A stretch of DNA of 64,000 bases from Streptomyces rubrogriseus (GTDB lineage Bacteria; Actinomycetota; Actinomycetes; Streptomycetales; Streptomycetaceae). Positions within the stretch are counted from its first letter, which is position 1. Each line of letters begins with the position of its first letter. The notes beneath the pieces are model-generated. The model ran no database searches. It was not told where the DNA came from and saw only the letters and a list, made by a program, of their open reading frames with translations. Where the stretch lies: positions 1,736,001-1,800,000 of the forward strand of contig NZ_CP116256.1 of NCBI RefSeq assembly GCF_027947575.1, written 5' to 3'. The translations under genes and the position numbers were made by a program. Shown here in pieces: positions 1-64,000 of the stretch.

Positions 1-224
1 CGCGACACGTCGGCGCGGACGGTGAGCGCCGTGCCGCCGCCCGCCGGTGCCGCCGCGGCCGTCTCGGCCAGGGGCTCGGGGCGGCGGCCGGCCAGGGCGA
101 CCGACCAGCCGGCGGTGAGCAGTTCGACGGCGACCGCCCGGCCGATGCCGGATCCGGCGCCCGTGACGACGGCGACCTTCCGCACGCCGGCGCTTTCCTC
201 GTCGGTGGTTCTCACGGTGTTCAT
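1..224 (-). CDS. SDR-family oxidoreductase, N-terminal part only
   Basis: This is the first 74 codons of a gene read leftwards and cut by the window edge. The visible protein starts [10 protein letters not shown] and carries the dinucleotide-binding motif TGAGSGIG at about residues 21-28, followed by a beta-alpha unit ending in [10 protein letters not shown]. That is the classical N-terminus of short-chain dehydrogenases/reductases, which use NAD(P)H. The catalytic Ser-Tyr-Lys lies outside the window, so the substrate cannot be guessed. The gene is divergent from the PhoD phosphatase with about 130 bp between the starts. Confidence 0.8.
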
Positions 225-356
225 GACTCGGCAGCGTACGGGTCGCGGAACATGCGGAACTCATCCGTCCGACACGCGATCGCCATGTCCGTGCCAAACC
301 GGGGACGCTCCCGGCGCTTCGAATGCCCCTTGCAACCACCGCAAGGGGAGGAACGG

Positions 357-2027
357 ATGACACCCGCGAACCACCAGGCCCCGACCCGGGTCCCGGCCCA
401 GTCGCAGTCCTCGCACGCGCCCGAACTCCGCGCCGCCGCCCGCAGCCTGGGCCGCCGCCGCTTCCTGACCGTCACCGGCGCCGCCGCCGCGCTCGCCTTC
501 TCCGTCAACCTGCCGGCCGCCGGCACCGCGAGCGCCGCCGAGCTGGACGCCGCGCGGCTGACCGCCGACCCCTTCACGCTCGGTGTCGCCTCGGGCGACC
601 CGCAGCCCGGTTCGGTGCTGCTGTGGACGCGTCTGGCCCCGGTGCCGTACCAGGCCGACAGCGGGCTGCCGGCCGAACGCGTCGAGGTGAGCTGGGAGCT
701 GGCCCTGGACGAACGGTTCCGCCGCGTCGTCAGAAGGGGCCGGACCACCGCCCACCCCGAGTTCCACCACACCGTGCACGTCGAGGTCGACCACCTCGCG
801 CCCGGCCACGTCTACCACTACCGCTTCCGCGCCGGCCGGTACGTCAGCCCGGTGGGCCGTACCCGCACCGCGCCCGCGCAGCACAGCCGGGTGCCCGGCC
901 TCACCTTCGGCCTCGTCTCCTGCCAGAAGTACGACCAGGGGTACTACACCGCCTACAAGCACCTCGCCCAGGAGGACGTGGACGTCGTCTTCCACCTCGG
1001 CGACTACCTGTACGAGTACGCCGTGAACGCCACCGGCGGCTCCCGCGCCTACCCCGCGGGCACCCTGCCCGCGCACTTCAACCACGAGACGGTGACCCTG
1101 GAGGACTACCGCCTGCGGTACGCCCTCTACAAGTCCGACCCCGACCTGCGCGCCGCGCACGCCGCGCACCCCTTCGTCGTCACCTGGGACGACCACGAGA
1201 CCGAGAACAACTACGCCGACGAGACACCGGAGAACAGCGTCCCGCCCGAGGAGTTCCTCATCCGCCGGGCCGCCGCCTACCGGGCCTACTGGGAGAACAT
1301 GCCGCTGCGCCGCCCGCAGCTGCCCGACGGCCCGGACCTGAAGCTCTACCGCCGGCTGCACTGGGGGCGGCTCGCCCAGTTCGACGTCCTCGACACCCGG
1401 CAGTACCGCTCCAACCAGGCGTACGGCGACGGCTGGCAGTTCCCCGGGCCCGAGTCCGAGGACCCGGGCCGCACGCTCACCGGCGACGCCCAGGAGCGCT
1501 GGCTGATCAACGGCTGGCACCGGTCGAACGCCCTGTGGAACGTGGTGCCCCAGCAGGTCACCTTCTCCCAGCGGTACAACTCGACGAGCACGCCGTCCAA
1601 GGTCTCCATGGACTCCTGGGACGGCTACCCGGCCTCGCGCGAGCGGGTGCTGGCCGGCGCGCAGGCCGCCGGGATCGAGAACCTCATGGTCCTCACCGGC
1701 GACGTGCACGTCTCCTACGGCTTCGACATCAAGCGCGACTTCGACGACCCGGACTCCAGGACCCTGGGTACGGAGATCGTCACCACGTCCGTCACCAGCG
1801 GCGGCGACGGCGCGGAGAAGCCGTCCAACTGGGACACCCTGATGGCCGCCAACCCGCACCTGAAGTTCTTCAACGGGCGGCGCGGCTACGCCACGGTGTC
1901 CCTGGGCCGCGAGTCGGCGCGCGCCGACTTCAAGACGGTGTCCCACGTCGGCACCGAGGGCGCGCCGCTCACGACCGCCGGGTCCTTCGTGACGGCGGCG
2001 GGGGAGCCGGGGCTCACGCCGGTGTGA
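357..2027 (+). CDS. phoD: PhoD-type alkaline phosphatase, Tat-exported
   Basis: A 556-aa phosphatase/phosphodiesterase of the PhoD family, which removes phosphate from organic phosphates outside the cell. The start chosen is the ATG behind GGAGGAACGG; an upstream in-frame ATG has no such site. Residues 31-60 are a Tat signal (LGRRRFLTVTGAAAALAFS) ending near ASA-AEL. PhoD metal-site blocks are present in order: VSCQKYDQGYY, FHLGDYLYEY (about 211), VTWDDHETENNY (about 275) and LTGDVHVSYG (about 446). In Streptomyces this family is induced by phosphate starvation through PhoR-PhoP, but I saw no clear PHO box in the short upstream region. It overlaps the 3' end of the converging oxidoreductase gene by 14 bp. 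Confidence 0.9.
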   Translation: MTPANHQAPTRVPAQSQSSHAPELRAAARSLGRRRFLTVTGAAAALAFSVNLPAAGTASAAELDAARLTADPFTLGVASGDPQPGSVLLWTRLAPVPYQADSGLPAERVEVSWELALDERFRRVVRRGRTTAHPEFHHTVHVEVDHLAPGHVYHYRFRAGRYVSPVGRTRTAPAQHSRVPGLTFGLVSCQKYDQGYYTAYKHLAQEDVDVVFHLGDYLYEYAVNATGGSRAYPAGTLPAHFNHETVTLEDYRLRYALYKSDPDLRAAHAAHPFVVTWDDHETENNYADETPENSVPPEEFLIRRAAAYRAYWENMPLRRPQLPDGPDLKLYRRLHWGRLAQFDVLDTRQYRSNQAYGDGWQFPGPESEDPGRTLTGDAQERWLINGWHRSNALWNVVPQQVTFSQRYNSTSTPSKVSMDSWDGYPASRERVLAGAQAAGIENLMVLTGDVHVSYGFDIKRDFDDPDSRTLGTEIVTTSVTSGGDGAEKPSNWDTLMAANPHLKFFNGRRGYATVSLGRESARADFKTVSHVGTEGAPLTTAGSFVTAAGEPGLTPV

Positions 2028-3069
2028 CCACCGGGTCCGCCGCTTCTCCCTGTGCCGTCGATCCTGTTTCTCCCGGGTAGCGGACGCCGACGCGGTCCCG
2101 GATCGCGTCGAGCGTCCGCATCACGGCCAGCGTGCCCTCCAGCGGGACCAGCGGCGACTCGGTCTCCCCGGCGCGCAGCGCCCGCATCACCTCCTGGGCC
2201 TCGTGCCGCAGGCTCTCGCGGGGCCCGTCGGCCGGGTCGGCGCGGAACTCCTGCGGGTCCCGGCCGGTCCGGTGCAGCACGAAGCGGTCCGGGAAGAAGA
2301 AGCCGTCCGGGACGTCGATGCGGCCCTCGGAGCCGGTGATCGAGGCGGAGTTGGGCGTACCGCCGGTGATGGAGCAGTGGATGGAGGCGAGCGCGTCGTT
2401 CTCGTACGAGAGCAGCGCGCCCGTCTGGAGGTCGACGCCCTCCTCCGAGAGCACCGCCCGCGCCGCGACGTCCGACGGCTCGCCGAGCAGAAGCTGCGCG
2501 AAGGACACCGGGTACACGCCCAGGTCCAGCAGCGCGCCGCCGCCCTGCGCGGGGTCGCGGAGCCGGTGCGCGGCCGGGAAGGGGCCCGCGAGGCCGAAGT
2601 CCGCCTGGAGACTGCGGACCTCGCCGATCGCGCCGTCGGCGACCAGCTCCTTCAGGCGCCGCACCAGCGGGTTGCAGTACATCCACATCGCTTCCATGAG
2701 GAAGACGCCCCGTTCGCGGGCGAGCGCGACCAGTTCCCCGGCCTCGCGCGCGTTCAGCGTGAACGGCTTCTCGCACAGCACGTTCCGGCCCGCCTCCAGG
2801 CACAGGCCGGCCGCGGTCCGGTGCGCCGAGTGCGGGGTCGCGACGTACACCACGTCGACGTCCTCGTCCCGCGCCAGCGTCTCCCAGGCGCCGTACGCCC
2901 GCGGTATCCCGAACCGCTCGGCGAACGCCTTCGCCGACGCCTCGGTCCGCGAGGCCACCGCCACGACCTCCGCGTCCGGCAGATCGACCAGATCCGCCGT
3001 GAACCTCGCCGCCATCCCGCCGGTCGCGAGAATCCCCCAGCGCACCTTCTGTCCGGTCACCGCTGACAC
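2014..3069 (-). CDS. Gfo/Idh/MocA-family oxidoreductase
   Basis: A 351-aa NAD(P)-dependent oxidoreductase of the glucose-fructose oxidoreductase / inositol dehydrogenase / MocA type. The N-terminal Rossmann domain begins KVRWGILATGGMAARF. The family signature CEKPFTLNAREAGEL, with the lysine that contacts cofactor and substrate, lies about 90 residues in, and the C-terminal half is the mixed alpha/beta domain. The GTG at 3069 sits behind a GGGGCAGG-like site and gives a typical family length; an in-frame ATG 72 bp further upstream would add an unlikely Arg/Thr-rich tail. The substrate is probably a sugar or polyol but is not defined by context. It converges with phoD. Confidence 0.85.
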   Translation of the reverse strand: MSAVTGQKVRWGILATGGMAARFTADLVDLPDAEVVAVASRTEASAKAFAERFGIPRAYGAWETLARDEDVDVVYVATPHSAHRTAAGLCLEAGRNVLCEKPFTLNAREAGELVALARERGVFLMEAMWMYCNPLVRRLKELVADGAIGEVRSLQADFGLAGPFPAAHRLRDPAQGGGALLDLGVYPVSFAQLLLGEPSDVAARAVLSEEGVDLQTGALLSYENDALASIHCSITGGTPNSASITGSEGRIDVPDGFFFPDRFVLHRTGRDPQEFRADPADGPRESLRHEAQEVMRALRAGETESPLVPLEGTLAVMRTLDAIRDRVGVRYPGETGSTAQGEAADPVVTPA

Positions 3070-3178
3070 CCTGCCCCACCCTCGCTCAGGTTCGTTCGTC
3101 GTTCGGGTTCGTTCGTTCAAGTCCGTACGAGCTGAGAGCATAGGTGGCGGATCCGAAGAAGAGGGAGGGGCACATCAC

Positions 3179-4465
3179 ATGCCCGAGCGCGGGCCGTCCA
3201 CGCAAACGCCGCAAACGTCTCAGTCGTCGCACATACCGCGAACGCCGCCCGCCGGGCGGCGTATCAGTCTTCTCGTCACGCTCATACTCGGCAGCCTCAC
3301 CGCTACGCCGCCGCTGGCGATGGACATGTACCTCCCCGCCCTCCCGGAGGTCACCCGGTCCCTGGGCGCACCGGCCGCGACCGTCCAGCTCACGCTCACC
3401 GCCTGCCTGGCCGGCATGGCCCTCGGGCAGATCGTCGTCGGTCCGATGAGCGACAAGTGGGGGCGCCGGCGTCCGCTGCTGGCCGGGCTCGCCGTCTACG
3501 TCGTCGCCACCGCGCTGTGCGCCGTCGCGCCGAACGTGGAACTCCTCGTCGCCTTCCGGCTGGTCCAGGGACTCGCGGGCGCCGCCGGGATCGTCATCGC
3601 CCGGGCCGTCGTGCGCGACCTGTACGACGGCGTGGCCATGGCCCGCTTCTTCTCCACCCTGATGCTGATCTCCGGCGTCGCGCCGGTCGTCGCGCCGCTC
3701 ATCGGCGGGCAGATCCTGCGCGTGACGGACTGGCGGGGCGTGTTCGTCGTCCTCGTGGTGGTCGGGGTGGTGCTGGGCGTCGTCGTGTGGGCCCGGCTGC
3801 CGGAGACGCTGCCCGTCGAGGAGCGGCACGCCGGCGGCGTCGGCGACACCCTGCGCGCGATGCGCGGCCTGCTCGCCGACCGGGCCTTCACCGGGTACAT
3901 GCTCGCGGGCGGCTTCGCCTTCGCCTCGCTCTTCGCCTACGTCGCGGCGTCGCCGTTCGTCATGCAGGAGATCTACGGAGCCTCCGCGCAGACGTTCAGC
4001 CTGCTGTTCGGCCTCAACTCGATCGGCCTCGTGGTGGTCGGGCAGATCAACGGCAAGATCCTCGTCGGGCGGGTCAGGCTGGACCGGGTGCTCGGCCTCG
4101 GCCTCGTCGTCGTGATCGCCGCGGCGACGGTGCTGCTGCTGATGTCCCTGGGCGTCTTCGGCGAGGTCGGGCTCGGGCCGGTCGCCGCCGCGCTGTTCGT
4201 GCTGATGTCGGCGATGGGTCTCAGCCTGCCCAACACCCAGGCGCTCGCGCTGATGCGGGTGAAGAAGTCCGCCGGTTCCGCCTCCGCGCTGCTCGGCACG
4301 TCCTCCTTCCTCATCGGCGCGGTCGCCTCGCCGCTGGTCGGGATCGCGGGGGAGGACACCGCCGTACCGATGGCCGTGGTCCAGCTCGCGGCCGCTGTGG
4401 TGGCGCTCGGCTTCCTCGTGACCATGTGCCGCGGGGAGAGAGCAGGCAAGGGAGAGGACAACTGA
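3179..4465 (+). CDS. Bcr/CflA-family drug efflux MFS transporter
   Basis: A 428-aa MFS proton antiporter of the DHA1 Bcr/CflA group, located in the cytoplasmic membrane with about 12 hydrophobic segments. Family marks are AMDMYLPALPEV in TM1, the loop 2-3 motif GPMSDKWGRRRPLLAG at about residue 90, and the TM4-5 block LVQGLAGAAGIVIARAVVRD. The first 30 residues are a hydrophilic Ser/Thr/Pro tail. The ATG lies behind GAGGGAGGGG. The family exports bicyclomycin, sulfonamides, chloramphenicol or cysteine; the substrate here is unknown. The next gene appears translationally coupled to its stop codon. Confidence 0.88.
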   Translation: MPERGPSTQTPQTSQSSHIPRTPPAGRRISLLVTLILGSLTATPPLAMDMYLPALPEVTRSLGAPAATVQLTLTACLAGMALGQIVVGPMSDKWGRRRPLLAGLAVYVVATALCAVAPNVELLVAFRLVQGLAGAAGIVIARAVVRDLYDGVAMARFFSTLMLISGVAPVVAPLIGGQILRVTDWRGVFVVLVVVGVVLGVVVWARLPETLPVEERHAGGVGDTLRAMRGLLADRAFTGYMLAGGFAFASLFAYVAASPFVMQEIYGASAQTFSLLFGLNSIGLVVVGQINGKILVGRVRLDRVLGLGLVVVIAAATVLLLMSLGVFGEVGLGPVAAALFVLMSAMGLSLPNTQALALMRVKKSAGSASALLGTSSFLIGAVASPLVGIAGEDTAVPMAVVQLAAAVVALGFLVTMCRGERAGKGEDN

Positions 4466-5598
4466 GCGCTCCGAGACTGCGCCGCGACACCCCGGAGCGG
4501 GCCGGACTCGACCCCGGGCAGCTCCGGCGTGCGGTCGCCCAGGTGCGCGACCTCACCACCGGCGAACGCCCCTGGGCGGCGGGCGCCGTCGTGGCCGTCG
4601 GACGCGGGCCCGTGCTCGCCGCCGAGGCCGCGGCGGGCTGGGCCGTGCGCTACTCCTCCTACGACCCCCGCTCCGACGCGGGCGTGGAGCTGCCGGAGGG
4701 CTCGCGGGTGCCGATGAGCGTGGACACGCCCTTCGACCTCGCCTCGCTGACCAAGCTGTTCACCGCGGTGGCGGCCGTGCAGCAGATCGAGCGGGGCACG
4801 CTCGGCATCGACGCGGAGGTCGGCGCCTACCTGCCGGACTTCCGGGCCGCGGCCGAGCACCGCGTCACCGTACGGCAGTTGCTCACCCACACCTCCGGGC
4901 TGCGGCCCGAACTGCCGCTGTACGACCGCGCCGCCTACGCCGACAAGGAGGCACGGCTGCGGCGGCTGCGGGCGGAGCCGCCGGTGGGGGTGCCGGGCAC
5001 GTACTGCTACTCGGACCTGAACATGCTGCTCCTGCAACAGGTGCTGGAGCGCATCACGGGGCGGGGGCTCGACGTCCTCGTCCGGGACGGGATCACCCGG
5101 CCGCTGGGCATGACGGCGACGGGCTTCGGGCCGTGTCCGGGGGCCGCGGCCACGGAGGACCAGCGGCGGCCGTGGGCCAAGGCGGACCGGGGGATGCTGC
5201 GCGGGGTCGTCCACGACGAGAACGCGTGGGCGCTGGGCGGGGTGGCCGGTCACGCGGGGCTGTTCTCCACGGGGCGGGATCTGGCGGTCTTCTGCCGGAC
5301 GCTGCTGGCGGGGGGCTCCCACGGGCCCGCGCGCATCCTCGGGCCGGACTTCGTGGAACTGCTCCTGGCCGAACCGGGGCTCGGGTTCGCCCTGGACCAG
5401 CCGTGGTTCATGGGCGAGCTGGCGGGGCGCGGGGCGGCGGGGCACACCGGCTTCACCGGCACGATGCTGGTCCTCGACCGGGTGACGGACACCTTCGCGA
5501 TCCTCCTCGCCAACACGGTCCATCCGCGCCGCCGCGCCCCGGACAACCGGGCCCGCGCGGCGCTGTGCACGCGGGTGGCGCGGGCGGTGCGGGCCTGA
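4462..5598 (+). CDS. Serine hydrolase (class C beta-lactamase / esterase fold)
   Basis: A 378-aa member of the serine beta-lactamase-like superfamily, which includes esterases, D-aminopeptidases and penicillin-binding protein relatives. The catalytic SxxK is SLTK at about residues 95-98, the second motif is YSDLN (Tyr base), and the third is HTGFTGT near the C-terminus in place of KTG. There is no signal peptide, so it is probably cytoplasmic. No ATG fits. The best start is a CTG at 4462 that overlaps the MFS stop (CTGA) and has GGGAGAGGA at the right spacing. A GTG at 4426 is possible but lacks a ribosome binding site. Coupling to the transporter suggests a shared, unknown substrate. Confidence 0.8.
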   Translation: MSAPRLRRDTPERAGLDPGQLRRAVAQVRDLTTGERPWAAGAVVAVGRGPVLAAEAAAGWAVRYSSYDPRSDAGVELPEGSRVPMSVDTPFDLASLTKLFTAVAAVQQIERGTLGIDAEVGAYLPDFRAAAEHRVTVRQLLTHTSGLRPELPLYDRAAYADKEARLRRLRAEPPVGVPGTYCYSDLNMLLLQQVLERITGRGLDVLVRDGITRPLGMTATGFGPCPGAAATEDQRRPWAKADRGMLRGVVHDENAWALGGVAGHAGLFSTGRDLAVFCRTLLAGGSHGPARILGPDFVELLLAEPGLGFALDQPWFMGELAGRGAAGHTGFTGTMLVLDRVTDTFAILLANTVHPRRRAPDNRARAALCTRVARAVRA

Positions 5599-6130
5599 TC
5601 GTCCGTGGGGGGATGCCTGCGGCGGCCTGTGCGGCTTCGGTGGGGGTGCGTGTAGCGCGGTGTGTCCGGTGGGTGGGTCGGGGTCGCGCCGGGGGGTGTC
5701 CGTCCTCGGAACGGCGCGGAATCGGTCGGCTACGGGGGTGCGGGGCGTGGACGCGCCAACCGCTGCGGGCGGACACCCCCCGACACGCCCCCTTCTCGCC
5801 GTACGCGGCTGCGGCCCGCCCTCGCTCCGCGCCCCTTCTCGCCGTACGCGGCTTCCCCGCCGCGTCGCCCCCGGCCGCAACTGCGCGTGACCGCCCCCTC
5901 CCGCCGCAGCTGCGGGCAGTCGCTGCCCCCCGCCGTAGCTGCGGGCAGTCGTGCCGCTGGGGCGGCACGGGTGGGCGCAGCGGCACCCCGTAACGCCGGG
6001 CCGCGCTCCCCCTCGGGCCCGCACACACGCCGGGTGCCAGGACCACGCCGGGTCACACGATCCGCCCCGCGCTCACTCCGGGCACCAGGCAGCCCCGCCC
6101 CACCCACGGAGTGCCTCGTACAATCTCCGG
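5599..6130. repeat. Intergenic repeat cluster
   Basis: This 532-bp gap has no convincing gene. A 22-bp sequence starting CCCCTTCTCGCCGTACGCGG occurs at 5789-5810 and again at 5832-5853. AGCTGCGGGCAGTCG occurs at 5908-5922 and 5938-5952. The segment 5936-5955 plus 5961-5990 is repeated almost exactly 49 kb away behind glnE (54928-54947 and 54984-55013). The arms GTGCCGC and GCGGCAC can pair as a hairpin. It looks like a dispersed non-coding chromosomal repeat at gene ends. A -10-like TACAAT at 6119-6124 lies just before the next gene. Confidence 0.7.
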
Positions 6131-7111
6131 GTGAACGACCCCGCCGACACCCTGCGCGCCACCCTCGCCGACCTCGTCGACGGCTTGCCGCCCCGACAGG
6201 CCGCCCGGGCCGTGGAGCGGCTGATCGCCAACTACCGCGGGGACACCCCCACCGACGCCCCCATCCTGCGCGACCGCGCCGACGTCGTCGCCTACGCCGC
6301 CTACCGCATGCCCGCCACCTTCGCCGCCGTCCGCTCGGCGCTGACCGCGTTCGCCGAGGCCGTGCCGGACTGGGTGCCCGGCAGCCACGTGGACGTGGGC
6401 GGCGGGACCGGCGCCGCGACCTGGGCCGTCAGCGACACCTGGGGCGGGACCCGTCCGGTGACCGTGCTCGACTGGGCCGAACCCGCGCTCGCCCTCGGCC
6501 GGGAGATCGCCGCCTCGCTGCCCGCCCTGCGCGAGGCCCGCTGGCAGCGCTCCCGGATCGGGGCGGCGCTCGACATCGAGAGCGTTGATCTCGTCACGGT
6601 GTCCTACGTACTCAACGAGCTGACCGGTTCCGACCGCGCCGCCCTCGTCGACGCCGCCGCCGGCGCCGCGCGCGCCGTCGTGATCGTCGAGGCCGGCACC
6701 CCCGCCGGGTACGCCCGCGTCATCGAGGCCCGAGACCGGCTGATCGCCGCCGGGTTCCGGGTCGCCGCGCCCTGCCCGCACAGTGCCGCCTGTCCCATCG
6801 AGCCCGGCACGGACTGGTGCCACTTCGCGGCCCGCGTCAGCCGGTCCAGTCTGCACCGGCAGGTCAAGAGCGGGTCCCTCGCGTACGAGGACGAGAAGTT
6901 CAGCTATGTCGCCGCCACCCGGCTTCCCGTCGAACCCGCCGCCTCCCGGGTGGTCCGGCGTCCGCAGATCCGCAAGGGCCAGGTGCTGCTGGACCTGTGC
7001 GAGTCCGACGAGCGGTTGCGGCGGAGTACGGTCACCAAGCGGCACGGCGACCTGTACAAGGCGGCCCGTGACGCGGCCTGGGGCGACTCCTGGCCGCCGG
7101 GGGAGGAGTGA
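6131..7111 (+). CDS. Rsm22-type small ribosomal subunit methyltransferase-like protein
   Basis: A 326-aa protein of the Rsm22 family (mitochondrial small-subunit assembly factor and its bacterial relatives). It has a class I SAM-binding fold with the glycine motif VDVGGGTGAATWAV near residue 90. The C-terminal half has the cysteine-rich family motif CPHSAACPI...WCHF, which in relatives binds an iron-sulfur cluster. A role in ribosome assembly follows from the family; rRNA methylation is not proven. The GTG lies only 7 nt behind a TACAAT hexamer and has no ribosome binding site, so the message is probably leaderless. The next gene begins 7 bp after its stop. Confidence 0.82.
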   Translation: MNDPADTLRATLADLVDGLPPRQAARAVERLIANYRGDTPTDAPILRDRADVVAYAAYRMPATFAAVRSALTAFAEAVPDWVPGSHVDVGGGTGAATWAVSDTWGGTRPVTVLDWAEPALALGREIAASLPALREARWQRSRIGAALDIESVDLVTVSYVLNELTGSDRAALVDAAAGAARAVVIVEAGTPAGYARVIEARDRLIAAGFRVAAPCPHSAACPIEPGTDWCHFAARVSRSSLHRQVKSGSLAYEDEKFSYVAATRLPVEPAASRVVRRPQIRKGQVLLDLCESDERLRRSTVTKRHGDLYKAARDAAWGDSWPPGEE

Positions 7112-7118
7112 CGGAGAA

Positions 7119-7805
7119 GTGGAACGTGACGTGCGGCGCGCCCTGCGGATCGTGATCGCCGAGGACGATCCGCTGCTGCGCGAGGGGCTCGCCCTGCTGC
7201 TGCGGGCCGAGGGCCTGGACGTGGTCGCCACCGCGGACACCGCGGAGTCGGTGCTCGCGGCCATCGACGCGCACGAGCCCGACGTGGCCATCCTCGATGT
7301 GCGGATGCCGCCCACCCACACCGACGAAGGGGTCCGCGCGGCCGTCGAGGCGCGGCGGCGGCACCCCGGGCTCGCCGTCCTGGTGCTGTCCGCGTACGTG
7401 GAGCAGTCCTTCGCCACCGACCTGCTGACCGGGGGAGTGGGCGGTCTGGGGTACCTGCTCAAGGAGCGCGTCGGGCGGGTGGAGGAGTTCATGGACGCGC
7501 TCGGGCGGGTCGCGGGCGGTGGCACCGCCATCGATCCCGAGGTCGTCGCCCAGTTGTTCACCCGGACGCGGCAGGACAGCCGGATGGAGCGGCTCAGTCC
7601 GCGGGAGCGGGAGGTGCTCGCCCTGATGGCCGAGGGCCTGGGCAACAGCGCCATCGCCGGGCGGCTCGTCGTCACCGACGGCGCCGTCCACAAGCACATC
7701 CGCAGCATCTTCGCCAAGCTCGACCTGTCCCCGGCCGACCAGGTCGACCGGCGGGTGGCGGCCGTACTGCACTATCTGGAGAACGCGCGGGCGCCACGCC
7801 ACTGA
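7119..7805 (+). CDS. NarL/FixJ-type response regulator
   Basis: A 228-aa two-component response regulator. The N-terminal receiver domain has the acidic pair D16/D17 (IAEDDP), phosphoacceptor D60 (VAILDVRMPP) and K115 (GYLLKERV). The C-terminal LuxR/NarL helix-turn-helix begins LSPREREVLALMAEG near residue 160. The GTG at 7119 follows GGAGGAG and starts 7 bp behind the Rsm22-like gene, so the two are probably co-transcribed. No histidine kinase gene is visible within several kilobases. Whether the partner kinase is encoded elsewhere, or this is an orphan, cannot be told from here. Confidence 0.9.
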   Translation: MERDVRRALRIVIAEDDPLLREGLALLLRAEGLDVVATADTAESVLAAIDAHEPDVAILDVRMPPTHTDEGVRAAVEARRRHPGLAVLVLSAYVEQSFATDLLTGGVGGLGYLLKERVGRVEEFMDALGRVAGGGTAIDPEVVAQLFTRTRQDSRMERLSPREREVLALMAEGLGNSAIAGRLVVTDGAVHKHIRSIFAKLDLSPADQVDRRVAAVLHYLENARAPRH

Positions 7806-7826
7806 GCCCCGTCCACTCGCTTTTGG

Positions 7827-7843
7827 CGAGACGGTCCGTCTTG
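7827..7843. promoter_or_regulatory. Palindrome, likely TetR operator
   Basis: AGACGGTCCGTCT at 7829-7841 is a perfect 13-bp inverted repeat, and the symmetry extends to 7827-7843 with one mismatch. It lies 21-37 bp in front of the TetR-family start at 7865, where an autoregulator would bind. The link to that protein is inferred from position. Confidence 0.55.
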
Positions 7844-7864
7844 TCGGCCTGGTAGCTTCGTCGC

Positions 7865-8518
7865 ATGGCCACCATCCGGAAGTCCGCCCGCAGTACGCAT
7901 CCCGCCGCCGAGCGGCCGCACCCCGACGCCACCCGGCGCAGTCAGCGGTCCCGCCAGGCGATCTACGACGCCGCCCTCGCCCTGGTCGGCGAGGTCGGCT
8001 ACCCGAAGACCACCATCGAGGGCATCGCCGCCCGGGCCGGCGTCGGCAAGCAGACCATCTACCGGTGGTGGTCCTCGAAGGCGGACGTCCTGCTGGAGGC
8101 CTTCCTCGATCTGGGCGAGCGGCTGGTGGAGGCCGCCGGTGAGGAGGCGTACACCATCCCGGACACGGGTGACGTCGCCGCCGACCTCAAGGTCGTACTG
8201 CGCGCCACCGTCGATGAGCTGCGAGACCCGAGGTTCGAGGCGCCCTATCGCGCGCTGGCGGCGGAGGGCGTCGTCAACGAGGAGCTGGGCCGGACCTTCG
8301 TCAGCCGGCTCCTGGAGCCGTCGCTCCAGCTGCACGCCGACCGGCTGCGGGCCGCCCAGGAGGCGGGCCAGGTACGGCAGGACATCGACCTGCGGATCGC
8401 GCTGGAGCTGTTCGTCTCCCCGCTCGCGCAGCGCTGGCTCCAGCACACGGGACCGTTCTCCCACGCCTACACCGACACCCTCGTCGACTACGCGCTGCAC
8501 GGGCTCGCCCCGCGGTGA
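7865..8518 (+). CDS. TetR-family transcriptional regulator
   Basis: A 217-aa TetR repressor. The DNA-binding domain at about residues 30-80 reads SRQAIYDAALALVGEVGYPK followed by TTIEGIAARAGVGKQTIYRW, the conserved recognition helix. The C-terminal domain (TVDELRDPRFEAPYRAL...) is of the TetR_C type seen in many actinobacterial efflux regulators. A palindrome lies just upstream, so autoregulation is likely. No obvious target gene is divergent or adjacent: both neighbours lie on the same strand and are unrelated. Confidence 0.88.
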   Translation: MATIRKSARSTHPAAERPHPDATRRSQRSRQAIYDAALALVGEVGYPKTTIEGIAARAGVGKQTIYRWWSSKADVLLEAFLDLGERLVEAAGEEAYTIPDTGDVAADLKVVLRATVDELRDPRFEAPYRALAAEGVVNEELGRTFVSRLLEPSLQLHADRLRAAQEAGQVRQDIDLRIALELFVSPLAQRWLQHTGPFSHAYTDTLVDYALHGLAPR

Positions 8519-8623
8519 CCGAAGAGGCCTGACCAGGGAAGTTTGTCCCTTCGCGACCCCGAAGCGGGGAATGGTGCGACGATAGGGCATGCTGGTGCGC
8601 ACGACGGCGAGGCAAGGGGATAG

Positions 8624-9355
8624 ATGAGCGCGGAGTTCGGCGGTCGGAGCGGTCTGCAGGGCAAACTCTCCTCGTGGCTGCGCGGACGCCGCCCCAAGGA
8701 GGCCGCCGGAGACGGTGGCCGGGAGGACCTGCTGCTCGCCGCCGCCGGTGCCGGGCTGCCCCTGGCGCCCGCCGCGCACCCCGCCGGATACCGTTGCTCC
8801 TGCGACCGCGTGGGCTGTCCCACCCCCGCCCGGCACCCGGTGTCGTTCGCCTGGCAGACGCAGTCCACCACCGACCGCGCCCAGATCGAGCGCTGGGCCC
8901 GGCACCAGCCCGAGGCCAACTTCATCACCGCGACCGGCATGGTGCACGACGTCCTGGACGTGCCCCTGGAGGCCGGTCGGGAGGCGGTGCGGAGGCTGCT
9001 CGACGCCGGGGTCGAGGTCGGGCCGGTCGCCGAGAGCGACGACGGGCGCATGCTGCTGTTCACCCTCACCCGCGGCACCCCCGAGGACGAGGACGAGTGG
9101 TGGCCCTGCGAGCTGGACTGCCACCCCGAGACCATGGACGAGCACCCGGGGCTGCGCTGGCACTGCCGCGGGTCCTACGTGCTGGTGCCGCCGGCCCGGC
9201 TGCCCGGCGAAGGCCGGACCGTGCGCTGGGTGCGCGGTCCCGAGCACCCGCTGCCGGACCCGCTGACCCTGCTGGAGACCCTCACCGACGCCTGCGCCCG
9301 GCACGCCGGTGCGGAGGGCGACCACGAGGGAGCATCCTGGCCGCTGCGCCGCTGA
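8624..9355 (+). CDS. PrimPol-like (bifunctional DNA primase/polymerase N-terminal) protein
   Basis: A 243-aa protein resembling the N-terminal domain of bifunctional DNA primase/polymerases: a hydrophobic stretch AAGAGLPLAPA, then CSCDRVGCPTPARHPVSFAWQ, then the WARHQPEANFITATG block. In true enzymes the segment after this block holds catalytic acidic residues (typically D-x-D/E). Here it reads VHDVLDVPLEAGREAV, so activity is doubtful. There is no helicase domain. The family is common as stand-alone Streptomyces genes of unknown role. The ATG follows AGGGGATAG. It converges with the lipoprotein gene 15 bp away. Confidence 0.65.
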   Translation: MSAEFGGRSGLQGKLSSWLRGRRPKEAAGDGGREDLLLAAAGAGLPLAPAAHPAGYRCSCDRVGCPTPARHPVSFAWQTQSTTDRAQIERWARHQPEANFITATGMVHDVLDVPLEAGREAVRRLLDAGVEVGPVAESDDGRMLLFTLTRGTPEDEDEWWPCELDCHPETMDEHPGLRWHCRGSYVLVPPARLPGEGRTVRWVRGPEHPLPDPLTLLETLTDACARHAGAEGDHEGASWPLRR

Positions 9356-9370
9356 GCGCCGCGGGCTCTC

Positions 9371-10360
9371 CTATTCGCCCTTGCCCGAGGTGAGCCCCTG
9401 GACCCGGCCCAGTACCGACACCTGCCCGTCCGCCGGGTCGAGTGCCACCCCGTTGGAGACGAACTCCATCGTCAGCGACTGCTTGATCTCGCCGTCCGTC
9501 AGGGCCAGCACGTCCTTGTTCGGCGTCGGCACGGACGCGCCCCGGGCGGCGGTCTGCTTCTCGAAGTGGCGGCTGGTGAAGAACACCAGCGCGCCGCCGT
9601 CCTCGGTGCGCAGTGCCAGCGGTGCGTAGTCGCCGTTCGTCAGCGGCTCGTCGATGTACTGGGTGACCAGGCCGGGGCGGGTCGAGCGCTTCTCGCGCAG
9701 TGCGCGCCAGGAGCTGGTGTGCACACCGTCCGCGAAGGTCTTGCCGCCGTCCTGAAGGTACGTCGTGTAGTCCTTGCTCAGACCGGCCGGCGGGACGCTC
9801 ACGTCGGTGGCGTTCGCGGGCACGGCCTCGGCCCAGCCGTCCTGGTCGGTCTTGAACTCGGGCACCTTGCCGGGGGCGACCAGCGTCAGGTACGCCGCCT
9901 CCCAGGCATCCTCCAGGCCGTCCCGGGTGAAGACCAGCAACCAGCGTGCCTTGCCGCCCTTGTTGGCCTCGGTGTCCGCGACGAACCAGCGCGGCCAGCC
10001 CGCCTTCTTCGGGATCGTGAACTTCGCGTCGGTCAGCTCCAGCGGCTCGTGCGCCGGATTGCCGTCCGGGTGGTTGGCCGCCCCCGCCTTCAGCCGCGCC
10101 GAGTCGATCGCGGCGAGGGCGCCGGTGGTGTGGTCGGCGTCCAGGGAGGCGTCGTACGCCTTGTCGGCCTTGTTGTACGCGGTGGTGAACTGCTCCAGCG
10201 CCTTCGCGGCCTCGGCCCGGGTGGCCGAGGGCAACACCTCGCGCTCACCGTGCACCACCACGCAGCCGCTCGCCGTCAGCGACAAAGCGGTCGCCGAGGC
10301 GGATATGAGCGCGTACTTCTCAAGCCTGCGGGGCCTTCGAGGGCCGCGATCCTGGCTCAT
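9371..10360 (-). CDS. Lipoprotein of unknown function, downstream of efeU
   Basis: A 329-aa lipoprotein. After RRPRRLEKYALISAS the signal segment ends in the lipobox LTASGC (Cys at about 33), so it should be anchored on the outer face of the membrane. The rest is soluble, with no family I can name with certainty. Its ATG has a GAAGGA ribosome binding site and lies 41 bp inside the 3' end of efeU, on the same strand, so it reads as the last gene of the efeOBU operon. A role in iron uptake or in the envelope under iron limitation is inferred from this position only. Confidence 0.7.
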   Translation of the reverse strand: MSQDRGPRRPRRLEKYALISASATALSLTASGCVVVHGEREVLPSATRAEAAKALEQFTTAYNKADKAYDASLDADHTTGALAAIDSARLKAGAANHPDGNPAHEPLELTDAKFTIPKKAGWPRWFVADTEANKGGKARWLLVFTRDGLEDAWEAAYLTLVAPGKVPEFKTDQDGWAEAVPANATDVSVPPAGLSKDYTTYLQDGGKTFADGVHTSSWRALREKRSTRPGLVTQYIDEPLTNGDYAPLALRTEDGGALVFFTSRHFEKQTAARGASVPTPNKDVLALTDGEIKQSLTMEFVSNGVALDPADGQVSVLGRVQGLTSGKGE

Positions 10361-11192
10361 CAGGTTCCTTCACCTTCCCCTTCCCGGAGGCGAACCCTAC
10401 CGGGGCGAGGAAGAGCGCGAGCGTCGGGACCAGGTACAGCAGCCACACCGTGACCTGGAGGACGGTCGGATCGGGCTGGAAGTTGAACACGCCCTTGAGC
10501 AGGGTGCCGTACCAGCTCGACGGGTCGATCGTGCTGCTGATGTCGAAGGCCAGGGTCGTCAGGCCCGGCAGCAGGTCGGCCTCCTGGAGGTCGTGCAGGC
10601 CGTAGGCCAGCACGCCCGCCGCCACCACGACCAGCATGCCGCCGGTCCAGGTGAAGAACCGGGCCAGGTTGATGCGCAGCGCGCCCCGGTAGAACAGCCA
10701 GCCCAGCAGGACGGCGGTGGCCAGCCCGAGGGCCACGCCGATCAGCGGGCGCGGGGTGCCGTCGCTCGCCGCGTGCACCGACGCCCACACGAACAGCGCC
10801 GTCTCCAGGCCCTCCCGGCCGACCGCCAGGAACGCGGTGGCCACCAGGGCCCCGGTGCCCATGGCGAGGGCCGCGTCCAGCCTGCCGTGCAGCTCCGTCC
10901 TGAGGTGGCGGGCGGTGCGGCGCATCCAGAAGACCATCCACGTCACCAGGACGACGGCCAGGATGGAGAGCGAACCGCCCAGCGCCTCCTGTGCCTTGAA
11001 CGTCAGCTCCTGCGAGCCGAACTCCAGCGCGCAGCCGAAGCCGAGCGCGATGGCGACCGCCACGCCGATGCCCGCCCAGATCGGTTTCAGGGCGTCCCGG
11101 CGGTCCGTCTTGACCAGGTAGGCGATGAGGATGCAGACGACGAGTGAGGCCTCCAGGCCCTCGCGCAGTCCGATCAGGTAGTTGGAGAACAC
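10320..11192 (-). CDS. efeU: EfeU/Ftr1-family iron permease
   Basis: A 290-aa membrane permease of the oxidase-dependent iron transporter (FTR1/EfeU) family. Two REGLE iron-binding motifs are visible: LREGLEASLVV near the N-terminus and GREGLETALFVW in the middle helix. About seven hydrophobic helices follow the family pattern, and the tail is basic. The GTG start follows GGAGGCGTAACC and begins right behind the efeB stop. With EfeO and EfeB it forms the tripartite EfeUOB system, which imports iron under low-iron or acidic conditions. Confidence 0.92.
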   Translation of the reverse strand: MFSNYLIGLREGLEASLVVCILIAYLVKTDRRDALKPIWAGIGVAVAIALGFGCALEFGSQELTFKAQEALGGSLSILAVVLVTWMVFWMRRTARHLRTELHGRLDAALAMGTGALVATAFLAVGREGLETALFVWASVHAASDGTPRPLIGVALGLATAVLLGWLFYRGALRINLARFFTWTGGMLVVVAAGVLAYGLHDLQEADLLPGLTTLAFDISSTIDPSSWYGTLLKGVFNFQPDPTVLQVTVWLLYLVPTLALFLAPVGFASGKGKVKEPDEPGSRPSKAPQA

Positions 11193-11194
11193 GG

Positions 11195-12457
11195 TTACGC
11201 CTCCTTGCCGAACAGCGTGCTGCCCCACCAGTCGTCCGCGTCGCGGACGCCGGGCGGGACGGCGAAGACCGCCGAACCCACGTGCTGGATGTACTCGTTG
11301 AGCGCGTCCGTCGCCAGGTTGCGCTGCACGGGGACGAAGCCCGTGCGGATGTCGCGCTGGTAGGCGAGGAAGAACAGGCCGGCGTCCAGGCGGCCCAGGC
11401 CGTCCGTGCCGTCGGTGAAGGAGTAGCCGCGGCGCAGCAGCGTCGCCCCGCCGTTGGAGTCGGGGTGCGCGAGCCGGACGTGCGCGTCGGGCTTCATCGC
11501 CTTCAGGAACGGCTCGTCGCGTTCCTTGGCCTTGCCGACGGGCGCGCCTTCGCCCTTGTCGCGGCCGAACACGTCCTCCTGCTCCTGGAGGGAGGCCCGG
11601 TCCCAGGTCTCGATGTGCATGCGGATGCGGCGGGCGACGAGGTAGGAGCCGCCCGTCATCCACGGCGTCCCGTCCTTCTCGGCGGCCCAGACGAACCGGT
11701 CCAGACGGTCCTTCTCGGTGCCCGCGATGTTGCGGGTGCCGTCCTTGAAGCCGAGCAGGTTGCGCGGGGTCTGTTCGTCGGGCGTCGTGGACGAGGTCTT
11801 GCCGAAGCCGAGCTGCGACCAGCGCACGACGACCTTGCCGAAGCCGATGCGGGCGAGGTTGCGGATCGCGTGCACGGCGACCTGGGGGTCGTCGGCGCAG
11901 GCCTGGACGCACAGGTCGCCGCCGCTGCGGGCCCTGTCGAGGTTGTCCCCGGGGAACTTCGGCAGGTCGGCCAGGGCCTCGGGGCGCCGGTCGGCGAGGC
12001 CGAACCTCGTGAAGAGGGACGGTCCGAAGCCGATGGTGAGGGTCAGCCGGGAGGGCTTGAGGCCCAGCGCCTCGCCGGTGTCGTCCGGCGGGGCCTCGGG
12101 CAGTCCGCCGTAGGCGCCCTCGCCCACCGCGTGACCGGCGGTCAGCCGGCGGGCCGCCGCCGTCCACTCCTTGAGCAGCGCCACGAAGGCGGCGCGGTCC
12201 TCGGTCGTCACGTCGAACGCCGCGAAGTGCAGGCGGTCCTGCACCGGCGTGGCGATGCCCGCCTGGTGCGCCCCGTGGAAGGGGACGGCGGAGCCCGCGT
12301 CGGCGGCGGCGGGGTCCGCGTCGTCACCGGTGCGGTCCATCGCCACCACGCCGCCCGCGGCCGCGGCGGCGCCGAGCGCGAGGCCCGCGCCGCCCCAGCC
12401 GATCAGCGACCGCCGGGAGGGCGAGGGCGCCGGTGCGGGGGAGTCGATGTCCGTCAT
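11195..12457 (-). CDS. efeB: EfeB, Tat-exported DyP-type heme peroxidase
   Basis: A 420-aa DyP-type peroxidase, the periplasmic or extracellular EfeB part of EfeUOB. The N-terminus has a Tat signal (PSPSRRSLIGWGGAGLALG). The family motif GxxDG is present as GFKDGTRNIAG, and the C-terminal half carries the distal arginine and proximal histidine region (ETWDRASLQEQEDVFGR, AHPDSNGGATLLRRGYSF). Proposed roles are ferrous iron oxidation for EfeU or release of iron from heme; both appear in the literature and the sequence does not decide between them. It starts 14 bp after the efeO stop behind GGGAGGCG. Confidence 0.92.
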   Translation of the reverse strand: MTDIDSPAPAPSPSRRSLIGWGGAGLALGAAAAAGGVVAMDRTGDDADPAAADAGSAVPFHGAHQAGIATPVQDRLHFAAFDVTTEDRAAFVALLKEWTAAARRLTAGHAVGEGAYGGLPEAPPDDTGEALGLKPSRLTLTIGFGPSLFTRFGLADRRPEALADLPKFPGDNLDRARSGGDLCVQACADDPQVAVHAIRNLARIGFGKVVVRWSQLGFGKTSSTTPDEQTPRNLLGFKDGTRNIAGTEKDRLDRFVWAAEKDGTPWMTGGSYLVARRIRMHIETWDRASLQEQEDVFGRDKGEGAPVGKAKERDEPFLKAMKPDAHVRLAHPDSNGGATLLRRGYSFTDGTDGLGRLDAGLFFLAYQRDIRTGFVPVQRNLATDALNEYIQHVGSAVFAVPPGVRDADDWWGSTLFGKEA

Positions 12458-12471
12458 CTCGCCTCCCACGC

Positions 12472-13626
12472 CTACTTCGTGACCACGGCCGCGGCGAGCT
12501 TGGACAGCGGCTCCGCGAGCGCGTTGACCGCGTCCGACAGCTCCTTGCGGTCCTCCTTGCCGACCTTGTCGTAGGAGGTGAACTCGTAGGAGGAGGTGCT
12601 CGGGCGGTACTGGTCGAGCAGCTTGTCCAGCGCCGCGAACTGACGGTCCAGCTCCGTCGTCAGCGCCGCGTCGTTCTCCTTCGCGACCGGCTTCAGGAGT
12701 GCGTACGACTGCTGCGCGCCCTCCACGTTGGCCTTGAAGTCGACCAGGTCGGTGTGCGAGTAGCGCTCCTCCTCGCCGGTGACCTTGCCGGTGGCGACCT
12801 CGTCGAGGAGTTCCTTGGCGCCGTTGGCCATGGAGGTGGGGGTGATCTCGGCCTTGCCGACCCGGTTCTGCCAATCCTTCAGGTCGGTGACCAGGGTGGC
12901 GGCCAGCTCCTTCTCGCGGTCGCCGATCTTCCCGTCCTGCCACAGCGCCTTCTCCAGGCGGTGCCAGCCGGTCCAGTCGGTCGCCGGGTCCTGGCCGTCC
13001 TCCAGACCGTCCTCGCGGACGTCGACCTTCGGGTCGATGTCGCCGAAGGACTCCGCGACCGGCTCGGTGCGCTCCCAGCCGATGCGGGAGGGGGCGTACG
13101 CCTTCTTCGCGGCCGCCAGGTCGCCGGCCTTGACGGCCTTCGCGAACGCCTCCGCCTTCGGCAGGGTCTCGTCGGCCTGCTGCTGCACGTACTGGCGGTA
13201 GGCGGCCACGGCCTGGTCGAGGCGCGGGTCGCGCGCGGCGGCCTTGCCGCCGGTGGCCTTCACGTCCTGGCGGATGCCCTTGCCCTTCATGCCGGGCTTG
13301 CAGGCGATCCGGTAGTCGCCCGCCTTCACCTCGGCGGTGACCCGCTGCTTGGTGCCGGGGCCGATGTTCTCCCGCTCGGTGACCACCCGGTCGTCGGGGA
13401 AGAGCAGGTAGACCTCGGTGACCTTGGAGCCCTTGTTCTCGACGGCGAGTTCGACGTGTCCGGCCGGGAACCGGACCTTCGACACCTCGCACTTGTCGTC
13501 CGTCGCCGTCACCGTGATGACGTGCTCGCCGTCCTCGGCGCCGCTCTTCTCCGTGCACCCCGTGACGGCGGCCAGGGCCGCGGCGGTGGCGACGGCGGTG
13601 ACGAGGGGGAGTCTGGCGGCTCGCAT
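12472..13626 (-). CDS. efeO: EfeO-type iron-binding lipoprotein (cupredoxin + M75 peptidase-like)
   Basis: A 384-aa secreted lipoprotein starting MRAARLPLVTAVATAAALAA with lipobox AVTGC. Residues 40-130 are a cupredoxin-like EfeO N-domain; residues 150-380 are the helical M75/imelysin domain with the conserved block HRLEKALWQDG (HxxE) that binds metal. It is the iron-recruiting subunit of EfeUOB. The ATG at 13626 with GGAG at the right distance is preferred over an ATG 120 bp upstream, because only the inner start gives a normal signal peptide and leaves the iron box outside the gene. It is the first gene of the operon. Confidence 0.9.
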   Translation of the reverse strand: MRAARLPLVTAVATAAALAAVTGCTEKSGAEDGEHVITVTATDDKCEVSKVRFPAGHVELAVENKGSKVTEVYLLFPDDRVVTERENIGPGTKQRVTAEVKAGDYRIACKPGMKGKGIRQDVKATGGKAAARDPRLDQAVAAYRQYVQQQADETLPKAEAFAKAVKAGDLAAAKKAYAPSRIGWERTEPVAESFGDIDPKVDVREDGLEDGQDPATDWTGWHRLEKALWQDGKIGDREKELAATLVTDLKDWQNRVGKAEITPTSMANGAKELLDEVATGKVTGEEERYSHTDLVDFKANVEGAQQSYALLKPVAKENDAALTTELDRQFAALDKLLDQYRPSTSSYEFTSYDKVGKEDRKELSDAVNALAEPLSKLAAAVVTK

Positions 13627-13678
13627 GCGGGCTCCAAGGGATGGCCGAAAGTGCGCGTGACGGGTCTCATAGGGAAGG

Positions 13679-13697
13679 TGAGGCTGGCCTAACATAC
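13679..13697 (-). promoter_or_regulatory. Iron box in front of efeO
   Basis: On the minus strand the 19-mer GTATGTTAGGCCAGCCTCA matches 14 of 19 positions of the DmdR1/IdeR/DtxR consensus TTAGGTTAGGCTAACCTAA, including the core GTTAGGC. It lies about 55 bp upstream of efeO. Iron-loaded DmdR1 would repress the operon from here. The match is weaker than those in front of hmuO and htaA. Confidence 0.6.
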
Positions 13698-13869
13698 CTA
13701 AGGATTTCCTAAGCAAAACCCGTCCATACGGTGATCCGAATCTCATGGACGGTGTATGAGCACGGGCCGGTCACGGTGGCTCAATGAAGTGCTCATAGGA
13801 AGGTCAAAGGTGCGTCAAGGACTGCCTCGTCGGGGGTGGCGGTCGCCATGACGGTCGCCGCGGCGGGCG

Positions 13870-14712
13870 TCAGGGCTCGCGGCGCGGGACGACCAGGAGG
13901 GCGCCCGTGCGCGGGTGCGGGAACACCTCCACCGGCTGGTCGTAGACCTCGGACAGCAGCCCCTCGGCGAACACCTCCGAGGGCGGGCCCCCGGCCGCGA
14001 TCCGGCCCGAGCGCAGGAGTGCCACCCGGTCCGCGTACGCCGCCGCCAGCGCGAGGTCGTGCAGGACGACGACCACCGCGTCCCCGGCCCGCGCCCGCTC
14101 CCGGCACAGCCGCAGCACGAGTTCCTGGTGCCTCAGGTCCAGCGCCGCGGTCGGTTCGTCGAGCAGCAGGAGGGGAGCGCGCTGGGCGAGGACGCGGGCG
14201 AGGGCCACGCGGGCCCGCTCGCCGCCGCTGAGCGCGGAGAACGGGCGACCGGCGAATCCGGCCACCTCCGTGCGCGCCATCGCCTCGGCCACGGCCGCCT
14301 CGTCCTCGTCCTCCCGGTCGCCGCCCGCCCAGGGTGCCCGGCCCATCCGGACGACCTCCTCCACCGCGAACGGGAAGGACAGCGACGCCGACTGGGGCAG
14401 CACCGCGCGGCGCAGCGCGAGTTCGGGCGCCGACCAGTCCGACACCGGGCGGCCGTGGATGCGTACGGACCCCTCGACGGCCGGGACGTCGGCGGCCAGC
14501 GCGCCCAACAGGGTCGACTTGCCCGCGCCGTTGGGGCCGACCAGGGCGAGCACCTCGCCCGCGCGGACCTCCACGTCCACCCCGTCGAGGACCGGCCGGC
14601 CGCCCAGGCGCACGCGCAGTCCCTCGGCCGCGGCCAGGACGTCGCCCGGTGCGGCCGGGGGCGGCGGCACCGGACGGGACGGCACCAGCCGCGGCAGCTT
14701 CACGCTTCTCAT
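13870..14712 (-). CDS. hmuV: Heme/iron-siderophore ABC transporter ATP-binding protein (HmuV type)
   Basis: A 280-aa ABC ATPase of the FecE/HmuV group. It has Walker A GPNGAGKSTLLG, the Q-loop LPQSASLSFPF, signature LSGGERARVALA, Walker B LLLLDEPTAALDL and switch histidine VVLHDLA. About 30 Pro-rich residues precede the domain. It energises import by the permease whose stop overlaps its ATG (ATGA, 4 bp), so the two are translationally coupled. The substrate is most likely heme because the operon sits beside HtaA heme-binding proteins and heme oxygenase. Confidence 0.88.
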   Translation of the reverse strand: MRSVKLPRLVPSRPVPPPPAAPGDVLAAAEGLRVRLGGRPVLDGVDVEVRAGEVLALVGPNGAGKSTLLGALAADVPAVEGSVRIHGRPVSDWSAPELALRRAVLPQSASLSFPFAVEEVVRMGRAPWAGGDREDEDEAAVAEAMARTEVAGFAGRPFSALSGGERARVALARVLAQRAPLLLLDEPTAALDLRHQELVLRLCRERARAGDAVVVVLHDLALAAAYADRVALLRSGRIAAGGPPSEVFAEGLLSEVYDQPVEVFPHPRTGALLVVPRREP

Positions 14713-15806
14713 GCCCAGCCTCCCTGCCTGCGCCGGGTGCGGCGCAGCAGCCAGAAGAAGAACGGACTGCCCAGCAGCGCCGTCAGCACCCCGAGCGGCA
14801 GTTCGGCCGGCTCCGCGACCGTGCGGGCGGCCAGGTCGGCGGCGAGCAGGACCAGCGCGCCGAGCAGCGCGCTGCCCGGGATCAGGAACCGGTGGCCCGG
14901 CCCGGCCGCCATCCGCAGCAGGTGCGGGACGACGAGCCCGACGAAGCCGATGACACCGGCCACGCTCACCGCGGCCGCGGTCAGCAGGGCGATCACCAGG
15001 ACCAGGACGATCCGCAGTCGCTCCACGTCCACCCCCAGGTGCCGGGCCGGGCGTTCGCCGAGGGCGAGGAGGTCGAGGCGACGGGCGTAGAGCGGGGCCA
15101 GCCCGAGGCCGAGCGCCGCGCACGGCAGGACCGCCAGCACCTTCGGCCAGGTCGCCTGGGCGAGCGAGCCCAGCTGCCAGAAGGTGATCTGGTTGACCGC
15201 CGCCGTGTCCGCGAAGAACAGGAACAGACCGATCAGCGCCCCCGCGAAGGCGTTCACCGCGATGCCCGTGAGGATCAGCGTCACGACCTCCGTACGGCCG
15301 CCCGAGCGGGACATCGCGTAGACGACCAGGACGGTGACCAGACCGGAGACGAAGGCGAAGACGGACACCGTCCAGGTGCCGAGGAAGTTCAGGCCGAACG
15401 CGATGGCGCCGACCGCGCCGACCGCCGCGCCCGAGGAGACGCCGATGACGCCCGGCTCGGCCAGCGGGTTGCCGAACACGCCCTGCATCAGCGCGCCCGC
15501 GCACCCGAGCGAGGCGCCGACCAGCAGGGCCAGCACGATCCTGGGGAACCGCACGTTCCACAGCACCGACTCGGCCACCCGGTCCAGTTCCGCGCCGCCG
15601 AGCCCGGCCCGGTGCAGCAGCGAGCCGAGCACGTCGCCGACCGGGATCGGGTAGGCGCCGGTACCGGCCGCGACCGGGACGAGGACCAGCAGACCCGCGG
15701 CGAGGGCCGCGGTCAGCAGCCAGGCGGTGGTGCGCCGGGCACGGGGCGGGGCGGCGGGGTCGGCGGATGCCCGGGGGCGGGCCTGCTTGTCGTCCAGTAC
15801 GGTCAC
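14709..15806 (-). CDS. hmuU: FecCD-family heme/iron ABC permease (HmuU type)
   Basis: A 365-aa FecCD/BtuC-type permease with about ten hydrophobic helices. Family blocks include NVRFPRIVLALLVGASLGCAGA, GVFGNPLAEPGVIGVSSGA, the cytoplasmic loop LGERPARHLGVDV that contacts the ATPase, and GFVGLVVPHLLRM near the end. The GTG at 15806 overlaps the stop of the binding-protein gene (GTGA), and its own stop overlaps the ATPase start. Heme specificity is inferred from context. Confidence 0.88.
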   Translation of the reverse strand: MTVLDDKQARPRASADPAAPPRARRTTAWLLTAALAAGLLVLVPVAAGTGAYPIPVGDVLGSLLHRAGLGGAELDRVAESVLWNVRFPRIVLALLVGASLGCAGALMQGVFGNPLAEPGVIGVSSGAAVGAVGAIAFGLNFLGTWTVSVFAFVSGLVTVLVVYAMSRSGGRTEVVTLILTGIAVNAFAGALIGLFLFFADTAAVNQITFWQLGSLAQATWPKVLAVLPCAALGLGLAPLYARRLDLLALGERPARHLGVDVERLRIVLVLVIALLTAAAVSVAGVIGFVGLVVPHLLRMAAGPGHRFLIPGSALLGALVLLAADLAARTVAEPAELPLGVLTALLGSPFFFWLLRRTRRRQGGWA

Positions 15807-16831
15807 CGGTCGCCGTCCTCGCCGTACAGCTGTGCCACGACCGACTTCAGCACCTGGTCGGTGCGCGGGCCGTAGTTGAGGAGTACGCCGTCCTCGACGG
15901 AGACGATCCGGCGGTCCATCCCGGCCGGGGTCTGGGCGACGCCGGGGATCTTCACCAGGCCGTCCACGCCGCCGACCGATTCGAGGCCCTTGCTCATCAC
16001 CAGGATCGCGTCCGGCGCGGCCTTGACCAGGGCCTCGCTGGTGATGGCGGTGAAGTCCTTCTCGAGGCTGGAGGCGGCCCCGGCGTCCACCGCCCCGGCC
16101 GCCTCGATCAGCGAACCGGCGCCGGAGTCCTCGCCGCCGATGAGGTAGACGGAGGCCGAGCCGCGCAGGTAGAGGAAGGCGACCCGCGGCTCCTGCCCGT
16201 GCGGAACGTCCCCCCGTACGGCCTCGATCCGCTGCTCCGAGCGCCGGGTCAGCTCCTTCCCGGCCGCCGGTACGCCGAGTGCGTCGGCGACCGCCCCGAT
16301 GCGCGGGCCCACGTCGGCCAGCCCCTTCGCCGCCTCGACGAAGAGCACCGGGACCCCGGCGGCGCGGATCTGGTCCACCGCCTCCTCGGGACCCGAGGTG
16401 GTCTCGGCGAGCACCAGGTCGGGTCTGAGGGAGAGCACGCTCTCGGCGGAGACGTCGTGGCCCCGGGTCACCACCGGGAGCTTCGCCGCCTGTTCGAAGG
16501 TGGCGGTGACGTCCCGGGCGACGACCCGGTCGCCGAGCCCGAGCGTGAAGACGATCTCGCTGAGGCTGCCGGACAGGGGGACGATCCGCTCGGCCCGTTC
16601 GACCGTCACACGCTCGCCGTCGGCGGAGCGGACGGTGACGGGAAGCCGGGGCTCGGGGCTCTTCCCGAGTGGTTCGACCCGGTTCGCGACGGGCTCCACC
16701 GCCGAGGGGGCCGCCGCGCCGGAACCGGCGCCGGACGAGGCCTCGGAGGAGCCCGCGCATCCGGTCGCGGTCAGGGTGAGGGCGAGCGCCACCAGCAGTG
16801 CTCCCGCCAGTCGGTCTCGCAAGCGTCGCAC
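15803..16831 (-). CDS. hmuT: Heme/iron-binding lipoprotein (HmuT type, cluster A8 binding protein)
   Basis: A 342-aa periplasmic-binding-protein lipoprotein; the signal MRRLRDRLAGALLVALALTL ends in lipobox TATGC. The mature part has the FecB/BtuF pattern: AERIVPLSGSLSEIVFTLGLGDRVVARD, then RPDLVLAE, then the linking helix and IPGVAQTPAG. It is the first gene of a tightly overlapping binding protein-permease-ATPase operon divergent from htaA across an iron box. Relatives receive heme from HtaA/HtaB at the cell surface. Confidence 0.85.
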   Translation of the reverse strand: MRRLRDRLAGALLVALALTLTATGCAGSSEASSGAGSGAAAPSAVEPVANRVEPLGKSPEPRLPVTVRSADGERVTVERAERIVPLSGSLSEIVFTLGLGDRVVARDVTATFEQAAKLPVVTRGHDVSAESVLSLRPDLVLAETTSGPEEAVDQIRAAGVPVLFVEAAKGLADVGPRIGAVADALGVPAAGKELTRRSEQRIEAVRGDVPHGQEPRVAFLYLRGSASVYLIGGEDSGAGSLIEAAGAVDAGAASSLEKDFTAITSEALVKAAPDAILVMSKGLESVGGVDGLVKIPGVAQTPAGMDRRIVSVEDGVLLNYGPRTDQVLKSVVAQLYGEDGDR

Positions 16832-16880
16832 TTTTCCGTCCGTCCTCTCCGGTCGACCGCCAGTGTCAGTCGACTAGAGC

Positions 16881-16899
16881 TTAGGTTAGCCTTACCTTC
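16881..16899. promoter_or_regulatory. Iron box between hmuT and htaA
   Basis: TTAGGTTAGCCTTACCTTC matches the DmdR1/IdeR consensus TTAGGTTAGSCTAACCTAA at 16 of 19 positions. It lies 50 bp upstream of hmuT (minus) and 36 bp upstream of htaA (plus), so one site could repress both divergent units when iron is plentiful. Confidence 0.78.
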
Positions 16900-16934
16900 G
16901 TTCGCTACCGGCCCCCCGATCCGGAGGACTTCGC

Positions 16935-18365
16935 ATGCCCGCCCGTCTTCGCGCCCTGGTCACCGTGTTGTGCGCGGCGGTCCTCGCGGCGCTGCTCCCC
17001 GCGGCCGCCGCACACGCCGAGAGCCGGACCGTGCAGGGCGGACGGCTCGACTGGGGCATCAAGTCCTCGTTCCAGACCTATGTCACCGGGCCCGTCGCGA
17101 AGGGCAGTTACTCCCTCAACGGGGGTGCGGCCACCGTCGGCGGCAGCTCGTTCCGCTTCCACTCGGCGACCGGCACCTACGACGGCGACACCGGTGCCTT
17201 CCGCGCCGCCTTCTCCGGTGGCGTGCACTTCCTCGGCCACCGCACCGGCACCGGCGCCCACCAGCTCGACCTCACCCTCAGCCGTCCCACCGTGAGCATC
17301 TCCGGCTCCAACGGCACGCTCCACCTGGACGTCGTCAGCAAGGCGAAGGACACCGGGGCGGTCACGACGTCCCGTCAGGTGCCCGTCGCCTCCCTCTCCC
17401 TCGGCGGCATCGACATGCGGGGCGGCGGCGGCACCGTCGCCCTGAACAACCTCCCCGCCACCCTCACCGCCGAGGGCGCCCGGTCCTTCGCCGGGTACTA
17501 CACCGCCGGCACCGCACTGGACCCGGTGAGCCTGTCCGCCGACGTGAAGGCGCCCGCGCCGAAGCGGGAGACGCAGCCGTCGGACACCCCCGCACCGTCC
17601 GCCGAGTCGCCGGAGCCCGCGAAGACGTCGGGCGGCACGGTCCGGGACGGTGCCGTCGACTGGGGCGTGCGCCGCACCTTCCGCGAGTACGTCACCGGCG
17701 ACATCGCCGACGGAGAGTGGGCCCTCACCGCGGGCGCCCAGGACGGCGGCGCGCTCTTCCGCTTCCCCGGCGGTGAGGGGACGTACGAGGACGGCGGCCT
17801 CAGCGCCGTCTTCAAGGGCACGGTCCGCTTCACCGGTGCCCACGGCCTCGACCTGAGCCTCGGCAACGTACGGACCGTCGTCGAGGACGGCAGGGGCACG
17901 CTGTACGCCGACGTGACGAGCCCGGACGTCAGGGAGAAGAAGGTGCCCCTGGTCACCTTCACCGCGGGCGAGCTGAAGCCGGCGGGCGGTCTGGTGAAGG
18001 TCACCGAGGCCCCCGCGAAGCTCACCGCGCGCGGTGCGCAGGCCTTCGGCGGCATGTACCAGGCGGGCACCGAGATGGACCCGGTGTCCCTCGCGGTCGC
18101 CCTCACCGCCGACGCGGAACTGCCCGCCCTGCCCGACCTCGGCAGCGAGCCCGCGCCGAGTGCGAGCCCGCGGCCCGAGAAGACCGGCGCGGATCCCTCC
18201 GCCGCCCCCGTCGCGAGCACCACCGACGACGGCGACTTCCCCGCACTTCCCGTCTCCCTCGCGGCCGGCGCCCTGCTGCTGGCGGCCGCGGTCCTCGTGG
18301 CCGTCGCCCTCCGCAGGCGCCGCGCCCGGCCCGCCGCGTCCCCCGGGGACCCGGAGCAGGGCTGA
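16935..18365 (+). CDS. htaA: HtaA-domain heme-binding cell-surface protein
   Basis: A 476-aa exported protein. A signal peptide (LVTVLCAAVLAALLPAAAAHA) is followed by an HtaA domain from about residue 35 (GRLDWGIKSSFQTYVTGPV), a Pro/Ser linker near 215-230, and a second HtaA domain from about 236 (GAVDWGVRRTFREYVTGDI). Near the end a hydrophobic helix (SLAAGALLLAAAVLVAVAL) and an Arg-rich tail anchor it in the membrane. HtaA domains bind heme or heme-protein complexes and pass heme to HmuT-type receptors. It is the first gene of a plus-strand unit with a second HtaA gene 42 bp downstream. Confidence 0.88.
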   Translation: MPARLRALVTVLCAAVLAALLPAAAAHAESRTVQGGRLDWGIKSSFQTYVTGPVAKGSYSLNGGAATVGGSSFRFHSATGTYDGDTGAFRAAFSGGVHFLGHRTGTGAHQLDLTLSRPTVSISGSNGTLHLDVVSKAKDTGAVTTSRQVPVASLSLGGIDMRGGGGTVALNNLPATLTAEGARSFAGYYTAGTALDPVSLSADVKAPAPKRETQPSDTPAPSAESPEPAKTSGGTVRDGAVDWGVRRTFREYVTGDIADGEWALTAGAQDGGALFRFPGGEGTYEDGGLSAVFKGTVRFTGAHGLDLSLGNVRTVVEDGRGTLYADVTSPDVREKKVPLVTFTAGELKPAGGLVKVTEAPAKLTARGAQAFGGMYQAGTEMDPVSLAVALTADAELPALPDLGSEPAPSASPRPEKTGADPSAAPVASTTDDGDFPALPVSLAAGALLLAAAVLVAVALRRRRARPAASPGDPEQG

Positions 18366-18407
18366 ACACCCCCCTGACACCCCCCGACACCCTAGGAGAA
18401 CCGAGCC

Positions 18408-20027
18408 ATGCCCGTCAGACGACGCCGCTCCACCGCACTCGCCGCCGCCGTCGCCACGGCCGCCGCCCTCGGCACGACCGCCCTCGCCACGCTGGGCGGC
18501 GCCACCACCGCCTCGGCCGCCGGATCCCCGCTCGCGGACTACGAGTTGACGTGGGGCATCAAGCAGTCCTACCGGACGTACGTCGGCATGTTCGGCGCCT
18601 TCACCGCGTCGGAGGGCGCCACCCAGGCCGCCGGGAACGGCGCGTTCACCTTCACCGACGGCACCGGCACCTACGACCACACGACGAACGTCGTCGACCT
18701 CGGCTTCCAGGGCAAGCTGGTGAGCGCCTCCGCCGCGCACAAGTTCGAGGTCACGCTCACCGACGTGCGCTTCGACAGCGGCGCCGGTGAGATCACCGCC
18801 GACGTGACGACGGTCGACACCTCCGGCGCGACGCCCACCAAGAAGGGCGACGACGTGCCGCTCGCCAAGGTCGCCGTGACCCGCGCGATGACGGACATGG
18901 CGACCACCCTCACCACCGAGGCGGGCGAGTACCTCGGCAGCGCGAGCTACGCGGGCGCGGCCGGGGACCCGCTGACGGTGGTCAGGAAGACGCCGGAGCC
19001 GACCACCGGGCCGACCACGGAACCCACCACCGGGCCGAGCACCGGGCCGAGCGCGGAGCCCTCCACCGACCCGACCGACCCGACCGACCCGGAGCCGACC
19101 GGGACCGACTCCACCGGACCCGGGCCGACCGATCCGCAGACCACGCCCGCCACCCGGGACCCGAGCCCCACGGCGAGCACGAGCGCCTCGCCCTCGGCCC
19201 CCGCGAGCACGGCCCCCACCAAGGGCGAGATCGCCGACGGCACCCTCGGCTGGGGCGTGAAGGAGTCCTTCCGCGCCTACGTCGTCGGCAACATCGCCAA
19301 GGGCCGGGTCACCGTCTCCGGCGGCGCCACCCAGGCCGCCGGGAACGGCGCGTTCACCTTCAAGGACGCCACCGGCACCTACGACACGGACGCCGACAGG
19401 CTGACCGCCACCTTCAAGGGCGCCGTCAACTTCAAGGGCCACGAGTCGGGCGGCACCTACGGCCTCGACCTGACCCTGAGCAACCTCAAGGCCACCCTCG
19501 ACGGCGGCACCGGCAAGCTCACCGCCGACGTGGACAGCCTCGGCACGCGGACCGAGGGCGTGGTCCTGGCCGGCCTCGAGGCGAAGTCCGGCGACCTGAA
19601 GGCCGACAAGAACGTCATCACGGTCGACGGCATCGCCGCCACCGTCACCGACGCAGGTGCGAAGGTCTTCGGCAACTACCCGGCAGGCACGGCCCTCGAC
19701 CCGGTCGGCCTCTCGGTGGCGCTGAGCGACGACGCCCAACTGCCGGACGGCGGCGGCTCGGACACGTCCGGCGGCACGGGCGGCGGCTCCGGCACGGCGG
19801 GCGGCTCCACCGGCGGGGGCACGGGCACCGCCGGTGGCGCCGGATCGACCGTCGGCGGCACCGGAACGACCACCGGCGGTTCGATCGGCGGCGGCAGCCT
19901 CGCCTCCACCGGCTCGGACGTACCCGGCCCGGCGCTGGGCGCGGCGGCCGGTGCCGCGGTCGTGGTCGGCGCGGGCGCGGTGTACGCGACGCGCAGGCGG
20001 CGGGGGCAGGCGCGGTCCGCCGGGTAA
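18408..20027 (+). CDS. HtaA-domain heme-binding protein with LAXTG sortase signal
   Basis: A 539-aa exported protein with two HtaA domains. The first begins near residue 45 (LTWGIKQSYRTYVGMFG) and the second near 280 (LGWGVKESFRAYVVGNI). Between them is a Thr/Pro/Glu/Asp-rich stalk (about 195-275), and after them a Gly/Ser/Thr-rich stalk. The C-terminus is a cell-wall sorting signal: LASTG at 498-502, a hydrophobic stretch and RRRR, the form cut by class E sortases of high-GC Gram-positives. So it should be covalently wall-attached while its partner HtaA stays in the membrane, giving a relay for heme across the wall. It starts behind AGGAGAACCGAGCC. Confidence 0.88.
   Translation: MPVRRRRSTALAAAVATAAALGTTALATLGGATTASAAGSPLADYELTWGIKQSYRTYVGMFGAFTASEGATQAAGNGAFTFTDGTGTYDHTTNVVDLGFQGKLVSASAAHKFEVTLTDVRFDSGAGEITADVTTVDTSGATPTKKGDDVPLAKVAVTRAMTDMATTLTTEAGEYLGSASYAGAAGDPLTVVRKTPEPTTGPTTEPTTGPSTGPSAEPSTDPTDPTDPEPTGTDSTGPGPTDPQTTPATRDPSPTASTSASPSAPASTAPTKGEIADGTLGWGVKESFRAYVVGNIAKGRVTVSGGATQAAGNGAFTFKDATGTYDTDADRLTATFKGAVNFKGHESGGTYGLDLTLSNLKATLDGGTGKLTADVDSLGTRTEGVVLAGLEAKSGDLKADKNVITVDGIAATVTDAGAKVFGNYPAGTALDPVGLSVALSDDAQLPDGGGSDTSGGTGGGSGTAGGSTGGGTGTAGGAGSTVGGTGTTTGGSIGGGSLASTGSDVPGPALGAAAGAAVVVGAGAVYATRRRRGQARSAG
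19003..19135 (+). repeat. Coding repeat: Thr/Pro stalk in the sortase-linked HtaA protein
   Basis: Imperfect short repeats of the form ACCACCGGGCCGACCACGGA and CCGACCGACC encode alternating TTGP/TTEP/STGP and then TDPTDP units. It is a low-complexity linker, typical of wall-anchored proteins, and is prone to length variation between strains. Confidence 0.7.
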
Positions 20028-20068
20028 TCCGTTGCGGGCCGGGGCGGTCCGCGCCCGATACTGTCCGG

Positions 20069-20947
20069 ATGGAACGGACGGTGCGGGAAGCGACTCCGGG
20101 ACCCCTGGTCCTGGACGTCCGGGGCCGCCCCGGCCCACCGCCGCTGCGATTCGTCCGGGCCCGGGACGGCGGCCCGCCCACGCTCCACCAGGGCGACCGC
20201 CCCCTCACCCGGACCCTCCCCCAGACTTCGTCCGGGGGGACCCCCATCTCGCTTCGCTCGCACGGCGACGGCTGCTGCCGCGAGCTGCACCTGCGCCGCC
20301 TGCCCGGCCACCGCTCCCCGCTGCCGCCCCTGCGCGCCGCGTCGATGCGCACACCGGACGCCGACTGGCGCCACCGCTGCGCCCGGTGGCTGGAGGACAC
20401 CCCCCACGGCCCGCTGCACGACGGACGCTGGTCGCTCACCGCACGCGCGTCGTTCGCTCCCGGCATCTGGACCGAGGACTTCGTACCGGACTGGCCCGAC
20501 ACCGTCCTCGAACTGCTCTGCGGGGGCGGCTGGCACGGCGTCCTGCCGCTGCGCCCGCTCTCGCCCCCCGACGCGCCGCGCGTGAAGGCGTACCGCAAGC
20601 ACGCCCGGGACGGCACCCTCGCCCCGGTCCTGCTGTGGTGGGCGTCCTTCCTCGACGGCTGGCTGATCCTGGACGGCCACGACCGGGCCGTGGCGGCGCT
20701 GGCGGAGGGCATCGAACCGCCCTGCGTGGTGCTCGCCCGGCTGCCGGACGAGGCGGAGTGGCGCCGGACCGCCGACGCGGTCGCCGAGGGGCACGCGGAG
20801 CGCATGGCCCGGCTGTCGGAGCACCCCGCCGGACCCGGGACCGAACGCCGGCGCGCCGCCCTGGAACGCGGGTACGCGGACGCGCTCGCCACCCTCCCGT
20901 ACGACGAGGCCCCCACCCCGCTCTGGCCGCCCGCGGACGATGCTTGA
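20069..20947 (+). CDS. Protein of unknown function (292 aa) in the heme island
   Basis: A 292-aa soluble protein without signal peptide. I do not recognise a family. Visible features are a Trp-rich central part (TPDADWRHRCARWL, WTEDFVPDWPD, LLWWASFLDGWLILDGHDRAVAAL) and a Glu/Arg-rich helical C-terminus. Its start lies 5 nt behind a GATACT hexamer, so the transcript is probably leaderless. It sits 41 bp behind the HtaA gene and 8 bp before the PhzF-like gene. Residues around 50-73 are encoded by a Streptomyces-type mini-repeat and look like an in-frame insertion. It may be a heme-island partner or only a neighbour. Confidence 0.6.
   Translation: MERTVREATPGPLVLDVRGRPGPPPLRFVRARDGGPPTLHQGDRPLTRTLPQTSSGGTPISLRSHGDGCCRELHLRRLPGHRSPLPPLRAASMRTPDADWRHRCARWLEDTPHGPLHDGRWSLTARASFAPGIWTEDFVPDWPDTVLELLCGGGWHGVLPLRPLSPPDAPRVKAYRKHARDGTLAPVLLWWASFLDGWLILDGHDRAVAALAEGIEPPCVVLARLPDEAEWRRTADAVAEGHAERMARLSEHPAGPGTERRRAALERGYADALATLPYDEAPTPLWPPADDA
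20210..20272 (+). repeat. Mini-repeat element inside a coding region
   Basis: The stretch CTCCCCCAGACTTCGTCCGG followed by GGGGACCCCCATCTCGCTTC and GCTCGCACGG has the CTCCCCCAG/GGGGACCCCCA pattern of small stem-loop repeats often found between Streptomyces genes. Here it is in frame within the 292-aa protein and encodes a low-complexity Thr/Ser/Gly segment. A related CTCCCCCAG...GGTACCCCCAG unit occurs at 54948-54984. Identification as a dispersed repeat rests on my memory of such elements. Confidence 0.5.
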
Positions 20948-20955
20948 ATGCCCCG

Positions 20956-21600
20956 GTGACCGACTACGACGTACTGCGGGTCTTCTGCGCGCCGAACGGC
21001 GGATACGGCAACGAACTGGGCGTCGTCCGGGACGGATCCGTACTGCCGGAGCCCGAGCGGCGGCAGGAGTTGGCCGCCAAACTCGGCTTCAGCGAGACCG
21101 TGTTCGTGGACGACCCCGAGCGCGGCGTCGTCGACATCTACACGCCCACCCTGCGCCTGCCCTTCGCCGGGCACCCCTGCGTCGGCACCGCCTGGCTGCT
21201 CGACGTGCCCGAACTCGTCACGCGGGCCGGGGTGGTGGGCGCCCGGCTGGACGGGGAGTTCAGCTGGATCGAGGCCCGGCCGGAGTGGGCCCCGCCGCGC
21301 ACCCTGCGCCAGTACGCCACCGTCGCCGAGGTCGACGACCTCGCGGTGCCGCCGAAGGGGGAGTGGGTCTACGCCTGGGCTTGGGAGGACGAGGCGGCGG
21401 GACGGGTGCGGGCCCGCGCCTTCCCGGGCCGGGACGACGGCATCGACGAGGACGAGGCGACGGGCGCGGCGGCACTGCTGCTGACCGGACGCCTGGGACG
21501 CGCCCTCAACATCACCCAGGGCGTCGGCTCCCAGATCCTCACCGCGCCGCAGCCCGAGGGCTGGGTCGAGATCGGCGGCCGGGTCCGCCTGGAGCGCTGA
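20956..21600 (+). CDS. PhzF-like (phenazine biosynthesis/epimerase fold) protein, short form
   Basis: A 214-aa protein with PhzF-family marks: YDVLRVFCAPNGGYGNELGVV at the N-terminus, the catalytic-glutamate block GFSETVFVDDPERG, LPFAGHPCVGTAWLL, and DEDEATGAAALLLTGRL near the C-terminus. Usual family members have about 260-300 residues, so the middle is shortened although the conserved ends are intact. PhzF folds catalyse isomerisation or epimerisation; the substrate is unknown. The GTG start lies 8 bp behind the stop of the preceding gene, suggesting co-transcription. Confidence 0.8.
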   Translation: MTDYDVLRVFCAPNGGYGNELGVVRDGSVLPEPERRQELAAKLGFSETVFVDDPERGVVDIYTPTLRLPFAGHPCVGTAWLLDVPELVTRAGVVGARLDGEFSWIEARPEWAPPRTLRQYATVAEVDDLAVPPKGEWVYAWAWEDEAAGRVRARAFPGRDDGIDEDEATGAAALLLTGRLGRALNITQGVGSQILTAPQPEGWVEIGGRVRLER

Positions 21601-21601
21601 C

Positions 21602-22255
21602 TCAGGCGGACAGCGGGAACTCCTCGCCGAGCGCCCGGAACACCGCCGTGTTCAGGGCGAAGGCGCGCTTGCACTCGGCGACCACCCGCTGCTTCTCCAG
21701 GTCGTCGGCGCGGATGCCGTCCAGCAGGTCGCGGTACTCCCGCTTGAAGGCGGCCGGGTTGGAGATCTCCTCGAAGACGTAGAAACGGACCCCGTCGCCC
21801 TTCCTGGCGAAGCCCCAGGTCCGCTCGGCCTTGTCCCGGATGATCTGGCCGCCCGACAGGTCGCCGAGGTAGCGCGTGTAGTGGTGGGCGACGTACCCCG
21901 CCGGCCACTCCTCGGCGCACTCGCGCACCCGGGCCGCGTACGCCTCGGTCGCGGGCAGGGCGGTCAGCCCCGCACGCCAGCCGGCGCCGCGCAGGTGCGC
22001 CAGGTCCCGCTCCAGCGAGGCCAGCCGCAGCAGCTCCGGCCGGACGAACGGCCCCGCCACCGGGTCCGCCGCCAGCCGCCCGGCGGCGGCCTCCAGGGCC
22101 TCGTAGACGAACCACAGCTGCTCGGTGTAGCGCGCGTAGGCGTCGACACCGAGCGCTCCGCCCAGCAGGTCGCTCATGAACGTCGAGGTCTCCGCCTCCA
22201 CGTGCTGCTGGTGGGAGGCGGTGCGGATGAGCGTCGAGAAGGAGTCCATGCGCAT
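21602..22255 (-). CDS. hmuO: Heme oxygenase (biliverdin-producing)
   Basis: A 217-aa heme oxygenase of the HmuO/HO-1 type, which opens heme with oxygen and reductant to biliverdin, CO and ferrous iron. The proximal histidine is most likely H18 in SHQQHVEAE, matching the family pattern HxxAE, followed by STFMSDLLGG. The distal helix has the signature YLGDLSGGQ. A second ATG six bases downstream is equally possible. An iron box ends 8 bp upstream of the start, so expression should rise when iron is low. It converges with the PhzF-like gene (stop codons adjacent) and completes the pathway HtaA to HmuTUV to heme degradation. Confidence 0.93.
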   Translation of the reverse strand: MRMDSFSTLIRTASHQQHVEAETSTFMSDLLGGALGVDAYARYTEQLWFVYEALEAAAGRLAADPVAGPFVRPELLRLASLERDLAHLRGAGWRAGLTALPATEAYAARVRECAEEWPAGYVAHHYTRYLGDLSGGQIIRDKAERTWGFARKGDGVRFYVFEEISNPAAFKREYRDLLDGIRADDLEKQRVVAECKRAFALNTAVFRALGEEFPLSA

Positions 22256-22262
22256 GATTTTC

Positions 22263-22281
22263 TATGGTTAGGCTTACCTAA
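22263..22281. promoter_or_regulatory. Iron box in front of hmuO
   Basis: TATGGTTAGGCTTACCTAA agrees with TTAGGTTAGGCTAACCTAA at 16 of 19 positions, including an intact GGTTAGGCT core and CCTAA end. It lies immediately upstream of the heme oxygenase start and should overlap its promoter. Confidence 0.8.
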
Positions 22282-22335
22282 GTCAATAGGCTTGCCGACG
22301 GGCTGTCGGTAAAAGCGTACCCACTCGGACGCGAA

Positions 22336-22365
22336 ACGGCCCGCCCTCCGGGGAGAGCGGGCCGT
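22336..22365 (-). terminator. Hairpin downstream of map
   Basis: ACGGCCCGC and GCGGGCCGT form a perfect 9-bp stem with a 12-base loop, 28 bp past the map stop codon. There is no T-run, as is common for Streptomyces terminators. It separates map from hmuO on the same strand. Confidence 0.65.
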
Positions 22366-22392
22366 CGAGCGACGCGGATCGGGGGACAGGGG

Positions 22393-23250
22393 TCAGGGCA
22401 GCGTGAGGATCTCCGCGCCCGAGTCCGTCACCACCAGGGTGTGCTCGAACTGCGCGGTCCGCCTGCGGTCCTTCGTCACGACCGTCCAGCCGTCGTCCCA
22501 CATGTCGTACTCGTGGGTGCCGAGCGTCAGCATCGGCTCGATCGTGAAGGTCATTCCGGGCTGGATGACGGTCGTCGCGTGCGGGCTGTCGTAGTGCGGG
22601 ACGATGAGCCCCGAGTGGAACGACGAGTTGATCCCGTGGCCGGTGAAGTCCCGCACCACCCCGTACCCGAACCGCTTCGCGTACGACTCGATGACCCGGC
22701 CGATGATGTTGATCTGCCGGCCCGGCTTGACCGCCTTGATCGCGCGGGCCAGCGACTCCCGGGTCCGCTCGACCAGCAGCCGGCTCTCCTCGTCCACCTC
22801 GCCGACCAGGTAGGTCGCGTTGTTGTCGCCGTGCACCCCGCCGATGTACGCCGTCACGTCCAGGTTCACGATGTCGCCGTCGCGCAGCACCGTGGAGTCG
22901 GGGATGCCGTGGCAGATGACCTCGTTGACCGAGCTGCACAGGGACTTGGGGTAGCCCCGGTAGCCGAGCGTCGAGGGGTAGGCGCCGTGGTCGCACATGT
23001 ACTCGTGCGCCACCCGGTCCAGCGCGTCCGTCGTCACGCCGGGCGCGATGTGCTTCGCGGCCTCCTCCATCGCCCGCGCCGCGATCCGCCCGGCCACGCG
23101 CATCGCCTCGACCGTCTCGGGCGTCTGCACCTCCGGTCCGGTGTACGGCGTCGGCGCGGGTTTGCCGACGTACTCGGGCCGGCGGATGTTTCCGGGCACG
23201 GAACGGGTGGGGGACAGCTCCCCTGGGACGAGCAGCGACTGGCCAGACAT
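22393..23250 (-). CDS. map: Type I methionine aminopeptidase
   Basis: A 285-aa cytosolic methionine aminopeptidase that removes the initiator methionine from new proteins. All five metal ligands are visible: D131 (NLDVT), D142 (HGDNN), H205 (FTGHGI), E238 (TIEPM) and E269 (FEHT). The N-terminal 40 residues contain an SH3-ligand-like Pro-rich extension ([16 protein letters not shown]), as in the actinobacterial long form. A clear hairpin follows the stop. The gene is divergent from an 80-aa gene, with 58 bp between the starts. Confidence 0.95.
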
Positions 23251-23308
23251 GCGGCGAGTCTAACCAGCGGCCATGGGGGAACATGTCGGTGGCGAGAGGA
23301 GCTGTCCC

Positions 23309-23551
23309 ATGGCCCTGTTCAAGAAGCGCACGGTCGGCAAACCGGGCGAGTGGTACTACTGCCTGGAGCACCAGAAGGTCGAGGAAGGACCGGACTGCCC
23401 GGGCAAGGACCGCTTCGGGCCGTATGCCACCCGGACCGAGGCCGAGCACGCGATGCAGACCGCCCGCGAGCGCAACCTCGAATGGGAGAACGACCCCAGG
23501 TGGCACGACGTCCCCTCCGCGGGAAGCGCCGACGGCGACCGCGACGACTGA
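23309..23551 (+). CDS. Small conserved protein of unknown function (80 aa)
   Basis: An 80-aa hydrophilic protein beginning MALFKKRTVGKPGEWYYCLE, with a GPDCPGKDRFGPYATRTEAE centre and an Asp/Gly-rich end. I believe it is a conserved Streptomyces protein but cannot name a domain. The ATG follows GAGAGGAGCTGTCCC. Its stop directly abuts the stop of the converging MFS gene. Confidence 0.75.
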   Translation: MALFKKRTVGKPGEWYYCLEHQKVEEGPDCPGKDRFGPYATRTEAEHAMQTARERNLEWENDPRWHDVPSAGSADGDRDD

Positions 23552-24895
23552 TCAGCCGCTCGCGGCGTCGGCTGCGCGCTTCTCGCGCAGCCGCACCGCG
23601 TGCTCGTTCGTCCGCGCGTCGTACGTCATCATCGTCGGCAGGCACAGCGCCAGCAGCCCCACCGCGCCGGCGCACAGCAGCCCGCCCGACCACACCGACG
23701 CCCGCACCCCGACGAGCGCGGCCGTGCCGCCCGCCCGGACCTGGCCGAGCTGCGGACCCACCGAGTACGACAGCAGCTCGATCCCGGCGAGCCGGCCGCG
23801 CAGCTCGTCCGGGATGGTCTGGTTCCACATCGCGCTGCGGAAGACGCCGCTGACCATGTCGCAGGCGCCGGCGAGCACGAAGCACAGCAGCACCAGCCAC
23901 ACGTTCCCGGCGAAGCCCGCCGCGGCGATCGCCACGCCCCAGCCGGCCGCCGCGAGTACCACCATCCGCCCGTGCCGGTGCACCCGCGAGGTCCAGCCGC
24001 TGCTCACGCTCACCAGCAGCGAGCCCGCCGGAATCGCCGCGTACATCAGCCCGAGCGACCACTCGGCGTCCAACTCGTCGGCCAGGAACGGCAGGACCGC
24101 GAGCGGCATCGCCAGGAGCATCGCCGCGAGGTCGACCGCGTAGGTGCCCAGCAGCTCCTTGCGGCTCCACGCGTACCGGGCGCCCTCGGCGATCGCCGCC
24201 CACGACGGCCTGCGCGCCTCGTGCGAGGCGGGCGAGGAGGCGAGCCCCGCCACCAGGGCCACCGAGGCGGCGAAGGTGACCAGGTCGACCGCGTACGCCC
24301 AGCCGAGCCCCGCGTACGCCACCACCACGCCCGCCAGCGCCGGTCCGGCGATCCCGCCGACCTGCCAGCGCAGCGCGTTCAGCGAGGCGGCGGCCGGCAG
24401 GTGCTCGTGGGCCACGATCCGCGGGATCAGCGAGTCCAGGGCCGGACGCTGCACCGCGCCGAGCGCCGAGGTGAACGCGGCGATCACATACAGCGGCCAG
24501 ACGGCCGGGCTCGGCATCAGCGCGTTGACCAGCAGCGCCGCGCACGCCACGCCCTGACCGGCCTCCGTCCACAGGATCAGCCGCCGTTTGTCCCAGGCGT
24601 CGGCCAGCGCACCGCCGTACAGCCCGAAGACCACCAGCGGCACCAGCTCGACGGCCCCGATCGCGCCCACCGCCGCCGCCGAGCCGGTCAGCTCCTTGAT
24701 CTGCACCGGCAGCGCGACGAACGTCAGGAAGCTCCCGAAGTTCGTGATCAGACCCGAGATCCACAGCCGCCGGAAGTCCCGGGAGGCCCGCCAGGGCGAG
24801 AGGTCGGGCAGTAGCGCCCGCAGTCCGGTGGGCGCACCGACGGGCACGTCCGCGGGTTTGTCGGCGGGCGCGTCGGCGGGGGAGGTGTCGGTCAC
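23552..24895 (-). CDS. MFS transporter (EntS/MFS_3-like exporter)
   Basis: A 447-aa MFS protein with about 12 hydrophobic segments. The pattern (SRDFRRLWISGLITNFGSFLTFVALP, then GGALADAWDKRRLIL, then SLNALRWQVGGIAGPALAGV) is that of the MFS_3 / enterobactin exporter EntS group. A Pro/Ala/Asp-rich tail of 30 residues precedes TM1. Lying close to the heme island it might export a siderophore, but there is no iron box in front and no siderophore synthase nearby, so this is weak. The GTG start lacks a clear ribosome binding site. Confidence 0.82.
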   Translation of the reverse strand: MTDTSPADAPADKPADVPVGAPTGLRALLPDLSPWRASRDFRRLWISGLITNFGSFLTFVALPVQIKELTGSAAAVGAIGAVELVPLVVFGLYGGALADAWDKRRLILWTEAGQGVACAALLVNALMPSPAVWPLYVIAAFTSALGAVQRPALDSLIPRIVAHEHLPAAASLNALRWQVGGIAGPALAGVVVAYAGLGWAYAVDLVTFAASVALVAGLASSPASHEARRPSWAAIAEGARYAWSRKELLGTYAVDLAAMLLAMPLAVLPFLADELDAEWSLGLMYAAIPAGSLLVSVSSGWTSRVHRHGRMVVLAAAGWGVAIAAAGFAGNVWLVLLCFVLAGACDMVSGVFRSAMWNQTIPDELRGRLAGIELLSYSVGPQLGQVRAGGTAALVGVRASVWSGGLLCAGAVGLLALCLPTMMTYDARTNEHAVRLREKRAADAASG

Positions 24896-24953
24896 GAGGG
24901 CCCATCGTCCGGCGCCCGCCGGAGCACGGGCAACCGGTTTTCCGGCAAGCCCG

Positions 24954-25568
24954 TCACCAGCCCGACGGTGGTGGGGCCGTCAGGTGGTCGGCGAGGCGGG
25001 AGAGGCGGTCGCGGAAGCGGCGGCGGCCCCGGGGTGGCGGTACCGCGTTCTCCCCGGCCGAGGCGCTGACCAGGTGCTGCACCGTGTCCAGGTCCAGCTC
25101 GGCGCCGTCCGGGACGGTCAGCGTCTCGTGCGCCATCGCCGTCAGCTCCCGCTCGCCCGGTGCGCGGTCGGTGCCCAGCGCCAGCACCGTCGCACCCGCC
25201 CGGCGGGCGTCGTGCACCCTCTCCAGGAGCCGGGCACCGGGGTCCTCGGGCGTGACCACCAGCAGCGTCTCCCCACGCCGGGCCGCCGCCAGCCGCCCGA
25301 GGCCGACCGCGAGGTGGGCCGGGTCCGAGGGGCGCGCCCCGTGCCGGACCAGCGTCGGCGCCAGCTCCGGCGTCCCCGACCAGGCGGCCTCGTCCACCAG
25401 GTGCGCCGCCAGGTGCCAGGGCTCGTACTCGGGGGTGCCCACCAGCAGCAGACCGCCCCCGTGCGGCACCACCGACCCCCGCAGCGCCCCCGCGAACCGC
25501 CGGGTGGCCCCGAGCCACTCGGTCCCGGCGAGCACTTCCCGCAGCAGCGCGACCCGTACGGCGTCCAT
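24954..25568 (-). CDS. Conserved actinobacterial protein of unknown function (204 aa)
   Basis: A 204-aa protein starting MDAVRVALLREVLAGTEWLG. The centre alternates beta-like strands and helices (GGLLLVGTPEYEPWHLAAHL; RRGETLLVVTPEDPGARLLE; AGATVLALGTDRAPGE) in a way that recalls SIS/Rossmann sugar-isomerase folds, but no signature residue confirms this. The C-terminus is basic and Pro-rich. It lies 58 bp upstream of the MFS gene on the same strand and divergent from the F420 oxidoreductase. Confidence 0.65.
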   Translation of the reverse strand: MDAVRVALLREVLAGTEWLGATRRFAGALRGSVVPHGGGLLLVGTPEYEPWHLAAHLVDEAAWSGTPELAPTLVRHGARPSDPAHLAVGLGRLAAARRGETLLVVTPEDPGARLLERVHDARRAGATVLALGTDRAPGERELTAMAHETLTVPDGAELDLDTVQHLVSASAGENAVPPPRGRRRFRDRLSRLADHLTAPPPSGW

Positions 25569-25699
25569 GCGGTCGCATCCTGCCGCAACCCCCTCCGCGC
25601 GGTCCGGCGTTCGCCCCGGATTCACCCGCCCCGGGGACCGCCTCCCGGCGGGCGGGACCCCTACCCCTGGGCAGGCCGACGCGGACGTAGGGTCGGCCC

Positions 25700-26419
25700 A
25701 TGACCTCTACCGACAGTGCTGCACAGAAGGCCCCCGCCAAGGCACCGGCCAAGGACCCCTGGGACCTGCCCGACGTCTCCGGGCTGGTCGTCGGCGTGCT
25801 CGGCGGCACCGGCCCGCAGGGCAAGGGCCTCGCGTACCGCCTCGCCAAGGCCGGCCAGAAGGTGATCGTCGGCTCCCGCGCCGCCGAGCGCGCCGCGGCC
25901 GCCGCCGAGGAGATCGGGCACGGCGTCGAGGGTGCCGACAACGCCGAGACCGCGCGCCGCAGCGACGTCGTGATCGTCGCCGTACCGTGGGACGGCCACG
26001 GCAAGACCCTCGAATCCCTGCGCGGGGAACTGTCCGGCAAGCTCGTCGTCGACTGCGTCAACCCGCTCGGCTTCGACAAGAAGGGCGCCTACGCGCTCAA
26101 GCCCGAGGAGGGCAGCGCCGCCGAGCAGGCCGCCGCCCTGCTGCCGGACAGCCGGGTCGCCGCCGCCTTCCACCACCTCTCGGCGGTGCTCCTCCAGGAC
26201 CCGGAGATCGACGAGATCGACACCGACGTGATGGTCCTCGGCGAGGAGCGCGCCGACGTGGAGATCGTGCAGGCCCTCGCCGGGCGCATCCCCGGCATGC
26301 GCGGCGTCTTCGCCGGGCGGCTGCGCAACGCCCACCAGGTCGAGTCGCTGGTCGCCAACCTGATCTCCGTCAACCGGCGCTACAAGGCACACGCCGGGCT
26401 CCGCGTCACGGACGTATGA
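25700..26419 (+). CDS. npdG: F420H2:NADP oxidoreductase (NADPH-dependent F420 reductase)
   Basis: A 239-aa oxidoreductase of the Fno/NpdG type that moves hydride between NADPH and coenzyme F420. The N-terminal NADP motif is VVGVLGGTGPQGKGLAYRLA, followed by VIVGSRAAERA (NADP-selective Ser/Arg), VIVAVPWDGH and VVDCVNPLGF. The C-terminal part (AFHHLSAVLLQDPE, LRNAHQVESLVANLISVNRRYK) closes the F420 site. F420-dependent metabolism is widespread in streptomycetes. It is followed 53 bp later by a small membrane protein gene. Confidence 0.9.
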   Translation: MTSTDSAAQKAPAKAPAKDPWDLPDVSGLVVGVLGGTGPQGKGLAYRLAKAGQKVIVGSRAAERAAAAAEEIGHGVEGADNAETARRSDVVIVAVPWDGHGKTLESLRGELSGKLVVDCVNPLGFDKKGAYALKPEEGSAAEQAAALLPDSRVAAAFHHLSAVLLQDPEIDEIDTDVMVLGEERADVEIVQALAGRIPGMRGVFAGRLRNAHQVESLVANLISVNRRYKAHAGLRVTDV

Positions 26420-26472
26420 GGCGATGGGGGACACTGGTCGGTACCAGTGTCCCCCCGACAGGAGCCGTTCCC

Positions 26473-26673
26473 ATGCCCCGCCTCGCCCTCTACGCCCTGG
26501 TCGTCTGCGTACTCGCCGTGGCCGCCGCCGTCGTCTCCTTCGTGCAGGGCAGCGTCGTGATCGGCGTCGTGTGGGTGCTGCTGTCGGGGCTGTCGTCGAA
26601 CATGTGCTGGTACTACGCCAAGCGCGGCCGGGACGCCCGCCGCGCCGACTCGTCCACGTCCGTCACCGGCTGA
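26473..26673 (+). CDS. Small two-helix membrane protein (66 aa)
   Basis: A 66-aa protein with two hydrophobic segments (LALYALVVCVLAVAAAVVSF and VVIGVVWVLLSGLSSNM) and a basic, hydrophilic end. The ATG lies behind ACAGGAGCCGTTCCC. It probably follows npdG in one transcript. The function is unknown. Confidence 0.7.
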   Translation: MPRLALYALVVCVLAVAAAVVSFVQGSVVIGVVWVLLSGLSSNMCWYYAKRGRDARRADSSTSVTG

Positions 26674-26695
26674 GTCCGGCACCGGCCGAGCGGCC

Positions 26696-27493
26696 TCACC
26701 CGCCCGGCGTGCACAGCGGGTCGGTCTGCCAGAAGCGGTACAGCTCGAAGCCGCAGTACGTGTCGACCTCGCCGATCCCGAGGCCCCGCAGCAGCGCGTC
26801 GATCGCGTCGAAGAACACGCCGTTGAGCGCCGGGATCCACAGCAGCGCGAACACGATCAGCAGCCCGAACGGCGCGAGCGGCTCCACCTGCCGCCGCACG
26901 TTGTACGACAGCCAGGGCTCGATCACGCCGTAGCCGTCCAGGCCCGGCACCGGCAGGAAGTTCAGGATCGCGGCGGTGACCTGGAGCAGCGCCAGGAACG
27001 CCAGCGCCAGCCGGAAGTCGCGCGGCACGCCGTCCAGCGCGTCCAGCCAGAACGGCGCGGTGCACACGACGGCGAACAGCACGTTCGTCAGCGGACCCGC
27101 CGCCGAGATCAGACTGTGCCGCCAGCGCCCGCGGATCCGCCCGCGCTCGATGAAGACGGCACCGCCGGGCAGCCCGATCCCGCCCATGATCACGAAGAGG
27201 ACGGGCAGCACGATGCTGAGCAGGGCGTGCGTGTACTTCACCGGGTTCAGCGTGAGGTAGCCCTTCGCGCCGACCGAGATGTCGCCGCTGTGCAGCGCGG
27301 TGCGGGCGTGCGCGTACTCGTGCAGGCACAGCGAGACGACCCACGCGGCCGTGACGAACAGGAACACGGCGAGCCCCGGCTGCTCGGCGAAGCCGGTCCA
27401 GGTGGCCCAGCCCGTGACCGCGGCGACGGCGACGATCCCGAGGAAGACGGGACTGATCCTCCGGTCGCTGGGACGGGCGGTGGCGGTGGACAT
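26696..27493 (-). CDS. Site-2-protease-like membrane metalloprotease (M50)
   Basis: A 265-aa integral membrane protease. Zinc motif HEYAH is at residues 58-62, and the third ligand is expected at D186 in FLPVPGLDGYG (the LDG motif of M50B). About six hydrophobic helices surround these. It lacks PDZ and CBS domains, so it belongs to the short bacterial S2P-like group of largely unknown substrates. The ATG follows GGGAGTTCC. It is divergent from the SARP regulator with 187 bp between. Confidence 0.85.
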   Translation of the reverse strand: MSTATARPSDRRISPVFLGIVAVAAVTGWATWTGFAEQPGLAVFLFVTAAWVVSLCLHEYAHARTALHSGDISVGAKGYLTLNPVKYTHALLSIVLPVLFVIMGGIGLPGGAVFIERGRIRGRWRHSLISAAGPLTNVLFAVVCTAPFWLDALDGVPRDFRLALAFLALLQVTAAILNFLPVPGLDGYGVIEPWLSYNVRRQVEPLAPFGLLIVFALLWIPALNGVFFDAIDALLRGLGIGEVDTYCGFELYRFWQTDPLCTPGG

Positions 27494-27680
27494 GGAACTC
27501 CCTGACTGTCGGGCACGCGTGAGCGGGCACCCGCGGGGGTGCGGGACTGCCCGACCGTACCGGGCGCACGGGGGAAACGTCCCGCGGGCGGCGGTCGTTC
27601 CGGAACGGAACCGTCGGTCGGCCACGCCGCGCGGACAAAACCCCGTGACCGGCTCCGACGGCAGCGGGGACAATGGCCCC

Positions 27681-30600
27681 GTGCGCTATCGCATCCTCGG
27701 CACCACACAGGTACTCCGTCCCGACGGCACGGCCGTCCCGCTCGGCGGGGCGCGGCTGCGCGCGCTGCTGACCGTGCTCGCCCTCCGGGCCGGCCGCGCC
27801 GTCCCCGCGGGGCTGCTGGTGGAAGATGTCTGGGCCGGGGACCCGCCCGCCGACGCGACGGGCGCCCTGCAGGCGCTGGTCGGGCGGCTGCGCCGGGCGC
27901 TGGGCGCCGATTCGGTCGCCTCGGCCGACGGCGGTTACCGGCTCGCCGCCGCCCCCGACGACGTCGACCTGCACCGCTTCGACCGGCTCGCCGGCGAGGG
28001 CACCCGCGCCCTCGCCGACGGCGACCCCGCCAAGGCGGCCGTCGTGCTCGACGACGCGCTCGCGCTGTGGCGCGGGCCCGTCCTCGCCGACCTGCCCGAC
28101 CGCACCGCCGAGGCGGCCCGCTGGGAGACCCGGCACTTCGACGCCCTGCGCACCCGCCACACCGCCGCCCTGGACCTGGGGCAGGCCGAGCACTCCCTGC
28201 CCGAGCTGACCGCCCTGTGCGACGGCCACCCCCTGGACGAGCCCCTCCAGGCGCTGCGGCTGCGCGCCCTGCGCGACACCGGCCGCACCGCCGAGGCACT
28301 GGCCGCCTACGAGGCCGTACGCCGCCTCCTCGCCGACCGCCTCGGCACCGACCCGGGGCGTGAGCTGCGAGACCTGCACGGCGGGTTGCTGGCGCCCGCG
28401 GACCCGGTGAGGCCCGTACCCGCCGACGCCCCACCGGGGACCCGGACGCCCGGGACGCGCGGGCCGGCCGCCGCACCCGTCCCGGAGGGCTTCCGTCCCC
28501 GCGGCAACCTGCGCGCCCGGCTCACCTCCTTCGTCGGGCGGGACGGCGACGTGGAGAGACTGCGTGCCGACCTGGCGGCCACCCGGCTCGTCACCCTGCT
28601 CGGGCCCGGCGGCGCCGGGAAGACCCGGCTGTCGCAGGAGGCCGCCGAGGGGGCCGGGGACGCCGCGCGCGACGGGGTGTGGCTGGCCGAGCTGGCCCCC
28701 GTGGACGACCCCGCCGACGTACCCGAGGCCGTCCTGACCGCCGTCGGCGCCCGCGAGACCGTGCTCTACCGCGCCGGTGCCGAGGAGATGCGGGCCGCCA
28801 CCGCCTCCGAGGGGCAGGACACCGCCGTCGAGCGGCTCGTGGAGCACTGCGGCCGGCGCCGCATGCTGATCGTCCTCGACAACTGCGAGCACGTCGTCGA
28901 CGCCGCCGCCCGCCTCACCGAGGAACTCCTCGCCCGCTGCCCCCACCTGACCGTCCTCGCCACCAGCCGCGAACCCCTCGGCGTGCCGGGGGAGTCGCTG
29001 CGCCCCGTGGAACCGCTGCCCGAGCCCGCCGCGTTGCGGCTGCTCGCCGACCGGGGCGCAGCCGCCCGCCCCGGCTTCCGCGTCGACGCCGACGAGGAGA
29101 CCGCCGCCGCCTGCGCCGAGATCTGCCGCCGCCTCGACGGCCTGCCGCTGGCCATCGAACTGGCCGCCGCCCGGCTCCGGATGCTCACCCCGCGCCAGAT
29201 CGCCGACCGGCTCGACGACCGCTTCCGCCTGCTCACCTCCGGCAGCCGCACCGTCCTGCCCCGCCAGCAGACGCTGCGCGCGGTCGTCGACTGGTCCTGG
29301 GACCTGCTCGACGCCGACGAACGCGAGGTGCTGGGGCGGCTGTCCGTCTTCGCGGGCGGCTGCGACCTCGCCGCCGCCGAGGCGGTGTGCGGGCCCGCCG
29401 CGCTGGACGCCCTCGGCTCCCTCGTCGACAAGTCCCTGGTCGTGGCCGCGCCGGTGACGGACCGCCTGTCCGGCGACGGCATGCGCTACCGGCTCCTGGA
29501 GACCGTCGCCGAGTACGCGGGCGAGCGCCTCGACGAGACCGGCACACGCGCCGCCGCGGCTCGCGCCCACCTGACGTACTACCGAGAACTCGCCCGCACC
29601 ACCGACCCGTTGCTGCGCGGTCCGCGGCAGCTCGCCGCCATCGAGCGGCTGGAGCGCGAGTACGAGAACCTGCGCACCGCCCTGCGCCACGCCGTCGCCG
29701 AGCGCGACGAGCAGGAGGCGCTGTGTCTGGCGCTGTCGCTGGTCTGGTACTGGCAGATGCGCGACCTGAGGGTGGAGGCCCGGAACTGGTTCGTCGAGGT
29801 GATGGCACTCGGCCCGGACCCCTTCGCCGAACCGGGCACCCCCGCCCGGCCGGTGTGGGAGCGGTGCACGTCCGCCCCGCCCCCGATGACCGGCGAGGTT
29901 CTCGCCGAGGCCCGGCGCGGGGTGCACCTGGCCCATCTGGCCTGTATGGACACGGAGCTGGACGCGTGGCAGAACCCGGCGGCCCAGCGCAAGCTGCGCA
30001 TCATCGCGGGCACCTACGAGCCGGGGATGCCGCAGACCTGTTCCAGCCCCGGCCTGCTCTGGTTCTACTCCGTGATGCTCACCGGTGACATGGACCGGCT
30101 GCGCGAGATCATGGACGCCACCCTGCGCACCTGCCGGGAGACCCCCGGCTACGAGTGGGAGCTGGCCGGCGGCCTTCAGATGCGCGCCCAGATGCTCGCC
30201 AACCGCACCGACTGGGCGGGCGACGCGGTCCGCGACGCCGACGAGTCGCTGGAGATCTACCACCGGCTCGGCGACGCCTGGGGCATGGCCGAGGCCCTCT
30301 CCGGGCGGGCCGAGGCCCGCGAGCGCGTCGGCGAGTACCGGCTGGCCGCCGCCGACTACCGGGCCGCCGCGCAGCACGCCGAACGGCTCGGCGCCCACGC
30401 CCAGGTGGACATCCTCGACGCCCGCCTGGGCAGCGTGCTCCTGGAGGCGGGCGACACGGCGCGGGGCGAGCGCGTCCTGCGCGACGTGATCGGCCGCACG
30501 GCGGGGACGGGCCACAACGGCGCGATGCCCGCCGCCCGGCTGTTCCTCGCCGGGCACCTGGGCATGACCGGCCGCACCGCCGAGGCGAGCGAGCAACTGC

Positions 30601-31031
30601 GGCTGCTGCGCGAGGAGTTCTCCATCGCGCACTTCGTGGTGTTCGACGCCTTCATCCTCGCCGCCGAGGCATGGCTCGCCACGCTGGAGGACCGGCACGA
30701 GGAGTGCCTGACCCGGATCCGCAAGTCGCTGGAACGGGCCGAGGACCCGCTGTCCAAGGCCATCGCCCCGCACATGCGTTCCGCGTACCTGACCATCGCC
30801 GCGATGGCCCTGGCCCGCCTCGACGGCGGTCACCGGGCCGCGGACGGCGCCCGGTGCCTCGGCGCCGCCGACGCGATGCTGCCGCCCGGCCACGTGTCGA
30901 CGGGCATGGAGCGGGACGCGCGCGGCCGGGCCGTCGAACGGGTCCGCGGGGCGCTCGGTGGCGAGGCGTACGACGCCGCCTACGCCGAGGGCGCCCGGCT
31001 CTCCCCGCAGGAGGCCGTCGCCCTCGTCTGA
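27681..31031 (+). CDS. SARP/AfsR-like regulator with BTAD, NB-ARC and TPR regions
   Basis: A 1,116-aa regulator. Residues 1-95 are an OmpR-type winged helix (RYRILGTTQVLRPDG...), 95-245 a bacterial transcriptional activation domain (LDEPLQALRLRALRDTGRTAEALAAY), then a Pro-rich linker. An STAND/NB-ARC ATPase follows with P-loop GPGGAGKTRL near 308 and LIVLDNCEHVVDAAARL as Walker B. The last 400 residues are helical, TPR-like. Large SARPs act as ATP- and ligand-gated activators of secondary metabolism in Streptomyces. No biosynthetic cluster is adjacent; the closest candidate target is the converging DrrAB-type exporter. The GTG at 27681 starts exactly at the winged helix and follows GGGGA. Confidence 0.88.
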   Translation: MRYRILGTTQVLRPDGTAVPLGGARLRALLTVLALRAGRAVPAGLLVEDVWAGDPPADATGALQALVGRLRRALGADSVASADGGYRLAAAPDDVDLHRFDRLAGEGTRALADGDPAKAAVVLDDALALWRGPVLADLPDRTAEAARWETRHFDALRTRHTAALDLGQAEHSLPELTALCDGHPLDEPLQALRLRALRDTGRTAEALAAYEAVRRLLADRLGTDPGRELRDLHGGLLAPADPVRPVPADAPPGTRTPGTRGPAAAPVPEGFRPRGNLRARLTSFVGRDGDVERLRADLAATRLVTLLGPGGAGKTRLSQEAAEGAGDAARDGVWLAELAPVDDPADVPEAVLTAVGARETVLYRAGAEEMRAATASEGQDTAVERLVEHCGRRRMLIVLDNCEHVVDAAARLTEELLARCPHLTVLATSREPLGVPGESLRPVEPLPEPAALRLLADRGAAARPGFRVDADEETAAACAEICRRLDGLPLAIELAAARLRMLTPRQIADRLDDRFRLLTSGSRTVLPRQQTLRAVVDWSWDLLDADEREVLGRLSVFAGGCDLAAAEAVCGPAALDALGSLVDKSLVVAAPVTDRLSGDGMRYRLLETVAEYAGERLDETGTRAAAARAHLTYYRELARTTDPLLRGPRQLAAIERLEREYENLRTALRHAVAERDEQEALCLALSLVWYWQMRDLRVEARNWFVEVMALGPDPFAEPGTPARPVWERCTSAPPPMTGEVLAEARRGVHLAHLACMDTELDAWQNPAAQRKLRIIAGTYEPGMPQTCSSPGLLWFYSVMLTGDMDRLREIMDATLRTCRETPGYEWELAGGLQMRAQMLANRTDWAGDAVRDADESLEIYHRLGDAWGMAEALSGRAEARERVGEYRLAAADYRAAAQHAERLGAHAQVDILDARLGSVLLEAGDTARGERVLRDVIGRTAGTGHNGAMPAARLFLAGHLGMTGRTAEASEQLRLLREEFSIAHFVVFDAFILAAEAWLATLEDRHEECLTRIRKSLERAEDPLSKAIAPHMRSAYLTIAAMALARLDGGHRAADGARCLGAADAMLPPGHVSTGMERDARGRAVERVRGALGGEAYDAAYAEGARLSPQEAVALV

Positions 31032-31052
31032 CGCGTGCCGCACGTGCGCGGT

Positions 31053-31898
31053 TCAGGTCTTCGTACGGAACTTGTGGACGGCGATCGGCGCCATCACCGC
31101 GGTGATCGCCGCCGACCAGCCGAGCGTGATCCACAGGTCGTGCGCGACCGGGCCGCCCACCATCAGTCCGCGCGCCGCGTCGGCGAGCGTGGACAGCGGG
31201 TTGTAGTCGGTGAAGGACTGCAGCCAGCCCGGCATCGACTGCGTCGGCGCGAAGATCGAGGAGCCGAACTGCAGCGGGAACAGCACCATGAAGCCCATCG
31301 CCTGCACGGACTGCGCGTTCTTCAGGACCACGCCCAGGGTGAGGAACACCCACATGATCGAGGAGGCGAACACCGCGGACAGGCCCACCGCCGCGAACAG
31401 TCCGGCCCAGTGGTCGATGTCGAAGCCGACCAGGACGGCGACGATCATCAGCACCGTGGTGGCGAACAGCATCCGGGCCATCTCGACCGCGATCTTCGCG
31501 AAGAGCACCGAGCCGCGCCCGATCGGCAGCGACCGGAAGCGGTCCATGACACCGGAGTTGAAGTCCTGGCTGAAGCCGGTGCCGACGCCCTGGGACAGCG
31601 TCATGCTCATCATCGCGATCATGCCGGGGATCACGTACTGCACATAGCCGTCCTGCCCGCCGCCCAGGGCCTGGCCGATCGACCCGCCGAAGACGTACAC
31701 GAACAGCAGGGTGAAGACGATCGGCATCAGCAGGGCGTCGAACATCGACTCCGGGTCCTGCCGGATCCACAGCAGGTTCCGGCGGACCAGGGCGCCGGTG
31801 TGCCGCACGTGCGCCCGCAGCGAGATCCGCGCGTCGGGAGCGAGCGCGGCAGGGGCGGCGGTGGCGGCTGGAGTGGCTGGAGTGGTGGCGGCGCTCAT
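31053..31898 (-). CDS. ABC-2 type drug export permease (DrrB-like)
   Basis: A 281-aa ABC-2 permease: a 45-residue Ala/Thr-rich start, then LVRRNLLWIRQDPESMFDAL and six hydrophobic helices with PGMIAMMSMTLSQGVGTGFSQD and FPLQFGSSIFAPTQSMPGWL, typical of the daunorubicin-exporter DrrB family. Its ATG overlaps the ATPase stop by 4 bp (ATGA), so the pair form one exporter. The substrate is unknown. Confidence 0.88.
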   Translation of the reverse strand: MSAATTPATPAATAAPAALAPDARISLRAHVRHTGALVRRNLLWIRQDPESMFDALLMPIVFTLLFVYVFGGSIGQALGGGQDGYVQYVIPGMIAMMSMTLSQGVGTGFSQDFNSGVMDRFRSLPIGRGSVLFAKIAVEMARMLFATTVLMIVAVLVGFDIDHWAGLFAAVGLSAVFASSIMWVFLTLGVVLKNAQSVQAMGFMVLFPLQFGSSIFAPTQSMPGWLQSFTDYNPLSTLADAARGLMVGGPVAHDLWITLGWSAAITAVMAPIAVHKFRTKT

Positions 31899-32926
31899 AC
31901 GGCGACCTCCTGGCGGGTGTCGTCGGTGGCCGGGGCGGGGTCCTGCGGGGCACTGGCGCGGTGGCCGGTGAGGGACAGGAAGACCTCGTCCAGGCTGGGG
32001 AGTTCGGTGGTGACGGCGGAGACGGTGATGCCGCGCGCGGTGACCGCGCCGACCACGGCCGTCAGCTGCTCGTCGCTGAGGATCGGCACCAGCACGGCAC
32101 CGCGCTCGGCGTCCACGGTGGAACTGGCGAGCCCGGTGATGCCCAGCTCGTCCAGGTAGGCGGCGAGCGGGCGCAGTTGCAGCGGGTCGGCCGGGCGGAC
32201 CCGCAGGGTGCGGCCGCCGACCTTGGCCTTCAGCTCCTCGATGCCGCCGTTCGCGATGACCTTGCCGCGGTCCACGACGGTCAGCTCGGAGGCGAGCTGC
32301 TCGGCCTCCTCCATGTACTGGGTGGTGAGCAGCACGGTGACACCGTCGCCGACCATGCGCTTGACCTCGTCCCACACCTCGTTGCGGGTGCGCGGGTCGA
32401 GACCGGTGGTGGGCTCGTCCAGGAACAGCACGGCCGGGTGCCCGATCATGGAGGCGGCCAGGTCGAGCCGGCGCCGCATGCCGCCGGAGTAGGTGGACGC
32501 GGGCCGCTTGCCGGCCTCGGTGAGCGAGAACCGCTCCAGCAGCTCGTCGGCGCGGGTGCGGGCGTCCCGGCGGGACAGGTCGAGCAGCCGGCCGATCATG
32601 TAGAGGTTCTCCCAGCCGGGGAGCTTCTCGTCCACGGAGGCGTACTGCCCGGTCAGCCCTATGACGCGGCGCAGCTGCCGCGGCTGCCGTACGACGTCGT
32701 ACCCGACGACGTGCGCCTGGCCGGAGTCGGGGGTGATGAGGGTGGACAGGATGCGTACGAGGGTGGTCTTGCCGGCGCCGTTCGGACCGAGCACGCCCAT
32801 CACGGTGCCCTCGCGCACGTCCAGGTCGACGCCGTCCAGCGCCTTGGTCTCGCCGTAGTGCTTGACCAGCCCCCGCACGGTGACCGCGCTGTCCGCGGCC
32901 CGGGGGATGTCGTCGATTCGCTTCAT
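31895..32926 (-). CDS. Drug-export ABC ATPase (DrrA-like)
   Basis: A 343-aa ATPase of the DrrA group. It has Walker A GPNGAGKTTLVRIL, the Q-loop GLTGQYASVDEKLPGWENL, signature YSGGMRRRLDLAASM, Walker B VLFLDEPTTGLDPR, H-loop LLTTQYMEEAEQ, and the extra C-terminal domain with the GITVSAVTTELPSLDEVFLSLTGH family end. In other members the C-terminal domain helps drive assembly with DrrB. It is the first gene of a two-gene operon, upstream of the permease. Confidence 0.9.
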   Translation of the reverse strand: MKRIDDIPRAADSAVTVRGLVKHYGETKALDGVDLDVREGTVMGVLGPNGAGKTTLVRILSTLITPDSGQAHVVGYDVVRQPRQLRRVIGLTGQYASVDEKLPGWENLYMIGRLLDLSRRDARTRADELLERFSLTEAGKRPASTYSGGMRRRLDLAASMIGHPAVLFLDEPTTGLDPRTRNEVWDEVKRMVGDGVTVLLTTQYMEEAEQLASELTVVDRGKVIANGGIEELKAKVGGRTLRVRPADPLQLRPLAAYLDELGITGLASSTVDAERGAVLVPILSDEQLTAVVGAVTARGITVSAVTTELPSLDEVFLSLTGHRASAPQDPAPATDDTRQEVAV

Positions 32927-33091
32927 GCCCCAGACGATGGCAGGGGGCACCGACAAAGCACCGACATCCCACCGACAGCCGGCCGGCGCCACCGACTTCC
33001 CGCCGACACCGCGCCCGGGAACCACTCGGCCCCGCCGACGGGGGAAGATCGGCGGGGCCGGCGGTCGTACCGCGATGGTCTGCTGGTGGAG

Positions 33092-33967
33092 CTAGTGCAC
33101 CGAGTGCTCGTCCTGCGGGAACGTGCCGCCGACGACGTCCTCGGCGTACGCCTTCGCCGCGTCGCCCATGACCTTGCGCAGGTCGGCGTACTGCTTGACG
33201 AACTTCGGCATCCGCCCGCCGGTCAGCCCGAGCATGTCGGTCCACACCAGCACCTGGGCGTCGGTGTCCGGGCCGGCCCCGATCCCGACCGTCGGGATGT
33301 GCAGCGTCCGGGTCACCTCGGCGGCCAGCTCGGCCGGCACCAGCTCCAGGACGACCGCGAAGGCGCCCGCGTCCTGCACCGCCTTGGCGTCGCGCAGCAG
33401 CTGCTGGGCCGCCTCCTCGCCGCGGCCCTGCACCCGGTAGCCCATGGAGTTGACCGACTGCGGGGTGAGGCCGATGTGCGCCATCACCGGGATGCCGGAC
33501 TCCACCAGCAGCTCGATCTGCCGGTGCGAGCGCTCGCCGCCCTCCAGCTTGACCGCGCCGACCCCGGCCTCCTTGACCAGCCGGGTCGCCGAGCGCAGCG
33601 CCTGCACCGGGCCCTCCTGGTAGGAGCCGAAGGGCAGGTCGCCCACGATCAGGGCGCGGCTGGTGCCCCGGACGACCGCGGCCGACAGCATCGTCATCTC
33701 GTCCAGCGTGACGGGCACGGTGGTCTCGTAGCCGAGGTGGCAGTTGCCCGCGGAGTCGCCGACGAGCATCACCGGGATGCCGGACTCGTCGAAGACGGAC
33801 GCGGTCATCGCGTCGTACGCGGTGAGCATGGGCCACTTCTCGCCGCGCTCCTTGGCGGCGGTGATGTCCCGGACGGTGATACGGCGGTTGATCTTGCCCC
33901 CGTACAGCGCCCTGCTCCCGTCGGCGGGGGTGCGCTGCGGCGTCTGGGCAGCCGAAAGCTGCGTCAT
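33092..33967 (-). CDS. panB: 3-methyl-2-oxobutanoate hydroxymethyltransferase
   Basis: A 291-aa PanB that makes ketopantoate from alpha-ketoisovalerate and methylenetetrahydrofolate, the first step of pantothenate and CoA synthesis. Recognisable blocks: LTAYDAMTASVFDESGIPVMLVGDS (metal-binding Asp), VKLEGG, VMAHIGLTPQSV, VLELVPAELA (catalytic Glu) and PTVGIGAGPDTDAQVLVWTDM. The N-terminal 25 residues are an actinobacterial extension. The start is supported by GAAGGAGCCGTTGCC. No other pan gene is adjacent. Confidence 0.95.
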   Translation of the reverse strand: MTQLSAAQTPQRTPADGSRALYGGKINRRITVRDITAAKERGEKWPMLTAYDAMTASVFDESGIPVMLVGDSAGNCHLGYETTVPVTLDEMTMLSAAVVRGTSRALIVGDLPFGSYQEGPVQALRSATRLVKEAGVGAVKLEGGERSHRQIELLVESGIPVMAHIGLTPQSVNSMGYRVQGRGEEAAQQLLRDAKAVQDAGAFAVVLELVPAELAAEVTRTLHIPTVGIGAGPDTDAQVLVWTDMLGLTGGRMPKFVKQYADLRKVMGDAAKAYAEDVVGGTFPQDEHSVH

Positions 33968-34286
33968 GGCAACGGCTCCTTCATGTCATCTCGAGGCGCC
34001 CTGACGGCGTCCCCGGATCCCTTCCATGGTGGCACTTGTCGCGCCCCGTCGGCTAGGGGACCCCCGTCACGTACCCCGTCAAGGGGCAGGGAGCGACTCA
34101 TGGGATCAAATATGCCCGTTCTGTCACAGAGCCGCCCGTCCCGGCACAGTGCGGAACTCCGCGGGACGGCCCGTACGTCCTCGTTCCCGTACGGCCGTCC
34201 AGGGCGGCGGGATCGGAACCGATCATCCCCTATGGTGCTGAGTCACAGGGGGCGACGGTGTGCACAGCAGGCAGTGAGGCAACGGT
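33968..34286. other. 319-bp intergenic region with inverted repeat
   Basis: This is the divergent region between panB and the EEP-family gene. No convincing gene. It contains an inverted repeat at 34164-34200: GGACGGCCCGTACG and CGTACGGCCGTCC pair with one bulged C around a 10-base loop. It could be a regulatory stem or an operator; nothing visible identifies its partner. Confidence 0.45.
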
Positions 34287-35339
34287 ATGGCGCAGCAGGC
34301 GTACATGACGGAGACGGACGGCGGCGGCTCGGATCCCGAGCGCCGGGAGCCCCGGATTCGGCGCCTGTTCGACCGGGCGGTCAGCGGCTGGCGCGGCGAC
34401 CGGCGGATCTGGCGCCGGGGCCTGGTCACGGCCGCGGTCGCGCTGCTCCTGTCGGCGGTCATGGCGGCCCACTCGCACATCCCGAACGCCATCGGCAACC
34501 TCGGCAGCCTCACCGAGACCTTTCTGCCGTGGTTCGGCCTGCTGATCCCGGTCCTGCTGGTGATCGCCCTGGTCCGCAAGTCGGCGACGGCGCTGATCGC
34601 GCTGGTGGTGCCGGTGAGCGTGTGGCTCAACCTCTTCGGCGGCCTGCTCTTCGACAAGACCGGCTCCGGCGGCGACCTCACCGTGGCCACGCACAACGTC
34701 AACGCCGACAACGCCGACCCGGCGGGCACCGCCCGCGCCGTCGCCGCCGCCGGCGCGGACGTGATGGCCCTGGAGGAACTGAAGGCGTCCGCCGTACCGA
34801 CGTACGAGAAGGCGCTGGCGGCCAAGTACCCGCACCACGCGGTGGTCGGCACCGTCGGGCTGTGGAGCAAGTACCCGATCAGCGGCGTGAAGCCGGTCGA
34901 CATCGAGCTGGGCTGGAAGCGCGCGATGCGCGCCACCGTCGCCACGCCCTCCGGACCGATCGCCGTCTACGTCGCCCACCTGCCCTCCGTACGGGTGAAG
35001 CTGGAGGCCGGTTTCACCGCGCGGCAGCGGGACAAGAGCGCCGACGCCCTCGGCGAGGCCATCGCCGACGAGAAGCTGCCCCGCAAGATCCTGCTGGGCG
35101 ACCTCAACGGCACCATGAACGACCGCTCGCTCACCGCGATCACCTCCCAGCTGCGCTCCCCGCAGGGCGCCGTGGGCGACGGCTTCGGCTTCAGCTGGCC
35201 GGCGTCCTTCCCGATGGCCCGCATCGACCAGATCCTGGTCACCGGCGTGGAACCGACGACCAGCTGGACCCTCCCGGCGACCGGCAGCGACCACCTGCCG
35301 ATCGCCGCGCGTGTGAAGGTCGACACAACGGCTTCCTAG
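34287..35339 (+). CDS. Membrane-anchored endonuclease/exonuclease/phosphatase-family protein
   Basis: A 350-aa protein with about three N-terminal hydrophobic helices (LVTAAVALLLSAVMA, FLPWFGLLIPVLLVIALV, ALIALVVPVSVWLNLFGGLL) and an extracytoplasmic EEP domain. Catalytic blocks are ATHNVNADNADP, VMALEELKAS (metal Glu), KILLGDLNGTMND (Asp/Asn) and TGSDHLPIAARV (catalytic His). EEP enzymes cut phosphodiesters in DNA, phosphoinositides or sphingomyelin; the substrate here is unknown. The ATG lies behind GTGAGGCAACGGT. Confidence 0.85.
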   Translation: MAQQAYMTETDGGGSDPERREPRIRRLFDRAVSGWRGDRRIWRRGLVTAAVALLLSAVMAAHSHIPNAIGNLGSLTETFLPWFGLLIPVLLVIALVRKSATALIALVVPVSVWLNLFGGLLFDKTGSGGDLTVATHNVNADNADPAGTARAVAAAGADVMALEELKASAVPTYEKALAAKYPHHAVVGTVGLWSKYPISGVKPVDIELGWKRAMRATVATPSGPIAVYVAHLPSVRVKLEAGFTARQRDKSADALGEAIADEKLPRKILLGDLNGTMNDRSLTAITSQLRSPQGAVGDGFGFSWPASFPMARIDQILVTGVEPTTSWTLPATGSDHLPIAARVKVDTTAS

Positions 35340-35373
35340 AATTCGTCTGCGGAATACCCGCCCTGAGAGTCTT

Positions 35374-35390
35374 TGTTCCGTACGGGAACA
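35374..35390. promoter_or_regulatory. 17-bp palindrome upstream of the Cmx/AraJ-like MFS gene
   Basis: TGTTCCGTACGGGAACA has 6-bp arms TGTTCC/GGAACA around GTACG and lies 70 bp upstream of the MFS start, where a repressor would act. The cognate regulator is unknown. Confidence 0.45.
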
Positions 35391-35460
35391 TACAGTCGTC
35401 CCCGCCGGGCCCTCCCGGCTTCCCGTACGCAACCCCGCTCTCGAAAGGCGAGACCCCCTC

Positions 35461-36696
35461 ATGCCCCTGGCCCTGCTCGCCCTTGCCGTGGGCGCCTTCG
35501 GCATCGGTACCACCGAGTTCGTGATGATGGGCCTGCTGCCCGACGTCGCGGACGACCTGGGCATCTCCATCCCCACGGCCGGCCACCTCGTCTCCGCCTA
35601 CGCGCTCGGCGTCGTCATCGGCGCCCCGCTGCTCGCGGCGGCCACGACCCGGATGTCCCGCCGCGCCGTCCTGATCGCCCTGATGGCGCTGTTCGTGGTG
35701 GGCAACGCCCTGTCGGCCGTCGCCCCCGGCGAGATCTCCCTGCTCGCCGCCCGCTTCGTCAGCGGCCTGCCGCACGGCGCCTTCTTCGGCGTCGGCGCGG
35801 TCGTCGCCACCGGCATGGTCGCGCCGGAACGCAGGGCCCGCTCCGTCTCCCTGATGTTCCTCGGCCTCACCGTCGCCAACATCGTCGGCGTCCCGGCCGC
35901 CACCGCCATGGGCCAGCAACTCGGCTGGCGGGCCACCTTCCTCGGCGTGAGCGCGATCGGCGTGGCGGCGATAGCGGCGCTGGCCTTCCTGATCCCGCGC
36001 GACAGCGCCCCCGCCCCCGCCACCGGCCTGCGCGGCGAACTGGCCGCCCTGCGTTCCCTGCCCGTGTGGCTGGCGCTCGGCACGACGGTCGCGGGCTTCG
36101 GCGCGCTCTTCGCGGCCTACAGCTACATCACGCCGATGCTGACCGACGCCGCCGGGTTCGCCGAGACCAGCGTGACGCTGCTGCTGGCCCTCTTCGGCGT
36201 CGGCGCCACCGCGGGCAACCTGCTGGGCGGCCGCCTGGCCGACCACTCCCTGCGCGGCACCCTCTTCGGCGGCCTCGCCTCCCTCGTCGTGGTCCTCGCC
36301 CTGTTCCCCCTCCTGATGCGTACGCCGGTCACGGCGGCCGCGTCGGTGGCCCTGCTCGGCATGGCCGCCTTCGTCACCGGCTCGCCCCTCCAGCTGATGG
36401 TCATGGAGAAGGCCGCCGCGGCCCCCTCCCTGGCCTCCTCCGCCAACCAGGCCGCCTTCAACCTCGCCAACGCGGGCGGCGCCTGGATCGGCGGCCTGGC
36501 CCTGGCCGCCGGATTCGGGGCCACCTCCCCGGCGACGGCGGGCGCGGCCCTGGCGGTCCTCGGCCTCGCGGTCGCGGCCACGGCACGGGCGGTGGACCGC
36601 CGCCGCGCGGCCCTCGCCCCGGCTCCCGGCCGCGTGGTCGCGGGCCACGTGCCGGACTCCGACCGGGCCGCATCCCACGCCGGAGTGACGGACTGA
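35461..36696 (+). CDS. DHA1-family MFS efflux transporter (Cmx/AraJ-like)
   Basis: A 411-aa, 12-helix MFS antiporter. The opening PLALLALAVGAFGIGTTEFVMMGLLP is diagnostic of the AraJ/PbuE/Cmx branch, which includes chloramphenicol exporters of actinomycetes. It also has SAYALGVVIGAPLLAA and a loop ATTRMSRRAVLI. The ATG follows GAAAGGCGAGACC. A symmetric 17-bp element lies upstream. Export of chloramphenicol or a related drug is possible by family but not shown. Confidence 0.87.
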   Translation: MPLALLALAVGAFGIGTTEFVMMGLLPDVADDLGISIPTAGHLVSAYALGVVIGAPLLAAATTRMSRRAVLIALMALFVVGNALSAVAPGEISLLAARFVSGLPHGAFFGVGAVVATGMVAPERRARSVSLMFLGLTVANIVGVPAATAMGQQLGWRATFLGVSAIGVAAIAALAFLIPRDSAPAPATGLRGELAALRSLPVWLALGTTVAGFGALFAAYSYITPMLTDAAGFAETSVTLLLALFGVGATAGNLLGGRLADHSLRGTLFGGLASLVVVLALFPLLMRTPVTAAASVALLGMAAFVTGSPLQLMVMEKAAAAPSLASSANQAAFNLANAGGAWIGGLALAAGFGATSPATAGAALAVLGLAVAATARAVDRRRAALAPAPGRVVAGHVPDSDRAASHAGVTD

Positions 36697-36728
36697 CCGT
36701 TTCGCGTCACGCGCCGTAGCCCTCCCTC

Positions 36729-36750
36729 TATCGTGTCGCACGTCGCGATA
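36729..36750. promoter_or_regulatory. Imperfect inverted repeat before the XRE regulator
   Basis: TATCGTGTCG and CGTCGCGATA (8 of 10 complementary) flank CA, 24 bp upstream of the XRE gene. It may be the binding site for autoregulation; this is inferred only from position and symmetry. Confidence 0.35.
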
Positions 36751-36774
36751 CGACGCGTACGAGGGAGGGTGCGG

Positions 36775-37629
36775 ATGCCTGTGAACGGCGAGGCGGGCGA
36801 GCCGGGTTGGGAGGTCGACCCGGACGACGAGTGGGGTGTGGCCGTCCTCACCACGGTGGGGAGGCAGCTGAAGCTGCGCCGCGAGGCGGTGGGCATGCGG
36901 GCGGGCGACTTCGGGGTGGCGGTCGGCTATGGCGAGGATCTCGTCTACAAGGTGGAGGGCGGGAAGCGGATCCCCCGGCGGGAGTACCTGGAGAAGGCGG
37001 ACCAGGTCCTCGACGCGGGCGGTCTCGTCGCTGCGGCCTGGGAGGACGTGAAGAGGGTCCGCTATCCCAAGCAGGTGCGGGAACTCGCCAAGCTGGAGGC
37101 GACAGCGGTGGAGGTCTCGTTGTACGCCAACCACAACATCCACGGGCTGTTGCAGACCGAGGAACACATGCGCTCGCTCTTCGACACATGGCTGCCCGCG
37201 TACACCGAGGAAGAGACCGAGAGCATGGTTGCGGCACGACTGGCACGCCGGTCGGTGTTCGAGCGGTCCCCGGCGCCGACCCTCAGTTTTGTCCAGGAGG
37301 AGGCGACGCTTCGCCGGCCGGTAGGGGGCAGAATGGTGTGGCGTGGGCAGCTCGAACGACTGCTTGAGCTGGGCGAGTTGCGAAGCGTCTCGATTCAGGT
37401 GATGCCGACCGACTGCGAGGAGCACTTCGGCACGGGCGGCATGATCGAGGTCCTGAAGTTTCCGGACGGTACGGCGGTGGGGCGCTCCGAAGGAGCGTTC
37501 AACGGGCGGCCGGTGTCCGACCCGAAGCAGCTCCGGATCCTTGAGCTGCGCTATGGCATGATCCGGGCCCAGGCTCTCACGCCCCGAGAGTCGCGGGCCG
37601 TCATCGAGCAGATGCTTGGAGAGTCATGA
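36775..37629 (+). CDS. XRE-family regulator with DUF5753 domain
   Basis: A 284-aa protein. The N-terminal Cro/C1-type HTH lies at about residues 20-75 (VGRQLKLRREAVGMRAGDFG, then YKVEGGKRIPRREYLEKAD). The C-terminal DUF5753 domain from about 95 contains FVQEEATLRRPVGG and SIQVMPTDCEEHFGTGG. Many such WhiJ-like proteins in Streptomyces are coupled to a DUF397 partner, and known cases influence development and antibiotic timing. The ATG at 36775 has GAGGGAGGG in front. Its TGA overlaps the DUF397 start (ATGA). Confidence 0.9.
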   Translation: MPVNGEAGEPGWEVDPDDEWGVAVLTTVGRQLKLRREAVGMRAGDFGVAVGYGEDLVYKVEGGKRIPRREYLEKADQVLDAGGLVAAAWEDVKRVRYPKQVRELAKLEATAVEVSLYANHNIHGLLQTEEHMRSLFDTWLPAYTEEETESMVAARLARRSVFERSPAPTLSFVQEEATLRRPVGGRMVWRGQLERLLELGELRSVSIQVMPTDCEEHFGTGGMIEVLKFPDGTAVGRSEGAFNGRPVSDPKQLRILELRYGMIRAQALTPRESRAVIEQMLGES

Positions 37630-37847
37630 ACCGCGTCACCTCAGCCTCGGAAGCCCCCGGTCCCGTCTGGTTCAAGAGCAGCTACAGCAGCAGCGGAGAC
37701 GGCAACGACTGCGTCGAGGTCGCGATAACCCCCGCCACCATCCACATCCGCGACTCCAAGCGCCCCGACGGCCCCCGCCTCGCCGTCGAATCGGCGACGT
37801 GGACGACGTTCGTGGCCTGGCCGGGCGCGGTCAGTCCTCGGGTTTGA
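37626..37847 (+). CDS. DUF397-domain partner protein
   Basis: A 73-aa DUF397 protein with the family pattern VWFKSSYSSSGDGNDCVEVA, then IHIRDSKRPDGPRLAV, then WTTFVAW. It overlaps the XRE gene by 4 bp, so the two are translated together. In known pairs DUF397 proteins modulate or bind the WhiJ-like regulator. Its 3' end overlaps the converging membrane-protein gene by 17 bp. Confidence 0.9.
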   Translation: MNRVTSASEAPGPVWFKSSYSSSGDGNDCVEVAITPATIHIRDSKRPDGPRLAVESATWTTFVAWPGAVSPRV

Positions 37848-38508
37848 TCTTCGAGGCCACGAAGAGCAGTCCGGCCGTTGCCGCGATGAGGACTCCGGCC
37901 AGTTCTTCGTAACCGGTGAAATAGACGACGGGGACGGCGAGCCCGCAGGCTGCCCCGAGCAGCTCGAAGGAGCCCCCGATCAGCCGCCGGGGGCGATTCG
38001 CGGGCGGAGGGTGATGGGGGTTGGGCGGGCTTCGCCAGTAGTGGAGAGGGCCCGCCCTGGGCTTCCAGCCGTTCGCCCGGAGTTCCAAGTACTCCGGGTG
38101 GTGGCGGGCGTAGCCCAAGCGGCGGGGCGCCAGGCGCTGCCACGGCAGGCGGCCCAGGCGGATCGCGATCCATACGAGCCCCGGCAGACAGGCGACGGCC
38201 GCCCAGATGGCCGCGACCACCCGCTCCCCGGTCGTAGGCGACAGGATGCCCAGCAGCCGGTCCAGCTGGCCGCTGGCGGCGTAGGCGATCAACGCGGCCA
38301 GGGAGAGCACCGCCGCGGTCCGGTCCAGCTGGTGCCCGGTGTGGCAGCGGGCGCAGCGGGGCACGGACACGGTTTCCATCCGCCAGGTGGAGCGCAGGAC
38401 GATGATGAACGGGGTCATGGTGGTGTCCGCGTCCCTGTGCAACCCCAGGACGTGGTCGTGCCACGACGGTGGAGTCTCCTCCCCGCAGAACCAGCACTCC
38501 CGCACCAC
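37831..38508 (-). CDS. Membrane protein with N-terminal zinc-ribbon-like cysteines
   Basis: A 225-aa protein. The N-terminus has two CxxC pairs (CWFC at 5-8 and CARC at about 52-55) that could bind zinc. Several hydrophobic segments follow: TAAVLSLAALIAYAASG, VVAAIWAAVACLPGLVWIAI, LLGAACGLAVPVVYF and LAGVLIAATAGLLFVA. No named family. The GTG start is preceded by GGGAGGG. Unknown function. Confidence 0.65.
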   Translation of the reverse strand: MVRECWFCGEETPPSWHDHVLGLHRDADTTMTPFIIVLRSTWRMETVSVPRCARCHTGHQLDRTAAVLSLAALIAYAASGQLDRLLGILSPTTGERVVAAIWAAVACLPGLVWIAIRLGRLPWQRLAPRRLGYARHHPEYLELRANGWKPRAGPLHYWRSPPNPHHPPPANRPRRLIGGSFELLGAACGLAVPVVYFTGYEELAGVLIAATAGLLFVASKIKPED

Positions 38509-38551
38509 GCGTTCCCTCCCCCCGGCCGCCGCGCCGAACCGACGCTGCCAA

Positions 38552-39379
38552 CTAGCCGTCGGCGCCGTTTTGTTCGTTGCGTCGCGCCGTCCTCGCGGCC
38601 TGGCCTTCGTGGATGTCGTTCACCCACTCCCAGCCGGGCTCGACCGAAGACCCGAGCCTCGGGTCGTCCGGAGCGCGGCCGTCCCTCAGTGCGTGCAGGT
38701 ACTCCCGGTCCTGGCCGATCCGCACCCGGACCTGATCGGCGAGGGCGACGGATCCGTGCCCCGGCACGAGCACTTCGACGTCGTCCGCCACCTTCTCCAG
38801 GAGCCGTAGCCCGGCGAGATAGTCCTCGACCGGATGCTCCGTGTCGTCGAGCATCGGAACGAAACGATCGGACAGCATGTCGCCGGCGACGAGCACCCCG
38901 CGATCCTCGACCAACAGCGCCGCATGGCCCGGAGCATGAGCCGGATGTTCGATCACCCGTACCTCAGGCCCGTCCCACGGAATCAGCTCTGCTCCAGCGG
39001 GCAACCCCACGATGAGTCCGAACAGTTCCAACGGTGTCTCGTCGGCGATCTCCGGCGGCAGCCCTGCTGCGACGCGAGCCTTCCACCCCTCTTCCGAGCG
39101 GAGCTCTCGCAGGTACGCCGAACAGCGGGCCGTGCCGTAACGCGGCACCTGCCCGAGCTCCGGGTGCCACAACGCGTGATCCCAATCCGGATGCGTCGCA
39201 AAACCTGCCACGACGGGCTGACCCAACTGGCGAAGGTCCTCCGCCAGGCAGCCCATCTCGCCGGTCGTCAACCCGGGATCGACGACCAGCACACCGGCCT
39301 CGCCCTGCACGACAACGGTGTTGTTCCGCAGCAACTCGCTCTGGTGTACCAGCACACCGTCCGCGACCGGCGTCAGCAT
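38552..39379 (-). CDS. Metallo-beta-lactamase-fold hydrolase
   Basis: A 275-aa MBL-fold protein. The first metal motif reads THPDWDHALWH (H63, D65, D67, H68), a variant of HxHxDH with Asp in the second position. Further ligands are H152 (HAPGHAALL), D167 (VAGDML) and H208 (VPGHGS). It is therefore probably active but with altered metal binding. It resembles the glyoxalase II/lactonase-like branch; substrate unknown. The ATG follows GAGGAGACCTC. It lies downstream of the double-glycine peptide gene on the same strand, but a strong hairpin separates them. Confidence 0.82.
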   Translation of the reverse strand: MLTPVADGVLVHQSELLRNNTVVVQGEAGVLVVDPGLTTGEMGCLAEDLRQLGQPVVAGFATHPDWDHALWHPELGQVPRYGTARCSAYLRELRSEEGWKARVAAGLPPEIADETPLELFGLIVGLPAGAELIPWDGPEVRVIEHPAHAPGHAALLVEDRGVLVAGDMLSDRFVPMLDDTEHPVEDYLAGLRLLEKVADDVEVLVPGHGSVALADQVRVRIGQDREYLHALRDGRAPDDPRLGSSVEPGWEWVNDIHEGQAARTARRNEQNGADG

Positions 39380-39479
39380 GAGGTCTCCTCACATCAGCCT
39401 GCAAACCCTTGCCGAGACGGTAGTTCCGGACACTCGGGCAACGCAGCCCTTTGGACAACCCGGTTGCCCGGCGCGCGAA

Positions 39480-39515
39480 ACCCGGGCCCCGGACACGGTG
39501 GTCCGGGGCCCGGGT
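39480..39515 (-). terminator. Strong hairpin downstream of the double-glycine peptide gene
   Basis: ACCCGGGCCCCGGAC and GTCCGGGGCCCGGGT form a perfect 15-bp stem around a 6-base loop, starting 22 bp past the peptide stop codon. It should end or stabilise the short peptide transcript and isolates it from the MBL gene. Confidence 0.75.
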
Positions 39516-39537
39516 GTGGTGCGGGGCTGCCGTCGGG

Positions 39538-39762
39538 TCAGACGCTCGTCGTGTGGGCGTGGGCCGCCGCACCGCCGAAGGGCGCCGAGACGCCGAGACC
39601 GCCGGTGAGGGCGAACGGGCCGGACTCCGCGTGGAGGCCGGCGGCGAACGCGCCGTCGCCCGCGACGAGGGCCGCGCCCGCGGTGAGGCCGATGCCGCCG
39701 GACACCTGGTCCAGGTCCGCGTCGGAGATCTCGGCCGTTTCGACCTGGGGGACAGTGCTCAT
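39538..39762 (-). CDS. Putative ribosomal peptide precursor with double-glycine leader (74 aa)
   Basis: A 74-aa peptide. Residues 1-23 form an acidic leader (ETAEISDADLDQVSGG) ending in Gly22-Gly23, with the DxDxVSGG form recognised by bacteriocin-type peptidase-exporters. The presumed 51-residue product is Gly/Ala-rich with Thr/Ser and a His-rich end (GGAAAHAHTTSV), and has no cysteine, so it is not a lanthionine peptide as such. The ATG has an AAAGGAAAG site. A 15-bp-stem hairpin follows, so it is transcribed as a single-gene unit. No modification enzyme or C39 transporter is within several kilobases. It could be a bacteriocin-like peptide, a signal, or a small envelope protein. Confidence 0.65.
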   Translation of the reverse strand: MSTVPQVETAEISDADLDQVSGGIGLTAGAALVAGDGAFAAGLHAESGPFALTGGLGVSAPFGGAAAHAHTTSV

Positions 39763-40162
39763 GGCAGGTCTTTCCTTTCGTGGGGAAGGGGAGCGGTGCG
39801 GTACGCACGTCCGTCGACCGGAGTCGGGGCTCCGGCGAGGGCCGTCGGCGTGCCGCGCGCACCGATCAAAGCACGGGGCCGAACGGCCCACCATCGCCGA
39901 GCCGCTGCCCGCCACTGCCCGGCGCCGCCGACTTCACCGGTGTGTGAATGCGGTCGGAGAAAGCGTCCGGATCTTCACGCCATCCCCTGGGGCAAAGGGC
40001 TCTTCGGCGCCCCGGCGCGCGCGGTCCGCCCAGTGAGCGGTGACCGCGTCGCGACGGTGCGACCGAGCGATGAACACTGTGGAGATTCACGGCCTTTCCG
40101 GGACCGATCCGCGGCCGGGCCCCGGCCCACGGGGGTGTGACACTTCAGCACCCCCGTCGGCC
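39763..40162. other. 400-bp intergenic region upstream of the peptide gene
   Basis: No convincing gene. It holds the peptide promoter region. TTCAC and GTGAA at 39933-39948 form an inverted repeat around CGGTGT, about 170 bp upstream of the peptide start, and could be an operator. The remainder is non-repetitive. Confidence 0.4.
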
Positions 40163-40660
40163 TCAGTGGAGGATCCGCTCCACGAACGCGTCGAGGTTGC
40201 CCCGCAGGCGCTCGATCTGCTGCTCGACGGTGAGCGACTCCTCCATCCGCCCGCCCGGTGCCGCCTTCTTCTTCCCCCGTACGTACAGCGAGCAGTCCAG
40301 GTCGGCGCAGACGTAGAGGCCCACCGAGTTGCCTTCGCGGCCGGCCGGGCCTGCCTTGGGGGCGGTCATGAGGCAGACGCCGCCGCCGGGATGCGTGGTC
40401 AGGCACAGCGAGCACATGCTGCGACGCAGGAAGCCGCGGTTGCCGGAAGCGGAGCGCAGGGTCAGGCCGACGGGTCCGGCGGCGCGTTCGAGGACGAGAT
40501 AGCTGCGGTCGGGCGCGGACAGATCGGACCAGCCCAGGAAGTCCAGATCGTCCCAGTGGTCGAGGTCCGCCAGGTCCTTGGGCAGTGGGAGGCGTTTGGC
40601 CGCGCCCTTCGAGCAGTTGACGAACGAGGTACGGATGTCGTGCTCGGTCAGGGGTTTCAT
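40163..40660 (-). CDS. FBP/FusB-like treble-clef zinc-finger protein
   Basis: A 165-aa protein of the FBP family (elongation factor G-binding, FusB-like C-terminal zinc finger). Zinc ligands are probably C83 and C86 (MCSLC), plus C118 and C123 (VCADLDC), with H90 and C96 between. FusB/FusC proteins free EF-G from fusidic-acid-stalled ribosomes; actinobacterial FBP members are mostly uncharacterised. The ATG follows AAGGATCCTC. It starts 52 bp behind the DHA2 efflux gene on the same strand, so a joint operon is likely. Together they look like pump plus target protection, but the antibiotic is unknown. Confidence 0.75.
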   Translation of the reverse strand: MKPLTEHDIRTSFVNCSKGAAKRLPLPKDLADLDHWDDLDFLGWSDLSAPDRSYLVLERAAGPVGLTLRSASGNRGFLRRSMCSLCLTTHPGGGVCLMTAPKAGPAGREGNSVGLYVCADLDCSLYVRGKKKAAPGGRMEESLTVEQQIERLRGNLDAFVERILH

Positions 40661-40712
40661 GAGGATCCTTCGGGAAGTGCGGTGGACGGTGGCGGGGGGA
40701 CGACCCCGGCTG

Positions 40713-42254
40713 CTAGGCCGGTGCGTCGTGTCCGGCGTGCTTCGGCGTCCTGTGCCAGACAGTGAGGCCCGCTACCAGCGCGGCGAGCAGCAGAACGCCC
40801 GCCGAGCACCGGTAGGCGACGGAGAAGCCGTGCACCATGCCCTGGTCGAGGGTCGCGCCGTCGGCGTCCGGACCGCGCACGTGCGAGTGGAGGTAACGGC
40901 CGGTGGCGCCGGTGGCGATGGTGTTGAGCAGTACGGTGCCCAGCGAAGCGCCCATCTGCTGAACGGTGTTGAGGACGGCCGAGGCCACACCGGCGTCCTG
41001 AGCGGGTACGCCCGCGGTGGCCGTCGCGTAGACCGGCATGAAGGTCAGGCCCATGCCCAGACCGAGCAGCAGCAGGGCGGGCAGCACGTGCGTGACGTAC
41101 TGCGCGTGCACGGTCACGCTGCTGAGCAGCACCATGCCGGCGGCGGCCAGCACCATGCCGGACGACATCAGAGTGCGCGGCGCCGTGCGTGGCAGCAGGC
41201 GGGCCGCGATCTGGGTCGCGCCGATGACGATGCCGGCCGAGATCGGCACGAAGGCCAGACCCGTCCGCACCGGCGGGTAGCCGAGGACGACCTGGAGGTA
41301 GTACGTCAGGAACAGGAAGACGCCGAACATGCCGATGGTGGCCAGGCCCATCGTCGCGAGCGATCCCGCCCGGACGCGGTCCCTGACGATGCGCAGCGGC
41401 AGCAGCGGGCTCGCCGCGCGGCTCTGCCACCACACGAAGGCGGCGAGCAGGACCACTCCGGCCACGAGCGGCGTGAGCACGGACGGGCTGGACCAGCCGC
41501 GGGGTTCGGCCTCGCTGAAGCCGTACACGAGGGCGACGAGCCCGCCGCAGCCCAGCAGCGCGCCCGGCACGTCCAGGTGCCCGCTCCGGCGGCCGGAGCG
41601 GTCGCGCAGGAAGGCCGGTGCGCCGAGCAGGGCGGCCAGCGCGATGGGCACGTTGACGTACAGGGACCAGCGCCAGTTCAGGTACTCGGTCAGCAGACCG
41701 CCCACGATCAGCCCGACCGCGCTGCCGCCGCCGGCCAGCGCACCGTAGACCCCGAACGCCCTGGCCCGCTCCTTGGGATCGGTGAACGTCGTAGCCAGCA
41801 GCGACAGGGCCGAGGGCGCCAGGACCGCCGCGAACGCACCTTGCAGGGCCCGCGCCGCGAACAGCATCCCGGGACCGGCCGCCGCGCCGCCCAGCGCGGA
41901 GGCCGCGGCGAATCCGGCCAGGCCGATGACGAAGGTGCGCTTGCGGCCCACCAGATCGGCGATCCGGCCGCCGAGCAGCAGCAGCCCGCCGAAGGCCAGC
42001 GTGTAGGCGGTGATCACCCACTGCCGGTCGGCGTCCGACATGCCGAGGGCGCGCTGGGCGGAGGGCAGCGCGATGTTCACGACGGTGCCGTCGAGGATCA
42101 CCATCAGCTGAGCGAGGGCGATGACGGCCAGCGCCCACCAGCGCTTCGGATCCGGTGCCGGAGTCGCGGCGGGGACCTCGTGGTCCGGGGAAGGGCCGGT
42201 GGCCGTGGAGGGGGCGGACGGGAGGGATTCCCCTCCAGGACGTTTCTTGCTCAT
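40713..42254 (-). CDS. DHA2-family MFS multidrug efflux transporter (14 TM)
   Basis: A 513-aa transporter of the DHA2 (EmrB/QacA) drug:proton antiporter family with about 14 hydrophobic helices. Motifs: QLMVILDGTVVNIALPSAQRALG in TM1 (motif D1), GGRIADLVGRKRTFVIG (motif A), LQGAFAAVLAPSALSLL (motif C-like) and GVYGALAGGGSAVGLIVGG. The ATG at 42254 has only a weak ribosome binding site, and 200 bp of untranslated message plus a 24-codon leader ORF precede it. The FBP gene follows, and a TetR gene lies further upstream beyond a LysR remnant. Confidence 0.9.
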   Translation of the reverse strand: MSKKRPGGESLPSAPSTATGPSPDHEVPAATPAPDPKRWWALAVIALAQLMVILDGTVVNIALPSAQRALGMSDADRQWVITAYTLAFGGLLLLGGRIADLVGRKRTFVIGLAGFAAASALGGAAAGPGMLFAARALQGAFAAVLAPSALSLLATTFTDPKERARAFGVYGALAGGGSAVGLIVGGLLTEYLNWRWSLYVNVPIALAALLGAPAFLRDRSGRRSGHLDVPGALLGCGGLVALVYGFSEAEPRGWSSPSVLTPLVAGVVLLAAFVWWQSRAASPLLPLRIVRDRVRAGSLATMGLATIGMFGVFLFLTYYLQVVLGYPPVRTGLAFVPISAGIVIGATQIAARLLPRTAPRTLMSSGMVLAAAGMVLLSSVTVHAQYVTHVLPALLLLGLGMGLTFMPVYATATAGVPAQDAGVASAVLNTVQQMGASLGTVLLNTIATGATGRYLHSHVRGPDADGATLDQGMVHGFSVAYRCSAGVLLLAALVAGLTVWHRTPKHAGHDAPA

Positions 42255-42455
42255 GGCGATCACGCACGTTTCGTGTCGAAGTGCTGACGAGACAGCCGGC
42301 CGGGGCGGTCGCGGTGGCGACGACGGGCCGGGGGTACGGAGCACGGGGACACGCCCCCGCGGCCCGCGCGGCGGCTAACCGCACAGGTCAGGACGTCTCG
42401 TGACGCGACACCTCAGGAAGGTGCCGAAGACAGGAAACGAAAAAGGGGGGAAGAG

Positions 42456-42530
42456 CTACCGCGCGCCGCAGAGGAGGGAGGGCACACGGCCGGAGGCAAC
42501 TATGGCCGCAACGCATTCGGCACGGTCCAT
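42456..42530 (-). CDS. Candidate 24-codon leader peptide upstream of the DHA2 efflux gene
   Basis: A short reading frame, MDRAECVAAIVAS...LLCGAR, then TAG. It has an almost ideal ribosome binding site, AAGGAGG, 8 nt before ATG, far better than that of the efflux gene itself. It lies about 200 bp upstream of the efflux start on the same strand. A GC-rich region with possible pairing (CGGGG/CCCCG) and a T-rich patch lies between. This arrangement recalls antibiotic-sensing leader peptides that control erm, cat or efflux genes by ribosome stalling. Translation and regulation are inferred. Confidence 0.5.
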   Translation of the reverse strand: MDRAECVAAIVASGRVPSLLCGAR

Positions 42531-42690
42531 GTCTCTCGCCTCCTTCCGGGCAGGGCACGCGGTGCGTGTCGACGCCGAGCGCGCCGAGCGGGGTGGCAGG
42601 GAACCCGCCACGCGAAATCCCGGACAGACTAATCCCGTCGACGCCACCGCGCGACCGAATTCGATCGAGCACCCGCGCACGGAGAGCCGT

Positions 42691-42984
42691 TGACGATGTC
42701 CGACACTTGCTGGTGCAGTCCCCGCACGTGGCGATTACCGGCGGAGATCGGTCCCTACCGGCTGGGTCGCCGCGGGCCTGGGAATCTCACTGATCCCCTC
42801 CATCGCGCAGACCCCGCCGGTGGAGGGAGTACGCACCGTCCCGATCGTGCCACCGGCCCCGACCCGGCACATCGGCGTCGCCACCATCGTCCGTCGCGGT
42901 CTTCCCCAGGTCGTGACGATGGTACGAGCCCTCCAGCGACAGGCCGCGGTGCTGGACCGGACTGGCCCGCACCCCACGGCGTGA
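42691..42984 (+). pseudogene. Remnant of a LysR-family regulator (C-terminal end)
   Basis: From 42763 to the TGA at 42984 the translation reads WVAAGLGISLIPSIAQ, then VRTVPIVPPAPTRHIGVATI, then RALQRQAAVL. This is the C-terminal end of a LysR effector-binding domain. There is no start codon in this frame: it opens just behind a TGA at 42691, and the HTH and most of the effector domain are missing. A neighbouring frame around 42695-42745 (VRHLLVQSPHVAI) may be another piece after a frameshift. So this is a decayed regulator lying between the efflux leader and a TetR gene. Confidence 0.65.
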
Positions 42985-42986
42985 CC

Positions 42987-43586
42987 TCATTTCTGCTCAT
43001 CCGGCTGAGAAGACCGTGGGACCGGTCCGAACATCACGCTCGTCAGCGCCCCGAAGGCGGCTTCCGGATTCCGTCCGTCCAGCAGACCGTCAAGGTTGTG
43101 GGAGAGCAACAGCGTCGCGAAACCGTGGGCCATCGACCAGGCCGCCGTGAAGGCGATGACCGGATCGTCGGCATGGCCCTGCACGGCCGTACGGAGCATG
43201 CTCCGCGTCTGTTCGCGTGCGGCGAGGAGCCCGGGGTCGTCCGGGCGCAGCAGCTCCGGCCGGAACATGACCTGGAAGTGCGCCGGGTGGGCGGCGGCGA
43301 AGCGCACGTACCGGACACCCAGGTCACGCAGGTCCTCCGCCTCGCCGAGTACGGCGGACAGGAGGCTGTGGCCCTCGGTGGCGATGGCGGTGAGAAGTCC
43401 CGAACGGTCCTTGAAGTGATGCGCGGGCGCCGCATGGGAGACGCCCGCGCGGCGGGCCAGGTCGCGCAGGGAGAGGGCTGACGGCCCTTCGGCGGCGATG
43501 ACGTCGAGGGCCGCGTTGAGCACGGCCCGCCGCAGGTCTCCGTGGTGGTACGGGCGTTCGGGGTGCGCGGGGCGTTCGGTGGGCAT
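42987..43586 (-). CDS. TetR-family transcriptional regulator
   Basis: A 199-aa TetR regulator. HTH at about residues 15-60: HHGDLRRAVLNAALDVIAAEG, LSLRDLARRAGVSHAAPAHHF. The C-terminal domain (RYVRFAAAHPAHFQVMFRPELL) is of the TetR_C_33/WHG type. It is divergent from the SCO6745-family gene across a 98-bp gap that holds a 23-bp imperfect palindrome, so it probably controls both. It might instead, or also, govern the efflux operon, but the LysR remnant lies between. Confidence 0.88.
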   Translation of the reverse strand: MPTERPAHPERPYHHGDLRRAVLNAALDVIAAEGPSALSLRDLARRAGVSHAAPAHHFKDRSGLLTAIATEGHSLLSAVLGEAEDLRDLGVRYVRFAAAHPAHFQVMFRPELLRPDDPGLLAAREQTRSMLRTAVQGHADDPVIAFTAAWSMAHGFATLLLSHNLDGLLDGRNPEAAFGALTSVMFGPVPRSSQPDEQK

Positions 43587-43601
43587 GAGGGCAGCCTAGC
43601 G

Positions 43602-43624
43602 TCATCTAGTCATTGACAAGATGA
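43602..43624. promoter_or_regulatory. Palindromic operator between divergent TetR and SCO6745-family genes
   Basis: Arms TCATCT and AGATGA enclose AGTCATTGACA, which itself contains GTCA-T-TGAC. A -35-like TTGACA overlaps it on the plus strand. Its place between divergent starts fits a TetR autorepressor site. Confidence 0.55.
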
Positions 43625-43684
43625 GGTGGCGAAGGAAGTCTGAGCCCGGACAAGCCGTGCAGGCCGAGGGCAAGGGGAGCTGTC

Positions 43685-44551
43685 TTGAGCAACGACAACG
43701 GACGCGTGAGGCAGATGTGGCACCTCTTGGAGCCCCTGCATGCCGTCGTCTACTTCGCGCCGCAGGTCTTCGAGGAGGTCGAGTCGCTCGGCTACGGCAC
43801 CGGCGAGCGCTGGCCGAGCTACTTCGCCCTGCGGGCGGCGCCGCTCGGAGCACGCGGATCCCGTCAGGTGGCCTCCGCGTTCTACAGCTTCAGTCCGCGG
43901 ATGGTCGCCGAGCACATCCCCGCCGCCTGGGACGTCGCCGCGCCGGCCAAGGTGATCGACGCCCGGACGCGCGGCGTCGACCGGGCGTACCGAGCACTCT
44001 TCGGCGCGTGGACGGACGGCCCCGAAGTCGCCGAGGCCGCGGCACTCGCCCGTCGGGCGGCCGAGGCCGCACGTACCGAGGGCCGCCCGCTCGCCGCCGC
44101 CAACGCCGAACTGCCGTGGCCGCGGGAACCGCACCTCGTGCTGTGGCAGGCCGCGACGATCCTGCGCGAGCACCGCGGCGACGGCCATCTCGCCGCACTG
44201 CTGACCGCAGACCTCGACCCGGTCGAGGCGCTGGTGTCGTTCGCGGCGATCGGCGCGGCACCGGCCCACGTCTTCGCGAGCCGCGGCTGGACCGGGCAGG
44301 AGTGGGCCGCCGCCCGCGAACGGCTCCTCGTACGGGGTCTGCTGAACGCCGACGAGTCCGCGACCGACGCGGGCCGTGCCCTGCGTGCCGAGATCGAGCT
44401 CCGCACCGACGAACTGGCCGCCGCTCCCTGGCGGGCCCTCGGCGACGAGGACACCGCGAGACTCGCCGACCTCCTCGGGCCCGTCTGGCTCGAGGTCCTG
44501 GGCTCGGGGATGCTGCCGCGTGACACCACGCTCGGCATCGGAAAGGTCTGA
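43685..44551 (+). CDS. SCO6745-family protein (helix-turn-helix fold)
   Basis: A 288-aa protein of the SCO6745 family, common in actinobacteria and of unknown function. Family features: RMWHLLEPLHAVVYFAPQ-like opening (here RQMWHLLEPLHAVVYFAP), YFALRAAPLGARGSRQVASAFYSF, HIPAAWDVA, and a C-terminal winged-helix-like half (WAAARERLLVRGLLN...TDAGRALRAEIELRTDELA). It starts with TTG, supported by GGGGAGCTGTC at correct spacing. Divergent from a TetR gene, which probably represses it. Confidence 0.82.
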   Translation: MSNDNGRVRQMWHLLEPLHAVVYFAPQVFEEVESLGYGTGERWPSYFALRAAPLGARGSRQVASAFYSFSPRMVAEHIPAAWDVAAPAKVIDARTRGVDRAYRALFGAWTDGPEVAEAAALARRAAEAARTEGRPLAAANAELPWPREPHLVLWQAATILREHRGDGHLAALLTADLDPVEALVSFAAIGAAPAHVFASRGWTGQEWAAARERLLVRGLLNADESATDAGRALRAEIELRTDELAAAPWRALGDEDTARLADLLGPVWLEVLGSGMLPRDTTLGIGKV

Positions 44552-44701
44552 CGTCGCGCGCCGCGTGGTGATCACGTCATCGATGCCGCGCGGGGCCGTA
44601 CGGAATCCGCGACATCGGCCCCGCCCGCGCCGGAGTCCCACCGCACCGGCACCGGCCGCGGCTTCCGCGGTTCCCGCGAGGGGAGCTGCGACCGGCCGTC
44701 A

Positions 44702-45280
44702 TCAGACCACGGGGAGCCGGTCCACCAGCAGCCGCACCCTCCGCTCGGTTTCCTCCGGCGGCAGCCGGCCCGACCGGGTCAGGGTCGTCACCCCGTGCAG
44801 GGACGCCCAGAACACCTCGGTGAACAGCCCCGGTTCGACGCCGTCCCCGGCGACCTCCCCGAGGCTCTCCAGCAGTGCGGCGAAGGCGTCCTTGAGGGGC
44901 TCGGGGGTGTCCTCCCGCGCGTACGCCAGGCCGCCGTCGAGTTGGAAGATGGCGTCGTAGACCGCCGGATTGCGTTCGGCGAAGGCGAGGTAGGCACGGG
45001 CGAGGGCGTGCACCCGGGCGCGCGGGCCGTCGGCGGCGGCCGTCGCGGCCCGCATCGCCACGGCCATCTCGGTGGCGCCCTGGAGGGCGACGGCGCCGAT
45101 GATCTCGCGTTTGCCGCGGAAGTGGCTGTAGAGGACGGGCTGGCTGTACTCGATGCGCTCGGCGAGCCGACGGGTGGTGACCGCGTCCCAGCCCTGCTGC
45201 TCGGCGAGTTCACGGGCCGTCGCCACGATGAGGCGCTCGCGCTCCGCCCGTTCCCGCTGCTTGCGTTCCTGTACCGACAT
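44702..45280 (-). CDS. TetR-family transcriptional regulator
   Basis: A 192-aa TetR regulator: RERLIVATARELAEQQGWDA, TTRRLAERIEYSQPVLYSHF as the HTH, then a TetR_C_13/WHG-type domain (ARAYLAFAERNPAVYDAIFQ). It is divergent from a DUF1772-like membrane protein with 90 bp between, in which CTAG-rich palindromes lie. That gene is its most likely target. Confidence 0.88.
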   Translation of the reverse strand: MSVQERKQRERAERERLIVATARELAEQQGWDAVTTRRLAERIEYSQPVLYSHFRGKREIIGAVALQGATEMAVAMRAATAAADGPRARVHALARAYLAFAERNPAVYDAIFQLDGGLAYAREDTPEPLKDAFAALLESLGEVAGDGVEPGLFTEVFWASLHGVTTLTRSGRLPPEETERRVRLLVDRLPVV

Positions 45281-45289
45281 GACTCGATC

Positions 45290-45353
45290 CTAGCACCGCT
45301 AGACAATGAAGCGTTGGCAGTACTAGCGTTGCCTCATCGGCTAGCAGCACTAG
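45290..45353. promoter_or_regulatory. CTAG-rich operator region, TetR / DUF1772 divergent promoter
   Basis: Two 13-bp palindrome-like units CTAGCACCGCTAG (45290-45302) and CTAGCAGCACTAG (45341-45353) share the CTAGC-N3-RCTAG-like form, and another CTAGCG lies between them at 45323. CTAG is normally rare in Streptomyces DNA, so this clustering is notable. They flank a TTGGCA hexamer and lie between the two divergent starts. Confidence 0.55.
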
Positions 45354-45370
45354 ATTCCGAAGGGGTCGTC

Positions 45371-45817
45371 ATGCTCAACGCACTCGAGGTCGTCACCACG
45401 GTCGTCGTCGGCGTGATGGTGGGGGTGGAGTTCGCCGTCGCGTTCGTCATGAACCCGATCCTCAACGCCCTCCCGGAGGACAGCCGTCAACTCGGCCACG
45501 CGCACGGGGGCCGGATGCTCGGCGCCGTGATGCCGGTCTGGTACATCGGCTCGCTCGTGCTCGTCGCCATATGGGCGGCAGTCGGATGGCACCACCACGG
45601 CACCGGCCTCGTCGTCACCGCCGGCGCACTGCTGATCCTCAGCGTGGTCATGTCGATTCTGCTGCTCGTCCCGATCAACAACCGGAACAAGACGTGGACC
45701 CCCGAGAACCGGCCCGAGGACTGGAAGGAGCAGACGCAGCGCTGGTTGCGCTGGCACTACGTCCGCCTTGCCGTCATCGGCGCGGCCTTCGCCCTGCTGG
45801 CCACCGCCCTCGTCTGA
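45371..45817 (+). CDS. DUF1772-like (anthrone oxygenase family) membrane protein
   Basis: A 148-aa membrane protein with four hydrophobic helices: ALEVVTTVVVGVMVGVEFAV, MLGAVMPVWYIGSLVLVAIW, VVTAGALLILSVVMSILLLV and VRLAVIGAAFALLATALV. It has the family motif VPINNRNKTW before WLRWHYVR. DUF1772 proteins include anthrone oxygenases of polyketide pathways and many of unknown role. The ATG lies behind AAGGGGTCGTC. Expression is probably set by the divergent TetR. Confidence 0.8.
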   Translation: MLNALEVVTTVVVGVMVGVEFAVAFVMNPILNALPEDSRQLGHAHGGRMLGAVMPVWYIGSLVLVAIWAAVGWHHHGTGLVVTAGALLILSVVMSILLLVPINNRNKTWTPENRPEDWKEQTQRWLRWHYVRLAVIGAAFALLATALV

Positions 45818-45851
45818 GCCCTCGGGGTCCGCCGGGCCGCCAACGCCCGCC

Positions 45852-47213
45852 CTACAGCACCGGCAGCGACTTCCGCAGCTCGAAGGCGGTGACCTGGGAG
45901 CGGTACTCCTCCCACTCCTGGCGCTTGTTGCGGAGGAAGAAGTCGAAGACGTGTTCGCCCAGGGTCTCGGCGACCAGGTCGCTGCGCTCCATCAGGGCGA
46001 GGGCCTCGCCCAGGTTCTGGGGGAGGGGCTCGATGCCCAGGGCGCGGCGCTCCGCGTCGGAGAGGGCCCAGACGTCGTCCTCGGCGCCCGGCGGGAGTTC
46101 GTAGCCCTCCTCGATGCCCTTGAGACCGGCGGCGAGGAGGACGGCGTAGGTCAGGTACGGGTTGGCGCCGGCGTCGATGGAACGGACCTCGACACGGGCC
46201 GAACCGGTCTTGCCGGGCTTGTACATCGGGACCCGGACCAGGGCCGAGCGGTTGTTGTGGCCCCAGCAGATGTAGGAGGGGGCCTCGCCGCCCGCGCCCG
46301 CCGTGCGCTCGGTGCCGCCCCAGATGCGCTTGTAGGAGTTCACCCACTGGTTGGTGACCGCGGAGATCTCGGCGGCGTGGCGCAGCAGGCCCGCGATGAA
46401 GGAGCGGCCCACCTTGGAGAGCTGGTACTCCGCGCCGGACTCGTAGAACGCGTTGCGGTCGCCCTCGAAGAGCGAGAGGTGGGTGTGCATGCCCGAGCCC
46501 GGGTACTCCGAGAACGGCTTCGGCATGAAGGTGGCCTGGAGACCCTGCTCCAGGGCGACCTGCTTCATGACCAGGCGGAAGGTCATGACGTTGTCGGCCG
46601 TGGAGAGCGCGTCCGCGTAGCGCAGGTCGATCTCCTGCTGGCCGGGGGCGCCCTCGTGGTGGGAGAACTCCACCGAGATGCCCATCGACTCCAGCATGGT
46701 GATCGCCTGGCGGCGGAAGTCCATGCCGATGTTCTGCGGGGTGTGGTCGAAGTAGCCCGAGTTGTCGGCGGGGGTCGGGACCGAGCCGTCGACCGGCTTG
46801 TCCTTCAGCAGGAAGAACTCGATCTCCGGGTGGGTGTAGAAGGTGAAGCCCAGGTCGGAGGTGCGGGCCAGGGCGCGCTTGAGGACGTAGCGCGGGTCCG
46901 CGAAGGACGGCGACCCGTCCGGCATGAGGATGTCGCAGAACATGCGGGCCGTGCCGGGGGCCTCCGCGCGCCACGGCAGGACCTGGAAGGTCGACGGGTC
47001 CGGCTTGGCGATCATGTCGGACTCGTAGACCCGGGCGAAGCCCTCGATCGCGGAGCCGTCGAAGCCGATGCCCTCGTCGAAGGCCTGCTCCAGCTCGGCC
47101 GGGGCCACGGCGACGGACTTGAGGAAGCCCAGCACGTCCGTGAACCACAGGCGTACGAACCGGATGTCGCGCTCCTCCAGCGTCCGGATCACGAACTCCT
47201 GCTGCTTGTCCAT
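45852..47213 (-). CDS. glnA2: Glutamine synthetase-like enzyme, GlnA2 type (probable gamma-glutamylpolyamine synthetase)
   Basis: A 453-aa type I GS-fold ligase. GS blocks: GFDGSAIEGFARVYESDM, FFLLKD (metal Glu), HHEGAPGQQEIDLRYADAL, KPFSEYPGSGMHTHLSLF, NSYKRIWGG, NRSALVRVP and ARVEVRSIDAGANPY. The adenylylation tyrosine region (NLYDLP in GlnA) is absent: the matching stretch is DDVWALSDAERRALGIEPLP, so GlnE should not modify it. I recognise it as the orthologue of S. coelicolor SCO2241 (glnA2), reported from memory as a gamma-glutamylpolyamine synthetase. The second ATG (47213, behind GGGGAAGCGGAAG) is preferred; one 15 bp upstream also exists. Confidence 0.85.
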   Translation of the reverse strand: MDKQQEFVIRTLEERDIRFVRLWFTDVLGFLKSVAVAPAELEQAFDEGIGFDGSAIEGFARVYESDMIAKPDPSTFQVLPWRAEAPGTARMFCDILMPDGSPSFADPRYVLKRALARTSDLGFTFYTHPEIEFFLLKDKPVDGSVPTPADNSGYFDHTPQNIGMDFRRQAITMLESMGISVEFSHHEGAPGQQEIDLRYADALSTADNVMTFRLVMKQVALEQGLQATFMPKPFSEYPGSGMHTHLSLFEGDRNAFYESGAEYQLSKVGRSFIAGLLRHAAEISAVTNQWVNSYKRIWGGTERTAGAGGEAPSYICWGHNNRSALVRVPMYKPGKTGSARVEVRSIDAGANPYLTYAVLLAAGLKGIEEGYELPPGAEDDVWALSDAERRALGIEPLPQNLGEALALMERSDLVAETLGEHVFDFFLRNKRQEWEEYRSQVTAFELRKSLPVL

Positions 47214-47504
47214 CTTCCGCTTCCCCATCCTTGCTGGTCAGGCCGCCTGTCTCCGGTACGGCGGGAGGCGGTCGGGCACTTGAGCATCACACCACAGCGC
47301 CGTTACGTGTGCGTTGCGGACCTCCGTCGGCCGGCCCACCCCGTGACCGCAGCGTAGAGGCCACCTGTTCGATCGGGCCATTCCGGGGATCCGGCCGGGA
47401 CGGATCCGGTGCCCGCCCTACGAAGGACGGGCCCCGCGCCATTACGATCAGCGGACCTCACGCTCGTCCGTTCCCCAGATTCCTTCCCAGAAGGGCAACA
47501 CCCC

Positions 47505-48173
47505 ATGGGTTCCGCCAAGAAGAGCAGCAACACGGCGCGACAGGCCCGCATAGCCGAGATGCGGCGCGCCGAGGAGGCCCGCAACCGCCGGAACCGGATC
47601 CTCACGGTCACGCTCAGCACCGTGGTCGTCGCCGGTCTCGTCGTCGGCGGTGTCCTCCTCGTCCGGTCGCAGTCCGACGACTCCTCCGGCGACACCGCCT
47701 CCGACGGCAAGACCTCCGGCAAGTTCGAGACCGACGCGGACGGCGTACGGACCTGGAAGGGCGACCTGGGGCGCAACCACGTCACCAAGAAGGTGACCTA
47801 CCCCGTCGAGCCCCCCGTCGGCGGCGACCACAACCAGGTCTGGATGAACTGCAACGGCGACGTCTACACCAAGCCGCTGAACAACGAGAACGCGGTGCAC
47901 TCGCTGGAGCACGGCGCCGTCTGGGTGACGTACACCGACAAGGCGCCCGAGGCCGACGTCGAGAAGCTGGCCGCCAAGGTCAAGAAGACGCCGTACTCGC
48001 TGATGAGCCCCGACGACGAGCAGAAGGACCCGATCGTGCTGTCCGCCTGGGGGCACCAGCGCACGGTGACCGGTGCCGACGACCCGAACGTGGACAAGTT
48101 CTTCGAGAAGTTCGTCCAGGGACAGCAGACCCCCGAGCCGGGGGCCGCGTGCACCAACGGGCTGTCCCAGTGA
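47505..48173 (+). CDS. DUF3105 membrane-anchored protein
   Basis: A 222-aa protein: a Lys/Arg-rich helical start (ARQARIAEMRRAEEARNRRN), one transmembrane helix (ILTVTLSTVVVAGLVVGGVLLV, about 30-52) and an outer DUF3105 domain with PPVGGDHNQVWMNCNGDVY and NAVHSLEHGAVWVTY. Conserved His/Cys/Glu residues suggest metal binding. Its stop overlaps the DUF305 start (GTGA), a pairing seen in many actinobacteria. The role is unknown; copper or other metal handling has been suggested for DUF305 relatives. The ATG follows AGAAGGGCAACA. Confidence 0.82.
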   Translation: MGSAKKSSNTARQARIAEMRRAEEARNRRNRILTVTLSTVVVAGLVVGGVLLVRSQSDDSSGDTASDGKTSGKFETDADGVRTWKGDLGRNHVTKKVTYPVEPPVGGDHNQVWMNCNGDVYTKPLNNENAVHSLEHGAVWVTYTDKAPEADVEKLAAKVKKTPYSLMSPDDEQKDPIVLSAWGHQRTVTGADDPNVDKFFEKFVQGQQTPEPGAACTNGLSQ

Positions 48174-48796
48174 CCCCGAAACGGGCCGGCTGGATCGCGG
48201 GGGCCGCGACCGCGGCCCTCGTCGCGGCCGGCGGGATCACCTACGCGGTCGCCGGGGACGACGGCGGCAGCAGGACCCCGGCCGCCGACTCCGCGGACGC
48301 CGGGTTCGCCCGGGACATGTCGGTCCACCACCAGCAGGCCGTGGAGATGTCGTACATCGTGCGCGACCGCACCGACGACGAGGAGGTGCGGCGGCTCGCG
48401 TACGACATCGCGCAGACCCAGGCCAACCAGCGCGGCATGATGATCGGCTGGCTCGACCTGTGGGCGCTGCCCAAGGTGTCGTCCGACCCGCCGATGACCT
48501 GGATGGGCATGGGCGACGCGCCCTCCGCCGGCGAGGGTTCGCTGATGCCCGGAATGGCCACCGACGCCGAGATGAAGAAACTCGGGACGCTGGACGGGAA
48601 GCAGGCCGAGGTCTACTACCTCCAGCTGATGACCGAGCACCACAAGGGCGGCGTCCACATGGCGAAGGGGTGCGTCGAGAGGTGCACGGTCGGCGTGGAG
48701 AAGCGGCTGGCCCAGGGGATGGTGGAGTCCCAGGAGTCGGAGATCCGGCTGATGGCCGACCTGCTGGCCGAGCGGGGCGCGAAACCGCGGAGCTGA
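48170..48796 (+). CDS. DUF305 (CopM-like) secreted or membrane-anchored protein
   Basis: A 208-aa protein with an N-terminal anchor (AGWIAGAATAALVAAGGITY) and two DUF305 helical halves marked MSVHHQQAVEMSYIV and MTEHHKGGVHMAKG, the His/Met-rich pairs typical of ferritin-like metal-binding domains. A Met-rich region (MTWMGMGDA...SLMPGM) strengthens a copper-binding guess. It starts with GTG overlapping the DUF3105 stop, so the two are made together. Confidence 0.85.
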   Translation: MTPKRAGWIAGAATAALVAAGGITYAVAGDDGGSRTPAADSADAGFARDMSVHHQQAVEMSYIVRDRTDDEEVRRLAYDIAQTQANQRGMMIGWLDLWALPKVSSDPPMTWMGMGDAPSAGEGSLMPGMATDAEMKKLGTLDGKQAEVYYLQLMTEHHKGGVHMAKGCVERCTVGVEKRLAQGMVESQESEIRLMADLLAERGAKPRS

Positions 48797-48878
48797 GACG
48801 GCGTGTGTGAGGTCTCGGACATCATGCGGTAACACACCCGTCGCCCCATTGCGTCGTTCTGACGATTACAGTGGACCC

Positions 48879-50648
48879 GTGCCTCGACTACGACTCGCCC
48901 TGAACCAGATCGACTCCACCGTCGGCGACATCGACGGCAATGCCGAGTCGGTCCTGCGCTGGACCCGGCACTCGGCCGAGCAGGGAGCGCACCTGGTGGC
49001 GTTCCCGGAGATGACGCTGACCGGGTACCCGGTGGAGGACCTGGCCCTCAGGTCCTCCTTCGTCGAGGCGTCCCGCGCCGCCCTGCGCTCCCTCGCGGCG
49101 CGGCTGGCGGACGAGGGCCTCGGCGAGGTCCCCGTGGTCGTCGGTTACCTCGACCGCTCGGCGACCGCGCAGCCCAGGTACGGCCAGCCGGCCGGCGCCC
49201 CGCAGAACGCGGCGGCCGTGCTGCACGGCGGCGAGGTGGCGCTGAGCTTCGCCAAGCACCACCTGCCGAACTACGGGGTCTTCGACGAGTTCCGCTACTT
49301 CGTGCCCGGCGACACCCTGCCCGTGGTGCGGGTGCGCGGCGTGGACGTGGCGCTGGCCATCTGCGAGGACCTGTGGCAGGACGGCGGCCGGGTGCCCGCC
49401 GCCCGCTCGGCGCGGGCCGGGCTGCTGCTCTCCGTCAACGCCTCCCCGTACGAGCGCGACAAGGACGACACCCGGCTGGAGCTGGTGCGCAAGCGATCGC
49501 AGGAGGCCGGGTGCACCACCGCCTACCTGGCCATGACCGGCGGGCAGGACGAGCTGGTCTTCGACGGCGACTCGATCGTCGTCGACCGGGACGGGACCGT
49601 ACTGGCCCGGGCGCCGCGGTTCACCGAGGGCTGCATGGTGCTGGACCTCGACCTGCCCGCCGCCGACACGCAGGCGCCCACGGGCGTCGTGGACGACGGC
49701 CTGCGCATCGACCGGGTGGTGCTCTCCGAAGCGGAGGAGGCGGCGGACACGGTGCCCGCCGGTGAGCCGTGGCGGTCCGGCGGGCACGCCGAGCCGCTGG
49801 ACGACGACGAGGAGGTCTACTCGGCGCTCGTCACCGGCCTGCGCGCGTACGTCACGAAGAACGGCTTCCGCTCGGTGCTGATCGGACTGTCCGGCGGCAT
49901 CGACTCCGCACTGGTCGCGTCGATCGCCTGCGACGCGCTCGGCGCGGAGCACGTGTACGGCGTCTCGATGCCCTCCAAGTACTCCCCGGGTCACTCCAGG
50001 GACGACGCGGCCGAACTGGCCCGGCGCACCGGCCTCCACTACCGCACCGTGTCCATCGAGCCGATGTTCGACGCGTACACGGGCGCGCTGGAGCTGACCG
50101 GCCTGGCCGAGGAGAACCTCCAGTCCCGGCTGCGCGGCACGCTGCTGATGGCGCTCTCCAACCAGGAGGGCCACCTCGTGCTGGCCCCCGGCAACAAGTC
50201 GGAGCTGGCGGTCGGCTACTCCACGCTGTACGGCGACTCGGTGGGCGGCTACGGGCCCATCAAGGACGTGTACAAGACGTTGGTCTTCCGGCTCGCCGAG
50301 TGGCGCAACCGCGCGGCCCGGGACCGCGGCCGGACCCCGCCGATCCCGGAGAACTCGATCACCAAGCCGCCGAGCGCGGAGCTGCGTCCCGGCCAGGTCG
50401 ACACGGACTCGCTGCCGGACTACCCGGTGCTGGACGCGATCCTCGCCCTGTACGTCGACCGGGACCGGGGCGCGGACGAGATCGTGGCCGCCGGGTACGA
50501 CCGGGAGCTGGTGACGCGGACGCTGCGCATGGTGGACACGGCCGAGTACAAGCGGCGGCAGTACCCGCCGGGCACCAAGATCTCGCCCAAGGGCTTCGGC
50601 AAGGACCGCCGCCTGCCGGTCACCAACCGCTGGCGGGAGAGCGGCTGA
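48879..50648 (+). CDS. nadE: Glutamine-dependent NAD+ synthetase
   Basis: A 589-aa two-domain enzyme making NAD+ from deamido-NAD+, ATP and glutamine. The N-terminal nitrilase-type glutaminase has Glu44 (FPEMTLTGYP), Lys126 (FAKHHLPNYGVFDE) and Cys162 (AICEDLWQ). The C-terminal synthetase has PP-loop SGGIDSALVAS at about 338 and later VLAPGNKSELAVGYSTLYGDS. The GTG start has no ribosome binding site, but GATTACA lies just before it, so the message is probably leaderless. The family is essential. It is preceded by a DUF305 gene on the same strand. Confidence 0.94.
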   Translation: MPRLRLALNQIDSTVGDIDGNAESVLRWTRHSAEQGAHLVAFPEMTLTGYPVEDLALRSSFVEASRAALRSLAARLADEGLGEVPVVVGYLDRSATAQPRYGQPAGAPQNAAAVLHGGEVALSFAKHHLPNYGVFDEFRYFVPGDTLPVVRVRGVDVALAICEDLWQDGGRVPAARSARAGLLLSVNASPYERDKDDTRLELVRKRSQEAGCTTAYLAMTGGQDELVFDGDSIVVDRDGTVLARAPRFTEGCMVLDLDLPAADTQAPTGVVDDGLRIDRVVLSEAEEAADTVPAGEPWRSGGHAEPLDDDEEVYSALVTGLRAYVTKNGFRSVLIGLSGGIDSALVASIACDALGAEHVYGVSMPSKYSPGHSRDDAAELARRTGLHYRTVSIEPMFDAYTGALELTGLAEENLQSRLRGTLLMALSNQEGHLVLAPGNKSELAVGYSTLYGDSVGGYGPIKDVYKTLVFRLAEWRNRAARDRGRTPPIPENSITKPPSAELRPGQVDTDSLPDYPVLDAILALYVDRDRGADEIVAAGYDRELVTRTLRMVDTAEYKRRQYPPGTKISPKGFGKDRRLPVTNRWRESG

Positions 50649-50673
50649 GGCGGCGGGGTACGCGTACCGGCCG

Positions 50674-50719
50674 GCCCTCGCGCTTGAGGTCGGCCTAGCC
50701 CTCGCGCTTGAGGTCGGCC
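50674..50719. repeat. 22-bp tandem direct repeat at the end of the VOC gene
   Basis: GCCCTCGCGCTTGAGGTCGG plus CC occurs at 50674-50695 and again at 50698-50719, separated by TA. The copies bracket the TAG stop of the VOC gene; the left copy duplicates the last codons (ADLKREG) beyond the stop. It looks like a recent slip duplication. Confidence 0.8.
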
Positions 50720-51141
50720 AGCACCTTGTGCAGCGGCTCCGCCACCCGGCGCCGGTACTCCTGGATCGCCCAGCCGTTGCCGTCCGGGTCCTTGAAGTAC
50801 ATGAAGGTGGCGCCGTCGTCCGGGGCGTACTGCACCGGCTCCGAGACCTCGAGACCACGGGCGGTCAGCTCCGCGTGGGCCGCCTTGATGTCGGCGACGC
50901 AGAGCTGGAGGCCCTGGTACGAGCCCGGTTCCGGCCGGGTCTGGCCCTGCGCCATGTCCCAGATGGCGTCGCCGAGGGCGACCGAGCAGCCGGAGCCCGG
51001 GGGCGTCAGCTGGACGATCCGCATGCCCGGCATGACCTCCTGGTCGATGTCGACGTGGAAGCCGACCTTGTCGCGGTAGAAGTCCCGGGCGCGGTCGATG
51101 TCGGTGACGGGGAGCGGGATGACTTCGAGCGTGAAGTCCAT
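50695..51141 (-). CDS. VOC-family (glyoxalase/bleomycin resistance fold) protein
   Basis: A 148-aa protein with two beta-alpha-beta-beta-beta units of the vicinal oxygen chelate fold: VIPLPVTDIDRARDFYRDKV at the start, and YQGLQLCVADIKAAHAELTARG followed by FMYFKDPDGNGWAIQEYRRR in the second half. Metal-ligand histidines of true glyoxalase I are not evident, though a Glu near IQEY fits. The substrate is unknown. The last codons are duplicated behind the stop. Confidence 0.8.
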   Translation of the reverse strand: MDFTLEVIPLPVTDIDRARDFYRDKVGFHVDIDQEVMPGMRIVQLTPPGSGCSVALGDAIWDMAQGQTRPEPGSYQGLQLCVADIKAAHAELTARGLEVSEPVQYAPDDGATFMYFKDPDGNGWAIQEYRRRVAEPLHKVLADLKREG

Positions 51142-51203
51142 GGCGTGACTCCTTCGGCTTCGGCTCTCGCCGGTCGCGGGTGTCGGGTCCGTACCGGCGG
51201 GTG

Positions 51204-51458
51204 TCAGTAGTGGTAGCGCGCCTGGACGATGACCAGCTGGTCATCGGTGGGCTTGTACACAAGACGGTGCGTGTCGTCGATGCGCCGTGACCAGTAGCCG
51301 GACAGGTCGCCCTTGAGCGGCTCCGGCTTGCCGATGCCCTTGAACGGGTCACGGGCGATGTCGGCGATCAGTCTGTTGATCCGCTTGGTCACCTTCCGGT
51401 CGCTCTCGGCCCAGTGGACGTAGTCCTCCCAGCCGTGGGACGTGAAAGTGATCCTCAC
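51204..51458 (-). CDS. yoeB: YoeB-family mRNA interferase toxin
   Basis: An 84-aa RelE-superfamily toxin that cuts mRNA in the ribosomal A site. It shows the YoeB pattern: [55 protein letters not shown], then DDTHRLVYK and VQARYHY, with catalytic Glu/Arg/His in place. The GTG start overlaps the yefM stop (GTGA), and the toxin is read after the antitoxin. The equivalent pair in S. coelicolor/S. lividans has been shown functional (from memory). Confidence 0.93.
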
Positions 51459-51718
51459 GCCCGCTCCGCGTCCGGGTCGATCAGTTCGTGCTGCCGTGCG
51501 TCGCCCGCCTCGGCCTCCGCGATGGAGTCGAGCAGACGGCGGGCGTTCCTGGGCGAGCGCAGGAGGTGGACCGTCTCCGTCCACGCCGTGAAGTCCTCCT
51601 CGGACATGAGCACGGCGTTCCCCTTGCGGGAGGTGATGTGCACCGGGGCGTGGTCCTCGTTGACCTGCTCTATCAGCGGGAACAGATTCTGACGGGCTTC
51701 GCTGGCGGTGATGGACAT
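51455..51718 (-). CDS. yefM: YefM-family antitoxin
   Basis: An 87-aa antitoxin of the Phd/YefM family: [20 protein letters not shown] at the N-terminal DNA-binding part, [20 protein letters not shown] in the middle, and an acidic flexible C-terminus that wraps the toxin. It neutralises YoeB and represses the operon. The ATG follows GGAAGGGAGG. The operon sits immediately in front of, and divergent from, glnE. Confidence 0.93.
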
Positions 51719-51740
51719 ACCAGTGCCTCCCTTCCTCGGC

Positions 51741-51760
51741 TGGTACAAGATATCGTACGA
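51741..51760 (-). promoter_or_regulatory. Probable yefM-yoeB promoter/operator
   Basis: TGGTACAAGATATCGTACGA holds two GTAC units (outer arms of an imperfect palindrome) and AT-rich TATC/GATATC, 24-43 bp upstream of yefM. YefM repressors in other bacteria bind GTAC-centred palindromes; this is a candidate by position and content. Confidence 0.45.
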
Positions 51761-51892
51761 GTCTGGGGCGGTCCACCGGAAAGCGGGAGCGGTACGTCCC
51801 GGCGCCCGCACGCCGTTCCCCGGCTACGCTCAGCCCGTACGACCTTGATCCCACCCGGGCCCGTGTGCCCCGCAGTCCGACAGGAGGCCGAG

Positions 51893-54800
51893 ATGACGGC
51901 GCCGGGGCGCAGGAGCAGTACCTTCACGCGACTGCTGCGGCACGGTTTCACCGATCCCTCGGCCGCCGAACGGCTGCTGGACGGGGCCGAGCTGGCCGAG
52001 CTGCGGGCCGACCCCGTGCTCCTGGAGGCGCTGGGCGCCACCGCCGACCCGGACCTCGCCCTGCACGGCCTGGTCAGGCTCCTGGAGGCGCAGCCCGACC
52101 CCACCGCCCGCCAGGAGCTGCTGGACACCCTGATAGCCGCCAAGCCGCTGCGCGACCGTCTCCTCGGGGTGCTCGGCGCCTCCGAGGCGCTCGCCGACCA
52201 CCTCGCCCGGCACGCCGGGGACTGGCAGGCCCTGGTGACGTACGAGCCGCGGGACCTGCACCGCGGGGTCGAGGAGTTCGAACGGGGGCTCGCCGAGGCC
52301 ACCGACCCGGTGTCCCTGCGCGTCGCCTACCGGCGCTGCCTGCTGTCCATCGCCGCCCGCGACGTGTGCGGCACCATCGACGTCGCCGAGACCGCCGCCG
52401 AGCTGGCCGACCTCGCCACCGCCACCCTGCGCGCCGCCCTGGCCCTCGCCGAGGCCGCCGCACCCGAGGACGCCGCGCGGTGCAGGCTCGCGGTGATCGC
52501 GATGGGCAAGTGCGGCGGACACGAGCTGAACTACGTCTCCGACGTCGACGTCATCTTCGTGGGGGAGGCGGCGGACGCGGGCCCCGACGCCGACGAGGCC
52601 AAGGCGATCCGGGCCGCGACCTCGCTCGCCGCGCACATGATGCGGATCTGCTCCGAGACCACCGTCGAGGGCTCCATCTGGCCCGTCGACGCCAACCTCC
52701 GCCCCGAGGGCCGCAACGGCCCCCTGGTGCGCACCCTCAGCAGCCACCTGGCCTACTACCAGCGCTGGGCCAAGACCTGGGAGTTCCAGGCGCTGCTCAA
52801 GGCCCGCCCGGTGGCCGGCGACCCCGGCCTCGGCGCCGAGTACGTCGCCGCCCTCCAGCCCCTGGTGTGGCAGGCCGCCGACCGCGAGAACTTCGTCCCG
52901 GACGTGCAGAAGATGCGCCGCCGGGTGGTGGAGAACATCCCCGTCGCCGAGGTCGACCGGCAGCTCAAGCTCGGGCCCGGCGGCCTTCGGGACGTCGAGT
53001 TCGCCGTGCAGCTCCTCCAGCTGGTGCACGGACGGGCGGACACCTCCCTGCACAGCGGCACGACGCTGGACGCCCTGGAGGCGCTCGCCGCGGGCGGTTA
53101 CGTCGGCCGGACCGACGCCGCCCAGCTCGACGAGGCGTACCGGTTCCTGCGCTCCATGGAGCACCGCATCCAGCTGCACCGGCTGCGCCGCACCCACCTG
53201 GTGCCCGAGGACGAGGCCGACCTGCGCCGCCTCGGCCGCTCGCTCGGCCTGCGCACCGATCCGGTGAGCGGGCTGCTGCGCGCCTGGAAACGGCACGCAT
53301 CCGTCGTACGCCGGCTGCACGAGAAGCTGTTCTACCGGCCGCTGCTCGACGCCGTCGCCCAGCTCGCCCCCGGCGAGGCCCGGCTCAGCCCCGAGGCGGC
53401 CCGGGAACGCCTGGTCGCCCTCGGCTACGCCGACCCGGCCGCCGCGCTGCGGCACCTGGAGGCGCTCGCGTCCGGCGTCACCCGCAAGGCGGCCATCCAG
53501 CGCACCCTGCTGCCCGTGCTGCTCGGCTGGTTCGCCGACTCGGCCGATCCGGACACCGGGCTGCTCAACTTCCGCAAGGTCTCCGACGCGCTCGGCACCA
53601 CGCCCTGGTACCTCAGGCTGCTGCGCGACGAGGGCGCCGCCGCCGAGAACCTCGCCCGGGTGCTCTCCGCCGGACGACTCGCCCCCGACCTGCTGATGCG
53701 GGCCCCGGAGGCCGTCGCGCTGCTCGGCGACGGCGTCGCCGGGGGACTGCGGCCGCGCGGCCGGGCCCAGCTGGAGCAGGAGACCCTCGCCGCGGTCCGC
53801 CGCGCCGACGACGCCGTACAGGCCGTCACCGCGGTGCGCGGCGTACGGCGCCGGGAGCTGTTCCGCACGGCCGCCGCGGACATCGTCGGCTCCTACGGCA
53901 CCGAGGCCCAGCCCGTCGAGGCCGACCAGGGCGCCCTGGTGGACCTGGTCGGCGGCGCCGTGTCCGACCTGACGGCGGCGACGCTCGCGGGCACGCTGCG
54001 GGCGGTCGTGCGGGACAAGTGGGGCGACGTACTGCCGACCCGGTTCGCGATCATCGGCATGGGCCGCTTCGGCGGACACGAGCTGGGCTACGGCTCGGAC
54101 GCGGACGTGCTGTTCGTGCACGAGCCCCGCGACGGCGTGGCCGAGCGGGAGGCGGGCGACGCCGCCAACAAGGTCGTCTCCGAGATGCGCCGCCTGCTCC
54201 AGGTGCCCAGTGCCGACCCCCCGCTGCTGATCGACGCCGACCTGCGGCCCGAGGGCAGGTCCGGGCCGCTGGTGCGGACCCTGAAGTCGTACGAGGCGTA
54301 CTACCGGCGCTGGTCGCTGGGGTGGGAGTCGCACGCCCTGCTGCGGGCCGAGTTCGTCGCCGGGGACGAGGACCTGGGGCGGCGCTTCGTCGAGCTGATC
54401 GACCCCCTGCGGTACCCGGCGGGCGGGCTCGGGGAGGACGCCGTACGGGAGATCCGGCGGCTCAAGGCCCGCATGGAGTCCGAGCGGCTGCCGCGCGGGG
54501 CCGACCCCAAGCTGCACGCCAAACTGGGGCCGGGCGGTCTCTCCGACGTGGAGTGGACCGTGCAGCTGCTCCAGCTGCGGCACGGCCACGAGATCGCCGG
54601 GCTGCGCACCACCGGGACGCGCACCGCACTGACCGCCGCCCGGGACGCCGGGCTGGTCTCGGAGGAGCACACCGCCACGCTCGACGAGGCGTGGGTGCTG
54701 GCGACGCGGGTGCGCAACGCGGTGATGCTGGTGCGGGGGCGGGCGGGGGACACCTTCCCGACCGACCCGCGCGAGCTGGCGGCCGTCGGCCGCTACCTGG

Positions 54801-54895
54801 GCCACGGCTCGGGCCACGCGGGCGACATGCTCGACGAATACCGCCGCACGGCCAGAAGGGCGAGAACGGTGGTGGAGGACCTGTTCTACGCATAG
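51893..54895 (+). CDS. glnE: Bifunctional glutamine synthetase adenylyltransferase/deadenylylase
   Basis: A 1,000-aa GlnE that attaches AMP to GlnA when nitrogen is plentiful and removes it when scarce. Two nucleotidyltransferase domains each have the GxGxxGGxELxxxSDxD motif: [20 protein letters not shown] near 205 (deadenylylase) and [20 protein letters not shown] near 725 (adenylyltransferase), with paired helical GlnD_UR domains ([28 protein letters not shown]). ATG behind AGGAGGCCGAG. Its usual target glnA is not in the window; the GlnA2-type protein nearby lacks the target tyrosine. A dispersed repeat follows the stop. Confidence 0.94.
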
Positions 54896-54896
54896 C

Positions 54897-55013
54897 CCCG
54901 CCGCTGCGGGCAGTCGTACCCCGCCCGTAGCTGCGGGCAGTCGTGCCTCCCCCAGTGCCTGAACGGCCTGGGAGGTACCCCCAGGCGGCACGGGTGGGCG
55001 CAGCGGCACCCCG
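54897..55013. repeat. Dispersed intergenic repeat behind glnE
   Basis: Left arm TAGCTGCGGGCAGTCGTGCC (54928-54947) and the 30-bp right arm (54984-55013, starting GGCGGCACGGGTGGGCGCAG) are identical to copies at 5936-5955 and 5961-5990. Here the arms are split by a 36-bp piece TCCCCCAGTGCC...GGGAGGTACCCCCA, itself a small stem-loop repeat, where the other locus has 5 bases. A partial CTGCGGGCAGTCGTACC precedes. This is a mosaic non-coding element that may act as a transcription end. Confidence 0.75.
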
Positions 55014-55053
55014 CCCCGCCGGGTAGCGCACTCCCCGGGCCCCCACCCCGCAG

Positions 55054-55923
55054 CTACGCCCGCCCCGGCAACCACACCCTCCGCCGCCGCGCAGCGGCCG
55101 GCACCAGACGAGGCAACGCGTACGGCAGCCTCCCGTACCACGCGGCAGCGACCCCGTACCCGAACGCCAGGCACAGCACGCCCCCCACCGCGTCCAGCCA
55201 GAAGTGGTTCGCCGTAGCCACGATCACCACCAGCGTGAGCGCCGGATACACCAGCCCCAGCACCCGCACCCACGGCACCGACGCCAGCGCGAAGATCGTC
55301 AGCCCGCACCACACCGACCACCCGATGTGCATCGACGGCATCGCGGCGTACTGGTTGGACATGTTCTTCAGGTCGCCCGACGCCATCGACCCCCAGGTCT
55401 GGTGGACCATCACGGTGTCGACGAAGTGCCCGCCGTTCATCAGCCGGGGCGGGGCGAGCGGGTACAGGTAGTAACCGGCCAGGGCGACGCCGGTGGTGGC
55501 GAAGAGCACCAGCCGGGTCGCCGCGTAGCGGCCGGGATGGCTGCGGAAGAGCCACACCAGGACACCCAGCGTGACCACGAAGTGCAGCGTGGCGTAGTAG
55601 TAGTTCATGCCGACGACCAGCCAGGTCACCGAGTTCACCGCGTGGTTGACGGACTCCTCGACGGCGACGCCCAGTTGCTGCTCGACCCGCCAGATCCAGT
55701 CGGCGTTGCGCAGTGCGGCCGTCCGCTGTTCCGGCACCGCGTTGCGGACGAGGGAGTACGTCCAGTAGCTGAGCGCGATCAGCAGGATCTCGAACCACAG
55801 GCGCGGTCGGCGCGGGGCGCGGAACCGGGACAGGAGGCGCTTCCCCGTCGTCCCAGTGACGGGGTGTGGAACGCCGTCCTCCAGGCGTTCCCGAGTCCTC
55901 ACGGTCGCGTCACCCATAGGCAT
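55054..55923 (-). CDS. PAP2-superfamily membrane phosphatase (inositol phosphorylceramide synthase-like)
   Basis: A 289-aa membrane protein with about six helices. Active-site blocks of the PAP2 family are APPRLMNGGHF (first part), YAAMPSMHIGW (PSxH) and TANHFWLDAVGG (His/Asp). The arrangement matches the AUR1/Ipt1-like branch found next to glnE in streptomycetes. It likely removes or transfers a phosphate head group of a lipid at the outer face of the membrane. Two starts 6 bp apart (MPM) are possible. Confidence 0.85.
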   Translation of the reverse strand: MPMGDATVRTRERLEDGVPHPVTGTTGKRLLSRFRAPRRPRLWFEILLIALSYWTYSLVRNAVPEQRTAALRNADWIWRVEQQLGVAVEESVNHAVNSVTWLVVGMNYYYATLHFVVTLGVLVWLFRSHPGRYAATRLVLFATTGVALAGYYLYPLAPPRLMNGGHFVDTVMVHQTWGSMASGDLKNMSNQYAAMPSMHIGWSVWCGLTIFALASVPWVRVLGLVYPALTLVVIVATANHFWLDAVGGVLCLAFGYGVAAAWYGRLPYALPRLVPAAARRRRVWLPGRA

Positions 55924-56011
55924 GAAGTCTGCCAGAAAAGCCTTCTTCCACCGATCATCCCTCAGGTGGAACCGACCCGCATCCGGCCCGGAGCCGGCAC
56001 CCCCACGGGGA

Positions 56012-57151
56012 TCAGGGGCGGCCGCGCTCGCCCGGCGCCGACGCCGTCGAACCGCGCACCACCAGCTCCGGCATGAACACGAACTCGCTGTGCGGCGCGG
56101 GCGTCCCGCCGATCTCCTCCAGGAGCGTGCGCACCGCCGCCTGACCCATCGCCGGGACCGGCTTGCGGACCGTGGTGAGCGGCGGGTCGGTGAAGGCGAT
56201 CAGCGGCGAGTCGTCGAAACCGACGACCGAGACGTCCTTGGGCACGTCCAGGCCCAGCTGCCGGGCCGCGCGTATCGCGCCCAGCGCCATCATGTCGCTG
56301 GCGCAGACCACCGCCGTGCAGTCCCGCCCGATGAGCGCGGCGGCCGCCGCCTGGCCGCCCTCCAGGGTGTACAGCGAGTGCTGGACCAGCTCCTTCTCCA
56401 CCGTCTCGGCGCTCAGCCCCAACTGGTCCTGGACGGTGCGGACGAAGCCCTCGATCTTGCGCTGCACCGGCACGAACCGCTTCGGCCCGAGGGCCAGTCC
56501 GATCCGGGTGTGGCCGAGCGAGACGAGGTGGGTGACCGCGAGGCTCATCGCGGCCCGGTCGTCGGGCGAGATGAACGGCGCCTGCACCTGCGACGAGAAG
56601 CCGTCGACGAGGACGAAGGGCACGCCCTGCGCGCGCAGCCGCTCGTAGCGCTGCATGTCGGCGGTGGTGTCGGCGTGCAGCCCCGAGACGTAGATGATGC
56701 CGGCCACCCCGCGGTCGACCAGCATCTCGGTCAGCTCGTCCTCCGTGGAGCCGCCCGGCGTCTGGGTGGCGAGGACGGGCGTGTAGCCCTGGCGGGTCAG
56801 CGCCTGCCCGATGACCTGCGCCAGGGCCGGGAATATCGGGTTCTCCAGCTCCGGGGTGATCAGGCCCACCAGGCCCTCGCTGCGCTGCCGCAGCCGCACC
56901 GGGCGCTCGTAGCCCAGCACGTCGAGGGCGGCGAGCACGGACTGGCGGGTGGTGGCGGCGACGCCCGGCTTCCCGTTGAGGACGCGGCTGACGGTCGCTT
57001 CGCTCACCCCCGCCTGGGCGGCGATGTCGGCAAGCCGTGTGGTCACAGGGGTGGACTGTACCTGTCGGCCGCTCCCTTGCACACCGATCGGGCGCCGTGG
57101 GCGGCCTGTTGGACGGCCCGTCGGACGGCCCGGCGCGGGCTGCTGCGTCAT
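56012..57151 (-). CDS. malR: LacI-family maltose regulon repressor MalR
   Basis: A LacI/GalR regulator. HTH: TTRLADIAAQAGVSEATVSRVLNGKPGV; hinge YERPVRLRQRSEGLVGLI; periplasmic-binding-type effector domain to the end (TDPPLTTVRKPVPAMGQAAV). It represses malEFG and secreted amylase genes when maltodextrin is absent. The open frame begins at an ATG at 57151 with a 35-residue Pro/Gly/Arg tail before the HTH (379 aa). A GTG nearer the HTH (about residue 36, VTTRL) would give the roughly 344-aa size I remember for S. coelicolor MalR and could be the true start. It is divergent from malE across CTTGC/GCAAG elements. Confidence 0.92.
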   Translation of the reverse strand: MTQQPAPGRPTGRPTGRPRRPIGVQGSGRQVQSTPVTTRLADIAAQAGVSEATVSRVLNGKPGVAATTRQSVLAALDVLGYERPVRLRQRSEGLVGLITPELENPIFPALAQVIGQALTRQGYTPVLATQTPGGSTEDELTEMLVDRGVAGIIYVSGLHADTTADMQRYERLRAQGVPFVLVDGFSSQVQAPFISPDDRAAMSLAVTHLVSLGHTRIGLALGPKRFVPVQRKIEGFVRTVQDQLGLSAETVEKELVQHSLYTLEGGQAAAAALIGRDCTAVVCASDMMALGAIRAARQLGLDVPKDVSVVGFDDSPLIAFTDPPLTTVRKPVPAMGQAAVRTLLEEIGGTPAPHSEFVFMPELVVRGSTASAPGERGRP

Positions 57152-57174
57152 CGCGCTCCCTCGAGAAAGTGGCG

Positions 57175-57198
57175 GCAAGAGCTTGCAGAGTCTTGCAC
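57175..57198. promoter_or_regulatory. MalR-type operator 1 (malR/malE intergenic)
   Basis: GCAAGAGCTTGC followed by AGAGTCTTGC: one GCAAG and two CTTGC half-sites in phase, 24-47 bp upstream of the malR ATG. These match the CTTGC/GCAAG repeats reported at maltose and amylase promoters of Streptomyces. Confidence 0.7.
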
Positions 57199-57282
57199 AA
57201 CCCGCCCGATACCGCTCGGGCCCCGTAAACAAGCGTCTCACGACGGTCGCCGAGAGGTCACGCCCGGATAACTTCGGAGATC

Positions 57283-57305
57283 TCTTGCACATTTTTGCAG
57301 CAAGA
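57283..57305. promoter_or_regulatory. MalR-type operator 2 (in front of malE)
   Basis: TCTTGC and GCAAGA are the arms of a 23-bp inverted repeat (spacer ACATTTTTGCA), 133-155 bp upstream of the malE start and next to a likely malE promoter (TTTCGCC...GCTGTTACGTT). Confidence 0.7.
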
Positions 57306-57437
57306 CCTTTCGCCAGGCTTTCAACGCTGTTACGTTCACGTCGCCCGACGGCAGCAACGAAGCGGTCGGCGGTCGGCAGGAGCGGCGGACGGGCCCGCAC
57401 CCTGCACCACACGGGCTTTCACCCTCAAGGAGAACTC

Positions 57438-58709
57438 ATGCGGCGTGGCATAGCGGCCACCGCGCTGGTGGCGTCCCTCGCCCTGGCGGCGACGGCGTGC
57501 GGCGGAGACGGCGACAGCGACAGCGAGTCGGGCGGACCGGTCACCATCACTTACTGGGACACCTCCAACGCGACCAACGAGGCGCCGACCTACAAGGCCC
57601 TGGTCAAGGAGTTCGAGGCCGCCAACAAGGGCGTCAAGGTCAACTTCGTCAACGTGCCCTTCGACCAGGCGCAGAACAAGTTCGACACCGCCGCCGGCTC
57701 CAAGGGCGCCCCGGACGTGCTGCGCTCCGAGGTCGGCTGGACGCCCGCCTTCGCCAAGAAGGGCTTCTTCCTGCCGCTGGACGGCACCGAGGCCCTCGCC
57801 GAGCAGGACAAGTTCCAGCCCAACCTGATCGAGCAGGCCAAGTACGAGGGCAAGACCTACGGCGTCCCGCTGGTCACCGACACCCTCGCCTTCGTCTACA
57901 ACAAGGCGCTCTTCGAGAAGGCCGGCGTCGAGGCCCCCAAGACCTGGGACGACCTGAAGAAGGCCGCCGCCACCATCAAGGACAAGACCGGCGTCGACGG
58001 CTACTGGGCCTCCACGGCCGGCTACTACGCGCAGCCGTTCCTGTACGGCGAGGGCACCGACACCGTCGACGCCGACGCCAAGAAGGTCACCGTCGACTCC
58101 GCCGAGGCGAAGAAGGGCTACGGCACCTGGCTGAGCCTCTTCGACGGCAAGGGCCTGCACAAGGCCGACACCACCGCGGACGCCTACGCCCACATCCAGG
58201 AGGCGTTCGTCAGCGGCAAGGTCGCCTCGATCATCCAGGGCCCGTGGGAGATCACCAACTTCTACAAGGGCTCGGCGTTCAAGGACAAGAACAACCTCGG
58301 CATCGTCACCGTCCCGGCCGGTTCCACCGGCAAGGCGGGCGCCCCGACCGGCGGCCACAACCTCTCGGTCTACGCCGGTTCGGACAAGGCGCACCAGGAG
58401 GCGGCGCTGAAGTTCGTGAACTTCATGACCTCGGCGAAGTCCCAGGAGACCGTCGCCCTGAAGAACTCCACGCTGCCGACCCGCGACGACGCCTACACCG
58501 CGAAGGTCAAGGCCGACCCGGGCATCGCCGGCTTCCAGACGGTCCTGCCCGCCGCCCAGCCGCGCCCGGCGCTGCCCGAGTACAGCTCCCTGTGGACGCC
58601 GCTGGACGACGAGCTGCCCCAGATCGCCGGCGGCAAGAAGTCCCTGGACGAGGGGCTGGGCGACGCCGAGACCGCGATCGCCAAGCTGGTGCCGGACTTC
58701 AGCAAGTAG
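57438..58709 (+). CDS. malE: Maltose/maltodextrin-binding lipoprotein MalE
   Basis: A 423-aa solute-binding lipoprotein: signal MRRGIAATALVASLALAATA, lipobox ATAC, then an acidic Ser/Asp linker and a class 1 sugar-binding fold (ITYWDTSNATNEAPTYKALV; PDVLRSEVGWTPAFAKKG; YGVPLVTDTLAFVYNKALFE; IIQGPWEITNFYKG). It captures maltose and maltodextrins for MalFG. Energy is probably supplied by a shared MsiK-type ATPase encoded elsewhere, since none lies in this operon. ATG behind AAGGAGAACTC. A hairpin after the stop probably raises malE level over malFG. Confidence 0.93.
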   Translation: MRRGIAATALVASLALAATACGGDGDSDSESGGPVTITYWDTSNATNEAPTYKALVKEFEAANKGVKVNFVNVPFDQAQNKFDTAAGSKGAPDVLRSEVGWTPAFAKKGFFLPLDGTEALAEQDKFQPNLIEQAKYEGKTYGVPLVTDTLAFVYNKALFEKAGVEAPKTWDDLKKAAATIKDKTGVDGYWASTAGYYAQPFLYGEGTDTVDADAKKVTVDSAEAKKGYGTWLSLFDGKGLHKADTTADAYAHIQEAFVSGKVASIIQGPWEITNFYKGSAFKDKNNLGIVTVPAGSTGKAGAPTGGHNLSVYAGSDKAHQEAALKFVNFMTSAKSQETVALKNSTLPTRDDAYTAKVKADPGIAGFQTVLPAAQPRPALPEYSSLWTPLDDELPQIAGGKKSLDEGLGDAETAIAKLVPDFSK

Positions 58710-58717
58710 CAGCACCG

Positions 58718-58756
58718 ACCGCCGGGCCCCCGCAGTGGGGGGAGGGGCCCGGCGGT
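58718..58756 (+). terminator. Hairpin between malE and malF
   Basis: ACCGCCGGGCCCC and GGGGCCCGGCGGT form a 13-bp perfect stem with a 13-base loop, 9 bp past the malE stop. In mal operons such a structure stabilises malE mRNA and reduces read-through into malF. Confidence 0.75.
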
Positions 58757-58824
58757 CGCCGGCCGTGCGCCGCACCCCGACCGCAGACCCCTGACCTTCC
58801 CGATGCTCCCGAAGGTGTCGAACC

Positions 58825-59829
58825 ATGACAGTCGCCATCGACCGCGCGACCGGCAAGCGCCGCGGTGACCGCACCCCGCGGCCCGGCCTCGGCCGGCGTC
58901 TGAAAGACGGCTACCAGAAGCACTGGTACGCCTACGCCATGATCGCGCCGGTGGCCGTCGTGATCGGCGTCCTCGTGCTGTACCCGCTGGGCTACGGCCT
59001 CTACCTCACCCTCACCGACGCCAACAGCCTCAACAGCGCGCGCACCATCGGCGTCAACGAGATCGAGGCCACCTACAAGTTCGTCGGCCTGGACAACTAC
59101 GCCGACATCCTGTGGGGCCCGACGGCCTACGACCGGTTCTGGTCGCACTTCATCTGGACCATCGTGTGGACGGCGGTCTGCGTCGGCCTGCACTTCTTCA
59201 TCGGCCTCGGGCTCGCGCTGCTGCTCAACCAGAAGCTGCGCGGCCGGACCTTCTACCGGCTGATCCTGGTCCTGCCCTGGGCCGTGCCCACCTTCGTCAC
59301 CGTCTTCGGCTGGCGCTTCATGCTCGCCGACCAGGGCATCATCAACTCCGCCCTGGACTGGCTGCACCTGCCGACGCCCGCGTGGCTCGAGGACACCTTC
59401 TGGCAGCGTTTCTCCGCGATCATGGTCAACACCTGGTGCGGTGTGCCGTTCATGATGGTCTCGCTCCTGGGCGGCCTGCAGTCCATCGACAACAGCCTCT
59501 ACGAGGCCTCCGAGATGGACGGCGCCAACGCCTGGCAGCGCTTCCGCTACGTCACCCTGCCCGGTCTGCGCTCGGTCAGCTCCACGGTCGTGCTGCTCGG
59601 CATCATCTGGACCTTCAACCAGTTCGCCGTGATCTTCCTGCTGTTCGGCAACACCGCCCCCGACGCGCAGATCCTCGTCACCTGGGCGTACCAGCTCGGC
59701 TTCGGACAGCAGCCGCGCGACTTCGCGCAGTCCGCGGCCTACGGCATCCTGCTGCTGGCCATCCTGATCGTCTTCACCTCCTTCTACCGCCGCTGGCTGA
59801 ACCGCAATGAGCAGCAGCTCGCGAACTGA
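58825..59829 (+). CDS. malF: Maltose ABC transporter permease MalF
   Basis: A 334-aa inner-membrane permease with six hydrophobic helices. The EAA loop that docks the ATPase reads YEASEMDGANAWQRFRYVTLPGLR at about residues 230-253. It forms the translocation channel with MalG. It starts 115 bp behind malE, past a hairpin, with a weak GAAGGTGTCGAACC site. Confidence 0.93.
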   Translation: MTVAIDRATGKRRGDRTPRPGLGRRLKDGYQKHWYAYAMIAPVAVVIGVLVLYPLGYGLYLTLTDANSLNSARTIGVNEIEATYKFVGLDNYADILWGPTAYDRFWSHFIWTIVWTAVCVGLHFFIGLGLALLLNQKLRGRTFYRLILVLPWAVPTFVTVFGWRFMLADQGIINSALDWLHLPTPAWLEDTFWQRFSAIMVNTWCGVPFMMVSLLGGLQSIDNSLYEASEMDGANAWQRFRYVTLPGLRSVSSTVVLLGIIWTFNQFAVIFLLFGNTAPDAQILVTWAYQLGFGQQPRDFAQSAAYGILLLAILIVFTSFYRRWLNRNEQQLAN

Positions 59830-59842
59830 GGCAGGAGCCGCC

Positions 59843-60754
59843 ATGAGTACAAGCACCGCGCCCACCGAGGCCCCCGCCGAGCAGGTCGCCGCGTCCACCG
59901 CGCCGCCGCGCAAGGTCCGCGGCCGCGGCGAACGCAGCCGCGCCGCGTCCCTCGCCTCCCACGGCGTGCTGACCCTCGCGAGCCTCGTCGCGCTCTTCCC
60001 GGTCGCCTGGCTGGTCTACCTGTCCCTCGGCCCGGACAAGAACGACTACCTGCACCCCGGACGCATCTGGTCGAAGATGACCTTCGACAACTACGCGTTC
60101 GTGCTCCAGGACACCAACTTCTTCGACTGGCTGAAGAGCTCGCTGATCGTCTCGCTGGGCACCACGGTCATCGGCGTCATGGTCGCCGCCACCACCGGCT
60201 ACGCGGTCTCGCGGATGCGCTTCCCGGGCTACAAGAAGCTCATGTGGGTCCTGCTGGTCACCCAGATGTTCCCGATCGCGGTCCTGATCGTGCCGATGTA
60301 CCAGATCCTGTCGAAGCTCCAGCTCATCGACAACTACTTCGGCCTGATCCTGGTCTACTGCTCGACCGCGGTGCCGTACTGCGCCTGGCTGCTCAAGGGC
60401 TACTTCGACACCATCCCGTTCGAGATCGACGAGGCCGGGCGGGTGGACGGGCTGACGCCGTTCGGCACCTTCTTCCGGCTGATCCTGCCGCTGGCCCGGC
60501 CGGGCCTCGCGGTCGCCGGCTTCTACAGCTTCATCACCGCGTTCGGCGAGGTCGCCTTCGCCTCGACGTTCATGCTGAGCGACACGAAGTACACCTTCGC
60601 CGTCGGACTGCAGAGCTTCGTCAGCGAGCACGACGCCCAGCGCAACCTGATGGCGGCCACCGCCGTGCTCGTCGCGATACCCGTCTCCGCGTTCTTCTAC
60701 CTGGTGCAGAAGAACCTGGTGACCGGCCTCACCGCGGGCGGCACGAAGGGCTGA
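59843..60754 (+). CDS. malG: Maltose ABC transporter permease MalG
   Basis: A 303-aa permease with a Thr/Ala/Pro-rich cytoplasmic tail and six helices; the EAA-type loop reads FEIDEAGRVDGLTPFGTFFRLILPL. It pairs with MalF. The ATG lies 13 bp after malF behind GCAGGAGCCGCC, so the two are co-translated. Confidence 0.93.
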   Translation: MSTSTAPTEAPAEQVAASTAPPRKVRGRGERSRAASLASHGVLTLASLVALFPVAWLVYLSLGPDKNDYLHPGRIWSKMTFDNYAFVLQDTNFFDWLKSSLIVSLGTTVIGVMVAATTGYAVSRMRFPGYKKLMWVLLVTQMFPIAVLIVPMYQILSKLQLIDNYFGLILVYCSTAVPYCAWLLKGYFDTIPFEIDEAGRVDGLTPFGTFFRLILPLARPGLAVAGFYSFITAFGEVAFASTFMLSDTKYTFAVGLQSFVSEHDAQRNLMAATAVLVAIPVSAFFYLVQKNLVTGLTAGGTKG

Positions 60755-60774
60755 CCGCCCCACCCGGAAATCGT

Positions 60775-60815
60775 CCGGCCGCGGTGCCCATCCGACCCCG
60801 CTGCACCGCGGCCGG
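60775..60815 (+). terminator. Hairpin between malG and aglA
   Basis: CCGGCCGCGGTG and CACCGCGGCCGG form a 12-bp perfect stem around a 17-base loop, 20 bp past malG. It probably ends or weakens transcription from malEFG before aglA. Confidence 0.7.
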
Positions 60816-60890
60816 CCGCCTCTTCCGCCACCGACGCCTCGACTCCGTACCGCTCCGTTTCGCTTCGTTTCGCTACGTACCAAGGACGAC

Positions 60891-62573
60891 ATGAGCCAGC
60901 AGCCTTCCGCCGCACCGGCCCCCACCTCCGCCGTCGCCACCGTCTCCGAGCGCCACGACTGGTGGCGGGACGCGGTCATCTACCAGGTGTACCCGCGCAG
61001 CTTCGCCGACAGCAACGGCGACGGCATGGGCGACCTGGAGGGTGTCCGCACCCGCCTGCCGTACCTGCGCGACCTGGGCGTGGACGCCGTGTGGCTCAGC
61101 CCCTTCTACGCCTCCCCGCAGGCCGACGCCGGTTACGACGTCGCCGACTACCGGGCCGTCGACCCCATGTTCGGCACCCTGCTGGACGCCGACGCGCTGA
61201 TCCGCGACGCCCACGCGCTGGGCCTGCGCATCATCGTCGACCTGGTGCCGAACCACTCCTCCGACCAGTACGAGTGGTTCAAGCGCGCCCTCGCCGAGGG
61301 CCCCGGCTCCCCCTCCCGGGACCGCTACCACTTCCGCCCCGGCAAGGGCAAGAACGGCGAACTTCCGCCCAACGACTGGGAGTCCATCTTCGGCGGCCCC
61401 GCCTGGACCCGGGTCACCGAGCCCGACGGCACGCCGGGGGAGTGGTACCTGCACCTGTTCGCGCCCGAGCAGCCCGACTTCAACTGGGAGCACCCGGCCG
61501 TCGGCGACGAGTTCCGCTCCATCCTGCGGTTCTGGCTGGACATGGGCGTGGACGGCTTCCGCATCGACGTCGCCCACGGCATGGTGAAGGCCGAGGGCCT
61601 GCCCGACCTGGGGTCCCACGAGCAGTTGAAGCTGCTGGGCAACGATGTCATGCCGTTCTTCGACCAGGACGGCGTGCACGCCATCTACCGGCAGTGGCGC
61701 CGCATCCTCGACGAGTACAGCGGAGAGCGTATCTTCGTCGCCGAGGCGTGGACCCCGACCGTCGAGCGCACCGCCAACTACGTGCGCCCCGACGAGCTGC
61801 ACCAGGCGTTCAACTTCCAGTACCTGGGCACCCACTGGGACGCCGAGGAGCTGCGCACGGTCATCGACCGCACCCTCGACGCCATGCGCCCCGTCGGCGC
61901 CCCCGCCACCTGGGTCCTGTCCAACCACGACGTCACCCGGCACGCCACCCGCTTCGCCAACCCGGCGGGCCTCGGCACCCAGATCCGCCTGGCCGGCGAC
62001 CGCGAGCTGGGCCTGCGCCGGGCCCGCGCCGCCACCCTCCTCATGCTGGCCCTGCCCGGCTCGGCCTACGTCTACCAGGGCGAGGAGCTGGGCCTCCCGG
62101 ACGTCGTCGACCTGCCCGACGAGGTCCGCCAGGACCCGGCGTACTTCCGCGGCGCGGGCCAGGACGGCTTCCGCGACGGCTGCCGGGTGCCGATCCCGTG
62201 GACCCGCGAGGGCTCCTCGTACGGCTTCGGCGACGGCGGCAGCTGGCTGCCGCAGCCGGCGGGCTGGGGCGAGCTGAGCGTCGAGGCGCAGACCGGTGAG
62301 CCCGGCTCGACCCTGGAGCTGTACCGCGAGGCCCTGGCCGTCCGCCGCTCCACCGCCGACCTCGGCGCGGGCGACGCGGTCGAGTGGCTGCGCGCCCCGG
62401 AGGGCGTCGTCGCCTTCCGGCGCGGGGACTTCGTGTGCGTCGCCAACACCACCGGCGAGTCGGTGGCGGTGCCCGCACACGGGCGCGTCCTGCTGGCCAG
62501 CGGGGAGATCACCGAGGCGGCCGGCGAGGCGAAGGTACCGGCGGACACGACGGTGTGGTGGACCCGCGCCTGA
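60891..62573 (+). CDS. aglA: Intracellular alpha-glucosidase AglA (GH13)
   Basis: A 560-aa GH13 enzyme without signal peptide, hydrolysing imported maltose and short maltodextrins to glucose. Region I DLVPNHSS; nucleophile D226 (GFRIDVAHGM); acid/base E285 (FVAEAW); third Asp D347 (LSNHDVTRH). Opening block VIYQVYPRSFADSNGDGMGDL is typical of the oligo-1,6-/alpha-glucosidase group. ATG behind CAAGGACGAC. It follows malG by 136 bp and may have its own promoter in the T/C-rich CCGTTTCGCTTCG region. Confidence 0.92.
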   Translation: MSQQPSAAPAPTSAVATVSERHDWWRDAVIYQVYPRSFADSNGDGMGDLEGVRTRLPYLRDLGVDAVWLSPFYASPQADAGYDVADYRAVDPMFGTLLDADALIRDAHALGLRIIVDLVPNHSSDQYEWFKRALAEGPGSPSRDRYHFRPGKGKNGELPPNDWESIFGGPAWTRVTEPDGTPGEWYLHLFAPEQPDFNWEHPAVGDEFRSILRFWLDMGVDGFRIDVAHGMVKAEGLPDLGSHEQLKLLGNDVMPFFDQDGVHAIYRQWRRILDEYSGERIFVAEAWTPTVERTANYVRPDELHQAFNFQYLGTHWDAEELRTVIDRTLDAMRPVGAPATWVLSNHDVTRHATRFANPAGLGTQIRLAGDRELGLRRARAATLLMLALPGSAYVYQGEELGLPDVVDLPDEVRQDPAYFRGAGQDGFRDGCRVPIPWTREGSSYGFGDGGSWLPQPAGWGELSVEAQTGEPGSTLELYREALAVRRSTADLGAGDAVEWLRAPEGVVAFRRGDFVCVANTTGESVAVPAHGRVLLASGEITEAAGEAKVPADTTVWWTRA

Positions 62574-62591
62574 CGCTCCCTGCGCACCGTT

Positions 62592-62630
62592 GAGGGCCCG
62601 CTGCTTCCCCCGGGGGAGCGGCGGGCCCTC
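62592..62630. terminator. Bidirectional-type hairpin behind aglA
   Basis: GAGGGCCCGC and GCGGGCCCTC form a 10-bp stem; CCCCCGGGGG inside makes a second palindrome. It lies 18 bp past the aglA stop and separates it from the secreted GH13 gene. Confidence 0.75.
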
Positions 62631-62694
62631 GCGCGTCCGCCCGGCCTGTCCCGGTGACCCGGGCAAGTCCTGTGAAAATCCTTTCCGTTACTTT

Positions 62695-62719
62695 CGCAAG
62701 TCTTGCCGCAAGACTTGCG
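62695..62719. promoter_or_regulatory. MalR-type operator, 25-bp palindrome
   Basis: CGCAAGTCTTGC and GCAAGACTTGCG are perfectly complementary 12-bp arms around one C. It contains two CTTGC and two GCAAG half-sites and lies 64 bp upstream of the secreted GH13 gene. It is the most symmetric such site in the window. Confidence 0.78.
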
Positions 62720-62782
62720 ACGGCGTTACGGTCTCGCCGGGGTCGGACCCGAACGAGCCGTACTCGCAAGGAGCTCACGCCT

Positions 62783-64000
62783 GTGATACCGAGATGGCCG
62801 GTGCCTGCCACGCGCCGTACCGCACGAGTGAGACGGGTCGCGGCCGTCACCGTGACCGCGCTCGCCGCCGCCCTGCTTCCCCCGCTCGCCGCCCGGGCCG
62901 ACGCCCCGCCCGCGCCCCCGTCCGACGCGAAGCTGGCGAAGACCGCCGCACGCCACGACCTGACGCGTGAGCAGTTCTACTTCGTCCTTCCGGACCGCTT
63001 CGCCAACGGGGACGCCGGGAACGACCGCGGCGGCCTGACCGGAACCCGGCTCGCCACCGGCTACGACCCCACCGACAAGGGCTTCTACCAGGGCGGCGAC
63101 CTCAAGGGGCTGACCGAGAAGCTCGACTACATCAAGGGGCTGGGCACCACCTCCATCTGGATGGCGCCCATCTTCAGGAACCAGCCCGTGCAGGGCACCG
63201 GCAAGGACGCCTCGGCCGGCTACCACGGCTACTGGATCACCGACTTCACCCAGGTCGACCCGCACTTCGGCACCAACCAGGACCTCAAGAACCTCATCTC
63301 CAAGGCCCACGCCAAGGGCATGAAGGTCTTCTTCGACGTCATCACCAACCACACCGCCGACGTCGTCGACTACGAGGAGAAGTCCTACGACTACCTCTCC
63401 AAGGGTGCCTTCCCGTACCTGACCAAGGACGGGCAGCCCTTCGACGACGCCGACTACGCGGACGGCGAGCGCCGCTTCCCCCGCGTGGACGCCGGCTCCT
63501 TCCCGCGCACCCCGACGGTCCCGGCCGCCAAGAAGAACCTCAAGGTGCCGTCCTGGCTCAACGACCCGGCGATGTACCACAACCGGGGCGACTCCACCTG
63601 GGCCGGCGAGTCCGCCACCTACGGCGACTTCAACGGCCTCGACGACCTGTGGACCGAGCGTCCCGAGGTCGTCGACGGCATGGAGAAGATCTACCAGCGG
63701 TGGGTCAAGGACTTCGCCATCGACGGCTTCCGGATCGACACCGTGAAGCACGTCAACATGGAGTTCTGGACCCAGTGGGCGACCGCGCTGGACGCCTACG
63801 CCGCCAAGAGGGGCCGCGACGACTTCTTCATGTTCGGCGAGGTCTACTCCGCCGACACCTCCGTCACCGCGCCCTACGTCACCGAGGGCCGCCTGGACTC
63901 CACGCTGGACTTCCCCTTCCAGGACGCGGCCCGCGCCTACGCCTCCCAGGGCGGCAGCGCGCAGAAGCTCGCCTCCGTCTTCGGCGACGACTACAAGTAC
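62783..64000 (+). CDS. Secreted GH13 alpha-amylase/pullulanase-type enzyme (5' part)
   Basis: The first 406 codons of a gene running off the window. An N-terminal signal (RRVAAVTVTALAAALLPPLAARA-DAPP, cut near 36-40) shows export. The GH13 barrel begins YFVLPDRFANGDAGNDRGG; region I is FFDVITNHTAD, nucleophile D319 (GFRIDTVKHV), acid/base E353 (FGEVYSAD). The form resembles the amylase half of large bifunctional amylase-pullulanases next to aglA in S. coelicolor (from memory). It should break down starch to maltodextrins for MalEFG. The GTG has CAAGGAGCTCACG in front; a MalR-type operator lies upstream. Confidence 0.88.
   Translation, partial: MIPRWPVPATRRTARVRRVAAVTVTALAAALLPPLAARADAPPAPPSDAKLAKTAARHDLTREQFYFVLPDRFANGDAGNDRGGLTGTRLATGYDPTDKGFYQGGDLKGLTEKLDYIKGLGTTSIWMAPIFRNQPVQGTGKDASAGYHGYWITDFTQVDPHFGTNQDLKNLISKAHAKGMKVFFDVITNHTADVVDYEEKSYDYLSKGAFPYLTKDGQPFDDADYADGERRFPRVDAGSFPRTPTVPAAKKNLKVPSWLNDPAMYHNRGDSTWAGESATYGDFNGLDDLWTERPEVVDGMEKIYQRWVKDFAIDGFRIDTVKHVNMEFWTQWATALDAYAAKRGRDDFFMFGEVYSADTSVTAPYVTEGRLDSTLDFPFQDAARAYASQGGSAQKLASVFGDDYKY

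Follow-up and report, generated by a model that had tools for sequence, protein, structure and literature searches.

The closest described systems are the NHLP and N11P precursor families, which Haft, Basu and Mitchell (2010; PMC2887384) reported with an exporter of the TIGR03794, TIGR03796 and TIGR03797 families. In the accessible part of that account, a genome holds one to 12 precursors, modification genes need not adjoin the precursors, and Streptomyces is named solely as a genome-size comparison and in the references. The same pages print a length of 23 for the Gram-positive leader family TIGR01847, which we compare, along with TIGR03949, under the class II double-glycine bacteriocins. A 2026 study of Streptomyces melanosporofaciens STM-2 (PMC13047742) describes, in its accessible portion, a short gene with the best database match 'type A2 lantipeptide', located in a predicted RiPP-like region together with a Peptidase_C39 gene. 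Finally, two bacteriocin clusters listed in the accessible part of the S. lividans reannotation paper are not matched to the exporter system considered here.

Here we analyse a small gene within a window of 64,000 nucleotides (the whole stretch of DNA under analysis; Table 1) and a four-gene exporter unit elsewhere in the same genome. Judged from sequence, the two very probably belong to one system, in which a single NHLP-type exporter would serve dispersed, co-regulated precursors, cleaving them after SGG in trans, with the window gene encoding one of its substrates. Two subunits of the exporter score above the TIGR03796 and TIGR03797 cut-offs, as in the NHLP/N11P systems, and the 13 residues that precede the predicted cut (EISDADLDQVSGG) are similar to motif 2 of those families (ELSDEQLDAVAGG, ELSDEELEAVAGG) as given in the accessible text of PMC2887384. 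Unlike the NHLP/N11P leaders, for which lengths of 87 and 69 are printed in that text, the leader here has 23 residues and is without a nitrile-hydratase or Nif11 part; no modification enzyme was recognised among the genes examined around the peptide and the exporter, the core is not Cys-rich, and the dispersed genes share a near-private promoter-like element. The window precursor has no TIGR03793 or TIGR03798 match in NCBIfam up to an E-value of 10. With class II bacteriocins the system shares a short acidic leader ending in GG, of the length given for TIGR01847, and an expected export by a C39-ABC protein; it differs in scoring below the family cut-offs, in its anionic core, in the lack of any immunity gene seen and in an NHLP-type exporter with two ABC subunits. 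Matches to the CTB family bacteriocins (NF038167) are weak and confined to the leader, in three of eight precursors (E-values 0.0037, 0.058 and 0.78); these scores lie below the 32-bit cut-off and the core is different.

The STM-2 gene offers a likeness within the genus, as it too combines a short peptide gene and a C39 gene in one predicted region (PMC13047742, in the part accessible), and by analogy it is probably an exporter-linked member of this peptide family. The accessible text derives the lantipeptide assignment from the database name and mentions neither dispersed members nor a shared element. That name does not fit the peptides studied here, because no lanthionine synthetase was recognised near either gene and 60 of 65 cores are free of Cys. 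The exporter is of a kind already described for NHLP/N11P precursors; for the shared leader, the dispersed members and the element, our searches of open-licence PMC papers turned up no account.

Table 1. Coordinates of the features of the window gene, its flanking sequence and the C39 domain of the distant exporter.
Feature	Position	Strand	Basis or remark
74-aa precursor peptide gene	39538..39762 (ATG 39762, stop 39540-39538)	minus	Open reading frame and homologues
23-aa leader MSTVPQVETAEISDADLDQVSGG	39694..39762	minus	19-leader alignment, profile match E 3.0e-16; predicted cleavage after Gly-Gly
51-aa core IGLTAGAAL...HTTSV, Gly/Ala-rich, net charge -2	39541..39693	minus	
GAAAGGA, ribosome-binding-site-like	39773..39779	minus	Read from sequence, about 10 bases upstream of ATG
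Promoter-like element TGG-N17-TGCTTTGATC	39864..39893	minus	Common to window gene and exporter-linked peptide gene
12-mer CGTGCTTTGATC within the element	39875-39864	minus	Also upstream of exporter-linked peptide gene
15-bp hairpin with 6-base loop, 3' of the stop	39480..39515	minus	Probable transcription end (no U-run)
Peptidase_C39 match	C1:3558298-3558693	minus	1.78 Mb from the window gene

The 74-amino-acid open reading frame is a real gene, since it is conserved in other species and its amino-acid changes are constrained in the leader. Two observations support the ATG as the start, namely the GAAAGGA stretch that precedes it and the homologues, whose starts coincide with it. The first-pass annotation had described the product as an acidic double-glycine leader followed by a core without cysteine, and this description is confirmed: the leader comprises 23 residues and the Gly/Ala-rich core also contains neither Lys nor Arg (net charge counted from D, E, K and R). 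Among 65 distinct peptides that we collected, the length to the GG is 23 residues in 64. The 65 cores, most of which are of the type found beside the exporter, all have a net charge between -1 and -4; Lys or Arg occurs in six of them, Cys in five and Trp in none. Their composition is 18 percent Gly, 18 percent Val, 15 percent Ala, 12 percent Leu and 12 percent Thr, with D+E at 5 percent and K+R at 0.2 percent. None of eight precursors compared with NCBIfam, and neither of two compared with Pfam, reaches a cut-off; an Rfam search gave no match, and PADLOC gave none for four proteins.

The leader and the core evolve differently. The first-pass annotation had suggested asking whether homologues keep the leader while varying in the core, and this contrast was found in eight orthologues: mean identity is 0.86 in the leader against 0.66 in the core, and pN/pS is 0.37 against 0.82. 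The reading frame is intact in all eight.

The hairpin that follows the stop codon was also correctly described, with all 15 pairs of its stem present. The 81 bases folded give a z-score of -4.2, and none of 200 shuffled sequences is equally stable. By eye, a similar stem lies 3' of the stop in five of seven orthologues (it is absent in those of G214 and L001). A simple terminator scan reports no site at the hairpin because a U-run is missing; the hairpin is a probable transcription end.

No C39 transporter and no modification enzyme had been seen near the gene. This was borne out when 15 other genes between 31 and 47 kb of the window were compared with Pfam: no C39 transporter and no enzyme recognisable as peptide-modifying is among them. 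These neighbours include a metallo-beta-lactamase-fold protein, an FBP zinc-finger protein, an HTH_31/DUF5753 and DUF397 pair, two MFS transporters, two TetR regulators and an ABC2-type transporter pair (31053-32926; ABC2_membrane and a DrrA-like ATPase) that contains no peptidase; the gene at 37831-38508 is without a Pfam match. In five of seven relatives, the peptide gene sits between homologues of an MFS transporter (35461-36696) and a glutamine synthetase (45852-47228), and in the other two (L001 and G276) one of these flanks is seen. The genes between the flanks turn over, and the window-type peptide has no constant inner neighbour. Close relatives differ strongly in gene content between 36700 and 45850 but retain the peptide gene, and the interval looks like an insertion hotspot. 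A contig scan for relatives of the window gene returned at least one locus, L001, a Streptomyces record in which the MFS, phosphatase-like and ketopantoate-transferase neighbours are 92 to 96% identical to those of the window.

The first-pass annotation had also suggested looking for a C39-type ABC gene elsewhere in the genome. The 8.41-Mb genome, assembled as one contig, holds a single Peptidase_C39 (PF03412) match (129 bits, cut-off 22), and the gene that carries it adjoins a peptide gene with the same leader. The exporter unit (locus L069) encodes, in order, a 71-amino-acid peptide (hereafter peptide A), a 238-amino-acid HlyD-like protein, a 740-amino-acid C39-ABC protein and a 937-amino-acid second ABC protein. 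The C39-ABC protein passes TIGR03796 (1024.8 bits, cut-off 853.3) and the second ABC protein passes TIGR03797 (896.3 bits, cut-off 709.4). The best family for the HlyD-like protein is TIGR03794, at 119.1 bits and below the cut-off of 156.2, and its position in the unit fits; the gene start is probably called short here, since the protein has 268 amino acids in many relatives. Peptide A begins MNSTPQVETVEISDADLDNVSGG, with the same leader as the window gene and a different, Val/Thr/Gly-rich core; such cores are very alike across species. Searched with a profile built from 19 leaders, the genome yields these two genes alone (E-values 9.5e-17 for peptide A and 3.0e-16 for the window peptide), the next match being at 0.17.

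In 21 exporter loci of our choosing, the HlyD, C39-ABC and second ABC genes are present in all 21 and a peptide gene is called at the head in 20; no other gene in these loci is constant beside them. At 2 to 10 kb past the exporter stand genes for a PrmA-like methyltransferase, a haem-oxygenase-like enzyme and an FMN dehydrogenase, none of which is constant. Comparison with Pfam revealed no lanthionine synthetase and no cyclodehydratase among 15 genes of the exporter region, and likewise none among the 15 genes compared in the window. Adjoining the exporter unit (L069, 12568-16580) are genes for a trypsin-like protease with an alpha-lytic prodomain and a GAF/PAS/SpoIIE phosphatase, both of which are common, non-constant neighbours among the exporter loci examined; it is speculation that a sigma-factor pathway reading the 12-base element could be a target of the phosphatase. 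A subtilisin-inhibitor-like (SSI) gene (L069, 1894-2325) is located about 4 kb past the exporter unit, less than 11 kb from the protease gene, and is seen in several other exporter loci as well.

The window gene and the gene for peptide A share a promoter-like element. The genome has two exact copies of the 12-mer within it, one ahead of each leader gene, and no exact copy of the reversed control; six further sites carry one mismatch, and no leader gene was found after any of them. That the two upstream regions, of 400 bases each, have 12 bases in common is not striking when taken alone, as such a match arises in 30 of 500 simple shuffles; the case is carried by the genome-wide and genus-wide counts. 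In 295 genomes of the same genus, exact 12-mers number 205 against 6 for the reversed control (our sum over the genomes). They fall in 159 genomes: 153 of the 218 in which the leader profile matches and 6 of the 77 others, which leaves 65 leader genomes with no exact copy. Among 30 exact sites, which are those we fetched rather than a random draw, 26 are followed by a leader gene (24 recognised by script; L152 and L161 by reading). The remaining four (L136, L137, L138 and L142) precede no leader gene, look like chance and were set aside.

The spacer after TGG is 18 bases in all 36 exporter-type rows and 17 (13 rows) or 18 (9 rows) in 22 of 24 other rows; this split was made by core pattern, and some exporter-type rows fall under the others. 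The CTTTGAT part is missing from 8 of 69 collected upstream regions. In the orthologues of the window gene, the element is unchanged in seven of eight and altered in G199. Apart from the element, the regions upstream of the two genes in this genome share no identical stretch of more than 9 bases, which makes it unlikely that they derive as a whole from one duplicate. A sigma-70 promoter scan gave no site. A one-mismatch element (CGTGCGTTGATC; G000:C1:2061141-2061152, L128) lies about 140 bases upstream of an open reading frame for a 92-amino-acid TPR-repeat-like protein, and probably reflects chance.

Across the 295 genomes, the leader profile matches in 218 and C39 in 231: 216 genomes have both, 2 the leader only, 15 C39 only and 62 neither. 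This co-occurrence (Fisher P = 1.5e-46, phylogeny ignored) is in part trivial, since the exporter unit itself includes a leader gene. All 99 genomes with at least two leader matches have C39. The two genomes with a leader match and no C39 are G001, which is 79% complete, and G070, with a leader match at an E-value of 0.0038. A class-wide draw of 394 genomes gave 31 leader matches, of which 29 are in the same genus and two, both weak (3.1e-4 and 5.8e-4), are outside it; at least 11 same-genus genomes of this draw have no leader match. Plasmid records contain no match for the window peptide and one for peptide A, in Streptomyces chartreusis, with no annotation at that spot. Among viral contigs, 56 stretches fit the pattern and none was confirmed as a relative.

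The identity of the leaders, the lone C39 match, the shared element, the co-occurrence and the contrast between leader and core together argue for export of the window peptide in trans. In such a mechanism, the promoter TGG-N17/18-TGCTTTGATC would activate the window gene and the four-gene exporter unit jointly. The common 23-residue leader (EISDADLDxVSGG) would be recognised by the C39 domain of this NHLP-type exporter and cut off after Gly-Gly during export, and the exporter would release a 51-residue, Gly/Ala-rich anionic peptide. Promoter activity, recognition in trans, cleavage and secretion are steps that we infer from the sequences. Processing in trans by a C39 peptidase-transporter, one of the possibilities raised by the first-pass annotation, is thus well supported, short of proof, by the lone and distant C39-ABC gene with its same-leader peptide. 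Our guess is that the product is a secreted peptide that acts for the producer or its kin, at the surface or as a signal, and is not a broad cationic killer.

More broadly, and tentatively, most Streptomyces may possess a private regulon made up of a constant NHLP-type exporter, one or more unlinked precursors with a common leader and different anionic cores, and a near-exclusive element. Its products might be unmodified, undescribed peptides that serve the development, surface or communication of the producer. The system ties scattered orphan small genes of Streptomyces, a genus studied for antibiotics and development, to a common exporter and a common promoter-like element, and the leader and element combined offer a simple way to list the members.

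As to what the product does, a developmental or cell-surface peptide, hydrophobic and built from small residues, perhaps aggregating, is a possible reading that we hold with some doubt; peptide A would be its main form and the window peptide an accessory. The near confinement of the leader to the genus (29 of the 31 matches in the class-wide draw), the alike cores of peptide A across species and the Gly/Val/Ala/Leu/Thr-rich composition are consistent with it, as is a very weak match to the fibril chaperone FapA (18 bits, cut-off 100). Against this reading, no match exceeds a cut-off in the libraries used, and an AlphaFold model built with two sequences is uninformative, with a mean pLDDT of 52 and nothing beyond a suggested leader helix.

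A signal sensed by the producer or its kin seems unlikely. The promoter-like element, almost private to the leader genes, the dispersal of the members and the small, anionic products would suit such a role; however, the constant neighbours at window-type and exporter loci include no receptor or histidine kinase, and a core of 51 residues is long for a peptide pheromone.

We likewise consider it improbable that the gene encodes a class II-type bacteriocin that leaves through the same exporter and kills related strains, possibly as a two-peptide pair with peptide A. The core drifts, a single exporter is common to two different peptides of the same genome, and the probable exporter-linked member carries the database name 'type A2 lantipeptide' (PMC13047742, in its accessible part), all of which would agree with a bacteriocin. 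There are also weak matches to TIGR03949 (lactobin A/cerein 7B), for the window precursor (E-value 0.031; 14 bits, cut-off 21.5) and for another core type (E-value 0.004), but all lie below the cut-offs. The cores are anionic in 65 of 65 peptides and nearly free of Lys and Arg, and no constant gene that might confer immunity stands beside the window-type peptide or the exporter unit. A bacteriocin had been offered as an alternative at the outset, and no test favours it. A classical cationic bacteriocin is therefore disfavoured, which leaves a surface or developmental peptide, a signal or an unusual bacteriocin. That the window gene is a decaying duplicate without function, as the nearly relaxed pN/pS of its core might suggest, is very improbable given the low pN/pS of the leader, the element unchanged in seven of eight orthologues, the frame intact in all eight and the place kept between the same two flanks in five of seven relatives despite the turnover between them.

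The peptides that carry the leader extend beyond the two found in this genome. In six genomes (L078 to L083), distant relatives lie directly downstream of Tad/Flp pilus genes on the same strand, with the element present; a functional link to these pilus genes was considered and set aside, as the window-type genes lie elsewhere. Three further loci (L088, L162 and L163) encode a third core type (NPHASLVAGPTAVSSADVLAQL...) with the same leader and element, so that there are at least three core classes: the window type, the exporter type and this third type.
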